Of a stretch of 43,354 nt of DNA, positions 1-43,354 are shown one piece after another; position 1 is the stretch's first letter; every line of letters starts with the position of its first letter. Source of the stretch: an uncultured Bacteroidota bacterium (lineage in GTDB: Bacteria; Bacteroidota; Bacteroidia; 2-12-FULL-35-15); NCBI GenBank assembly GCA_903870175.1, contig CAIQBY010000033.1, positions 1 to 43,354 of the forward strand, read 5' to 3'. The notes under the pieces are model-generated. The model searched no databases. It saw only the letters and a program-made list of their open reading frames with translations, and was not told where the DNA came from. The position numbers were made by a program, and so were the translations under genes.

Positions 1-152
1 ATCTGAATTGCCTTTGCATTAAAATTAAGTTGAGCACTGTCCGGAGTATATTTTACAACTTTAGGAGGTGTAACATCTTTTTTCCCTCCGCCAGGCATCA
101 CTACTTGGGCACAGGAAGCAAAGAAGAGAATAATACTTATAAATATAACCAC
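1..152 (-). CDS. Putative lipoprotein, N-terminal part (runs off the window)
   Basis: The minus strand reads a short hydrophobic segment (VIFISIILFFASC) followed by AQVVMPGGGKKDVTPPKVV. This is a lipoprotein signal with lipobox FASC, then the Gly-rich 'PxGGxKDxTPP' linker seen at the start of Bacteroidota Ig-like (SbsA-type) lipoproteins. Only about 50 codons lie in the window, so the rest of the protein is unseen. There is no in-frame ATG upstream; the best start is GTG at 152, immediately followed by GTT. That GTG lies in the last bases of a dispersed repeat (150-185), so the repeat may have replaced the original start region. It is the third gene of a minus-strand run after comF and the sulfoxide reductase. 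The lipoprotein call is fairly secure; the family is inferred from the N-terminus only. Confidence 0.6.
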   Translation of the reverse strand, partial: MVIFISIILFFASCAQVVMPGGGKKDVTPPKVVKYTPDSAQLNFNAKAIQ

Positions 153-185
153 AGAGAACGCTGAGGTTTTCGCAGAGAAAGTAAA
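150..185. repeat. Dispersed CACAGAGAACGCTGAG element, short copy
   Basis: The 16-mer CACAGAGAACGCTGAG (150-165) is followed by GTTTTCGCAGAGAAAG. The same 16-mer occurs in reverse orientation at 23991-24006 inside a longer inverted repeat. The copy ends exactly at the apparent GTG start of the lipoprotein gene. Confidence 0.6.
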
Positions 186-204
186 ATAATTAATTGATAT
201 TTGT

Positions 205-720
205 TTAAATGTTTTCAATAATTGCAATTACTTTTTCTAAATACTTTTTGTCTGTTTCATCAAAGCTGGCAAGATGTTCACTATCTATATCAAGTATTAA
301 TTTCACCTCTCCCTCCTTATTAAAAGCAGGCAATACAATTTCTGATTTGGATAAACTGCTGCAGGCTATATGACCAGGAAAATTATCTACATCTTCTACA
401 ATGATTGTTTGTTTGGTTTCCCAGCTTTTACCGCAAACACCTTTGCCATAAGCAATACGAGTGCAGGCAACCGGTCCTTGAAAAGGTCCGAGAACTAATT
501 CACGTCCTTCTCCCTCTCCTTTGGAGAGGGTTGGGGTGAGGCTTTTCACAAAATAAATTCCCACCCAAAAATAATCCATGCCGAATTTTAATGCAGCAAT
601 AATATTTGAGAGGTTAGCAATACTATCGGTTTCTCCCTCTACCAATGCTTTTATTTGAGGCAGCAACGATTCATACTTTTCTTCTTTTGTACTTCCCGAA
701 ACGATTATTGATTCAGACAT
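205..720 (-). CDS. msrC: Free methionine-(R)-sulfoxide reductase (GAF domain, fRMsr/MsrC type)
   Basis: The 171-residue protein is a single GAF domain that should reduce free L-methionine-(R)-sulfoxide in the cytoplasm. The three cysteines of the fRMsr family are present: C86 in GPVACTRI, C96 in GKGVCGKSW and C120 in HIACSSLSKSEIVLP. The conserved WVGIYF and ELVLGPFQG segments are also there. Between them, residues 60-73 (SLTPTLSKGEGEGR) have no counterpart in the family. They are encoded by a palindromic dispersed repeat at 502-543, inserted in frame just before the beta strand leading to C86, at a loop position, so the enzyme may tolerate it. The gene starts with ATG, lies 62 bp after comF on the same strand and could share its transcript. 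Function is confident from the cysteine pattern; activity with the insert is untested. Confidence 0.9.
   Translation of the reverse strand: MSESIIVSGSTKEEKYESLLPQIKALVEGETDSIANLSNIIAALKFGMDYFWVGIYFVKSLTPTLSKGEGEGRELVLGPFQGPVACTRIAYGKGVCGKSWETKQTIIVEDVDNFPGHIACSSLSKSEIVLPAFNKEGEVKLILDIDSEHLASFDETDKKYLEKVIAIIENI
502..543. repeat. Palindromic dispersed repeat inserted in frame in the msrC gene
   Basis: The core is the palindrome CCCTCTCCTTTGGAGAGGG followed by TTGGGGTGAGGC. This sequence type is widespread as an intergenic repeat and translates as S-L-T-P-T-L-S-(K/R)-G-E-G-E-G-R. The length of 42 bp keeps the host reading frame intact. Confidence 0.75.
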
Positions 721-782
721 ATTGGATTTTAGTGCTGCAAAAATAGGTTTATTTATTGAACTGCATAAGCAATATTGGATTA

Positions 783-1466
783 CTAATTTCCTGCGTAAGC
801 CATAGTAACAATACTTATAGTAACATCAGGAATTTGCAACAGCGTATGCGCACATGCTTCCAGAGTAGCTCCGGTTGTAATTACATCGTCAACCAATAAT
901 ATATGTTTCCCCGATAAACTTATTTTATCTCTTAATTGAAATACAGATTCCACATTTTTCCACCTGTTAAACCTTGATTTACGTGTTTGTGTTTCTGAAG
1001 CCAATGCTCGATATAATGATTTAAAGTCGGTTTTGATATTCATACCTTGTGATAAACCTTCGGCAAAATATTCACTTTGATTATACCCTCTTTTTCTTTG
1101 TTTTTTTTTATGAAGAGGCACAGGAATTATAATATCAGCACGCCTGAACTCTTCATTTAGTTTTAATTCCTGTCCGTATAATTTTCCTATAGTAACACCA
1201 ACTTCTTTTTGCCCTTTATATTTTAGCTGATGAATTAAATGCTGCACATTCCCTCCTTTGGCAAACGAATAATAAGCAGAAGCGGCTATAACAGGGACTC
1301 TTCCCCAAAAGATTTTTGCAATGGGATTTTCTTTATCAGTATGAAAATTAGTTTTAGGCAGGTGATAAATACAAAACATACAAATACTTTTCTCTTTTTT
1401 GTACAATGCTTTGCCGCAGGATACGCATACTTGTGGAAATATAAGCGAGAAAAAGTCTTTAATCAA
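783..1466 (-). CDS. comF: ComF family phosphoribosyltransferase-like protein
   Basis: The 227-residue protein has an N-terminal zinc-ribbon with C14-x2-C17 and C29-x2-C32. It then has the ComF signature IIIPVPLHKKKQRKRGYNQS and a C-terminal PRPP-binding motif HILLVDDVITTGATLEAC (about residues 188-205). ComF proteins are cytoplasmic and linked to DNA uptake in competent bacteria, though the exact reaction is unknown. No ATG is available in frame: the codon before IKDFFSLIFPQVC is TTG, and a TAG stop lies seven codons further up. A TTG start reproduces the usual Bacteroidota N-terminus, so it was chosen. The gene is divergent from the coiled-coil protein at 1528. Confidence 0.92.
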   Translation of the reverse strand: MIKDFFSLIFPQVCVSCGKALYKKEKSICMFCIYHLPKTNFHTDKENPIAKIFWGRVPVIAASAYYSFAKGGNVQHLIHQLKYKGQKEVGVTIGKLYGQELKLNEEFRRADIIIPVPLHKKKQRKRGYNQSEYFAEGLSQGMNIKTDFKSLYRALASETQTRKSRFNRWKNVESVFQLRDKISLSGKHILLVDDVITTGATLEACAHTLLQIPDVTISIVTMAYAGN

Positions 1467-1496
1467 AAGGTATGTTTTATTAGGCTAAAATTATGT

Positions 1497-1504
1497 TACT
1501 TTTG
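1497..1504 (+). promoter_or_regulatory. Bacteroidota -7 promoter box
   Basis: TACTTTTG matches the consensus TAnnTTTG perfectly and lies 23 bp before the ATG at 1528. A clear -33 TTTG is not seen at the expected distance. Confidence 0.6.
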
Positions 1505-1527
1505 CAACATCTAAAATTAACATATTT

Positions 1528-2451
1528 ATGAACATGGAAAATCAACCTGAAGAAAAAAAATCAAATAATAAATTATTTCTTGTTCTTCTTGCCTTGCTTT
1601 TAATTGGTAATGGAATATTCTTCTGGCTGTGGTTGCAGGAACGCGGACGTGCAAATACGGTGGTGGTCGAAAAACAAAATGTTGTTGTCGAGCGTGACAA
1701 TGTAAAAGCTGACTTGCTGGATTTACAAAAACAATATGCTACGCTGCAAACCAGTGATAAAGGATTGCAGGAAGATTTGGATGCAAAACGTACACAGATA
1801 GCTGACCTTATTGAGCAGGCAGAAAAACATAAAAACGATTCATACATTATTTCCAAACTTCAAAAAGAAACCGAAACACTTCGTAAAATAATGAAACATT
1901 TTGTTGTTGAAATTGATTCGTTAAACACATTGAACAAAACTATTACTGCTGAAAAAGAAAAAGTAACTTCTGATTTACATACCGAAAAAGAGAAAACTAC
2001 TAAGCTATCCAAAGATAAAGAAGCATTGCAAAGTACGGTAAATATAGGTTCTGTATTAAAGGCTGAAAACTCTACTGCCACGGGTGTTAAATTCAAATCG
2101 GGAGGAAAAAAAGAAGTGGAAACCACAAAAGCATCTCGGGTAGAAAGGATAAAAGTTTCATTCGTTTTAGGTGAAAACAGAATTGCGAAAAAAGGTTCTC
2201 GCTCAGTATATATAAGGATTACCACACCTGATGGCAAGGAACTTTGCAAGTCGCCGGACGAAGATAATATGGTGAAATTTAATGGAGGGAAAGGGTTTTA
2301 CGCAGCCAAGCAGGATATATCTTATAACAATGAAGACACTGCTGTAAATGTATTTTGCCCAAGCCCCAATCCTTTTATTGCAGGTAAATATTTAATAGAT
2401 ATTATCTGTGATGATGTGGTGGTGGGCAATACAACTATTACTTTGAAGTAA
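1528..2451 (+). CDS. Membrane-anchored coiled-coil protein of unknown function
   Basis: The 307-residue protein has a short charged N-terminus, one transmembrane helix at about residues 15-37 (LFLVLLALLLIGNGIFFWLW), a long charged coiled coil to about residue 165, and a C-terminal beta-rich domain (about 200-307) ending in IIDDVVVGNTTITLK-like strands. A plausible topology is type II, with the coiled coil and beta domain outside the inner membrane. Automatic pipelines often label such proteins SMC-like because of the coiled coil, but no ATPase motif is visible. An alternative start ATG is two codons downstream. It has its own -7 promoter box at 1497 and is followed by a dispersed repeat before ruvB. 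I do not recognise the function. Confidence 0.85.
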   Translation: MNMENQPEEKKSNNKLFLVLLALLLIGNGIFFWLWLQERGRANTVVVEKQNVVVERDNVKADLLDLQKQYATLQTSDKGLQEDLDAKRTQIADLIEQAEKHKNDSYIISKLQKETETLRKIMKHFVVEIDSLNTLNKTITAEKEKVTSDLHTEKEKTTKLSKDKEALQSTVNIGSVLKAENSTATGVKFKSGGKKEVETTKASRVERIKVSFVLGENRIAKKGSRSVYIRITTPDGKELCKSPDEDNMVKFNGGKGFYAAKQDISYNNEDTAVNVFCPSPNPFIAGKYLIDIICDDVVVGNTTITLK

Positions 2452-2524
2452 GTATTAAAGTACAAAGTATCAAGTATTAAGAACGCTGCTTTTAGAATTT
2501 AGTTATTAGAATTTAGAATTTATT
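2452..2524. repeat. Low-complexity dispersed repeat upstream of ruvB
   Basis: Two short sub-repeats follow the stop codon: AAGTATTAAAGTACAAAGT-type units, then three copies of TTAGAATTTA or a close variant. The tract ends six bases before the TTG start of ruvB. No other feature explains this 78-bp gap. Confidence 0.5.
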
Positions 2525-2529
2525 TCCCT

Positions 2530-3561
2530 TTGAATCCAAATATAAATCCAGATGGTGAGAATTTAGACTCTGCAGAAAAAGAGTTTGAAAAAGTATTGCG
2601 CCCTGCCGAGTTCTCTGATTTCACAGGACAATTTGAAGTAGTTGAAAATTTAAAAATATTTGTACAAGCCGCCAAACAACGCAGCGAAGCCCTTGACCAC
2701 ATATTATTACATGGCCCTCCGGGATTAGGAAAAACCACTTTAGCAAATATTATCGCATCTGAATTAGGAGTAAACATAAAAATAACTTCGGGACCCGTAC
2801 TTGATAAACCAGGCGATTTAGCAGGTTTATTAACCAATCTCGAAGAATATGATGTATTGTTTATCGACGAGATACATCGCCTCAGTCCGATTGTAGAAGA
2901 GTATTTATACTCAGCTATGGAAGATTATAAAATTGATATAATGATTGACAGCGGACCCAATGCCCGCAGCGTTCAAATCAAATTAAATCCATTTACATTG
3001 GTTGGTGCCACCACTCGTTCCGGATTACTTACTTCTCCTTTGCGTGCCCGATTCGGAATCAATTCGCGCTTGAATTATTATGATTCAGCATTACTCAAAA
3101 AAATAATAATACGTGCTGCAAGCATTCTTAATGTACCCATTACCGATGAAGCAGCCAGTGAAATAGCCCGCCGAAGCCGTGGCACACCGCGTATTGCAAA
3201 TGCATTGTTGCGCCGTATCCGCGATTTTGCCCAGATAAAAGGCAACGGTTCCATTGATATTGAAATTGCACACATCGGGCTTGCTGCACTAAATGTGGAT
3301 AAAAACGGATTGGACGAAATGGACATACGGATATTATCTGCATTGATTGATAAATTTAAAGGCGGACCCGTAGGACTCACCACTATATCTACAGCTGTGG
3401 GCGAAGAAGCCGGAACTATTGAAGAAGTTTACGAACCTTTTTTAATTCAGGAAGGATATCTGGTACGCACTCCGCGTGGCAGAGAGGCAACAGAACTTGC
3501 CTATAAACATCTCGGCAAAATACCTCGCGCACAAAAAGGAAGTTTATTCGATTTGGAATAA
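2530..3561 (+). CDS. ruvB: Holliday junction branch migration ATPase RuvB
   Basis: RuvB is the hexameric AAA+ motor that, with RuvA, moves Holliday junctions during recombinational repair. The 343-residue protein shows Walker [10 protein letters not shown] (residues 62-70), Walker [10 protein letters not shown] with D113-E114, sensor 1 LVGATTRSG, the arginine-finger region LRARFGI, and the C-terminal winged helix ([24 protein letters not shown]). Length is normal. The start codon is TTG: the N-terminus [20 protein letters not shown] aligns with the usual Bacteroidota RuvB start and no ATG exists before the catalytic core. A low-complexity repeat lies directly upstream, so its leader is unusual. 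Identification is certain; the start is likely. Confidence 0.98.
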
Positions 3562-3668
3562 AATCATTATTACCCTTTACCATTAACCTATATTCCCGAT
3601 AAATTAAATTCCATACACACTTTTTTGGGCGATTCACCATCCTGCTACCTAACAAGTTCCTCCCTGCC

Positions 3669-3740
3669 CTCACGCGGTATCTTTTTTTACTTCTATTTTT
3701 TCCCTGCGGGGCAAAGGTAAAAAAAAGGATACTCACGCGG
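3669..3740. repeat. Long imperfect inverted repeat after ruvB
   Basis: CTCACGCGGTATC and a T-run (3669-3690) are answered by a poly-A run with GGATACTCACGCGGG (3717-3740), around a central CCCTGCGGGG. The outer CACGCGG is direct, while GTATC/GGATAC and the T/A runs are inverted, so a stem of about 14 bp is possible. It may act as a terminator for ruvB or be a mobile palindromic element. Confidence 0.5.
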
Positions 3741-3801
3741 GTCAGGCGCAGTTGCAAGTCCATCGTCCTCCGCAAGTTTCAAGTTACTTCCCGAAAACAC
3801 T

Positions 3802-3948
3802 CTTTTGCCAAAAGCATACGCCATTTTGCCAAAAGTATGCTCCATTTTGCCAAAAGCATACACCCTTTTGCTAAAAGCATGCAACCTTTTAGCAAAAGCA
3901 TGCAACCTTTTAGCAAAAGCATGGGCTCTTTTGGCAAAAGAACACTTC
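3802..3948. repeat. Tandem array A: seven 21-bp units, TTTTG(C/G)CAAAA core
   Basis: Seven consecutive units start at 3802, 3823, 3844, 3865, 3886, 3907 and 3928, each exactly 21 bp. Each has a near-palindromic 11-bp core (TTTTGCCAAAA three times, TTTTGCTAAAA, TTTTAGCAAAA twice, TTTTGGCAAAA) followed by a 10-bp spacer such as GCATGCAACC. The order of cores makes the array roughly mirror-symmetric: units 4 and 5 form a perfect 12-bp inverted repeat (3866-3877 with 3886-3897, loop CATGCAAC). Open reading frames through it are heptad artefacts of the period. Confidence 0.85.
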
Positions 3949-4042
3949 CACTACTTTTGTTCATAACACATCAGATATATTTTTATGTTGATAACTACCC
4001 ATTAATAAATCGAAATGATAGCATAAAGCATCTTTGAAATAG

Positions 4043-4050
4043 TACCTTTG
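4043..4050 (+). promoter_or_regulatory. Bacteroidota -7 promoter box for the 4090 gene
   Basis: TACCTTTG matches TAnnTTTG perfectly, 39 bp before the ATG at 4090. Confidence 0.6.
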
Positions 4051-4089
4051 ACCTGTAGTCAATACTGATTACCCAATAAATTAATAACC

Positions 4090-4782
4090 ATGATACCAAT
4101 AGAATCACACGTTTCAAGAGACTACAGAGCAGCAACACCAGCTTCACAAAAATCAACCGGCGACGACATCATCGTCGGCATCGGCGGAAACCCTACCGTA
4201 TTCACTACTTTGGATATGCCCATTACTCCCGATTATCAGAAAATAAACGATACTTACGGGAAGTTAATTACCACTGCCGAAAGCAAAGATATCAATGATA
4301 TTAACGCAAGAAATACTTACAGGGATGACTTCTGGATGCCAGCCACAGACGGCTTTGCAAACAATGTAGATACCACTGCCAAAGGAGTGAAAGCTACGGT
4401 AGAACTTGCTGGGTTCCAAAGCACAAGCGATGAAAGAGTAAGCAGAGTGAAACCCGAAAAAATGCTGATAGACGCTACAGGCGGTGCTTCCGGCTCCGGT
4501 TTGGTAAACGTTGCCTGCAAATCAAAATTAGATGCTGATGCCTGTTTATTTATGACAATATCAGCAGGAAACGGCAAAATGACACAAAAAGGAAACCAGC
4601 TCACCTTTACTTTTACTGATAAAGACGGCAACATTATAGGGCAATTAGACCAGATATTATCCACCACCAAAAGCGGCGAAATGTATCTGGAAAGAGGTTT
4701 GGAAACCGACATACAATCAATAGCAGTGAACGCCGCCGGTTGCAGCCCTATTTCAAACAAAGCAAATGTTATAGTACCGTAG
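4090..4782 (+). CDS. Hypothetical protein: helical N-terminus plus C-terminal beta domain
   Basis: The 230-residue protein has no signal peptide or membrane segment. Residues about 40-120 look helical. A conserved-looking GF (AGFQSTSDERV) follows, and the last 100 residues look like a beta-sandwich ending in TDIQSIAVNAAGCSPISNKANVIVP, which resembles the closing strands of fibronectin type III-like domains. The same order of parts appears in the protein at 22607-23215, so the two are probably distant paralogs. The gene stands alone, with its own -7 promoter box and a strong terminator, directly downstream of repeat array A. I do not recognise a named family and propose no function. Confidence 0.8.
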   Translation: MIPIESHVSRDYRAATPASQKSTGDDIIVGIGGNPTVFTTLDMPITPDYQKINDTYGKLITTAESKDINDINARNTYRDDFWMPATDGFANNVDTTAKGVKATVELAGFQSTSDERVSRVKPEKMLIDATGGASGSGLVNVACKSKLDADACLFMTISAGNGKMTQKGNQLTFTFTDKDGNIIGQLDQILSTTKSGEMYLERGLETDIQSIAVNAAGCSPISNKANVIVP

Positions 4783-4810
4783 CTATTTGAAATTTCAAAT
4801 TATAATTAAA

Positions 4811-4838
4811 GGGGCGGAAGTATTTCTGCCCCTTTTTT
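4811..4838 (+). terminator. Rho-independent terminator of the 4090 gene
   Basis: GGGGCGGAAGTATTTCTGCCCC can form a stem of about eight pairs (with one G-T) and is followed by TTTTTTATTT. Confidence 0.85.
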
Positions 4839-4857
4839 ATTTATCTTTACGAGGTGC

Positions 4858-4892
4858 TAAACCAGACAGGTTTTCAAAACCTGTCTGGTTTA
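4858..4892. repeat. Perfect 17-bp inverted repeat (AAACCAGACAGG element)
   Basis: TAAACCAGACAGGTTTT (4858-4874) and its exact reverse complement (4876-4892) are separated by one C. There is no T-run beyond it and a proper terminator already lies upstream, so it is more likely a dispersed palindromic element than a terminator. Confidence 0.75.
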
Positions 4893-5064
4893 TTTTCCAC
4901 ACAATAATTCCTGATTCTTATGTTTAAGCAACAAATTCTAATTGCTGTATGTTATGATTTAGGTCATACTATATGTTTTTCAATATACTGACCTTTGCAG
5001 TGTTATTTTATCATGCTTTTAATGGAATGATGCTGATAAAATTTATCACTTAAATAAGTATAGA

Positions 5065-5622
5065 ATGAATAAAGCGGTAGAACTTTTGTACGATGAACAT
5101 GAAATAATAATGGATGCGATTTCTGTTGCAAAACAATTAGGCAAGAAAACAGAACAGCCTGAACTATACGAACAACAAGTGTTTGCGTTGATTTCATTTT
5201 TCAGAGAGTATGCCGATAAGTACCATCATTTTAAGGAAGAAGAAATACTGTTTCCTGAAATGATTAAAGCAAATGAATTGCTGGAATCGGGTGTGGTGAT
5301 GGAAATGCTGGATAATCATGAGGATTTCAGGATGCTGATAGCAGAGATAGAAACATTGACCAAGGAGAAGAAATATACATTGGCACAAGACAAACTGGAG
5401 GAATATGTGGAAGCATTAACCGACCATATAGCTGTGGAAAATGAGGAGGTGTTTGAAATTGCAACTACTTTATTCAGTGAAAAGGAACTGGAGAATATTT
5501 ATTTCAGGTTCAAAGATATTGATTATGAACTTGGGGAAAACAATAAGGAAGGGCTTCGCGAGCGGTTGAATAAAATAAAGAAAAGAAACGAAGTTGATTT
5601 TATTACTTCGGACACAAAATAA
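5065..5622 (+). CDS. Hemerythrin-domain (HHE) protein
   Basis: The 185-residue protein is a single helical HHE domain expected to bind a diiron centre in the cytoplasm. Candidate iron ligands are H12 (YDEHEIIM), H54/H55 and E59 (YHHFKEEEILF), H85 (DNHEDFR), and H121 and E125 (DHIAVENEEVF). They occur in the order and spacing of bacterial hemerythrin-like proteins, which handle oxygen, NO or iron. The C-terminal 40 residues are charged and probably helical. The thioredoxin-like gene follows after 37 bp on the same strand, and a terminator comes only after that gene, so the two are probably co-transcribed. The substrate is unknown. Confidence 0.9.
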   Translation: MNKAVELLYDEHEIIMDAISVAKQLGKKTEQPELYEQQVFALISFFREYADKYHHFKEEEILFPEMIKANELLESGVVMEMLDNHEDFRMLIAEIETLTKEKKYTLAQDKLEEYVEALTDHIAVENEEVFEIATTLFSEKELENIYFRFKDIDYELGENNKEGLRERLNKIKKRNEVDFITSDTK

Positions 5623-5659
5623 AAAAGATATTGTTTCATTTATTACTTAGCAACAAAAA

Positions 5660-6277
5660 ATGGAAATGGCAACTTCAAAGTATACAATTAATAAGGAATA
5701 TACTTTTCTTGAGTTCAAAGAAATAGTTACGAATCTAGTAACTGCAGGTAAAAGCTCGGGTGAAGAAACCGCAGAAAGAATAGAGGCAACGAAAATAAAT
5801 TCGCAGCGGATTAACAGGATTTATAAAACTTTTCTGGTAAGTGATACTACCAAAGATGTTATTAATAAATTGAAACACAATTGGGATTGGTTATTATTAA
5901 TAGAGTCGTGGTGTGGAGACGGCGCGCAGCTTAGTCCTGTTATTGCAAAAATTGCAGAGTTGAATCCGCATATACATCTTAAAATAATCTTCAGGGATGA
6001 GCATGAAGATATAATGAATATGCATCTTACCAATGGAGCGAAGTCTATTCCGAAACTTATTTGTCTGGATAGTGATTCCCATCAATATATTGGTGAATGG
6101 GGACCGCGCCCAATTGCAATTCAGGAAAAAGTTAAAGAATTTAAAACCGCCAACCCAAATGTATCTCATGAAGAATTCGTTAAAAATCTTTATCTCTGGT
6201 ATGCACAGGATAAAGGACTTTCGTTTGAAAAAGAGTTTGTAGCTTTGATAGAAAGCTGGGATAAGAATAGTAGGTAA
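5660..6277 (+). CDS. Thioredoxin-fold protein with a single active-site cysteine
   Basis: The 205-residue protein matches the Bacteroidota thioredoxin family in which the fold starts at about residue 70 (NWDWLLLIESWCGDGAQ), after a helical N-terminal extension. The usual CxxC is reduced to C85-G-D-G, so only the first cysteine remains. The cis-Pro loop is visible as AKSIPKLICLD. A dithiol exchange is therefore unlikely; mixed-disulfide chemistry or a redox-independent role is possible. No signal peptide is present, so it is cytoplasmic. A second ATG two codons in could also be the start. It follows the hemerythrin gene and is closed by a strong terminator. Confidence 0.85.
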   Translation: MEMATSKYTINKEYTFLEFKEIVTNLVTAGKSSGEETAERIEATKINSQRINRIYKTFLVSDTTKDVINKLKHNWDWLLLIESWCGDGAQLSPVIAKIAELNPHIHLKIIFRDEHEDIMNMHLTNGAKSIPKLICLDSDSHQYIGEWGPRPIAIQEKVKEFKTANPNVSHEEFVKNLYLWYAQDKGLSFEKEFVALIESWDKNSR

Positions 6278-6305
6278 GAAAGTTTTTGATTTCGTAAAAG
6301 CAATG

Positions 6306-6337
6306 AAAAGTTCCGAGGAATCTCGGAACTTTTTTTT
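6306..6337 (+). terminator. Rho-independent terminator
   Basis: AAAAGTTCCGAG (6306-6317) pairs perfectly with CTCGGAACTTTT (6322-6333) around a 4-base loop and runs into TTTTATTT. It closes the hemerythrin/thioredoxin-like unit. Confidence 0.9.
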
Positions 6338-6446
6338 ATTTACCTAAATAATGTTGAGAGTTTTTCAAATATAGGACTAAGGAAATTAACCTGAGAAGCA
6401 GGCTTTGGAGGCATTGTTTTTTTTGAAACCCTTTTAATAATTGACT

Positions 6447-6480
6447 TTTGACAACAAATTCCTAATCTTTGTTACCTTTG
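6447..6480 (+). promoter_or_regulatory. Promoter of the ABC-F gene
   Basis: The -7 box TACCTTTG (6473-6480) is a perfect TAnnTTTG match and TTTG (6447-6450) stands 22 bp upstream as -33 element. The ATG is 23 bp downstream of the -7 box. Confidence 0.65.
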
Positions 6481-6502
6481 TCGTCCAAATTTTTTAAACT
6501 TA

Positions 6503-8428
6503 ATGATTTCAGTAAATTCAGTAACAGTATCCTTTGGAGGATACGATTTGTTTGACAACGTAAACTTTTTGATAAATCCTAAAGACAGGATAGGTCTTGC
6601 TGGGAAGAATGGTGCAGGAAAATCAACCATGTTGAAACTTCTTTCGGGGCAACAAAATCCAACAAAAGGAGAAATTTCGAAACCCAATGATACCCGAATA
6701 GGTTATTTGCCACAGGATATGATTCATCAACACGGCAGGACGGTGTTTGATGAAACAGCTACTGCATTTGAAGAAATTCAAAAACTGGAAGCCCGCTTAC
6801 ATTTTATTAATGATGAATTAAGCAGCCGAACAGATTATGAGTCGGATGCATATATGAACCTGATAACTGAACTGACAGATATTAATCATAGACTGGATAT
6901 AATAGGAGCAAATAATATAGAGGAAGAAATCGAAAAGATATTAAAAGGCTTGGGATTCGAAGCTTCTGATTTTCAACGTCAGACAGCCGAATTTAGCGGC
7001 GGATGGCGTATGCGTATTGAACTTGCAAAAATACTCCTTCAAAAACCTGATATTTTATTATTAGATGAACCGACAAACCATTTGGATATCGAATCGATAC
7101 AATGGCTGGAAGAAACGTTGGATACTTTTCCAGGGTCGGTGATGCTTATTAGCCATGATAAACATTTTCTTGACACTGTAACTACGCGAACTATTGAAAT
7201 ATCAAATCAAAAGATTTACGATTACAAAACTAATTACTCCCGTTATCTGGTATTGCGTAAAGAACGTAGAGAACAGCAGGAAAATGCAGCAAAAAATCAA
7301 CAGAAAATTATTAATCAAACAGAAGTATTGATTGATAAATATCGGGCGAAAGCAAGTAAAGCAGCTTTTGCTCAATCGTTGATTAAAAAACTGGATAGAA
7401 TGGAAATTGTGGAGGTAGACGAAAGCGATAATACTGCTATTGCATTTCGATTCCCTCCTCCTGCACATAGTGGCAAAATAGTACTGACAGTGGAGGAAGC
7501 TGGTAAGGTATATGACACGAAGAGAATATTCAAGGACGCACATTTTATTCTTACTAAGGGTGAAAAGATTGCTTTTGTAGGGCGAAATGGTGAAGGAAAG
7601 AGTACAATGATGAAAATGATAGCCAAACAAATTGAACACGAAGGAAAAGTTATACTTGGTCATAGCGTTAAGATGGGTTATTTTGCACAAGATCAGGCTG
7701 AAAGATTAGACCAGAATAAAACAGTGTTTGAAACAATTGATGAACTGGCTGTTGGAGATGTTCGCAAACAAGTTAGAACATTATTAGGTTCATTTCTTTT
7801 TGGTGGAGAAGATATAGACAAGAAAGTAAGGGTACTTAGCGGTGGAGAACGAGGAAGATTGGCGTTATGCAAACTTTTATTAGAGCCTTATAATTTATTG
7901 GTACTTGATGAGCCGACAAACCATCTGGATATACGAAGCAAAGAAGTATTGAAAAGAGCATTACTGGCGTATGAAGGTACCGCGATTATTGTTTCCCATG
8001 ACCGAGACTTTCTTACCGATTTAGTGGATAAAATGTATGAGTTTAAACATGGGACAGTTAAAGAACATTTAGGAGGGATAACCGAATTTATGGAGAAAGT
8101 AAAAATGGATAGACTTAGTGAAATGAATACTAAAAGTCCTTTCGTAAAACCGAAAGCAGAACCGAAAACAGAAAAGCCAAAACCGGATGCAAAAGAACTG
8201 GAGCGGGAGAAGGAATTAAAACTACTGAAACAGGAGATAGTTAAAGTAGAAAAGGAAATTGCTAAATTGGAACAAGACATTAAAATTATTGATGATAAAC
8301 TTTCTGATTCTTCACTTTACCAAAGTATAATAAATGATAAAGAAATGTATGCAAAGTATGAATTGATGAAAAAACAGTTGGATATTGAAATGAGTAATTG
8401 GGAGAAGTTACAGGAAAAGTTAATATAA
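6503..8428 (+). CDS. ABC-F family ATPase (ribosome-associated type)
   Basis: The 641-residue protein holds two ABC domains and no membrane segment, the hallmark of ABC-F proteins that act on the ribosome. Domain 1 has Walker A GKNGAGKST (34-42), signature SGGWRMRIELAK and LLLDEPTNHLD (about 187). Domain 2 has Walker A GRNGEGKST (about 360), signature LSGGERGRLALCK and LVLDEPTNHLD (about 468). The inter-domain linker (about 240-310) is charged and helical, as in the P-site tRNA interaction motif. The C-terminal 100 residues form a Lys/Glu-rich coiled coil, as in Uup-like members. It could be a housekeeping translation factor or an antibiotic-protection factor; sequence alone does not decide. 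It stands alone with its own promoter. Confidence 0.95.
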   Translation: MISVNSVTVSFGGYDLFDNVNFLINPKDRIGLAGKNGAGKSTMLKLLSGQQNPTKGEISKPNDTRIGYLPQDMIHQHGRTVFDETATAFEEIQKLEARLHFINDELSSRTDYESDAYMNLITELTDINHRLDIIGANNIEEEIEKILKGLGFEASDFQRQTAEFSGGWRMRIELAKILLQKPDILLLDEPTNHLDIESIQWLEETLDTFPGSVMLISHDKHFLDTVTTRTIEISNQKIYDYKTNYSRYLVLRKERREQQENAAKNQQKIINQTEVLIDKYRAKASKAAFAQSLIKKLDRMEIVEVDESDNTAIAFRFPPPAHSGKIVLTVEEAGKVYDTKRIFKDAHFILTKGEKIAFVGRNGEGKSTMMKMIAKQIEHEGKVILGHSVKMGYFAQDQAERLDQNKTVFETIDELAVGDVRKQVRTLLGSFLFGGEDIDKKVRVLSGGERGRLALCKLLLEPYNLLVLDEPTNHLDIRSKEVLKRALLAYEGTAIIVSHDRDFLTDLVDKMYEFKHGTVKEHLGGITEFMEKVKMDRLSEMNTKSPFVKPKAEPKTEKPKPDAKELEREKELKLLKQEIVKVEKEIAKLEQDIKIIDDKLSDSSLYQSIINDKEMYAKYELMKKQLDIEMSNWEKLQEKLI

Positions 8429-8571
8429 ATAGGAATTTAAAATACATATTAACTTTCTCTTCTTAATAAAAAAACCAATATTATTGAACATACCAATGAT
8501 TTTATTTGCTATTATTGAATAAAATTTCATCATAATATTAATCATAACATAAAATGATGTTTACAAAACGA

Positions 8572-8579
8572 TATTTTTG
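8572..8579 (+). promoter_or_regulatory. -7 promoter box almost touching the siaB start
   Basis: TATTTTTG matches TAnnTTTG and ends only four bases before the ATG at 8584, so transcription from it would begin at or near the start codon (leaderless). No -33 TTG is seen at the right distance, so the call is tentative. Confidence 0.4.
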
Positions 8580-8583
8580 ATGC

Positions 8584-9162
8584 ATGGATTTGAATAAAGA
8601 AGGGTCTCCAGAACATACTTTATTTGCTGAAAAGGTAGATAACATACGACATATTTGCTCTATTGATGGAAGCAAAGAAATGGTGATGCATGTAGGTGAA
8701 CTTGACCAAAATCAGGTAAACACTATTTCTTCTATTGTAGAAAATCAGATGGGAAATATTGGGGTAAGCAAAAATATTGTCAAAAAAATCTTTAATATCT
8801 CCATTGAAACTCTTCAGAATATTTGTTTTCATGCCGAAAGAGATAACAATGGTAATCAAATGACTTATTTTATTATCGGGAAGAAGGAAAATGAGTTCAC
8901 GATTTACTCTGGGAATTTATTGCCTAATGAAAGTGCAGAGAAACTTTCCAAACGATTACAAAGATTAAAAGCACTTAATGAAGCAGATTTGAAAAAGGAA
9001 TACCTTGAAGTATTGTCAAATGGCGAATTATCACAAAAAGGTGGAGCAGGCTTGGGCTTTATTACAATTGCCATGAAATCAAATAATAATATTTCGTTTG
9101 ATTTTCAACGTGTGAATAGCCAACTCTCTTTATTTACAATGAAAGCTGTAGTTACTGGATAA
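8584..9162 (+). CDS. siaB: SiaB-family protein kinase
   Basis: The 192-residue protein matches the SiaB/DUF6272 family of small GHKL-type kinases. Visible features are the N-box-like helix SIETLQNICFHAE (about residue 79) and the glycine loop KGGAGLGFITIAMKS (about 150). In Pseudomonas aeruginosa SiaB phosphorylates SiaC, and a SiaA phosphatase reverses it to tune a diguanylate cyclase. The next gene, siaC, begins on the base after this stop codon, so the two are translationally linked. No SiaA-like phosphatase or diguanylate cyclase gene is present in this window, so the output here is unknown. The family assignment is from motif and partner; confidence is good. Confidence 0.85.
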   Translation: MDLNKEGSPEHTLFAEKVDNIRHICSIDGSKEMVMHVGELDQNQVNTISSIVENQMGNIGVSKNIVKKIFNISIETLQNICFHAERDNNGNQMTYFIIGKKENEFTIYSGNLLPNESAEKLSKRLQRLKALNEADLKKEYLEVLSNGELSQKGGAGLGFITIAMKSNNNISFDFQRVNSQLSLFTMKAVVTG

Positions 9163-9540
9163 ATGAAAAGATTAGAAATAGAACCTACCGTAAATTCTGC
9201 TCATATTCTTTTAGATGCTGAGAAAAGTGTTTTTTTGATAGAAGGGAAATCATTTCCAGAAGACAGTAAAAATTTCTTCCACCCTATACTTGAATGGTTA
9301 AAGGAATATAAACTTCAAAAACCGGCAAGTTTTGATTTGAAAATTAATTTGTTCTACCTGAGTTCTTCTTCAATAATTTCTGTTAAGCAAATATTAATAA
9401 TACTTATGGATTATCAAACTGCAGGAACCAATGTTACTGTCTCTTGGTATTATGATGAAGACGATGATGACATTAAAAAAACAGGAGAAGATTATATGAA
9501 GATTACAAATCTCCAATTTATCTTTAAAGAAAACCCATAG
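9163..9540 (+). CDS. siaC: SiaC-family regulatory phosphoprotein
   Basis: The 125-residue protein matches the SiaC/DUF1987 family: N-terminal strand KRLEIEPTVNSAHILLDAE, SFPEDSKNFFHPILEWLKEY, and the segment FDLKINLFYLSSSSIISVKQIL. In SiaC of Pseudomonas aeruginosa the phosphorylated residue is a threonine in an NTSS-type motif. Here the equivalent stretch is L-S-S-S-S (S67-S70), so a serine would be the acceptor. The C-terminal region carries a run of acidic residues (DEDDDD). ATG follows the siaB stop directly. It is the likely substrate of the kinase encoded upstream; the downstream partner is not visible. Confidence 0.87.
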   Translation: MKRLEIEPTVNSAHILLDAEKSVFLIEGKSFPEDSKNFFHPILEWLKEYKLQKPASFDLKINLFYLSSSSIISVKQILIILMDYQTAGTNVTVSWYYDEDDDDIKKTGEDYMKITNLQFIFKENP

Positions 9541-9596
9541 TTTTTTGGGCTTCCATCACTTCTCAAGAAATTAAATTTAGACTTTTTATGAAACAA

Positions 9597-9624
9597 AAAC
9601 ATGTATCAATGTGAAACATGTTTT
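9597..9624. terminator. Possible bidirectional terminator between siaC and the RmlD-like gene
   Basis: AAAACATGT (9597-9605) and ACATGTTTT (9616-9624) form a 9-bp stem with a 10-base loop. The stem includes the end of the minus-strand gene. The short stem makes this tentative. Confidence 0.35.
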
Positions 9625-10520
9625 ATCTGTTCATTCAAAATTTCCAATCCTTCATTAAAGGAATAAGGATTATAATCGAGGTCTTTTTTTGCTTTATCAA
9701 TTATAAAACCTGTACGCGGAGGGCGCTTTGCTGCCTGATTTAACGTACTTGATTTGATTGGTGTAATTAAAGATTTATCCAAATGCCAAAAATCCGCAAC
9801 CTTAAATACTAATTCCAAAACACTCATTGTTTCTTTACCTGAAAGATTATAAATTCCGGTAGCACCTTTATCAATAATAGAAATGCAGCCAGCTGCTAAA
9901 TCTTCTGATAGAGTAGGTGAGCGGAACTGATCATCCACAACATTTATCTTTTGCCCCTTTGTTAATGCGTCTTTTGCCCAAAGAACAATATTTGAACGAC
10001 TCATATTGTCAACTATTCCATAAACAATAATTGTTCGTGCGATAGCCCATCTAATTTTACTCTGTTGAACAATTTTTTCTCCTTCCCATTTAGATAGGGC
10101 ATAATAACTTTGCGGATTGGGAATGTCGGTTTCTAAATATTCACTTCCTTTTTCACCATCAAAGATAAAATCGGTTGACAGGTGAACAAAATGAATAGGT
10201 TCTTGTTTTATTGCATCAACAAAATTTCGAACGGCAGTAACATTCAACGCCCAACATTCTTCCCGTTTTGTTTCACAGGCATCCACATTTGTCATTGCAG
10301 CCGTATTAATTATTGCATCAGGTTTATGTTTCTGTATTATTTTTTCGACTTCTGATTTACTTGTAATATCAAGGGATTCATAAATATAACCTTCTCTTTT
10401 AATCAGTCTGTTTTCGCCTACAGAAGTAGCAATAACTTTTACATCCTTGCGGTTAATTAGATTATAAACTAATTTTTGACCAAGTAATCCATTGCTACCT
10501 GTAATTAATATTGTTTTCAT
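9606..10520 (-). CDS. RmlD-like sugar-nucleotide reductase (SDR family)
   Basis: The 304-residue protein is an extended SDR of the RmlD/dTDP-4-dehydrorhamnose reductase family. Its Rossmann motif GSNGLLGQ is at residues 8-15, INTAAMTNVDACE gives the fourth strand, STDFIFDGEKG is the substrate loop, and YYALSKWEGE holds the catalytic Tyr-x3-Lys. The C-terminal half (PPRTGFIIDKAKKDL) matches the substrate-binding part of the family. It would reduce a 4-keto sugar nucleotide in the cytoplasm, but no other dTDP-rhamnose genes are nearby, so the substrate is open. It is the last gene of a minus-strand run with the potassium channel 18 bp upstream. Confidence 0.87.
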   Translation of the reverse strand: MKTILITGSNGLLGQKLVYNLINRKDVKVIATSVGENRLIKREGYIYESLDITSKSEVEKIIQKHKPDAIINTAAMTNVDACETKREECWALNVTAVRNFVDAIKQEPIHFVHLSTDFIFDGEKGSEYLETDIPNPQSYYALSKWEGEKIVQQSKIRWAIARTIIVYGIVDNMSRSNIVLWAKDALTKGQKINVVDDQFRSPTLSEDLAAGCISIIDKGATGIYNLSGKETMSVLELVFKVADFWHLDKSLITPIKSSTLNQAAKRPPRTGFIIDKAKKDLDYNPYSFNEGLEILNEQIKHVSH

Positions 10521-10538
10521 AAAAAGTTATAATAAAGA

Positions 10539-11549
10539 TTATGCAAATAATTCTTTCAGTTTAATAATTTGTTCTGTTGTTCCAAGAACAAATAATTTTG
10601 CATCGGGGATAATTTTAGTATCAGCGCTTGGATTAATAATGTATTCGCCTTGAGCAGTTTTAAATCCTATTATGTTTGCCCCTGATTTATTTCTAATCTC
10701 CAAATCCTTGATAGTTTTATTTTGAAATTCAGATTTAAGGGTTGCAAATGTGATTTCTTCCAGCCTTATATTATCACTTCCCTGCCCTGTAATATAATCC
10801 ATAAACTCCATTACATCAGGTTTCATTACTAAAGAAGCCATATGAGCACCACCCAATTTGTCTGGCATAATAACATTATTTGCACCGGCAACTTTTAATT
10901 TTTTATCCGAATTATCTTCCGAAGCACGGCTGATAATAACTAAGTTGGGGTTTAGGGTTCTTGCCGAAAGAACAATAAATAGATTATCAGCATCAAATGG
11001 AAGTGTAGTAATAAGTGCTTTCGCTTTTTTTATACCTGCTTGCACAAGCACTTCGTCAAGTGTTGCATCACCTTCCAAAACCAAATCGGCATACTGATGA
11101 TTGATACTTGAAATAATATCTTTCTTTTGTTCAATAACCACAAATCGCGTTTTATGTTTTTTTAAAACATGTGCCGCTTGTTTGCCATTCCTTCCAAAAC
11201 CACAGATAATAACATGTTTATCTAATTTTTCTATTGCTGAATTCACTTTTAAATTTTTAAAATATTGATTAAATTCTCCATCTACAACATATTTAGATAT
11301 ACTTGTAACTGCGTATGCAAATGTACCAAAACTTGTTATAATTAAAAACGCAGTAAATATTTTCCCCTGGTCATCCAACGGATGCACTTCCTGAAAACCG
11401 ACAGTAGCAACCGTAATTACTGTCATGTAAAATGCATCAAGAAAATTGTAATGTTCAAGAATTATATAACCTGCAATTCCTATACATACAATTAAAACGA
11501 TAAGAATTACTGAAATATAAAGCTTCCGGAAATGAAGAAGAGAAACCAA
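10539..11549 (-). CDS. Two-TM potassium channel with TrkA-N (RCK) domain
   Basis: The 336-residue protein has a first membrane helix at about residues 12-31 and a pore helix plus selectivity filter TVATVGFQEV (about 46-55). A second helix lies at about 64-84, and a cytoplasmic RCK domain has the nucleotide-binding loop ICGFGRNGKQAA and a C-terminal TrkA-C part. The filter reads TVGF-QE instead of the classical TVGYGD, so ion selectivity may differ. The start codon is TTG: an in-frame TAA lies four codons upstream, and the next ATG would delete the first membrane helix. It follows the PspC gene by 37 bp. Confidence 0.9.
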   Translation of the reverse strand: MVSLLHFRKLYISVILIVLIVCIGIAGYIILEHYNFLDAFYMTVITVATVGFQEVHPLDDQGKIFTAFLIITSFGTFAYAVTSISKYVVDGEFNQYFKNLKVNSAIEKLDKHVIICGFGRNGKQAAHVLKKHKTRFVVIEQKKDIISSINHQYADLVLEGDATLDEVLVQAGIKKAKALITTLPFDADNLFIVLSARTLNPNLVIISRASEDNSDKKLKVAGANNVIMPDKLGGAHMASLVMKPDVMEFMDYITGQGSDNIRLEEITFATLKSEFQNKTIKDLEIRNKSGANIIGFKTAQGEYIINPSADTKIIPDAKLFVLGTTEQIIKLKELFA

Positions 11550-11586
11550 AACGCAGCGTTATTAAATAATTAAATTGTGTTCCATC

Positions 11587-11817
11587 TTACAAATCCCAAA
11601 CGCTTTTCCTCTTGCTTTTAAAAGGCTTAAAAAAGTTTTTATGTTCCAAAATAAAAGCCATTATAAAATATATTATAACCGGAGAACCGAAAGTAAAAAA
11701 GGATAAATAGATAAAATACATCCTTATTGTTGTACTATTAATTCCTAACTTTTTACCCCACCATTCACAAACTCCAAATGCCCGGGTTTCGAACCAATGT
11801 TGAATTCTTTTTATCAT
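11587..11817 (-). CDS. PspC-domain small membrane protein
   Basis: The 76-residue protein matches the PspC domain: an amphipathic N-terminus (FGVCEWWGKKLGINSTTIRMYF), then a hydrophobic segment of about 25 residues (YLSFFTFGSPVIIYFIMAFIL) and a basic tail. PspC proteins sit in the inner membrane and can sense envelope stress. No PspA or PspB homologue is nearby. It lies 26 bp after the DUF2851 gene and 37 bp before the potassium channel, so an operon is likely. Confidence 0.85.
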   Translation of the reverse strand: MIKRIQHWFETRAFGVCEWWGKKLGINSTTIRMYFIYLSFFTFGSPVIIYFIMAFILEHKNFFKPFKSKRKSVWDL

Positions 11818-11843
11818 TTTATGCAGATTATCAGGTCATAAAA

Positions 11844-13118
11844 TTACGAATTTTTCAGCAGGTAATTGCCGACCGAACAACTTAAGCATTTTTTATTATC
11901 ACAATATTCATTTTTAAGTTGTAATAATGCCTGTGTAGAATAAGCTGTTTCAACGGAGAGACCTAAACTTTTCCATTTATTTATTATTGAATTATTTTCC
12001 CCTTTCGTCTGTTCTAAAAACTTTAATGCCCGTTCAACAAATTTTTCATTGTCTTTTTGTTTGCCATAAACAAATAAAAAAGGAACAACTGTATTTATTA
12101 TAATATTATTAATTCCATCGTTTCCAAAATGTTTTGTTTTAAGAACTGATTCTTTATCAAGCATAAAATGCGTTTTCCAGTACTCCGAAACATCAACATT
12201 CATAAGCTTGTTCAGGTCTTCAAAAGTTTCCGCTTCAATAATTTTTGAAAACAAATGAGTGGAATTATAAACCAGATTTGCAAATTGTGCAATCCTGATT
12301 GTTGGAAAATTGACGGGTCGTAATCTTAGGAATTTCCATAAATGTTTATCAATGGAAATCAGTTTATATTTTTGTTTCAGAAATACATATTCATTCTGTA
12401 AGCTTTTCAAATAGGCGTCTTCATAATGTTCATTAAGAAAACCTGCCTGACCGAAAAGCAATGCTTCTATCTGCAATAAACTGCTTTTATGCTTTGCAAT
12501 TATTAATGAAGGTATTGATTTTGCAAGTAATTCGAAAGGTTCGGCATTTGTTTTAAATCCGAAATTACGTGCCAGCAATTGATAAAATGTTTCTTCCCAA
12601 TTATTATTATTCAATCCAAGGCTTTTAATTATTGCATAGGATTTTCGCTCGAGTCTTTCCAATAAAAGTTTATCAATGGTACTGTTTATAATAACTTTTG
12701 GAGTAGTGCCTATTTGTTTTTCGCAGGGAATCCAATCTTTATTTGATTTTAAATTCAAATAATTCTGATAAATAGTATCAGTGATTCTGTTCTTTAATTC
12801 CACGGCAGGTATCGTTTCTCCCGATGTCCGGCATATTGTTTTATCGGAATTATATACTACATGCAAAATAATATTATCGTATGCTTTATCATTTTGATGA
12901 TTGTGTTTGTGCCAGTCACTTGCATTTGTATGAACCTCTACATTGCCTGCCCATACTGTATCTCCAACTTTTATTCGGGCATTGAAAAAATCGGGACCGG
13001 CATCACTGTTATGTTGCCCCACTTTTATTATTTCTATCGGCCGGTTATCAATTGTTGTTAATCCGGGCTGATTAAATAATTTGAATTTCCAGATATGATG
13101 CAAAAATTCTTCCGTCAT
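11844..13118 (-). CDS. DUF2851 family protein
   Basis: The 424-residue protein matches DUF2851, a Bacteroidota-centred family of unknown function. Characteristic stretches are the N-terminal EEFLHHIWKFKLF, VGQHNSDAGPDFFNARIK, and WAGNVEVHTNASDWHKHNHQ with YDNIILHVV. A C-terminal LKNEYCDNKKCLSCSVGNYLL contains three cysteines that might bind metal. The conserved Asp/His-rich N-terminal part resembles an active or metal site, but no reaction is established. No signal peptide is present. It is the first gene of the minus-strand run that continues to pspC, the potassium channel and the RmlD-like gene; a weak promoter-like TAGCTTTA lies just upstream at 13126-13133. Confidence 0.92.
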   Translation of the reverse strand: MTEEFLHHIWKFKLFNQPGLTTIDNRPIEIIKVGQHNSDAGPDFFNARIKVGDTVWAGNVEVHTNASDWHKHNHQNDKAYDNIILHVVYNSDKTICRTSGETIPAVELKNRITDTIYQNYLNLKSNKDWIPCEKQIGTTPKVIINSTIDKLLLERLERKSYAIIKSLGLNNNNWEETFYQLLARNFGFKTNAEPFELLAKSIPSLIIAKHKSSLLQIEALLFGQAGFLNEHYEDAYLKSLQNEYVFLKQKYKLISIDKHLWKFLRLRPVNFPTIRIAQFANLVYNSTHLFSKIIEAETFEDLNKLMNVDVSEYWKTHFMLDKESVLKTKHFGNDGINNIIINTVVPFLFVYGKQKDNEKFVERALKFLEQTKGENNSIINKWKSLGLSVETAYSTQALLQLKNEYCDNKKCLSCSVGNYLLKNS

Positions 13119-13205
13119 TATTTTGTAAAGCTACGCATTAGTTTATGGTATTTGTCGGATATATCAATTCATTAACTAATTTAGCCGGACAAAAAATTAA
13201 TTGCT

Positions 13206-13709
13206 ATGTATAAACAACACCTTTTATTTAATCTCGAAAGAGAAATTATTTTGCTGAAACAACTGGCTGTTTTCATCGAAGAAAAAGACCTTGATTACCG
13301 GCCGAACGAAAAAGTAAGGAGCACTTATGAATTGATGCAGTATCTATCCGGCATTGGCAGTATTATGATGAGGCGATTTGTAAAAAATGATATTACTCCA
13401 GAGGAAAGGGAAAAAATAATGGCTTACCGAAGTACGCTTACTCTTGGTAATTTTCAGGAACGGCTTGATGAACAATGGGAACAGATTAAAATGTATATGG
13501 GCGAAATTACCGATGAAGAACTCTTAACAAAGGAAATTGAATTGCCCTGGAAAGAAAAAATGGTGGTGGGTGCAGCAATAATCAATGCTCCAATAAAGTG
13601 GCTTGCGGCTTACCGGATGGAACTTTTTTTGTATTTAAAAATGAATGGAAAATCTGCCATTGGTACAAAAGATGCCTGGGTTCCTGAAAATACAGTTGCC
13701 AACTCATAA
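13206..13709 (+). CDS. DinB-superfamily protein
   Basis: The 167-residue helical protein resembles the DinB/YfiT four-helix-bundle family, some members of which are metal-dependent thiol transferases. The conserved C-terminal segment YRMELFLYLKMNGKSAIGT followed by KDAW is typical of the Bacteroidota group. The expected three-histidine metal site is not obvious: only one histidine (residue 5) is visible, so this member may not bind metal in the classical way. It is divergent from the DUF2851 gene and followed by repeat array B. Confidence 0.8.
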   Translation: MYKQHLLFNLEREIILLKQLAVFIEEKDLDYRPNEKVRSTYELMQYLSGIGSIMMRRFVKNDITPEEREKIMAYRSTLTLGNFQERLDEQWEQIKMYMGEITDEELLTKEIELPWKEKMVVGAAIINAPIKWLAAYRMELFLYLKMNGKSAIGTKDAWVPENTVANS

Positions 13710-13774
13710 TTGAAAACCAAAGCTTTTTCGATAGAAGTTTATCCTTTCGTTTTAATCTTGAATACCAATTTATC

Positions 13775-14001
13775 AGAGTTCAAGACTTTTTAGTCCATTG
13801 TTCTACCTTTTAGTCAATTGTTCTAGAACAATTGTCCAAAGTTCAGGAGCAATTGCGCAAAGTTCTAGAACAATCGGGTAAAGTTCTAGAACAATTGGGT
13901 AAAGTTCCAGAACAATTGACAAAAGTTCTAGAACATTTGCTTAAAGTTCCAGAACAATTGACTAAAAGGTAGAACAATTGACTAAAAGGTTAGAACTCTT
14001 C
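13775..14001. repeat. Tandem array B: 21-bp units with GTTCTAGAAC palindrome, flanked by inverted arms
   Basis: Seven 21-bp units begin at 13820, 13841, 13862, 13883, 13904, 13925 and 13946 and one 20-bp unit at 13967. Most carry GTTCTAGAAC or GTTCCAGAAC followed by AATTG and A-rich bases, so CAATTG palindromes alternate with GTTCTAGAAC. The array is bounded by arms of about 44 bp, 13786-13829 and 13946-13989, that are reverse complements at 41 of 44 positions. Similarity extends outward to about 13775 and 14001. A transcript or single strand could fold into one long hairpin. The rest of the 440-bp gap between dinB and queG holds nothing I recognise. Confidence 0.88.
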
Positions 14002-14149
14002 AAAAGAAGGATAAAGGAACCTGAAATAAGTAACAACAAATTCTCCAAAAGCAATCAAATGTGTATAAAAAGCAATCGTTTTCAGTTATTTATGATTGAG
14101 TTTTGAGTTTAACCCTTACCCATATTTTGTTGTTTAAAAATTAGAAATA

Positions 14150-15076
14150 GTGAATCCAGCAAAAAATACAGAGCTAATTAAGAGAGAAATAAAGCGTTTG
14201 GGTTTCGATTATTGCGGGATTTCAAAAGCTGATTTTTTGGAAGAGGAAGCTCCGCGATTGGAAAATTGGCTGAAAAATAATATGCATGGAAAGATGGAAT
14301 ACATGCAAAATCATTTTGATAAAAGATTAGACCCCAGATTACTTGTTCCAAATTCAAAGTCGGTTATTTCTCTGCTGCTTAATTATTTTCCGGAAGAAAA
14401 ACAGAAGGACGAAACTGCTCCCAAAATCAGCAAATATGCTTTTGGGATGGATTATCATTTTGTGATTAAGGAAAAATTGAACGCTTTATTGGAATTCATC
14501 AGGGAGAATATTGGAGAAATTGATGGACGTGCATTCGTAGATTCGGCGCCTGTGCTTGATAAAGCCTGGGCAAAGAAAAGCGGATTGGGATGGATAGGGA
14601 AAAATAGCAATTTGATAAATAAAAACAGCGGTTCGTTTTATTTTATTGCCGAATTAATTATTGATTTAGAGTTGGATTATGATAAAGAAATAAAAGATTA
14701 TTGCGGAACATGTACTCGTTGCATTGATGCCTGCCCTACATCAGCAATTGTTGCTCCTTATGTGGTTGACGGCAGCAAATGCATTTCGTATTTTACTATC
14801 GAATTGAAGGAAAATATCCCTTCGGAAATGAAAGGGAAATTTGATAATTGGGTTTTCGGCTGCGATATTTGTCAGGATGTTTGTCCTTGGAACAGTTTTT
14901 CCAAACCTCATAAAGAACCTTATTTCAATCCAAAAACTGAGCTTCTGGAAATGACGAAAAAAGACTTTTACGAATTAACAGAAGAAACCTTTAAACGTGT
15001 GTTTAAGGATTCGGCTGTTAAGCGAACTAAATTCAGCGGGCTAAAAAAGAATCTTGATTTTATTAAGCCAGATTAA
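14150..15076 (+). CDS. queG: Epoxyqueuosine reductase QueG
   Basis: QueG is the cobalamin- and iron-sulfur-dependent enzyme that performs the last step of queuosine tRNA modification. The 308-residue protein has the normal length. Motifs are [21 protein letters not shown] (catalytic Asp and cobalamin region, from about residue 130), a first cluster C185-x2-C188-x2-C191-x3-C195-P, and a second with C238-x2-C241-x3-C245-P plus C211. The start codon is GTG; no ATG lies in frame upstream before the repeat array. Its last four bases overlap the convergent small gene at 15073. Function is confident. Confidence 0.96.
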
Positions 15077-15267
15077 GACTTAGTAATATTTTTAAAAACT
15101 TCCTTTATTACATCCTTGTATTGATTTCCGTATGTAGCCAGGCACCACATCATCAACATTGTTTTTTCCTGAGGTTTAAGCCATTTAGCGGCTTTGGTAA
15201 GTTCTTTGCGGAATAGGGTTTTATCAAAACTTACCTTTTCCAATATTTTTTTACTTAATTCAAACAT
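15073..15267 (-). CDS. Small conserved hypothetical protein (64 aa)
   Basis: The protein [18 protein letters not shown]...[18 protein letters not shown] is short, helical and basic. It resembles a small conserved Bacteroidota protein of unknown function that I recall with the same FDKxLFxKEL and WCLATYG elements. It starts with ATG at 15267 and overlaps the end of queG by four bases on the opposite strand. No signal peptide or membrane segment is present. The existence of the gene is likely; its role is unknown. Confidence 0.7.
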
Positions 15268-15422
15268 AGTTTATTCGTTTTATTAAGGGTTAACTCAAAT
15301 TGAAGTACGAAGTTAGGTAAAGAAAAGAGTTGATACAAGAAAAATGTTTAAAAAAATTAAAAAAAATACTTCAATAAATTTTTAATCCAGAAATATTATT
15401 TTTGCTTTGCAGATTTCTGAAA

Positions 15423-17039
15423 TCAGAAGTCGCTATATAAATTACCTAAGTCAGTACGAATACCAAAGAAGATGTATGGTATTTGGGTTTTTGAATAGTT
15501 TGTTTCCTGTATTCTGTCTTCCATACCCAATTCAATTTTAAAATTCATTTGAGGTACAAGTACGCATGCTACGCGCAAAGAAGAAGTAATTAATCTGGTC
15601 TGGAATCCCTGGGTTGTAATATTATGATATTCGGAAGGACGGTTTGTATAGGAAATAAAAATGTTTTTGCCATAATCCGTTCCGGCACTATCTGCACCAT
15701 AAATAGCATATATAAACTTCGCTTCAATAAAAAATCTCTTTATTCTATAATTAACAAAAGAACATTCTTCCCAGAAATTTGCTCCCAAAGGATGTGCTAA
15801 AGGCTGATTAAAATGACCATAATTTGATTGGACATTTCCTTCTGAATAAGTATAAGGCCGCACATAGTTATATTCAGTTTGGAAATTAAGATGAGCAATT
15901 TTAAACAAATCAAAACTCTTGAAACCAAGCTGAAAACCTTGTTTGTTTCCCCACCAGCCCCACTTTACCGCATTATTATTTAATAAAGTATGTTTGATAT
16001 CGGCTTTAACATCATTCAAAATAAATTCATCAATTATAAGTTGCCCGTAAAATTGTTGTTTCTTAAATGCTTTAATCTTGAAACTTGCTCCTATTACTGA
16101 ATTATCAGGAGAACCTACTGAATATTCCCCAGGGCGGAAAAACATAACAGGATTTAAATAATTAATATCATATCCGCGATGACGTGTACTGTCCGAACCC
16201 TGCCAAACAACAGATTCGAACAAACCAACATTTAATCTTTTGGTAATATTCCATCCCAAATAATGAAAAGTAGCATATTTATTTAGCCAGTCACTTTTCA
16301 TTCCTGATGGATTAGTAACATCTTTCATTATGGTATATAAATTCACATAAGTTAAATGCCAAACATTAGTTGTGATTTTCATAAACGGATATGGCGCAGA
16401 CACATCAGATAAAAAGAGTGAACGGTATCCATCGCCCCAGAATTGCTTGTCCTGACCAATCTGAAAGTTAAAAACCTTATTAGGAGAATAGGATAAATAA
16501 CCCGAATAATATTGATAGGCATATTTAGGATTTAAAGAATCATGATTGGCACGATAAGCATACCCGATACCGGGAATAACATGAGTTTGTTTTATAATAG
16601 AATCCATGCTGCTATTATAAGTTGCTTTACCTGCAAGAGCTTTAAAATTGATAGAAAATTTATCTCCCCAATTGCAAACTAAATTTCCTCCTATAGCAAA
16701 ATCACTTGTAACTCTTGATGATGAAGAAGCTTGATAACCGCCTTCAGCAGTTAATAAAGGAGCTATTTCCAGTTCGAATTTATTCTTTTTATTCGACTTT
16801 TCTTCAGTCCTTTTCTTTGGAGACAGATGCGGAAATTGAGCAGTGGAATCCGTTATTTTATTAATATCCGCATACCTGAAAGGCTTAACAAAAGTTTGAA
16901 AATTCTGATCTTTGCTGTTATAGTAATCATCTATTCCCCAAAGGAAATCTCGGCTCAACGTATAATTTAATTGCTGGGAATAAGAATTACCAAAACAAAT
17001 AACAATAAAAAACAAAAAAAAGCAATATCCTTTTTTCAT
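15423..17039 (-). CDS. Wzi/RemB-like outer-membrane protein, copy 2
   Basis: The 538-residue protein has a signal peptide (KKGYCFFLFFIVICFGNSYSQ) and a beta-rich body, consistent with an outer-membrane barrel of the capsule-assembly Wzi/gliding RemB-like group. The core motif is QIGQDKQFWGDGYRSLFLSD (about residue 200), followed by PYPFMKITT and, near the C-terminus, YNYVRPYTYSEG and FNQPLAHPLGANFWEE. The same motifs occur in the protein at 18144-19805, so the two are paralogs. The ATG overlaps the stop of the WecA-like gene (ATGA), which implies coupled translation and a shared role in displaying a surface glycan. Whether it serves capsule attachment or motility cannot be told. Confidence 0.82.
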   Translation of the reverse strand: MKKGYCFFLFFIVICFGNSYSQQLNYTLSRDFLWGIDDYYNSKDQNFQTFVKPFRYADINKITDSTAQFPHLSPKKRTEEKSNKKNKFELEIAPLLTAEGGYQASSSSRVTSDFAIGGNLVCNWGDKFSINFKALAGKATYNSSMDSIIKQTHVIPGIGYAYRANHDSLNPKYAYQYYSGYLSYSPNKVFNFQIGQDKQFWGDGYRSLFLSDVSAPYPFMKITTNVWHLTYVNLYTIMKDVTNPSGMKSDWLNKYATFHYLGWNITKRLNVGLFESVVWQGSDSTRHRGYDINYLNPVMFFRPGEYSVGSPDNSVIGASFKIKAFKKQQFYGQLIIDEFILNDVKADIKHTLLNNNAVKWGWWGNKQGFQLGFKSFDLFKIAHLNFQTEYNYVRPYTYSEGNVQSNYGHFNQPLAHPLGANFWEECSFVNYRIKRFFIEAKFIYAIYGADSAGTDYGKNIFISYTNRPSEYHNITTQGFQTRLITSSLRVACVLVPQMNFKIELGMEDRIQETNYSKTQIPYIFFGIRTDLGNLYSDF

Positions 17040-18133
17040 TTTTTGGAATGATTGTGATTTGGTTTATGTTTTTTAATGAAAAATGGAACTTGAGCCAGGA
17101 TTAAAGTAACGAAAAATATAATGATGAATATATAAGTGGGATTAATATATGTCAGTGAAAGACAAAGTGAGATTATCGCAATGTTAACTAAATATAAAAT
17201 GAGAACTGTTTTTTTATGATTACACCCTATATCTATCAGCCTGTGATGCAAGTGATTCCTATCAGCAGAAAAAGGTGAAAGTCCCCGAACAGTCCGATAG
17301 ATAAATATCCGTAAAGTATCTGTTAATGGATAAACCAAAACAGCCATTGCAAAAATAGGCTTGGAAATCTTTAAAAGAAATTCATTTTGAATTGTGCTCA
17401 CATCAAAACTGATAAGTTTAATTGCAAGTACACAAATAATCAAACCAATAGTTAATGAACCGGAATCGCCCATAAATATTTTGGCAGGAGAAAAATTAAA
17501 AAATAAAAATGCAGAAAGAGAACCTGCTAAAGCAATAGCAAGGCAAGCCATTACAAAATCTCCTGCAAAGGCAAACCAGGCTCCAAATGCTACAGAAGCA
17601 ATCAGGCCTATTCCACTTGCCAATCCGTCAACACCATCTATTAAATTGAACGCATTTACAACTACAATATAAGTGAAGATGGAAAGAAAAATACTTGCCC
17701 AATAAGGTAATTCGTGAACACCAAAAATACCATACATACTTACTATGCGTATGTCAGCCATCAATACTAAAATCATACTCACCATCATGTGAGCAATTAA
17801 TTTTTTTACAGGAGCAGTGCCAATAATATCATCTTTAATACCCACAAAAAACATTATCAATAATGTACAGACAATATATTTATAATCATCCATAGCTTTT
17901 AATTCTATTATAGGATCATGAATCAGATTTCGGGGAAACCATAAAGAAAAAGAAAATAAAGTTCCTGCAAATAGAATCACTCCTCCAATTGTAGGAATAG
18001 CACGGTTGTGCAGTTTTCTTTTTTCGTTTGGGTCATCAAATAACCTTTTAAGAACTGCAACCTTAATTAATGAGGGCGTTACAACCAACACCAGCATAAA
18101 AGAAGTAATAAAAACAAGTATTAAAAATTCCAT
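17036..18133 (-). CDS. MraY/WecA-family undecaprenyl-phosphate sugar-phosphate transferase
   Basis: The 365-residue protein is a polytopic membrane enzyme with about ten or eleven hydrophobic helices. Family motifs are KRKLHNRAIPTIGGVILF (about 37-54), the catalytic cytoplasmic loop MFFVGIKDDIIG, VVVNAFNLIDGVDGLASGIG, FMGDSGSLTIG and the sugar-recognition loop ADRNHLHHRLIDIG. The last loop fits WecA-like enzymes rather than MraY. It should transfer a sugar-1-phosphate (often GlcNAc-1-P) to undecaprenyl phosphate at the inner membrane, starting glycan synthesis. It lies 10 bp after one Wzi-like gene and overlaps the other by four bases. The exact sugar is not determined. Confidence 0.93.
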   Translation of the reverse strand: MEFLILVFITSFMLVLVVTPSLIKVAVLKRLFDDPNEKRKLHNRAIPTIGGVILFAGTLFSFSLWFPRNLIHDPIIELKAMDDYKYIVCTLLIMFFVGIKDDIIGTAPVKKLIAHMMVSMILVLMADIRIVSMYGIFGVHELPYWASIFLSIFTYIVVVNAFNLIDGVDGLASGIGLIASVAFGAWFAFAGDFVMACLAIALAGSLSAFLFFNFSPAKIFMGDSGSLTIGLIICVLAIKLISFDVSTIQNEFLLKISKPIFAMAVLVYPLTDTLRIFIYRTVRGLSPFSADRNHLHHRLIDIGCNHKKTVLILYLVNIAIISLCLSLTYINPTYIFIIIFFVTLILAQVPFFIKKHKPNHNHSKK

Positions 18134-18143
18134 ATCTTATAAT

Positions 18144-19805
18144 TTAAAAATCATAATACAAATTGGATAACGAAGTTCGTATTCCAAAATATACCAATTG
18201 TGTATTGTTTGTTGCTTTGTTTGTCTGTTCAGTTCTGTTGGTTATTCCCACCACAATATTAAAATTTGTAATTGGATTTACCAAATAACCAATATGAATA
18301 TCTTCAATAATTAATGAAGTCTTTACACCTTGTGCCATCTGAATATTATTTAAATTCTGTGTATTGGGAAATGTATTATCGGATTTAAAAATATTCCCAC
18401 CATAATTGAAAGACGAGCTATCAGCACCTTTCACTGCATAAATTCCTTTCAGTTCAATAAAAAAATCTTTTAAGCGATAATTAATAAAGCCAATTGCTTC
18501 ATTAAAATTTGCGCCTAAAGGATGTGCCAGCGCCTGATTATAATGCGAATAACTTTGCTCTGGATTTGCAGCAGAATATGCATAAGGCCGAACATAATTA
18601 TATTCCAACTGTAAATGCAAATTTTTTAATGTGAACAAATCATAATATTTTAAACCTACCTGATATCCATATTTATTTTTTATTTCCCCTCCATTATTTT
18701 TTGAAGAAGCTACATCATCAAGCATATATTGACCGTATAGTGAAATAGTATTTGTAATTTTAAATTTTAATGTCGAACCCAATAAAATATTATTGGTGTA
18801 ATGCATTCCATAACTCAAGGCATTAACGCCTATAATAGGGTCAAAGGTATTAAAGTTTAAATGCTGACGATTAGTTGAATCGGCTGCCTCCCAAATCATC
18901 CCCTGAAATAATCCTATTTGAAATCGTCTAAACAAATTAAAACTTAACATTTGAAATGCTCCTGTCTTCTTCTGAAATAATCTTTCACTGTGAGGTGGTG
19001 TTTTTACGCCACCATCAGTAAGATTCATAAAGGATGTATATAAATTAGTGTATTGAATATTTTTATAAGTAGTTGTAATTCTTGCATACGGATAATTAAA
19101 TGCATTATCAGATAAAAGCAGGGAACGATAGCCGTCTCCAACAAAATGTTTTCCGTTTCCTACTTGTACATTCAACATTTTAAATGGAGTATATGAAACA
19201 TATCCTGATGCCATGGCATAATCGTAGCCATTTGATTTAAAGGGCTTGGAACGTCCCTGACCTGGAATCACAGCATAATCATAATTTGCTGTTTGTGGAA
19301 ACAAATTATTGGTTGATGCAATATAACTATCCATATACTTTGGAAACGTAGATTGGTTTTCATAAAAAGAAGATTCTATTACAAGGACTTTTCCGTAACC
19401 TCCCCGAAACAAAAAACCACGCGTATTGGTATAAAGTTTTTCATTGGATTTGTCATCCAAATCTTTTCCAAATTGGAAATTAAATAAAGGGTCAACGTTC
19501 ATATGAAATTTATCCGCAGTATCATTTACAATTATTAAACTTTCTTTTTTAAGTTTACGGTAAAGATAATTTCCTTTGGATTTATCTTTTAAGGAATACT
19601 CCGGATTAACGATGTATGGCTTGAAACAGGAAAGGTCTTCCGAGGAATTAATATCTTTTTTAGCTATAGAATCTTTATGCTGTTTTCCTGATATTTTGTT
19701 TTTCTCCTTCTCATATTTCAATCCCCATTCTCTGTTCAGCTGCAAATTTTGTTGAGCAAATAATAGGGTAGGTAATAGAAATAAAAGTAGTAGTAGTTGT
19801 TTCAT
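18144..19805 (-). CDS. Wzi/RemB-like outer-membrane protein, copy 1
   Basis: The 553-residue protein carries a signal peptide (KQLLLLLFLLPTLLFAQQ) and a beta-rich body. Its core motif NVQVGNGKHFVGDGYRSLLL and C-terminal YNYVRPYAYSAANPEQ, YNQALAHPLGANFNEA and GADSSSFNYGGNIF parallel the protein at 15423-17039. This is the Wzi capsule-assembly/RemB-like family of outer-membrane proteins. The gene lies between fcl and the WecA-like transferase, within a run of genes all on minus and with short gaps. Divergence from its paralog is considerable, so the two may bind different ligands or form a hetero-complex. Confidence 0.83.
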   Translation of the reverse strand: MKQLLLLLFLLPTLLFAQQNLQLNREWGLKYEKEKNKISGKQHKDSIAKKDINSSEDLSCFKPYIVNPEYSLKDKSKGNYLYRKLKKESLIIVNDTADKFHMNVDPLFNFQFGKDLDDKSNEKLYTNTRGFLFRGGYGKVLVIESSFYENQSTFPKYMDSYIASTNNLFPQTANYDYAVIPGQGRSKPFKSNGYDYAMASGYVSYTPFKMLNVQVGNGKHFVGDGYRSLLLSDNAFNYPYARITTTYKNIQYTNLYTSFMNLTDGGVKTPPHSERLFQKKTGAFQMLSFNLFRRFQIGLFQGMIWEAADSTNRQHLNFNTFDPIIGVNALSYGMHYTNNILLGSTLKFKITNTISLYGQYMLDDVASSKNNGGEIKNKYGYQVGLKYYDLFTLKNLHLQLEYNYVRPYAYSAANPEQSYSHYNQALAHPLGANFNEAIGFINYRLKDFFIELKGIYAVKGADSSSFNYGGNIFKSDNTFPNTQNLNNIQMAQGVKTSLIIEDIHIGYLVNPITNFNIVVGITNRTEQTNKATNNTQLVYFGIRTSLSNLYYDF

Positions 19806-19811
19806 ATTATT

Positions 19812-19860
19812 GCCGCTAAGTCAGAAACACGTTAAGCTCTTTGCGTTTGGTGTCTTTACA
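19812..19860. repeat. Degenerate dispersed repeat between fcl and the Wzi-like gene
   Basis: CCGCTAAGTCAGAAACACG followed by TTAAGCTCTTTGCG resembles a common 'CGCTAAG...TTGCG' intergenic repeat type. Only one copy is seen here, so the call is weak. Confidence 0.3.
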
Positions 19861-19868
19861 GTAATTAT

Positions 19869-20795
19869 TTATAATTTATCTTTTACTTCGGAATATACAT
19901 CAGCAATCCCTTGCTCAAGATTTATTTTATGTTTCCAACCGAATGAATGAAGCTTGCTTACATCCATTAATTTACGGGGAGTGCCATCCGGTTTTGAGGT
20001 ATCAAATTTTAAATCGCCTGTATATCCAACAATCTTTTTCACGAGCAATGCCAAATCTTTTATAGTAATATCTTCGCCAACACCGATGTTTACTAATCCC
20101 GGTTCATTATAGTTTTGCATCAGAAAAAAACAGGCATCTGCCAAATCGTTGGCATGAAGGAATTCGCGCATTGGTGTGCCTGTTCCCCATATTTCTACTG
20201 TAGGTTTATTTTCTTTCTTTGCAGTATGAATTTTTCTTATTAAGGCAGGTAATACATGAGAATTATTCAAATCGTAATTATCATTCTCCCCATATAAATT
20301 TGTTGGCATCACCGAAATAAAGTTGCAGCCATACTGACTGCGATATGCATCGCACATTTTAATTCCGGATATCTTCGCGATAGCATAAGGTTCATTGGTT
20401 TCTTCCAAAAGCCCGGTTAATAAATATTCTTCTTTAAGCGGCTGAGGTGCCAGTTTCGGATAGATACACGACGACCCGAGAAACATTAATTTCTTCACTC
20501 CATTAACATAAGAATAATGAATCACATTGGATTGAATCATTGTGTTTTCATAAATAAAATCGGCGCGGTATGTATTATTTGCAACAATACCGCCTACTTT
20601 GGCTGCTGCCAGAAAAACATATTCGGGTTTTTCCTTTGCAAAAAAATCAGCAACTGCCTGCTGATTTCTCAAATCCAATTCTTTTGAAGTTCGGGTTACA
20701 AAATTTGTAAATCCTTCTTTCAAAAGTTTTCTATGAATAGCCGAGCCAACCATTCCGCGATGTCCGGCAATATATATTTTAGAAGTAGAATTCAT
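19869..20795 (-). CDS. fcl: GDP-L-fucose synthase
   Basis: The 308-residue protein is the SDR epimerase/reductase that turns GDP-4-keto-6-deoxymannose into GDP-L-fucose. Motifs are [10 protein letters not shown] (NADP loop, residues 11-20), [31 protein letters not shown], and catalytic Tyr-x3-Lys in [26 protein letters not shown] and [18 protein letters not shown] complete the family pattern. Its partner gmd lies on the same strand but is separated by a four-helix-bundle gene with repeats on both sides. Function is certain. Confidence 0.97.
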
Positions 20796-20807
20796 ACTTT
20801 TTAAATG

Positions 20808-20905
20808 AATTTCGAATAATGAATATTGAATTTCGAATTTCGAAGTGTATTAGTAACTTCAAACTTCAACATTCATTATTCGATGTTCGGCATTCATAAT
20901 TCTTT
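20808..20905. repeat. Dispersed ATTCGAATAATGAA inverted-repeat element, copy 1
   Basis: A left arm (CGAATAATGAATATTGAATT and on to CGAAGT, 20813-20846) and right arm (ACTTCAAACTTCAACATTCA and on to ATTATTCGATGTTCGG, 20856-20890) are imperfect reverse complements. Related copies occur at 21290-21350, 24514-24597 and 34765-34851. This one fills the gap between the four-helix-bundle gene and fcl. Confidence 0.75.
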
Positions 20906-20918
20906 TTATAATAACTTT

Positions 20919-21302
20919 TTATTTTACTCTATTTGTTTCAGCAGTCGCAATACTTTTTACAAATATCGATATCAGTTCATTGCATTCTGTTAAAATAAAA
21001 TCAACCTTTTCAAATGTTTTAACTAATGGTTTTCTTTTAATTATTTTCAACGAAATATTCGTTTCTCTCAATTCTTTTAAACAAATTTTCATTTTATGAA
21101 TAAAATCATTTCTCGATTCTGCACTTTGCGCCTCACCATAATTTAATGCCGGAGATGTTCCTGACCGCAGCATTTGCCCCGCAATATGATTTGCTATCTT
21201 ATTATCAGGCATTATTTCTACCAGATCCATAATTCTCAATGAAAATTCTACCAATCTTTCTTCTAAATCGAATTTTTTTTCACCCATAACATATTTCAAC
21301 AT
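20919..21302 (-). CDS. Four-helix-bundle protein (S23/TIGR02436 family)
   Basis: The 127-residue protein has the family pattern FDLEERLVEFSLRIMDLVEIMP, ANHIAGQMLRSGTSPALNYGEA and FIHKMKICLKELRET. Homologues occur inside 23S rRNA intervening sequences and scattered through Bacteroidota polysaccharide loci; their function is not established, though an RNA- or DNA-linked role is suspected. It sits between gmd and fcl, which normally adjoin, and has a dispersed ATTCGAATAATGAA element on each side, suggesting insertion as a unit. ATG 21302 lies in the flanking repeat; ATG 21287 (MGEKKFDLEE) is an alternative start. Confidence 0.88.
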   Translation of the reverse strand: MLKYVMGEKKFDLEERLVEFSLRIMDLVEIMPDNKIANHIAGQMLRSGTSPALNYGEAQSAESRNDFIHKMKICLKELRETNISLKIIKRKPLVKTFEKVDFILTECNELISIFVKSIATAETNRVK

Positions 21303-21350
21303 TCATCATTCGATGTTCGATATTCGATATTCTTTCTTATAAATTCGATA
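21290..21350. repeat. Dispersed ATTCGAATAATGAA element, partial copy 2
   Basis: AACATTCATCATTCGATGTTCG followed by ATATTCGATATTC and AAATTCGATATTC resembles the right arm of the element at 20808-20905. It lies at the upstream edge of the four-helix-bundle gene and includes its first possible ATG. Confidence 0.65.
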
Positions 21351-21368
21351 TTCTTTTTAATGATTTTC

Positions 21369-22457
21369 TTACTCGTGAAAATTCATTATTTTATGTCCTC
21401 CTTCAAGCAGATATTTATCTTTCTTGAATAATTTAATATCGCTGTCCACCATTTCACTTACAAGTTGTTCGAGAGTATGTTTTGGTTCCCAGCCTAGTTT
21501 TTTCTTGGCTTTCGAAGCATCGCCAATTAATAATTCAACTTCTGTAGGTCGGAAATATTCCGGGTCAACTTCCACAACCACTTTTCCTGTTGCAATGTTT
21601 ATTCCTTTTTCGTGTTCGTTTTTACCTTCCCATTTCAATTTTATTCCTACTTCGCCGAAGGCAAGTTCAACGAATTTACGAACAGTAATTTTTTTGCCTG
21701 TTGCCAACACAAAATCATCCGGCTCATCCTGCTGCATCATCATCCACATTCCTTCCACATAATCTTTGGCATGTCCCCAATCGCGCTCTGCATCAAGGTT
21801 TCCCAAATATAATTTATCCTGCAACTCCAAATGTATTTTGGCAACTGCACGTGTAATCTTTCTGGTAACAAAGGTTTCGCCGCGTATCGGACTTTCGTGA
21901 TTAAATAAAATTCCGTTACATGCAAATATATTATAAGCTTCGCGATAGTTTTTGGTAATCCAGAAACCATATACTTTAGCTACTCCGTAAGGCGAACGCG
22001 GATAAAAAGGTGTAGTTTCCTTTTGAGGAATCTCCTGCACATAGCCATACATCTCGGAAGTAGAAGCCTGATAAAACTTAGTCTTCTTTTCCATTTTCAA
22101 AATACGTATTGCTTCCAGAATACGCAATGTTCCGATGGCATCGGCATTTGCTGTATATTCGGGCGTTTCGAACGAAACTTTAACATGAGATTGTGCAGCA
22201 AGATTATATATTTCATCCGGCTGAACTTCCTGTATAATTCGGATAAGGCTGGTAGAATCAGTCAAATCGCCATAATGAAGAAAGAAATTTACTTTGTTTT
22301 CGTGCTGATCTTTGTATAGATGATCAATCCGGCCGGTATTGAACATCGAACTTCTACGCTTGATACCGTGTACAGTATATCCTTTGCCGAGTAACAACTC
22401 TGCCAAATATGCGCCATCCTGACCGGTTACTCCTGTAATTAATGCTATTTTGCTCAT
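21369..22457 (-). CDS. gmd: GDP-mannose 4,6-dehydratase
   Basis: The 362-residue protein makes GDP-4-keto-6-deoxymannose, the first committed step to GDP-L-fucose. Motifs are [15 protein letters not shown] (NADP loop, 9-23), [44 protein letters not shown] and catalytic [20 protein letters not shown]. Then come [16 protein letters not shown] and [14 protein letters not shown]. All family signatures are intact. It starts a minus-strand run leading to fcl, the Wzi-like genes and the WecA-like enzyme. A promoter is recognisable just upstream. Function is certain. Confidence 0.98.
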
Positions 22458-22480
22458 TTCATTTTTATTTTAATGGATTG

Positions 22481-22510
22481 CAAGTATACGAAAAATAAAG
22501 GAATAACCAA
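22481..22510 (-). promoter_or_regulatory. Promoter of gmd and the polysaccharide run
   Basis: On minus, TTG (22508-22510) is followed after 19 bp by TATACTTG (22481-22488), one mismatch from TAnnTTTG. The gmd ATG lies 23 bp downstream of the -7 box. Confidence 0.55.
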
Positions 22511-22555
22511 TTCGTTTCGTCGCATAGTTATATTTATAAATCTTCTTAAAAATAT

Positions 22556-22583
22556 AAAAGCTCCGTATCACTACGGAGCTTTT
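22556..22583 (-). terminator. Rho-independent terminator of the 22607 gene
   Basis: AAAAGCTCCGTA (22556-22567) pairs perfectly with TACGGAGCTTTT (22572-22583) around four bases. On minus it follows the stop of the 22607-23215 gene. Confidence 0.85.
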
Positions 22584-22606
22584 AATACAAAATGGATATT
22601 GCTTTT

Positions 22607-23215
22607 TTATGCCACCATCACAAAAATAGAACCACTCCAATCACTTTGTCCGGCAGTACCTGAAGCGCATATCTGCACTTCGGTATCATTACCACGGGTA
22701 TAACCTGTAAAGTGCATTGTTTCCGAAGCGCTCGATTCCTCTTCCACCCAAGCAGTATCCGGCGCACCTTTTAGCCGTGTACGACCCTTGCAATAATTCA
22801 TAAATTCATCACAGGTATATTCTATTTTAAAATTCCCTTTGCCTTGTACCATCTGCATCAGGTCAATAGGCGTGGCTGTTTGAGGCTCTGCGGTTTTTGT
22901 AAGTTTGTTGGCTGTGAAGCCCGATCCTTCAAGTTTAGCCACATCATCAGCACTTGCTGTTTCCACATTACCCATTAATACTACAGTCTGGTCAATAATT
23001 TTAACATAAAGCTGGTCAGCCGAAGCAGTCTTTTTAGCAGCGTGTGCTATATAATAATCTTTCCATAAATCTCTGGCACCATCATTAATAACAAGCGCAC
23101 CCGGGAAATCAGGGTTGGTATCCGTGTTAGGATAAATCCTTGTGAATAAATAATAATGAAATTCCGGACGTGACCATTGAAGACAGGCGCGGTTACAAGT
23201 TAATGGTACATACAT
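22607..23215 (-). CDS. Hypothetical protein, likely distant paralog of the 4090 protein
   Basis: The 202-residue protein (from ATG 23215, MYVPLTCNRACLQW) has no signal peptide. The middle (about 45-110: ARDLWKDYYIAHAAKKTASA, LVKIIDQTVVLMGN-like) looks helical, and GSGFTANKLTKTAEP forms a bridging GF segment. The last 80 residues look like a fibronectin type III-like sandwich ending in MHFTGYTRGNDTEVQICASG and WSGSIFVMVA. This order of parts matches the 4090 protein. A longer reading frame upstream was rejected because the -7 box TACCTTTG (23260-23267) lies within it. The gene stands alone with its own terminator. The function is unknown to me. Confidence 0.78.
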   Translation of the reverse strand: MYVPLTCNRACLQWSRPEFHYYLFTRIYPNTDTNPDFPGALVINDGARDLWKDYYIAHAAKKTASADQLYVKIIDQTVVLMGNVETASADDVAKLEGSGFTANKLTKTAEPQTATPIDLMQMVQGKGNFKIEYTCDEFMNYCKGRTRLKGAPDTAWVEEESSASETMHFTGYTRGNDTEVQICASGTAGQSDWSGSIFVMVA

Positions 23216-23259
23216 GTGATTTAATTTAACCTCCGTAGATTTAGTTCTAAAGATTTTCT

Positions 23260-23267
23260 CAAAGGTA
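23260..23267 (-). promoter_or_regulatory. -7 promoter box of the 22607 gene
   Basis: TACCTTTG on minus is a perfect TAnnTTTG match. It is identical to the box before the 4090 gene and lies 44 bp from ATG 23215. A purine stretch GGAGG about ten bases before the ATG may be a ribosome binding site. Confidence 0.6.
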
Positions 23268-23498
23268 TAGTAATATAGCACACCACAAAATTATATTATT
23301 CCTTTCAAATACTTATCAACACTATATTTTACAGGTTCGAGTGTTTTTATTCTGCAAAATGTACCAATAAATGAGTTATAAATTATATTGATTTTGATAC
23401 ATAAAATATACAGCTAAAAAGAAACAATATACGGGACAGAAAAAACACTATTCTTTTTAGAAGAAAAAATATTTTTTCTTGCGGAAATAAGGTCAATT

Positions 23499-23575
23499 CT
23501 TCAACAAATTATATACTTTGTTGAAGAAAGTATATAATTTGTTGAAGAAAGTACATACTTTGTAAATAAAATTCT
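23499..23575. repeat. Array C: short 21-bp repeat with inverted first unit
   Basis: Two 21-bp units (23517-23537 and 23538-23558) share TTTGTTGAAGAAAGTA and are followed by a decayed third. The preceding 21 bases (23499-23519, CTTCAACAAATTATATACTT and one more T) are the exact reverse complement of 23527-23547, giving a perfect 21-bp hairpin with a 7-base loop. This is a minimal version of the arrangement in arrays B and D. The surrounding gap 23282-24058 otherwise holds only AT-rich sequence and the element at 23926. Confidence 0.75.
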
Positions 23576-23925
23576 ATTTTTTCTTCCCGATAAATTGAAA
23601 ATTTCAGTTCAAAAAGACCATTAAATCCTGTTTTGAGCATTTATATGTTAAATCTTTTGGTTTTGCGAACGATTTATTAAAAATAATTAGGCTGGTATCC
23701 TAATATATTTCTGAGCACATGGTTTTTGTACCCGAAAAACAGACAAAAAAACACTAAAATCAATACAAAAAATACGAGCGTTTATTTGACCTGAAAATCT
23801 TCTGAAATTCAGAATTAAAAGGACTTTTAAAAAAGTGATTAAGAAGTTTGGAATTGTTCATAAATAAATGTTTCCAAAAAAAAGAATTAGTACTTTTTTC
23901 ATCAATTATATCACCTTCCTCTTTT

Positions 23926-24011
23926 TTCAACACAGAGTTTACAGAGTTTAAAAGAGTTTCACAGAGAAATGCTCAGTGAAACTCTGTTTTCTCAGCGTTC
24001 TCTGTGTTGAA
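23926..24011. repeat. Long nested inverted repeat (CACAGAG element)
   Basis: TTCAACACAGAG (23926-23937) pairs with CTCTGTGTTGAA (24000-24011), and inside it GAGTTTCAC (23954-23962) pairs with GTGAAACTC (23976-23984). CTCAGCGTTCTCTGTG (23991-24006) is the reverse complement of 150-165. It is a nested-hairpin dispersed element just upstream of the gcvH promoter. Confidence 0.75.
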
Positions 24012-24058
24012 ATATAAACCAAATGAATAAAATCATGTTGCCGTTTGAGAATTAAATA

Positions 24059-24066
24059 TAAATTTG
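24059..24066 (+). promoter_or_regulatory. -7 promoter box of gcvH
   Basis: TAAATTTG matches TAnnTTTG; a TTG at 24038-24040 is 18 bp upstream. The ATG is 31 bp downstream. Confidence 0.6.
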
Positions 24067-24097
24067 CACTCATAAAAAAAATAAAAAATTATAAAAT

Positions 24098-24478
24098 ATG
24101 AATTTTCCTGAAAATTTAAAGTACACCAAAGATCACGAATGGGTTCGTGTAGAAGGTAATATTGCTTATGTAGGCATCACTGATTTTGCGCAAGGCGAGC
24201 TTGGAGACATTGTTTATGTTGATATTACTACTTTGGGAGAAGAAATAGAACACGAACAGATTTTTGGAACTGTGGAAGCTGTGAAAACTGTTTCTGATTT
24301 ATTTATGCCTGTTTCAGGAGTTATAAAAGAAGTAAATAAAGGCTTGGATGCCACACCTGATGCGGTAAACAAAGATCCTTACGGAGCCGGTTGGATGATA
24401 AAAGTAGAAATGAAAGATGCTGCACAGATAAACAATTTACTTTCTGCTGCCGATTACAAAGCGTTGACAGGACACTAA
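24098..24478 (+). CDS. gcvH: Glycine cleavage system H protein
   Basis: The 126-residue protein is the lipoyl carrier of the glycine cleavage system, shuttling the aminomethyl group between the P and T proteins. Motifs are [30 protein letters not shown] and the lipoylation site [18 protein letters not shown] with K63. [13 protein letters not shown] closes the domain. Length is normal. It is transcribed alone from a recognisable promoter; no gcvP or gcvT is in the window. The lipoyl transferase gene lipB lies 4 kb away. Function is certain. Confidence 0.98.
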
Positions 24479-24513
24479 GTTTTCAAAATTTATAAAAGGT
24501 GTTTTAAAAAAAT

Positions 24514-24597
24514 ATCGAATAATGAATCTAGAATAATGAATGTCGAAGTGAGTTGCTTACTTCAAAATTCTATATTCGATGTTCATTATTCGAAATT
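24514..24597. repeat. Dispersed ATTCGAATAATGAA inverted-repeat element, copy 3
   Basis: CGAATAATGAA (24516-24526) pairs with TTCATTATTCG (24582-24592), and GAAGT...ACTTC forms the centre. The element fills the gap between the convergent gcvH and gpsA genes, where it could help terminate both transcripts. Confidence 0.75.
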
Positions 24598-24613
24598 CTT
24601 TTCTTTTTCTTCC

Positions 24614-25603
24614 TCAGGATAATTTATCCGAAAGTATTTTCATTTCAATAACCGGAGAAATCCGCTCGTATAAAATATGATAAACAGCAGTGGTAATAGG
24701 CATATCCACTTTAAACTGTTTATTTATTTCGTGCACACATTTCGTTCCATAATATCCTTCAGCCACCATATTCATTTCCAGTTGAGCCGATTTTACAGAA
24801 TAACCTTTTCCTATCATTCCTCCGAAAGTGCGGTTACGACTGAATTGTGAATAAGCAGTAACAAGCAAATCGCCGAGATAAGCCGAGCTGTTAATATCTC
24901 TGTCAATAGGATGAACCGTATCCACAAAGCGTTTTATCTCCTGTATGCCATTCGAAATAAGTACCGCCTGATAATTATCACCGTATCCCAAACCATGACA
25001 AATACCGCTCGCGATAGCAAATACATTTTTTAATACCGCCGAATATTCCGTGCCGTAAATATCATCCGAAACGGTAGTTTTAATATATCTGCAATTTAAT
25101 TGCGAAGCTACAAAAGTGGCGTTATCCTTGCTTTGCGAAGCAATGGTTAAGTAAGAAAGTTTTTCCATCGCCACTTCTTCCGCATGGCAAGGTCCGGAAA
25201 TAACACCAATGTTTTGCATCGGCATTTTATATTCAGTATTAAAAAATTCCCCTACTATTAAATTATGTTCCGGCACAATTCCCTTGATAGCCGAAAACAC
25301 TTGTTTGCCATTAAAATCAGCAGATGTAATTCCGGCAAGTGCATCTTTCAAAAAAGCAGAAGGCACAGCAAGTATCAATACATCAGCTTTGGAAATTACA
25401 TCTTTCAAATCCGAATTTAAAGCCAGCTTTTCAGTATCAAACTGAACAGACGTGAGGTAATTAGGATTGTGTTTATATTTTTTGATGTACTCAATAGTAT
25501 CCGCATTCCTTATCCACCAATGCACTTCAGTTACATTGTTACACAACATTTTTACAAGCGCTGTTGCCCAACTTCCTCCACCTATTACCGCTATTTTTTT
25601 CAT
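24614..25603 (-). CDS. gpsA: NAD(P)H-dependent glycerol-3-phosphate dehydrogenase
   Basis: The 329-residue cytoplasmic enzyme reduces dihydroxyacetone phosphate to sn-glycerol-3-phosphate for phospholipid synthesis. Visible motifs are IGGGSWATALVKML (N-terminal nucleotide loop, 7-20), ILAVPSAFL, FSAIKGIVPE, SGPCHAEEVA and the catalytic Lys192 in YSAVLKNVFAIASGI. The region SSAYLGDLLVTAYSQFSRNR closes the active site. Length is normal. The ATG is 9 bp downstream of the lysS stop, so the two genes are very likely co-transcribed. Confidence 0.97.
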   Translation of the reverse strand: MKKIAVIGGGSWATALVKMLCNNVTEVHWWIRNADTIEYIKKYKHNPNYLTSVQFDTEKLALNSDLKDVISKADVLILAVPSAFLKDALAGITSADFNGKQVFSAIKGIVPEHNLIVGEFFNTEYKMPMQNIGVISGPCHAEEVAMEKLSYLTIASQSKDNATFVASQLNCRYIKTTVSDDIYGTEYSAVLKNVFAIASGICHGLGYGDNYQAVLISNGIQEIKRFVDTVHPIDRDINSSAYLGDLLVTAYSQFSRNRTFGGMIGKGYSVKSAQLEMNMVAEGYYGTKCVHEINKQFKVDMPITTAVYHILYERISPVIEMKILSDKLS

Positions 25604-25612
25604 ATAAATTAT

Positions 25613-27325
25613 TTATTTAACAAAGAAATTTGGTCCTTCCCTTTTAATCATTTCTTTTTCTGTAAGCGAAGTTAAAATCTTTTGAATCTGCGATTTTGAA
25701 AATCCTTCACCGAGATTTTCACTTATACTGTTAACTGTTGAAGGTACTGTATTCGTTATCACTTCAAGTACTTTTGTTTCTTCCGGTTTCAAAACAACAG
25801 CAGCTTTTTTAATTTCTTCAGGTCGCATTTGCGGAAAAAACAATACATCCTGAATGGAATGAGAATTAGTCATAATCATTGCCAGTCTGTCAATACCAAT
25901 ACCAATACCGGATGTTGGCGGCATACCATATTCCAGCGCACGCAGGAAATCCTGATCAACAAACATTGCTTCATCATCACCGCGTTCCATAAGCTGTGCC
26001 TGCTCTTCAAAGCGTTCTCTCTGGTCGAGCGGGTCGTTTAATTCGGAATAAGCATTTGCAAGCTCCTTACCATTTACCATTAATTCAAATCGTTCAACAA
26101 GTCCTTCTTTGCTTCTATGTTTTTTAGTCAGCGGACTCATTTCAATTGGATAATCAGTAATAAAAGTAGGCTGAATATAATTGCCTTCGCATTTCGCACC
26201 AAATATTTCATCTATCAGCTTTCCTTTACCCATCGAGTTATCCACAGGAATATTTAATTGTTTGCATACATCACGTAATTGATTTTCATCCATGGCACTG
26301 ATATCAATTCCGGTAAAATCTTTAATGGATTCAAACATCGTAACACGCTTGAAAGGGCGTTTAAAATCAATGGTTTTATCTCCGACAATCACTTGTGTCG
26401 TCCCATTCAAATCCATAGCAATTTTCTCAATCAATTCTTCGGTAACATCCATCATCCAATTGTAATCTTTATAGGCTACATAAAGCTCCATTACTGTAAA
26501 TTCAGGATTATGAGTTCTGTCCATCCCTTCATTTCTAAAGTTTCTGGAGAATTCATATACACCATCAAATCCGCCAACAATCAATCTTTTCAGATATAAT
26601 TCGTTTGCAATACGCAAGTACATCGGAATATTTAATGTGTTGTGATGTGTGGTAAAGGGTCTGGCAGTTGCGCCACCAGGTATAGCCTGCAACACTGGAG
26701 TATCCACTTCGAGATAACCTTTTGCATTATAAAAATCACGAATGGTATTCACCATTTTAGTCCGTTTCATAAAAGTTTCCTTCACATGTGGATTAATTAT
26801 CAAATCCACATACCGCTGACGATAACGAAATTCAGGGTCAGTAACTTCATCATGAGCCACACCGTGTTCATCAATCTTTACAACCGGCAACGGACGTAAA
26901 GCCTTACTCAACATTTTAAAAGTCTCAACGTGTATAGATGTTTCGCCCATTTTTGTAATAAAAACAAAACCGGTAACACCAATAATATCGCCTATATCAG
27001 TATATTTTTTGAATAATAAATCATAAGTGGATTTATCCTCTTCCTTGCAAAGGTCATCACGTTTAATATAAAGTTGAATTCTACCTGTTGCATCCTGAAG
27101 ACTAACAAAAGCAGCCTTTCCCATATCGCGAATGCTCATTACTCTACCGGCGATATTAATATTTTTATAATTTTCTGCCTTTTCAGGAGTGAAGTTTTCC
27201 AATATGTTTTTGGAATTGGCATTTATCTCAACCAATGCAGCAGGATAAGCATCAATGCCCATCTTGGTAATGTCCGCAAGTTTATTTCTTCTTAATATTT
27301 CCTGTTCGTTTAATTCGTTGCTCAT
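25613..27325 (-). CDS. lysS: Lysine--tRNA ligase (class II) with C-terminal extension
   Basis: The 570-residue protein charges tRNA-Lys. An N-terminal OB-fold (NIAGRVMSIRDMGKAAFVSL, about 53-72) precedes a class II catalytic core with motif 2 FRNEGMDRTHNPEFTVMELY and motif 3 GIGIGIDRLAMIM. Core enzymes end near residue 500; here about 65 extra residues follow (PEETKVLEVITNTVP...LTEKEMIKREGPNFFVK), with the look of a winged-helix module. I recall similar lengths in Bacteroidota LysS, so this is probably a clade feature. The first gene of a lysS-gpsA unit, with a clean promoter box at 27348-27355. Confidence 0.97.
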   Translation of the reverse strand: MSNELNEQEILRRNKLADITKMGIDAYPAALVEINANSKNILENFTPEKAENYKNINIAGRVMSIRDMGKAAFVSLQDATGRIQLYIKRDDLCKEEDKSTYDLLFKKYTDIGDIIGVTGFVFITKMGETSIHVETFKMLSKALRPLPVVKIDEHGVAHDEVTDPEFRYRQRYVDLIINPHVKETFMKRTKMVNTIRDFYNAKGYLEVDTPVLQAIPGGATARPFTTHHNTLNIPMYLRIANELYLKRLIVGGFDGVYEFSRNFRNEGMDRTHNPEFTVMELYVAYKDYNWMMDVTEELIEKIAMDLNGTTQVIVGDKTIDFKRPFKRVTMFESIKDFTGIDISAMDENQLRDVCKQLNIPVDNSMGKGKLIDEIFGAKCEGNYIQPTFITDYPIEMSPLTKKHRSKEGLVERFELMVNGKELANAYSELNDPLDQRERFEEQAQLMERGDDEAMFVDQDFLRALEYGMPPTSGIGIGIDRLAMIMTNSHSIQDVLFFPQMRPEEIKKAAVVLKPEETKVLEVITNTVPSTVNSISENLGEGFSKSQIQKILTSLTEKEMIKREGPNFFVK

Positions 27326-27347
27326 TTTATTATTGTTGAATTTTTGA

Positions 27348-27355
27348 CAAATATA
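27348..27355 (-). promoter_or_regulatory. -7 promoter box of lysS
   Basis: On minus, TATATTTG matches TAnnTTTG exactly and lies 22 bp before the ATG. Confidence 0.6.
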
Positions 27356-27452
27356 CGTTCTATGGAATTATAAATTGTGAATAATAATTATAATTGATAT
27401 GGCATAAAGGCAAAAAGAGTATTTTTACATTCCAAAAATAAATAATAAGAAT

Positions 27453-28439
27453 ATGAAATCATTAGTAGAAAAGTTTTCAAAACAATTATCAGAGGCAATA
27501 AATATTGGCGACAATGCAAAATTGACGGCGTCTCCAAATAAAATCTCAAATGTATTGATATGCGGGCTTGGGGGCTCTGGTATTGGCGGAAGCATAGTAG
27601 CCGAATTAGTGGTTGCAAATGCAAATGTTCCTATTAATGTTGCAAAAGGATATTTTATTCCGGCTTATGTAAATGAAAAGACGCTGGTAATTATTTCTTC
27701 TTACTCAGGAAATACAGAAGAAACTTTAAATTGTCTTGAACTTGCAATTGCTAAAAAGGCTAAAATTGTTTGTATTACTTCAGGTGGAAAAGTTGCTGAG
27801 ATTTCAAAAGCCAATGGATTCGATTGCATTGTTGTTCCGGGAGGAATGCCGCCTCGTTCGTGTTTAGGATATTCGTTAACTCAACTGTTTTTTGTACTTG
27901 GTTTTAATAAAATCATAACAAACAATTATAAAGCTGAATTGGAAGAAGCAATTAAATTATTAGATGCCGAAGAGAAAAACATAATCGCAGAAGCAACATC
28001 TATTGCCAATAAAATATTAGGAAAAATACCTGTAATATATGCTACTACCTATAATGAAGGAATTGCAATCCGTTTCCGTCAGCAATTAAATGAAAATTCA
28101 AAAGTACTTTGCTGGCATCAGGTTATCCCTGAAATGAACCATAATGAATTGGTAGGCTGGACTCAGAAAAATGATAATTTATCTGTTCTTATATTTCTTG
28201 ACAAAGATGAATATTCAAGAAATTTAACACGTGTAGAAATCAATAAGGAAGTAATTAAAAAATATACTCCAAATATTACTGAAGTTTTTTCAAAAGGAAA
28301 TTCAACAATAGAAAAAGCAATTTATTTTATTCATCTTGGCGACTGGATTTCCATTGTTTTAGGGGAATTGAGAGGAGCCGATTTAATGGAAATAAATGTA
28401 ATTAATCATTTAAAATCTAAACTTTCCGAAGTTAAATAA
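27453..28439 (+). CDS. Bifunctional phosphoglucose/phosphomannose isomerase
   Basis: The 328-residue protein has two SIS domains and matches the bifunctional PGI/PMI family that interconverts fructose-6-phosphate with glucose-6- and mannose-6-phosphate. Motifs are VLICGLGGSGIGGSIVAEL (about 34-52), TLVIISSYSGNTEETLNCLE (about 86-105) and GGMPPRSCLGYSLTQL. The C-terminal active-site segment VIPEMNHNELVGW is also present. It could provide mannose-6-phosphate for GDP-mannose and so for the Gmd-Fcl fucose route in this window. Its stop overlaps the lipB start by one base (TAATG). A weak promoter-like TATTTTTA lies just upstream at 27420-27427. Confidence 0.93.
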   Translation: MKSLVEKFSKQLSEAINIGDNAKLTASPNKISNVLICGLGGSGIGGSIVAELVVANANVPINVAKGYFIPAYVNEKTLVIISSYSGNTEETLNCLELAIAKKAKIVCITSGGKVAEISKANGFDCIVVPGGMPPRSCLGYSLTQLFFVLGFNKIITNNYKAELEEAIKLLDAEEKNIIAEATSIANKILGKIPVIYATTYNEGIAIRFRQQLNENSKVLCWHQVIPEMNHNELVGWTQKNDNLSVLIFLDKDEYSRNLTRVEINKEVIKKYTPNITEVFSKGNSTIEKAIYFIHLGDWISIVLGELRGADLMEINVINHLKSKLSEVK

Positions 28440-29140
28440 TGCAGCGGGTTAAGTTTATAGATTTAGGATTGATAGACTATAAGCAAGCCTGGGATTATCA
28501 GGAAAAACTATTTGATAGTGTAGTTCAAACTAAAATATCAAATAGAAATTTATCCGAAAGCAAACAAAAAATCACAAATAATTATCTACTCATTTGCGAG
28601 CATCCGCATGTTTATACACTAGGTAAAAGCGGTGATGAACAAAATCTGCTGGTTAATGAAACTCAGCTAAAAGAAAAACATGCAACTTATTATAAGATAA
28701 ACAGAGGCGGCGATATTACCTATCACGGTCCCGGACAAATAGTTGGTTATCCCATTTTAGATTTAGATAATTTTTTCACTGACATACATAAATATTTGCG
28801 CTTTCTGGAAGAAATGGTAATTCGCACTTTGGCAGAATATGGAATAGAATCAGGAAGGAGCGAAGGAGAAACAGGAGTTTGGCTTGATGTAGGAAATCCA
28901 TTAAAAGCCCGTAAAATATGTGCGATGGGAGTTCGCGCAAGTCGATGGGTGACTATGCACGGCTTTGCATTAAATGTAAATACTGATTTATCTTATTTTA
29001 ATAATATTATCCCCTGCGGAATTGTTGACAAGGCGGTAACTTCAATGGATAAAGAACTTGGGCGCAAAGTGAATGAAGAAGAAGTGAAAGAGAAATTAAA
29101 GTATCACTTTGCCGAGTTGTTTAATTGCGAATTGATTTAA
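28439..29140 (+). CDS. lipB: Octanoyltransferase LipB
   Basis: LipB moves the octanoyl group from acyl carrier protein to lipoyl domains such as GcvH. The 233-residue protein shows LICEHPHVYTLGKSG, NRGGDITYHGPGQIVGYPI (88-106), and the catalytic pair Lys159 (ARKICAMGVRASRWVTMHG) and Cys193 (IIPCGI). Length is normal for Bacteroidota. It overlaps the PGI/PMI gene by one base, an unusual but clear translational coupling. No lipA is in the window. Confidence 0.97.
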   Translation: MQRVKFIDLGLIDYKQAWDYQEKLFDSVVQTKISNRNLSESKQKITNNYLLICEHPHVYTLGKSGDEQNLLVNETQLKEKHATYYKINRGGDITYHGPGQIVGYPILDLDNFFTDIHKYLRFLEEMVIRTLAEYGIESGRSEGETGVWLDVGNPLKARKICAMGVRASRWVTMHGFALNVNTDLSYFNNIIPCGIVDKAVTSMDKELGRKVNEEEVKEKLKYHFAELFNCELI

Positions 29141-29182
29141 ACACTTTTTAAACTTCCCATAATAAAATAATTTGTTTGCAGT

Positions 29183-29794
29183 CTATTCCAACCTTGCAAA
29201 CTGAAAACCTTTTTCTTTAGCATAAGAAATAAACAGCGGCAATGCATATTGCATATTTAATTGTGCTTTCAAACTATCATGAAATAAAATAACAGACCCA
29301 TTACGCACATTATCATTTACATTTTTCAAACACTTTTCGGGCGGTGTTTCTTTATCATAATCTCCACTCAGCACATCCCACATTATAACTTTATACTTAG
29401 GATTAAGAAGTAAGGATTGAGTAGGTTTTAGCTTGCCATACGGTGGTCGAAATAAATTGGAATGAACCAATTCATCACATAGTTTTATATTTTGGATGTA
29501 TTTATTAGTATCTGTATTCCATCCATTCAAATGATTGAAAGTATGATTTCCTATGGAATGTCCGTCTTCTATTATTTGATTAAATATTTCAGGGTTTTTA
29601 GCAACATTTTCACCAACACAAAAGAAAGTTGCTTTAATAGTTGACTGTCTCAAAAGATTTAAAACCCAGGAAGTAACTTCAGGTATTGGTCCATCATCAA
29701 ATGTCAAATAGATTTTTTTTTCCAGTGGATTCAACCTCCAGATTGCCTTCGAAAGAATTTTTTTATATAAATATGGAGGGCGAACTAAATACAA
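29183..29794 (-). CDS. Polysaccharide deacetylase (NodB homology)
   Basis: The 203-residue protein is a compact NodB-type carbohydrate esterase, metal-dependent and able to N-deacetylate glycans. Motif 1 is YLTFDDGP (D33-D34), motif 2 GHSIGNHTFNHLNGW (metal His84 and His88), motif 3 LFRPPYGKLKP and motif 4 VILFHDSL. No clear signal peptide is seen, so location is uncertain, although a basic amphipathic N-terminus could be a weak anchor. The start appears to be TTG at 29794; no in-frame ATG exists upstream, where a palindromic repeat (29799-29848) begins. The N-terminus from this TTG resembles the family, so I do not consider the gene truncated. Confidence 0.9.
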   Translation of the reverse strand: MYLVRPPYLYKKILSKAIWRLNPLEKKIYLTFDDGPIPEVTSWVLNLLRQSTIKATFFCVGENVAKNPEIFNQIIEDGHSIGNHTFNHLNGWNTDTNKYIQNIKLCDELVHSNLFRPPYGKLKPTQSLLLNPKYKVIMWDVLSGDYDKETPPEKCLKNVNDNVRNGSVILFHDSLKAQLNMQYALPLFISYAKEKGFQFARLE

Positions 29795-29798
29795 GAAA

Positions 29799-29848
29799 AT
29801 TACGAATTGCGAATTACGAATTACGAACGTAATTCGTAATTCGTAATT
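29799..29848. repeat. Palindromic AATTACGAATTACG element
   Basis: GAATTACGAATTACG (29811-29825) and CGTAATTCGTAATTC (29828-29842) form a perfect 15-bp stem with a 2-base centre. It fills the gap between the DUF2723 gene and the deacetylase and ends five bases before the deacetylase TTG start. Confidence 0.75.
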
Positions 29849-29851
29849 AAT

Positions 29852-32800
29852 TTACTTCTGTTTCAGAGACGATAAATTATATGCCTGCAACAATTTTGAA
29901 TAACGGTCTTCAAATTCTTTTGATAATGCAGTTTGTTTAAAGTTGTTTGCAAAATATATTAAACGCTCCATAATATCCTGTGCCTGTTCAGGGTCGTTGC
30001 CAAATGTTGGCAGTTCCTTTCTATCGAATGAATAGAAATATCTGATATTGCTTTCATAATTATCGAATAATTTCTTAGCCAATGCATTTCCCTTTTCAAT
30101 TGCTCCTGCCTGATAATATCCCATTGTAATAGCATACATAGTAACATCGTAAGGAACATTTTCCTGTGGAGTAACTTCAACACATTTATCAAGCACTTTA
30201 ATAGCTTTGTCTTTTTTACCTTCCTCAATTAACGCATTTGCCAAAGCTCCGCAACGCTGACGAATATTCAAAGCACAAGAACTGATAAACACATTATCAA
30301 GGAATATTCCATGTTTATCCATACCTCCCCAAAGGAATTTATTCATAATGTTATTATACATTATATCAGTATTAATTCTTGTTTCCTGCTGCTGCTCTTC
30401 AGGATTCTGCTTCACAGGAACTAAACGATAAGCTAATCCTTCAAGTTGTAAATAAGGCGCAAGGTTCATATAAGAACGGGCAGGAGCTGTAGCAGCAAAA
30501 TAAACAGGACGTTTCCAATCGTTGTGAGCTAATAAGTCCAAAACCATCACATAGTTTTTCTGCACATAGTTTCCTGGCATTGTCCAGTCGATACTTTTAA
30601 GAACACGGTTTGCAAGTTCTTTAGGAACAGTTCCGTTATTAACAACTGTAGCACTGTCAACAGGAATACTCATATTCTTAGTAGGGAAATAATTGTAACT
30701 TGTTCCTCCTCCCATTTCAAGTTTATGGTCTGCATCATCATTTTTTGCAAACTCCACAAGATCTTTCACATTGATGTATCCTTTCACTCCTCTGTCTTTA
30801 AATAGAACAGCTTCGCGAGTACCTTGTCTGTATTGTTCTTTAGTTAACGAAAAAGGAACAGGGTCTGAGTCATAAGCTTTATGAACCAATTGGTCAATAT
30901 ACCAATCGGTGTTTAATAACTCTAAACAAATTACCCTTACATCCGTTCGGATTCCTTCTACCTCCTGAGCGTACCAAAGCGGGAAGGTATCATTATCTCC
31001 ATTTGTAAATAAAATAGCGTTTTTTGCACAGGAGTTTAAATAATTATTTGCAAAATCTCTTGCAATAGTTCTGTGACTTCTATCGTGATCGTTCCATTCG
31101 GCTTTGCACATAACAGCAGGAACGGCAATTAAGCAAATAACTGTGGCTGCAATTGCACCGGTTGTTTGTTTCATTTTCTTTTCAAGGAAATCAAAGACAG
31201 GTAAAACTCCTAACCCAATCCAGAAAGCAAATGCATAAAAAGAACCGGCATAAGCATAATCCCTTTCGCGCGGTTCAAAAGGTTTTTGATTCAAGTAAAC
31301 AACAATTGCTATACCTGTGAAGAAAAATAACAACCCAACAATTACGGCATTTTTATTGTCCTTTCTTATTTGATACCATAGGCCTAACAAACCTAATATC
31401 AAAGGAAGAAAATACATTTTGTTTTTCGCCTTATTATTATCTGCCCCATCAGGTAATCCTTCCTGAGGCCCTAAGCGGGCTTTGTCTAAAGGAGTAATAC
31501 CTGAAATCCAATTGCCATCCGAACTATTTCCATGCCCTTGTATGTCATTCTGTCTTCCAACAAAATTCCACATAAAATACCTTGTGTACATCCATCCGGT
31601 TTGATAGGCAAAGAAGAAATATAGATTCTGTCCAAAGGTTGGTTTGTCAAGTGTTTCAGGTTCTCCAGTTTGAGGATTAGTAACACTTATGTGCTGGTAA
31701 TTTCTAGGATTAGTCCAGTTTTTATATCCAGTTTTATGATTTGGCTGGCTGCTCCACATACGCGGGAAAGGCATACAAAAACGGTCATCGTAATTAGGAA
31801 TAGCACCTTTCCTGTCATCAATAATTTCATATTTCCCTAGTTTTTTATTTTCTGCATACACAGGATTTCCATCAGATGCAGGATTCTTAGGGTCTTGTGG
31901 AGCATCAAAAGTCTGCCCATAAATTAATGGCCAGGTTCCGTATTGTTCACGACCAAGGTAGGATAAAAGATTTACTGCATTCTCCGGATTGTTTTCATCC
32001 ATAGGGGTGTTAGCCTGAGAACGGATTATTAAAACTAAAAATGAAGAATAACCAATTAATAAAACAGTAAAGCAAAGAATAATTGTATTCAAAACAGGCT
32101 TTGCTTTTTTCTTGGTATAATATAATCCCAAAATTATCCCTCCAATAACAACAATTGCATAAAGTATAGTACCGCTATTAAAAGGTAATCCGAACGAATT
32201 AACTGCTGTAATTTCGAACCAGGCAGCAAGCTTAACAATTAACGGAATTACTCCGCCTTGAATTCCGCCTAAAATTACAATAGATAAAATACTTGTAATA
32301 ATAATTCCTTTGCGAGTTACAGTTTCATATTTCTTGAAATAATATGTAAACACAACAGCAGGGATAACCAATAAATTCAATAAGTGAACCCCAACAGCCA
32401 ATCCGATTAAATATGCAATTAAAATAATCCAGCGACTTGAATGCGGGTCATCTGCTTCCCGTTCCCAACGAGTGATTGCCCAGAAAGAAATAGCAGTGAA
32501 AAAACTAGACATTGCATAAACTTCCCCTTCAACAGCAGAAAACCAAAATGAATCGGTAAAAGTATATGCCAAAGCTCCAACTGCACCAGCACCAAGTATT
32601 GCATACATTTTTCCGGTTGTCAATTCTCCTGATTTCTCATATATTTTACGTGCTAAAGCAGTAATTGACCAAAATGTAAATAAAATACAGAATGAACTGC
32701 ATAATGCCGACATACTATTTACCATAATGCCGACTTTGTCAAGATGACTACCAGCTAATAAGCTGAATACTCTTCCTATCAAAAGAAATAAAGGAGCTCC

Positions 32801-32965
32801 CGGCGGATGTCCTACTTCTATCTTAAAAGCACATGCAATATATTCACCGCAATCCCAAAACGATGCAGATGCTTCTATTGTGCTTAGGTAAACAAATGAG
32901 GCAATTAAAAAAACTACCCATCCTACGATATTGTTTAACCTTTGATAATTTGCTGTATTATTCAT
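29852..32965 (-). CDS. DUF2723 (TMEM260-like) multi-spanning membrane protein
   Basis: The 1037-residue protein has about ten or more membrane helices in the first 600 residues and a large soluble C-terminal part with TPR-like helices at the end (about 900-1030). The N-terminus WVVFLIASFVYLSTIEASAS followed by FWDCGEYIACAFKIEVGHPPGAPLF is the DUF2723 signature, with the acidic DCGE loop typical of GT-C glycosyltransferases. Human TMEM260, in this family, is an O-mannosyltransferase. A role in adding sugars to exported proteins or lipids is therefore a reasonable inference. The length is normal for Bacteroidota members. A promoter-like TATCTTCG lies on minus at 33006-33013. Confidence 0.93.
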   Translation of the reverse strand: MNNTANYQRLNNIVGWVVFLIASFVYLSTIEASASFWDCGEYIACAFKIEVGHPPGAPLFLLIGRVFSLLAGSHLDKVGIMVNSMSALCSSFCILFTFWSITALARKIYEKSGELTTGKMYAILGAGAVGALAYTFTDSFWFSAVEGEVYAMSSFFTAISFWAITRWEREADDPHSSRWIILIAYLIGLAVGVHLLNLLVIPAVVFTYYFKKYETVTRKGIIITSILSIVILGGIQGGVIPLIVKLAAWFEITAVNSFGLPFNSGTILYAIVVIGGIILGLYYTKKKAKPVLNTIILCFTVLLIGYSSFLVLIIRSQANTPMDENNPENAVNLLSYLGREQYGTWPLIYGQTFDAPQDPKNPASDGNPVYAENKKLGKYEIIDDRKGAIPNYDDRFCMPFPRMWSSQPNHKTGYKNWTNPRNYQHISVTNPQTGEPETLDKPTFGQNLYFFFAYQTGWMYTRYFMWNFVGRQNDIQGHGNSSDGNWISGITPLDKARLGPQEGLPDGADNNKAKNKMYFLPLILGLLGLWYQIRKDNKNAVIVGLLFFFTGIAIVVYLNQKPFEPRERDYAYAGSFYAFAFWIGLGVLPVFDFLEKKMKQTTGAIAATVICLIAVPAVMCKAEWNDHDRSHRTIARDFANNYLNSCAKNAILFTNGDNDTFPLWYAQEVEGIRTDVRVICLELLNTDWYIDQLVHKAYDSDPVPFSLTKEQYRQGTREAVLFKDRGVKGYINVKDLVEFAKNDDADHKLEMGGGTSYNYFPTKNMSIPVDSATVVNNGTVPKELANRVLKSIDWTMPGNYVQKNYVMVLDLLAHNDWKRPVYFAATAPARSYMNLAPYLQLEGLAYRLVPVKQNPEEQQQETRINTDIMYNNIMNKFLWGGMDKHGIFLDNVFISSCALNIRQRCGALANALIEEGKKDKAIKVLDKCVEVTPQENVPYDVTMYAITMGYYQAGAIEKGNALAKKLFDNYESNIRYFYSFDRKELPTFGNDPEQAQDIMERLIYFANNFKQTALSKEFEDRYSKLLQAYNLSSLKQK

Positions 32966-33066
32966 ATTTAAATTTTATTTCTGATTATTTGCTTTTAAAG
33001 CAGGGCGAAGATAAAAAAATATATTATGTAGTAATCGTTAAAAATAGACAAGATTGAAATAAAAGT

Positions 33067-33096
33067 TTTGTTGGTTAAGTATATTTATTATTTTTG
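33067..33096 (+). promoter_or_regulatory. Promoter of tRNA-Gln
   Basis: The -7 box TATTTTTG (33089-33096) matches TAnnTTTG, with TTTG (33067-33070) 18 bp upstream. The tRNA begins 32 bp downstream. Confidence 0.65.
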
Positions 33097-33127
33097 CACC
33101 CCCAATTAGTAAAAGCTGATTGAGATT

Positions 33128-33198
33128 GTCCGGTGGTGTAATTGGCAACACGTCTGGTTTTGGTCCAGAAGAGTTCAGGTTCGAGACCTGACCGGACA
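33128..33198 (+). tRNA. tRNA-Gln (anticodon TTG)
   Basis: The acceptor stem GTCCGGT pairs with ACCGGAC, followed by discriminator A. The anticodon arm TCTGG-TTTTGGT-CCAGA shows TTG in the loop, and the T arm contains GGTTCGAGACC. CCA is not encoded. It stands alone between a promoter and a strong terminator. Confidence 0.95.
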
Positions 33199-33202
33199 AC
33201 AA

Positions 33203-33242
33203 AAAACGCCTCTTTGTAATTCTTATTACAAAGAGGCGTTTT
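33203..33242 (+). terminator. Rho-independent terminator of tRNA-Gln
   Basis: AAAACGCCTCTTTGTAAT (33203-33220) and ATTACAAAGAGGCGTTTT (33225-33242) form a perfect 18-bp stem with a TCTT loop. Confidence 0.9.
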
Positions 33243-33339
33243 GCATATAAATTGCTTATCTTCAAAATATTCCTTAATATTGTGCCTGCAAACTTAACAT
33301 AGCAGATTTTAAAAATCTATTTATTAACAAAAGTTTATT

Positions 33340-33906
33340 ATGAGAAACATAAATTATTTTATTCCTTTTGTCATTCTGCTGATTTTTATTAGCCTCCCGT
33401 CCTACGGTCAATATACTGCTTCTATGGACACTGTAGAATGTATGCATGTGGTCGGATTAGCTATTGACAACAATATTCCCGTAGATGGAGTTACAGTGAA
33501 ATTATTTAAAGGTAACGAAGAAATGGAATGTGAAGAAGTTTCATCGGTTGCTAAACATGACCACCATTTCTCCTTTGATTTGCTGGGCAACCAATATTAT
33601 ACGGTTCAGATTTCAAAAGAAGGGTATGTTCCCCGCTCGGTAGGGATTTCCACTGAAGTGCCAAAGAACTTTGTAATAAGCGAAACAAATCCTAAAACTG
33701 TATTTGAATTTGAAGTAGATTTATTTAAACTTAAAAAAGGAGCAGATGACTATTATACCGACTTTCCGATCGCCTTGGTTAGGTATGAACCCAAGAAAAA
33801 GAAGTTTGAAAGAAGTGAAAGTTATACATACAAACTTAAAAGGAATATGGGAGATATTGCCGAACCGTCAACTGTAACTTCCCCTAATTTGCCAAAGAAG
33901 AAATAA
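33340..33906 (+). CDS. Secreted protein with carboxypeptidase-regulatory-like domain
   Basis: The 188-residue protein starts with a signal peptide (INYFIPFVILLIFISLPSYGQ, cleavage after about residue 23). It has one beta-sandwich domain at about 36-115: HVVGLAIDNNIPVDGVTVKL and YTVQISKEGYVPRSVGIST are the strand pattern of carboxypeptidase-regulatory-like (CnaB/transthyretin-like) domains in Bacteroidota envelope proteins. The C-terminal part is lysine-rich and looks unstructured. It is probably periplasmic. No membrane anchor or sorting domain is visible. It stands alone with its own terminator. Confidence 0.85.
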   Translation: MRNINYFIPFVILLIFISLPSYGQYTASMDTVECMHVVGLAIDNNIPVDGVTVKLFKGNEEMECEEVSSVAKHDHHFSFDLLGNQYYTVQISKEGYVPRSVGISTEVPKNFVISETNPKTVFEFEVDLFKLKKGADDYYTDFPIALVRYEPKKKKFERSESYTYKLKRNMGDIAEPSTVTSPNLPKKK

Positions 33907-33923
33907 TATTTACACTTTATTAT

Positions 33924-33964
33924 AAACAGAAAAGGCTACCCTTTTGAGGTAGCCTTTTCTGTTT
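33924..33964 (+). terminator. Rho-independent terminator of the 33340 gene
   Basis: AAACAGAAAAGGCTACC (33924-33940) pairs perfectly with GGTAGCCTTTTCTGTTT (33948-33964). It ends one base before the 3' end of the convergent tRNA, so it may serve both directions. Confidence 0.88.
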
Positions 33965-33965
33965 G

Positions 33966-34039
33966 TGGGCCCACTTGGAATCGAACCAAGCACCACCTGA
34001 TTATGAGTCAGGTGCTCTAACCGAATGAGCTATAGGCCC
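33966..34039 (-). tRNA. tRNA with CAT anticodon (elongator Met, or Ile2)
   Basis: On minus the acceptor GGGCCTA pairs with TGGGCCC (one G-T) and is followed by discriminator A. The D arm is GCTC-ATTCGGTTA-GAGC, the anticodon stem CCTGA/TCAGG encloses CTCATAA, and the T arm contains GGTTCGATTCC. The D-arm and stem exclude initiator tRNA. Elongator Met and lysidine-modified Ile2 share the CAT anticodon and I cannot separate them here. CCA is not encoded. Confidence 0.9.
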
Positions 34040-34077
34040 TAATTGCTTTTTATTGCAATTTTAGGACTGCGAAATTA

Positions 34078-34085
34078 TATATTTG
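34078..34085 (+). promoter_or_regulatory. -7 promoter box of the HAD phosphatase gene
   Basis: TATATTTG is a perfect TAnnTTTG match with a TTG (34053-34055) 22 bp upstream. It shows that the start must be downstream, at ATG 34119. Confidence 0.6.
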
Positions 34086-34118
34086 CATCCAATTAACAAA
34101 CACTATTATCATTTTATT

Positions 34119-34748
34119 ATGATTATTTCTCTAAATAATTTCAAAAATATAATTTTCGACCTGGGCGGAGTTGTATTAAATATTGACCATTCGCTTACTG
34201 TTAGTGAGTTTGAAGAGATGGGGGTGAAGGAAGTCGGGAAATTATTTGCGAAGCCCAAACAAAAACAATTATTCGATTATATTGATAAAGGAGCAATTTC
34301 TCCGGCAGATTTCAGGAATGAAATACGGAAATGTGCCGATATTGATGCCGAAGATTACCTGATTGACGAAGCCTGGAATGCAATGTTGCTTGATTTGCCC
34401 AACCCAAGACTGGAGTTTCTTGCAAAAATCAAAAGCAGATACCGTACTTTTTTATTAAGCAATACCAACGAAATTCACATGAATGCGATTCATAAGTATC
34501 TGCAGAAAGACTTTGGGATACCTGATTTGAATAACTATTTCGAGAAAGTTTATTTATCTTATAAAGTAGGAATGCGAAAACCGGATGCAGAAATATTCAA
34601 ACTCGTATTGGAGGAAAATAATCTTATTGCTTCCGAAACATTATTTATTGATGATTCGAAGGAACACATTGAAGGTGCAAAAAGATTGGGTTTACAGACG
34701 TATTGGCTTGACATCGAAAAAGAAAGTATTCTTGATTTGGGAATTTAA
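34119..34748 (+). CDS. HAD-superfamily phosphatase
   Basis: The protein (209 residues from ATG 34119, MIISLNNFKN) is a HAD hydrolase of the YihX/epoxide-hydrolase-N type. Motif I is IIFDLGGVVLNID, motif II TFLLSNTNE, motif III is the Lys in SYKVGMRKPDAEIF, and motif IV TLFIDDSKEHIEGA. The first Asp of motif I should be the nucleophile, and the DLGG variant replaces the second Asp with Gly, as in this subgroup. Substrates are probably small sugar phosphates or flavin precursors, but this is inference. A longer frame beginning with TTG upstream was rejected because it overlaps the promoter. Confidence 0.92.
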   Translation: MIISLNNFKNIIFDLGGVVLNIDHSLTVSEFEEMGVKEVGKLFAKPKQKQLFDYIDKGAISPADFRNEIRKCADIDAEDYLIDEAWNAMLLDLPNPRLEFLAKIKSRYRTFLLSNTNEIHMNAIHKYLQKDFGIPDLNNYFEKVYLSYKVGMRKPDAEIFKLVLEENNLIASETLFIDDSKEHIEGAKRLGLQTYWLDIEKESILDLGI

Positions 34749-34764
34749 GTAGCTGAAAAATAAT

Positions 34765-34851
34765 GTCGAATAATGAACATCGAATAATTAATTATGAAGT
34801 CAGGTCAACACACTTTGATGTTCGATGTTCATTATTCGATATTCGAAATTC
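34765..34851. repeat. Dispersed ATTCGAATAATGAA inverted-repeat element, copy 4
   Basis: CGAATAATGAACATCG (34767-34782) and CGATGTTCATTATTCG (34823-34838) are a perfect 16-bp inverted pair. It lies downstream of the HAD gene. Confidence 0.78.
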
Positions 34852-34906
34852 CTTTAAATTCTTTAGTTCATAAAGCTTACTATTGATTAGGATTGGAGGT
34901 GACAAT

Positions 34907-34941
34907 AAAAAAATCCTGTTCCACTTTTCCGGAACAGGATT
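34907..34941 (-). terminator. Rho-independent terminator of the YXWGXW-type gene
   Basis: AATCCTGTTCC (34912-34922) pairs with GGAACAGGATT (34931-34941). On minus it is followed by a T-run, as expected downstream of 35002-35328. Confidence 0.85.
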
Positions 34942-35001
34942 CATTCATTCATTCAAAACAAACATAAAACACAAAAAAACAAACACAAAAAACAAAACTC
35001 T

Positions 35002-35328
35002 TTAATATCCTCTTCTTCCGGCTCTTCGCCAATGACCGGCTATCCATCTGGAACCGCCTGGTCCGTCTTCCCAAAATCCCGGAACCCATACTCTGCCGGG
35101 GCGGGGTTCTATCCAAAATCCTTCGCGCCATACATATTCACCTCTTCGTTTGTTCCACCGCCATTCGCCGGGAACCCATACATGCCGCGGACTTGGACCC
35201 GGAGGAACTACTACTACAGGTGCTATCGGGCGGATGCGGACATAAAACTGTGCGGAAACATTGTTTGCAAAACATAAACTTAAAACCAGTGCAAGTGTCG
35301 AGATAAATGTTTTCATTTTATTCTTCAT
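35002..35328 (-). CDS. Small exported Trp/Arg/Pro-rich protein (YXWGXW-like repeats)
   Basis: The 108-residue protein has a signal peptide (TFISTLALVLSLCFANNVSAQ) and a mature part rich in W, R, G and P. It contains repeated W-(V/I)-x-G-x-(W/F) elements: VWVPGEWRW, YVWREGFW, VWVPGFWED and WIAGHWRR. These resemble the YXWGXW repeat proteins of Bacteroidota and Proteobacteria envelopes, whose function is not established. The local G+C content is clearly higher than in its neighbours, largely from the Gly/Arg/Pro codons. ATG at 35316 is an alternative start. It has its own terminator. Confidence 0.85.
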   Translation of the reverse strand: MKNKMKTFISTLALVLSLCFANNVSAQFYVRIRPIAPVVVVPPGPSPRHVWVPGEWRWNKRRGEYVWREGFWIEPRPGRVWVPGFWEDGPGGSRWIAGHWRRAGRRGY

Positions 35329-35387
35329 TTAATTTATTGACTATTTCCTTTTCAGAAAGTTTAATGCACCTCTACTATTTATTTAGT

Positions 35388-35395
35388 TAATTTTG
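35388..35395 (+). promoter_or_regulatory. -7 promoter box of the DUF502 gene
   Basis: TAATTTTG matches TAnnTTTG and stands 18 bp before ATG 35414, ruling out a TTG start inside the box. Confidence 0.6.
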
Positions 35396-35413
35396 CGGCC
35401 TATTAAAATTAAA

Positions 35414-35992
35414 ATGAAAAACAGTTTAAGATATTTTGTACAGGGCTTGGTAATTACTGTTCCCGTAGCTATTACGGTGATAATGGTATATAAAATAATA
35501 AGCTGGGTGGGCTCGCTGTTCAATATTTTCGGGACTATTGTGAGCCGCGTTATCGATCCGTTTATCATTATTATTTTTGCTGCTTTGCTTATTTATATGA
35601 TGGGACTGTTGGGTTCGTCTATTATATTACGCCCAATGTTCAATCTGTTTGACCATGCGCTGGAACATACTCCCTTTATAAAGACGATATACAGTGCGAT
35701 TAAAGATTTGATTTCTGCTTTTGTGGGAAGCAAAAAACGGTTCAACAAACCGGTATTGATTACTATTAATAAAGAAAACAATATACAGCAGCTTGGTTTT
35801 ATTACGCAGGAAGATTTGACCGAACTTAATTTGAAAAAAGGAACTGTGGCAGTATATGTGCCGATGTCGTATTCGCTTTCGGGTAATTTACTGATAGTGC
35901 CTGTCGAGAATGTTACGCCTGTGGATGCTTCGAGTTCGGAGGTAATGAAATTTATTGTTTCGGGCGGAGTTACCGAACTGGACGAAGATTAA
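35414..35992 (+). CDS. DUF502 family membrane protein
   Basis: The 192-residue protein matches DUF502: two membrane helices at about 5-30 (YFVQGLVITVPVAITVIMVY) and 45-70 (VIDPFIIIIFAALLIYMMGL), then the conserved TPFIKTIYSAIKDLISAFVG. The C-terminal domain has VAVYVPMSYSLSGNLLIVP-type strands. The family lies in the inner membrane and its function is unknown. ATG 35414 was chosen because an upstream in-frame TTG falls in the promoter box. It is followed by a terminator-like hairpin. Confidence 0.93.
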   Translation: MKNSLRYFVQGLVITVPVAITVIMVYKIISWVGSLFNIFGTIVSRVIDPFIIIIFAALLIYMMGLLGSSIILRPMFNLFDHALEHTPFIKTIYSAIKDLISAFVGSKKRFNKPVLITINKENNIQQLGFITQEDLTELNLKKGTVAVYVPMSYSLSGNLLIVPVENVTPVDASSSEVMKFIVSGGVTELDED

Positions 35993-36059
35993 TAAAATTA
36001 TTCCACCACCACTTTCCTGTTCACCACCTTGGGTGTACAAAAGGTAGTACCTTTAATTA

Positions 36060-36105
36060 AAAAACCAGTCCCGTTTCGGCTTTCGCCAAAACAGGATTGG
36101 TTTTT
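36060..36105 (+). terminator. Terminator-like hairpin after the DUF502 gene
   Basis: AAAAACCA (36060-36067) pairs with TGGTTTTT (36098-36105). Inner pairs (CCCGTTT with AAACAGG, CGGC with GCC) extend it with a few mismatches, and the hairpin ends in a T-run. Confidence 0.7.
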
Positions 36106-36162
36106 GTTGCTTCTCAATGATTAAAGCTAATTCAACGGTTTTTTTGAAGGCTGAAAATCTTG

Positions 36163-36321
36163 AAGGAGACGTAAATAGGTTCTACGCTTTAGCTTTGCAC
36201 CTCTACGCTCTAACTGTTCTGCTCTACGCTCGAGCTTTGCACCTCTACGCTCGAGTGTTTCTGTTCTACGCTCTATCGGGGAACCTAATTGCTCGAGCGT
36301 AGAACCTATTTGCGTCTCCTT
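36163..36321. repeat. Tandem array D: five 21-bp TCTACGCT units between inverted arms
   Basis: Units starting at 36181, 36202, 36223, 36244 and 36265 are exactly 21 bp and begin TCTACGCT. Units 1 and 3 share GCTTTGCACC and units 2 and 4 share TGTT/TTCTG-type ends, giving a 42-bp higher-order period. The array is bounded by arms 36163-36193 and 36291-36321, reverse complements at 28 of 31 positions. This is the same arrangement as array B with unrelated sequence. It lies between convergent genes. Confidence 0.87.
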
Positions 36322-36442
36322 TGCACCTTTTTGGATTATTTAGCAGCTACTTTAATTGAGTTATCTCTTACAAACCACCAATAAAAAGGAGGAACAACTC
36401 CCGTTACCCCTCCAGACTAATAAACCAATGACTAATGACTAA

Positions 36443-39367
36443 TCACCTCACAATCGTAACCTTCCCAATATATTTATGGTTGCTGTCTTCCACATCATCG
36501 GCAAAAGTAATTTTATATACATATACATCATTTGGGCAGATAGTGCCCTGATAATAACCGTTCCAGCCTTCCTGAAAATTGGTGGTATGATAAAGCAGCT
36601 CGCCCCAGCGGTCGAAAATATAGAAGTTATAATTGTGTACGCCCAGCACCACCGGCTTAAATATATCATTCAATCCATCGGCATTTCCGGGAGTAAATGC
36701 ATTGGGAATCCAGAATAAATATTGAGGCAGAATATCCACTGTGGAATAAGCGGTATCATAACAGCCATACTGGTTTACCACCACTTCCATAATAGTATAT
36801 TGCCCCGGATTACTGTAATGATGTATCGTATCGGGGTTGGTGCCGTGGCTGCCATCGCCCCAATATACCTGCCATCCCACAGCTCCGGTGCTCTGGTCGG
36901 CCATCGTTATATTCGGGAAATAAACGGAAGTATCTTTCGGCGAAACGCTGAAAGCTGCCTGTGGCGCAGGATATACGGTAAGCGGAACGGAAGAAGTAAC
37001 GGTATCTTTGCAGCCGCGCTGGTCAGTTACTATTAATGTTATAGGGTACGTACCCGGTGTAGGAAATATTACCTGCGGATTTTGAAGAGTGGAAGTCTGT
37101 CCGTTTCCGAAATCCCAGAAATAAGTCAATGGAGTGGTGGCAAACGAGCTGTCGAGAAACTGAACGCCATACATAGCGCATCCGATAGGCGATTGCATCC
37201 CGAAATTACCATACGGCTTGGGATATACAATCACATTATTGGTAACACTCACGGTGCAGCCATGTTCGCTGATGGAAAAAGTAACAGGATAAATTCCGAC
37301 GGAATCGTAAACAATATTAGTCGGGTTGAGCTGTGTGCTGCCCTGTGGAGTGGCATGAGTACCGAAGTTCCACGAGAAAGTACTGTTATTGGTATAAGTT
37401 CCGCCTCCGGCAAATGAAAAATTGTTGTTTATCAAACATTGCCCGGCAGGCGGATTAAACTGCGGAACAAGGTTGGGATAAATAAGGAATGAATCGGAAA
37501 CAGTGGCAGTGCAGGATGTTCCGGGATTAATGGTAAGTGTGGCAGTATACGTTCCGGGTCCGGGAAACGCCCAGGTGGGTGAAGCAAGGCTGGAAGTATC
37601 AGCTGTGGTAGAAGTATCGCCCAAATTCCATTGATAAAAAACCGAACCGGCACAAGTCTCATTAAAATCAACCTGATAATTGGTACATACAGGAGTAGCT
37701 GTAAATGATGCCACAGGCGGATTTTGCACAGCAAGCTGATTCGGCAACGTAATGGAATCCACACATCCCTGCCCGCTCGTTACCATCAGACTGACATTAT
37801 AAGTACCCACTGCATTATAAGTGGTAACAGGGTTTTGCAGGGTAGAGGTCAGGCCGTTGGCGAAATTCCAGAAGTAAGTTAATGGAGGATTGCCTGTAGA
37901 ATTATTAATAAACTGAACCGGATTAAGGATACAGCTTACATTGGTGGACGTGGTGAAACTGGGGACAGGCTTCGGAAATACATGAACAGTATCAGTATAG
38001 GATTTCGAACATCCGTATTCAGATATAGTAAGCGTAACAGGTATTGCTCCTGCCGAATTAAAAACTATGTTGGAAGGATTCTGCTGTGTACTGGTTGCCG
38101 GCGTTGCATTTCCGAAGCTCCATAGAAAAGTGGCAGTGTTACTGAATACGCCTGCGGCAGAAAAATTAAAGCTGTTGTGATTTATACATTGTCCTGCAGG
38201 TGGCGTGAATGAAGGATTCAGCAGCGAGTCGATAATAAAAACACTTGTTGCGGTATCAGCACATAACTGACCGGGATTGATGGTAAGCGTAACCGTATAA
38301 GTACCTGGAGAAGTGTAAGTATACGTAGGCGCCCATATATCCGAAGTATCAGTAGTAATTCCGGGTACCCCGAAATCCCAATGATATGTAAATGCATTAA
38401 GACTCGCTTGATTGAAATTGACCGTGAAACCGGTGCAGAATGACTGCTGCGCAGGAATGGAAGCCACCGGAATATTAGGACAGTTAACTACATTAAACTG
38501 AAAATCACGTTTGTTTACATCAATCAAAACACCATTTCGATATTCGCTTACGCAGACACCAACCACCCATTGGCCAATCATATTGGGAGTTCCGGTGAGT
38601 AATCCTGTTACAGGATTTACAGTCATTGCGGGAGAAGAACTCATGGGATAACTTCCGGAATAAGGAGTAAGCCATGGAACAAAACTTACAGGAGGAGGTG
38701 TAGCAATGATTGGACAGCCTGCTGCGGCAGCAGTACCAAGCATCGGACAGTTAGGGTCAAGACCGATGTAAGGGTCGCAAAGCTGATAGTACAACGAATC
38801 TCCATCAGGGTCGGTAGCTGAATGGTCGAATACCAAAGGAACACCGGCACAAATAAATATCGGCGGGAAATTATTAAATCGCGGACTGCTGTTGCAGGCA
38901 GCTATTCCGGGGTCAGGAATATGGGCAATATAGGAAGAGCCTACATTGCCCGGATTAACTAAATTAAGAATGGTGATATTCCTGCAACACCGCTGATACA
39001 TTATATCATATCCGCCGGCCAATGGAGGCAGATTTATTGTGGTTTGATAAATTGCTTCTTCCACACAAATGTTTGTAGGAGGTGTGAAACAAGGGCTGGT
39101 AACAGGAGAAGGCAATTGCACAGAACCGGGAAAAGGAATTTCTACACTATCAATAAAATTACCTGCATTATCAAAGATAAATATCGTTGCCGGATTATCA
39201 TAAGGCGCCTGTCCGTTATAACAATCGCGGTAAAGCTTTAAAGTGACAAGGTAATTGTTGCCTCCCAGGCAATCGTAATACATATCGCCACCCACAATGT
39301 GAGTGGCGAAATTCTTCAGCGAAAGAAAAACTAAAATTAATACTAATATGAAATGCTTTTTATTCAT
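36443..39367 (-). CDS. Large PKD-domain surface protein with T9SS type B sorting domain
   Basis: The 974-residue protein has a signal peptide (KHFILVLILVFLSLKNFATH) and a cysteine-containing N-terminal region. Repeated PKD-type beta-sandwich domains follow; tell-tale copies are YHWDFGVPG...GTYTVTLTI, YFWNFANG...TYNVSLMVTSGQGC and YFWDFGNGQ...GTYPITLIVTDQRGCKD. The C-terminus WIPNAFTPGNADGLNDIFKP with YNFYIFDRWGELLYHT and VYVYKITFADD is the gliding-motility-associated (CHU_C) type B sorting signal. It should therefore cross the outer membrane by type IX secretion and stay at the surface, probably as an adhesin. It starts 12 bp after the stop of the neighbouring surface-protein gene. Confidence 0.93.
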   Translation of the reverse strand: MNKKHFILVLILVFLSLKNFATHIVGGDMYYDCLGGNNYLVTLKLYRDCYNGQAPYDNPATIFIFDNAGNFIDSVEIPFPGSVQLPSPVTSPCFTPPTNICVEEAIYQTTINLPPLAGGYDIMYQRCCRNITILNLVNPGNVGSSYIAHIPDPGIAACNSSPRFNNFPPIFICAGVPLVFDHSATDPDGDSLYYQLCDPYIGLDPNCPMLGTAAAAGCPIIATPPPVSFVPWLTPYSGSYPMSSSPAMTVNPVTGLLTGTPNMIGQWVVGVCVSEYRNGVLIDVNKRDFQFNVVNCPNIPVASIPAQQSFCTGFTVNFNQASLNAFTYHWDFGVPGITTDTSDIWAPTYTYTSPGTYTVTLTINPGQLCADTATSVFIIDSLLNPSFTPPAGQCINHNSFNFSAAGVFSNTATFLWSFGNATPATSTQQNPSNIVFNSAGAIPVTLTISEYGCSKSYTDTVHVFPKPVPSFTTSTNVSCILNPVQFINNSTGNPPLTYFWNFANGLTSTLQNPVTTYNAVGTYNVSLMVTSGQGCVDSITLPNQLAVQNPPVASFTATPVCTNYQVDFNETCAGSVFYQWNLGDTSTTADTSSLASPTWAFPGPGTYTATLTINPGTSCTATVSDSFLIYPNLVPQFNPPAGQCLINNNFSFAGGGTYTNNSTFSWNFGTHATPQGSTQLNPTNIVYDSVGIYPVTFSISEHGCTVSVTNNVIVYPKPYGNFGMQSPIGCAMYGVQFLDSSFATTPLTYFWDFGNGQTSTLQNPQVIFPTPGTYPITLIVTDQRGCKDTVTSSVPLTVYPAPQAAFSVSPKDTSVYFPNITMADQSTGAVGWQVYWGDGSHGTNPDTIHHYSNPGQYTIMEVVVNQYGCYDTAYSTVDILPQYLFWIPNAFTPGNADGLNDIFKPVVLGVHNYNFYIFDRWGELLYHTTNFQEGWNGYYQGTICPNDVYVYKITFADDVEDSNHKYIGKVTIVR

Positions 39368-39379
39368 TCATTGTTGCTT

Positions 39380-41539
39380 TTACCGCAGCAAAGTAACGCT
39401 GCCGATTTTTTTAAACTTATCAGCATTAAAAGTTTCCACTTCGAATTGACAAATATATACACCGATTTCCGCTTCGGCGCCCATATACGTTCCATCCCAT
39501 CCTTTTGTAATGTCTTCAGTTTGATAAATCAATTCCCCGAAACGATTATAAATATTCATCCTATATGTTTTTATTCCCAATCCGACAGCTGTAAAAATAT
39601 CATTTCTCCCATCGTGATTTGGAGTAAATGAATTAGGGAAATAGAAATAAAAGTCGGGTAAAATTACTAAAGTCTGCGACATGGAGTCCTTGCATCCCTG
39701 TTGATTAGTGACAACAAGCTTAACCGTAAATGTTCCTCCACTTGCAAAATACTGCGCAGGGCTTGTTTGCGAAGAAACAGAATCCAAAGAACCATCTCCG
39801 AAATTCCAATAGGAACTTATTGCACCTGAAGAAGTATTGTTGAACTGAATATTTTGGCTGGAAGTAAAATCAAAATAAAAATTAGCCTGTACGGAATTGG
39901 TAATTACTTTAATCTGTTGTGAAACAGACTGTGAACATTGGTCGGTAACAGTAGCAGCATAAATAGTCGTGGAAGTAGGGTTAATTAATAACGAATCTGC
40001 ATTGCCTGCTATCGGACTCCAATTGTAAACATAAGGAGAACGCCCGCCGGAAACTGTATCCCGAAGGGTAAGAAAATCACCGCTGCAGATAGTTGTATCA
40101 GGCGTAACTCCCAATTTAAGCGGAGTGTAGGCAGTTACAATTGCATGCGTACTGTCAGTAGCTGTGTTTCCGCAAACATCAGTAACTGTAACATAATATG
40201 GAGTAGTTTGCAAAGGATTTACGGTAACTGTATTTGAATTTCCCGTTGCATTTATCCAGCTATATTGGTATCCGAACGGATTGGTGCCGCCTGCTGGAAT
40301 AGCTGTTAATACTAATGCAGAAGAAGGACAGGTAAATGTTACATCAGGATTTAGCTGAACAGTTAATGGCGGAGAATCAATAATGGTAATGGTTATGGAT
40401 GATGCGGGTGTGGAGTTATGAATGGATAAAGTAATCGTTTCGTTTCCTTCGATTAACAAATCAGGAATTGTTTTGATATGAATGGAAGTAGTATCGACAT
40501 TGGCAGGAAATATAACGCTGTCGCCAATGGCAGTATAATCAACGCCGTTAGTAGCGGTACCGCTTACGGTATAATATGCAGTATCGGGCTGTGCAAGAGA
40601 ACAGGGAGTTCCAATTCTTTTGAAATGAATCCAGGCATCTCCGCATCCCTCATATAAAACAGTATCAGGAGTAACAAATTGTCCGGCAACAATAGTATTG
40701 GAAGTCATCGGAATATTTTCGGCACTGGAAAAACTTCCTGCTTCCAGAAAAACCCCGGAGTCGTTCGAATGGTCATATCCATCTCCAATTGCTATTTTTA
40801 TATGGTATGTTTGTCCGCACTGGACTGGAGAAACAGCAGTTAACGGAACAGTAAAACCATCGTATTGAATGGTCAATCCATCAGGCGCAGTGCCCGAACC
40901 AAGTCCGTTGCCGTTATCAAAATAATACTGGCTGTGATTATTCAAACTTAAATTATACATAGTAACGGGCAATGTGGTGCCCGGAATAACTGCTATGTTT
41001 TTTGAATTGTTGCTGAAAGGACCGCTAATTCCGGGCCCACTGATAAAAAAACCGAAACCATCGTTGACAGTTGCGGGTAGCGGCGGAGAATTTACATATT
41101 CCATGTATTCTTCGGAACCGAAAACATACCGGAACTTGACGGTATCTGTTCTCGGAACGAAATCGAACTCAAGCACTGCCGCATCATAACTTAAAGACGG
41201 AGCAGTGATTAAATTCAAATCGGGGTCGCCATTGAGATTAAAAATAGTGGTAGTTCCCGAATTATTATTGGGACCTATTGCATTGGATATTTTGCCGGTA
41301 GCAAGCAGTACACCTGTGGATAAACCAAGATTGGAAGCTGTTCCGTTAAAAGTTCCGCAGGCAAGCGGCGAACCCGTATAGGTAATATTAGTAGCAGAGA
41401 TGCCAGTGCCTAGTAAAACATTCCGGACAAGCTGTGCCGGAGTCATTGCTGTACTTGTTGTCAATTGGGCTTTTGAGCCGATTGAAACAATCAGTGTCAT
41501 TAATAAAAGAAAAGATTTTTGACGTAAAAGAAATTTCAT
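39380..41539 (-). CDS. Choice-of-anchor L / Calx-beta / PKD surface protein with T9SS type B sorting domain
   Basis: The protein has 719 residues from ATG 41539. A signal peptide (FLLLMTLIVSIGSKAQ) is followed by a choice-of-anchor L domain (TPAQLVRNVLLGTGI, CGTFNGTASNLGLSTGVLLA, VFGSEEYMEYV). A Calx-beta-like segment (GTATNGVDYTAIGDSVIFPA) comes next, then Ig/SprB-like repeats (CPSSALVLTAIPAGGTNPFG), a PKD domain (YWNFGDGSLD, VKLVVTNQQGCKD) and the CHU_C type B sorting domain (YFPNSFTPNHDGRNDIF, MNIYNRFGELIYQT). A longer frame begins at a TTG in the promoter box and was rejected. It is the first gene of a two-gene unit with the 974-residue protein. Confidence 0.93.
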   Translation of the reverse strand: MKFLLRQKSFLLLMTLIVSIGSKAQLTTSTAMTPAQLVRNVLLGTGISATNITYTGSPLACGTFNGTASNLGLSTGVLLATGKISNAIGPNNNSGTTTIFNLNGDPDLNLITAPSLSYDAAVLEFDFVPRTDTVKFRYVFGSEEYMEYVNSPPLPATVNDGFGFFISGPGISGPFSNNSKNIAVIPGTTLPVTMYNLSLNNHSQYYFDNGNGLGSGTAPDGLTIQYDGFTVPLTAVSPVQCGQTYHIKIAIGDGYDHSNDSGVFLEAGSFSSAENIPMTSNTIVAGQFVTPDTVLYEGCGDAWIHFKRIGTPCSLAQPDTAYYTVSGTATNGVDYTAIGDSVIFPANVDTTSIHIKTIPDLLIEGNETITLSIHNSTPASSITITIIDSPPLTVQLNPDVTFTCPSSALVLTAIPAGGTNPFGYQYSWINATGNSNTVTVNPLQTTPYYVTVTDVCGNTATDSTHAIVTAYTPLKLGVTPDTTICSGDFLTLRDTVSGGRSPYVYNWSPIAGNADSLLINPTSTTIYAATVTDQCSQSVSQQIKVITNSVQANFYFDFTSSQNIQFNNTSSGAISSYWNFGDGSLDSVSSQTSPAQYFASGGTFTVKLVVTNQQGCKDSMSQTLVILPDFYFYFPNSFTPNHDGRNDIFTAVGLGIKTYRMNIYNRFGELIYQTEDITKGWDGTYMGAEAEIGVYICQFEVETFNADKFKKIGSVTLLR

Positions 41540-41566
41540 TGACAGTAATCCATTCTGATTTTCAAA

Positions 41567-41597
41567 CAAAAGTAATTAAAACTTGGAGCTTTGCCAA
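41567..41597 (-). promoter_or_regulatory. Promoter of the two surface-protein genes
   Basis: On minus, TTG (41595-41597) is followed after 20 bp by TACTTTTG (41567-41574), an exact TAnnTTTG box, 27 bp before ATG 41539. Confidence 0.68.
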
Positions 41598-41725
41598 TAA
41601 GATTCGATATTCAATCGTTTTAATAAGTTTTTGATTTTATTATATATATGAGTCTTTTTTTGGTAAAAAGGTTGCATTTGATTTGAAGATATATGAAAGC
41701 AGCGTTTCCGGGTATCTCCGATGCG

Positions 41726-42145
41726 TTTCAGTTTAACATGAAGACGTTTCAGTTTGACATGAAGACGTTTCAATTTGACATGAAGACGTTCCAGTTTGAC
41801 ATGAAGACGTTTCAGTTTGGCATGAAGACGTTCCAGTTTGACATGAAGACGTTTCAGTTTGGCATGAAGACATTCCAGTTTGGCATGAAGACTTTCCAGT
41901 TTGACATGAAGACGTTCCAGTTTGACATGAAGACGTTTCAGTTTGGCATGAAGACGTTCCAGTTTGACATGAAGACGTTTCAGTTTGGCATGAAGACGTT
42001 CCAGTTTGATACGAAGACATTCCAGTTTGACACGAAGACGTTTCAGTTTGGCATGAAGACGTTCCAGTTTGATACGAAGACATTCCAGTTTGACATGAAG
42101 ATGTTCCAGTTTGACACGAAGACGTTTCAATTTTTGATTAAAGCA
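41726..42145. repeat. Tandem array E: about twenty 21-bp CAGTTTGACATGAAGACG units
   Basis: Nineteen well-kept units and a decayed twentieth follow each other with exact 21-bp spacing. Most read TT(T/C)CAGTTTG(A/G)CATGAAGACG. Two unit types alternate over units 4-13 (42-bp higher-order period). Units 14-19 repeat as a 63-bp block (units 14 and 17 are identical). Three frames on the two strands are open through the array (FQFDMKT heptads on plus, LHVKLER heptads on minus), simply because 21 is a multiple of three. Unlike the other arrays, I see no inverted ends. It adjoins array F. Confidence 0.88.
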
Positions 42146-42210
42146 GTACCTTTCAGAGGCTTGTTTTTTGTTCTTTTTGCGCCAGAATTCCCGAAATACC
42201 CCGAAATCCG

Positions 42211-42531
42211 TTTTTAATGTCAAAAAAACTTTCAATAACTTCATTGGAACAATAAATCTCAAGATTAAAATATTTTATAACTTTATTATTCACTCCAATA
42301 ATGTTGTAGAATATTTTTATAATCTTAAAAATTGTTTCAATTACATTAAAAGCCATGGCTTTTAATGTGATAAAATATTTCTTTAATATCATTAGTACAA
42401 CTTTTCACATCATTGTTGTGAACAATAATGTGAAAGAATATTTAAATCGTACTAAAAAATATTTTTTTAATTTGATTGAAACTTTAAATCTCGAGATTTA
42501 AACATTATATCATTTAACTGGAATAATATTT
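42211..42531. repeat. Array F: degenerate 21-bp-period tract with perfect palindromes
   Basis: The heptamer AATATTT recurs at 42310, 42374, 42437, 42458 and 42525, and AATATTTT at 42269. The spacings (41, 64, 63, 21, 67) fall close to multiples of 21. Units such as TTTATAACTTTATTATT and TTTATAATCTTAAAAATT align at 21- or 42-bp steps. The tract holds perfect palindromes of 26 bp (42343-42368, half-site ACATTAAAAGCCA) and 20 bp (42483-42502, half-site TTTAAATCTC), plus an imperfect one at 42399-42434. It is a decayed or fast-diverging relative of the other arrays. Stop codons interrupt all readings. Confidence 0.65.
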
Positions 42532-42723
42532 AACACAAAAACCGATTTTTGAGGGTTTAATGGGGTTTCAGAGGGTTGGAGGTGGAAAAAAGGGTGTTTT
42601 TGGAGGAAAATAAAGAAAAACAAGAAAAATTTTTAGAGTAAAAATAATTCGATTTTGAGTATAAATTTGTGTGATTAAAATTTATACCTATTTCTATTAA
42701 TCATCACTTTTTCAATTGCTGCC

Positions 42724-42750
42724 TTTGCAGGTGTTTTTTTCACCTGCAAA
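42724..42750. repeat. Perfect stem-loop upstream of the Y1 transposase
   Basis: TTTGCAGGTG (42724-42733) and CACCTGCAAA (42741-42750) form a perfect 10-bp stem with a seven-T loop, 58 bp before the transposase ATG. Y1 transposases recognise hairpins of this size, so it could be a left-end structure. A regulatory hairpin is the alternative. Confidence 0.6.
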
Positions 42751-42808
42751 CTTTGTACTCTCAAAATATATTCAGCATCTATTCCTATCAAATGAGTACT
42801 TTTACAAA

Positions 42809-43342
42809 ATGCCATCCATCAGAAAAGAATCCAATGTTTATTTTTTCACAGCCACCAATCTAAACTGGGTTAAACTACTTGAAGATGACGAACACAAAAA
42901 ATTAGTAATTAGCAGTTTGAAATTTTTAAGTGATAACAAAAGAGTAAAAGTAATAGCCTTCGTAATAATGCCAAACCATATACATATTATATGGGAAATA
43001 CTTGCCCCTCATAAAACCGAAAATATACAAAGAGATTTTTTGAAATACACCGCCCAGCAAATAAAGTGGAGTTTAGTAAATAAAGATTCTACTTTGTTGG
43101 ATGCTATCAGAGTAAATGCAAAAGACAGAAGATACCAGCTTTGGGAACGAAATCCTAATTGGTTTGCACTTGATAATACAGTAACTCTTTTGCAAAAGTT
43201 AAACTACATTCATAATAATCCTTGTCAGGCAAAATGGTTATTGGCAGACAAGCCGGAAGATTATAAATATTCAAGTGCACAATACTATATTTTAGATGAC
43301 AAAGATTTTGATTTCCTTACAAGTTACAAGGATATAATGTAA
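42809..43342 (+). CDS. REP-associated-type Y1 (IS200-like) transposase
   Basis: The 177-residue protein, from ATG 42809 (MPSIRKESNVYFFTATN), belongs to the single-strand HUH Y1 transposase superfamily. The metal-binding HUH motif is IMPNHIHIIWEI (His57, His59) and Tyr80 (FLKYTAQQIKWS) is a candidate catalytic tyrosine. The C-terminal YIHNNPCQAKWLLADKPEDYKYSSAQYY is typical of the REP-associated (TnpA-REP, RAYT) group. The gene appears complete. It follows a perfect stem-loop and a 320-bp palindrome-rich tract (array F), fitting a protein that acts on palindromic DNA. The right end of the element is not visible because the window ends 12 bp later. A possible -7 box (TAAATTTG) is at 42662-42669. 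Confidence 0.9.
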   Translation: MPSIRKESNVYFFTATNLNWVKLLEDDEHKKLVISSLKFLSDNKRVKVIAFVIMPNHIHIIWEILAPHKTENIQRDFLKYTAQQIKWSLVNKDSTLLDAIRVNAKDRRYQLWERNPNWFALDNTVTLLQKLNYIHNNPCQAKWLLADKPEDYKYSSAQYYILDDKDFDFLTSYKDIM

Positions 43343-43354
43343 TTTTGTTTTATG

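Follow-up and report, generated by a model that had tools for sequence, protein, structure and literature searches.

A 21-bp satellite array with a reversed end in a freshwater Bacteroidetes-type bacterium, and similar arrays in its genus

In a 43,354-nucleotide stretch of DNA from a freshwater Bacteroidetes-type bacterium (hereafter referred to as the window) we have characterized an intergenic tandem array, designated array B, whose units change orientation at one end. The array is best read as non-coding and as belonging to the published class of "constant-size, variable-sequence 20-21 nt" satellites. It has a regular pitch, reversed units, a palindromic switch point and no open frame; this organization recurs in other arrays and other species, and the array is absent in relatives. 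We propose, with a probability of roughly two in three, that this 21-bp satellite grew by duplication and that one of its ends was subsequently reversed by a template switch at the palindromic core of its unit.

Results

Structure of array B

The initial annotation described array B as enclosed by 44-bp inverted arms built from its own units. The arms were borne out by the present analysis: the left arm (13786-13829) is identical to the reverse complement of the right one (13946-13989) at 41 of 44 positions in an ungapped comparison, a gapped alignment (13775-13829 vs 13946-13999) extends the similarity to 50 identical columns out of 55, and a 21-nt core (13805-13825 and 13970-13990) is 100% complementary. 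This is the top-scoring 44-nt inverted repeat of the 43-kb window (the runner-up reaches 35/44), and the best result obtained with 200 dinucleotide shuffles of the region was 28/44, with a mean of 25.0. The arms are indeed made from units of the array. The array begins on the left with two 20-nt units in reverse orientation, continues with seven direct 21-nt units and ends with two copies of a 20-bp variant (Table 1), and the reversed units correspond to the direct 20-nt variant at 13951-13990. An independent test also flagged the reversed units of the left arm, at 13785 and 13804. The notion of enclosure stands only in part: flanks strictly outside the arrays were inverted at 2 of 52 loci (0.5 expected), which is hardly above chance, so that the arms have to be considered array-derived and not the ends of a separate, inserted element.

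Table 1. Features of the window, with positions counted from its first nucleotide
Feature	Coordinates	Strand	Remarks
Array A, 21-bp class	3798..3940	.	End units pair perfectly across 14 nt (TCTTTTGCCAAAAG)
Upstream ORF, 167 aa	13206..13709	+	No Pfam match; DinB-like resemblance by eye only
Whole spacer of array B	13705..14060	+	Predicted hairpin (MFE -117.9 kcal/mol, z -11.5) takes in short flanks that are complementary
Array B, left inverted arm	13775..13829	-	Two reverse-oriented 20-nt units (13785-13804, 13805-13824); 41/44 ungapped, 50/55 gapped vs 13946-13999
Array B, perfect 20-bp palindrome CAATTGTTCTAGAACAATTG	13815..13834	.	Orientation switch point; inverted pair, direct sequence reading
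Array B, seven direct units	13820..13966	+	Exact 21-bp length in each; identity between pairs of units 71-95% (mean 81%); consensus GTTCTAGAACAATTGNNNAAA
Array B, right inverted arm	13946..13999	+	Direct 20-nt variant AGAACAATTGACTAAAAGGT, two copies at 13951-13990
Downstream gene queG (epoxyqueuosine reductase)	14150..15076	+	Pfam PF08331, PF13484
Array C, 21-bp class	23506..23563	.	Palindromic unit AAAGTATATACTTT
Array D, 21/42-bp class	36181..36334	.	Reversed unit at right end; arms AAGGAGACGYAAATAGGTTCTACGCT, 25/26
Array E, 21-bp pitch	41724..42133	.	~19.5 units, zero reversed units; direct-only contrast

The unit of array B is partly palindromic (GTTCTAGAAC, CAATTG). Because of this palindromic core, the inner units pair with one another at approximately 72%; the orientation of a unit can be read from only part of its sequence. 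The change from reverse to direct orientation sits on the same palindromic core. The two ends of the array are 91% alike, as compared with a mean of 81% for the inner units, and carry the same 20-bp variant; judging from these similarities, one end is probably a copy of the opposite one. As was originally claimed, units change orientation at one end, which lies beyond the reach of slippage alone. The variant present both in the reversed units and at the far end of the array is an unusual one. Folding of the tract as single-stranded RNA and DNA, which had been proposed as a check, gave predicted structures far more stable than those of shuffled sequences (positions 13770-14010: RNA, -105.7 kcal/mol, z -14.1; DNA, -65.7 kcal/mol, z -13.4).

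Genomic context of array B

The 167-aa ORF upstream of array B adjoins DUF2851 in congeners too. Congeners conserve both the DUF2851/167-aa block and the queG block, but not next to each other. Array B is single-copy (only self matches were detected in its genome), and no array was found upstream of queG in any of the approximately 30 congeners examined. There is no frame open across positions 13820-13986. Scans of the spacer revealed no sigma-70-like promoters, no Bacteroidetes-type TAnnTTTG elements and no intrinsic terminators (a GC-rich stem followed by a T run), and no Rfam family matches at the locus. Upstream of queG in L020 (G013) there is a long palindrome, starting with ACGTCATTGCGAGG, which resembles CGTC-tagged REP-like repeats (PMC3733652).

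Other repeats of the window

The orientation switch is not peculiar to array B. Within the window, the ends of arrays A and D are paired as well, and of 60 arrays of this class examined in three genomes of the genus, 13 contain at least two reverse-oriented units (reversed-sequence controls gave 1 and 0). The units of arrays A-E and of others differ in sequence within one genome.

Some further repeats were identified in the window. At positions 29798-29848 the heptamer AATTACG is repeated four times and is directly followed by three copies of its reverse complement, CGTAATT, which represents an orientation switch at a smaller period. The AT-rich spacer at 42234-42510 is full of palindromes (AAAGCCATGGCTTT, AAATCTCGAGATTT) and includes an inverted repeat with 34/44 matches; it may represent an array that has decayed, or diverged so far that Tandem Repeats Finder misses it. 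The left flank of array A (3698-3765) is a dispersed genomic repeat (L052:8765-8832, 91%; L113:5282-5340, 88%), which contains CGGGTC.GGCGCAGTTGCAAG.

The 21-bp arrays of the genus

Tandem Repeats Finder was used to survey 1.15 Mb comprising the genome of the window and two congeners. Of the 134 intergenic tandem arrays in these three genomes, 88 have a period of 21 bp or a multiple thereof, which gives approximately 77 per Mb (a few of the stretches had been picked for holding a match, with only a slight bias on density), whereas periods of 20 and 22 bp are represented by four intergenic arrays each. Outside the genus, arrays with such periods accounted for 2 of 21 in a 365-kb sample of 20 genomes from the same taxonomic class and for 2 of 12 in a 334-kb sample of 20 other genomes of the phylum; their density elsewhere in the phylum is approximately 6 per Mb. 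Unit sequences are mostly unrelated from array to array.

The ends of the arrays are complementary at 21 of 52 loci, as opposed to 0/52 in the reversed control and 2/214 among array-free spacers, with complementarity defined as exceeding the 99th percentile of a null built from the ends of other arrays; arrays A and D of the window belong to the 21. Palindromic units supply part of this end-to-end complementarity. Such units (p<=0.05) occur in 15 of 86 arrays, which is above expectation, although most arrays are devoid of one. Pairing between the two ends is better than pairing of the ends with the interior in only 12 of 46 arrays. A shared-word test of the flanks revealed no common terminal motif. 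The arrays show no preference for any type of spacer (tandem, divergent and convergent: 45/23/13 for arrays vs 278/113/75 for all spacers, with genes called by a simple script).

Two types of loci deserve separate mention. In L088:13212-13414 (G034) and L092:12614-12732 (G032) the 21-bp units are near-palindromic, and successive units change their central dinucleotide from GG to CC or back, exactly in phase. In G034, conserved flanks (left, TTTTGCAAAATGCTGANTATGTGTAANATGCAGTTA; right, approximately 50 nt) enclose different 42-bp arrays at L078:7029-7371 and L080:16527-16870 (G034:C5:127029 and 176527), and a further similar place is found at G034:C20:2921-2964. The units of these arrays retain a hairpin at a constant position, with stems that differ in sequence. 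Loci of this type could belong to a family of cassettes in which the ends are constant and the repeat interior varies.

Distribution and turnover

The unit pattern of array B, AAAGTTNNNNAACNNTTGNNNAAAGTTNNNNAAC, is present in 3 of 36 genomes of the genus, with one array in each, at unrelated loci. In a collection of named genomes it identified 21-bp palindromic arrays in a Prevotellaceae MAG and in another Bacteroidetes MAG, one match in a Scytonema MAG, and matches in Euryarchaeota and Bacillus which, judged by eye, appear to be coding coiled coils. The pattern was absent from viral contigs and from 295 further genomes of the phylum, and searches of viral contigs, phages and plasmids returned no match. 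At four out of four conserved gene pairs, an array present in one species was missing in the other. Array B is best explained as a satellite of fast turnover, of a kind that is very abundant in the genus. A link between arrays and synteny breakpoints was also considered, but the difference (2/23 broken vs 2/71 conserved pairs, p=0.25) was not significant.

Discussion

Origin of the reversed end

Under the origin that we propose, the array would have grown by duplication of its unit, via slippage or unequal exchange, in 21-bp steps corresponding to two helical turns. At the palindromic core (GTTCTAGAAC) the nascent strand would then have folded back and taken itself as template, with the result that one end was rewritten in the reverse orientation. 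Quasipalindrome template switching, a known process of the nascent strand (PMC7202029, PMC8794818), also raises the complementarity of inverted arms. The arms of array B are more complementary than expected and have a private 20-bp variant in common, which is the pattern by which such switching is recognized. Array B resembles the published quasipalindrome hotspots in that an imperfect inverted repeat would have become more perfect by arm copying, with the switch at a hairpin; it differs from them in that the event would have affected a tandem array and reversed whole units. The structure, the switch point and the recurrence are directly visible in the sequences, and from them we infer the template-switch step and its direction, both of which are probable.

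According to the initial annotation, either hairpin-mediated switching or an inversion was needed. The hairpin fold-back is the simpler of the two, because the switch point coincides with the palindromic core of the unit, while an inversion requires two free breakpoints; a two-break inversion followed by decay would be expected to produce a similar picture. A fold-back artefact of the assembly is unlikely: five columns differ between the arms, and like structures occur in other MAGs that were deposited separately.

Alternative explanations

The exact 21-bp phase points to a constraint at the DNA level or to a mutational step size, and a DNA-level function linked to this phase is possible. It has to be considered whether each 21-bp unit is a dyad-symmetric site for a dimeric nucleoid or regulatory protein bound along one face of the helix, in which case selection would hold pitch and symmetry as the sequence drifts, and reversed units would be tolerated. 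The arrays without an open frame hold phase despite their divergence: the ratio of indels to mismatches is 0.022 in these arrays (seven only, array B included), compared with 0.18-0.34 in other intergenic arrays. The excess of palindromic units and the in-phase GG/CC flips of the near-palindromic units in L088 and L092 are also in line with a phased array of binding sites. On the other hand, most arrays contain no palindromic unit, units are mostly unrelated between arrays, the flanks have no motif in common and array positions are not conserved, so that we regard this explanation as unlikely. Slightly less likely still is a broader version, in which a genus-wide chromosomal system places helical pitch and dyad symmetry, rather than base sequence, under selection; the arrays would be read by their shape, by a nucleoid protein or a hairpin-processing machinery, and reversed units would be a by-product of symmetric sites.

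A mobile origin, either as a MITE-like insertion or as a REP/BIME-type element moved by a Y1 transposase, appears improbable. Like the BIMEs and REPs associated with RAYT transposases (PMC2817692), array B is intergenic and palindromic, and contains units in both orientations. Related units occur at unrelated loci in two congeners, some arrays of G034 have common flanks at several loci (small dispersed families), and the window itself carries a gene for a Y1 (IS200-like) transposase at 42716-43342; related genes of congeners are flanked by hairpins such as TTTGCAGGTGNNNNCACCTGCAAA (L222, L200, L204, L205). However, REPs are multi-copy and conserved in sequence (PMC2817692), whereas array B occurs only once in its genome, has a sequence of its own and a pitch of 21 bp, and shares no common ends or terminal inverted repeats; the outer flanks of the arrays, as stated above, are hardly inverted beyond chance. 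An array was present within approximately 1.1 kb of all four Y1 copies in the sampled stretches, but none at the other Y1 loci of the window's own genome (G000) within the flanks covered.

A transcribed structure (a terminator or a small RNA forming a hairpin) or a heptad-repeat peptide (VLEQLxK) is a very improbable explanation. The predicted RNA fold is very stable, bacterial satellites of 52 nt are transcribed (PMC8161180), and the inner units can be read as heptads. Against this, terminator-like sites and Rfam matches are missing at the locus, the open frame required for a peptide is interrupted, and the triplet that varies most encodes different amino acids (S,R,G,G,T,L,T). Moreover, G-U is not over-represented among the arm mismatches on the gene strand (67 G-U vs 94 A-C), which, together with the retention of phase, argues for a cause at the DNA level, whether mutational or selective, rather than for an RNA hairpin or a peptide.

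Programmed inversion of the 116-bp centre, with the arms as recombination sites and expression of queG or the upstream gene as the target, would fit the 44-nt arms of 93% identity flanking a short segment, as in invertible promoters (invertons), and the tandem gene context, but it is highly improbable given that the centre is itself a repeat array devoid of promoter-like sites and TAnnTTTG elements, that similar arrays occupy all types of spacers, and that a Pfam scan of 30 ORFs of the window revealed no recombinase.

Relation to known satellites

In Bacillus and other bacteria, Subirana and Messeguer found intergenic tandem repeats that vary in sequence but keep a constant size, either 20-21 or 52 nt; these authors pointed out that a length of 20-21 nt corresponds to two helical turns, and left the function open (PMC6749651, PMC8161180). 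In that class, a short conserved sequence is shared by the repeats of most arrays of a species. The arrays analysed here share with these satellites the 20-21 nt pitch (21 bp for inner and 20 bp for outer units), the intergenic location and the array-specific sequence, and they are likewise species-specific and abundant in some genomes only. They differ in their host, a Bacteroidetes-type genus (neither PMC6749651 nor PMC8161180 mentions "Bacteroid"), and in that periods at multiples of 21 are common. Neither paper describes the reversed units and paired ends seen here. With respect to the openly accessible literature (an earlier mention elsewhere is possible), this study thus adds to the satellite class a new taxon, the density of the arrays, periods at multiples of 21, and the reversal of units together with the pairing of ends.

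Conclusions

Dozens of similar arrays per million bases are present in close relatives, and array B is therefore no one-off but typical of a kind of bacterial repeat that has been little studied. The analysis addresses the open question of why some bacteria carry many tandem repeats of fixed length and unrelated sequence, and it introduces a genus in which the sampled stretches carry approximately 77 such arrays per Mb; many of these arrays switch orientation internally. The comparison of strains could reveal directly how arrays arise, lengthen and become reversed, and whether the pitch of two helical turns reflects selection or a mutational step.
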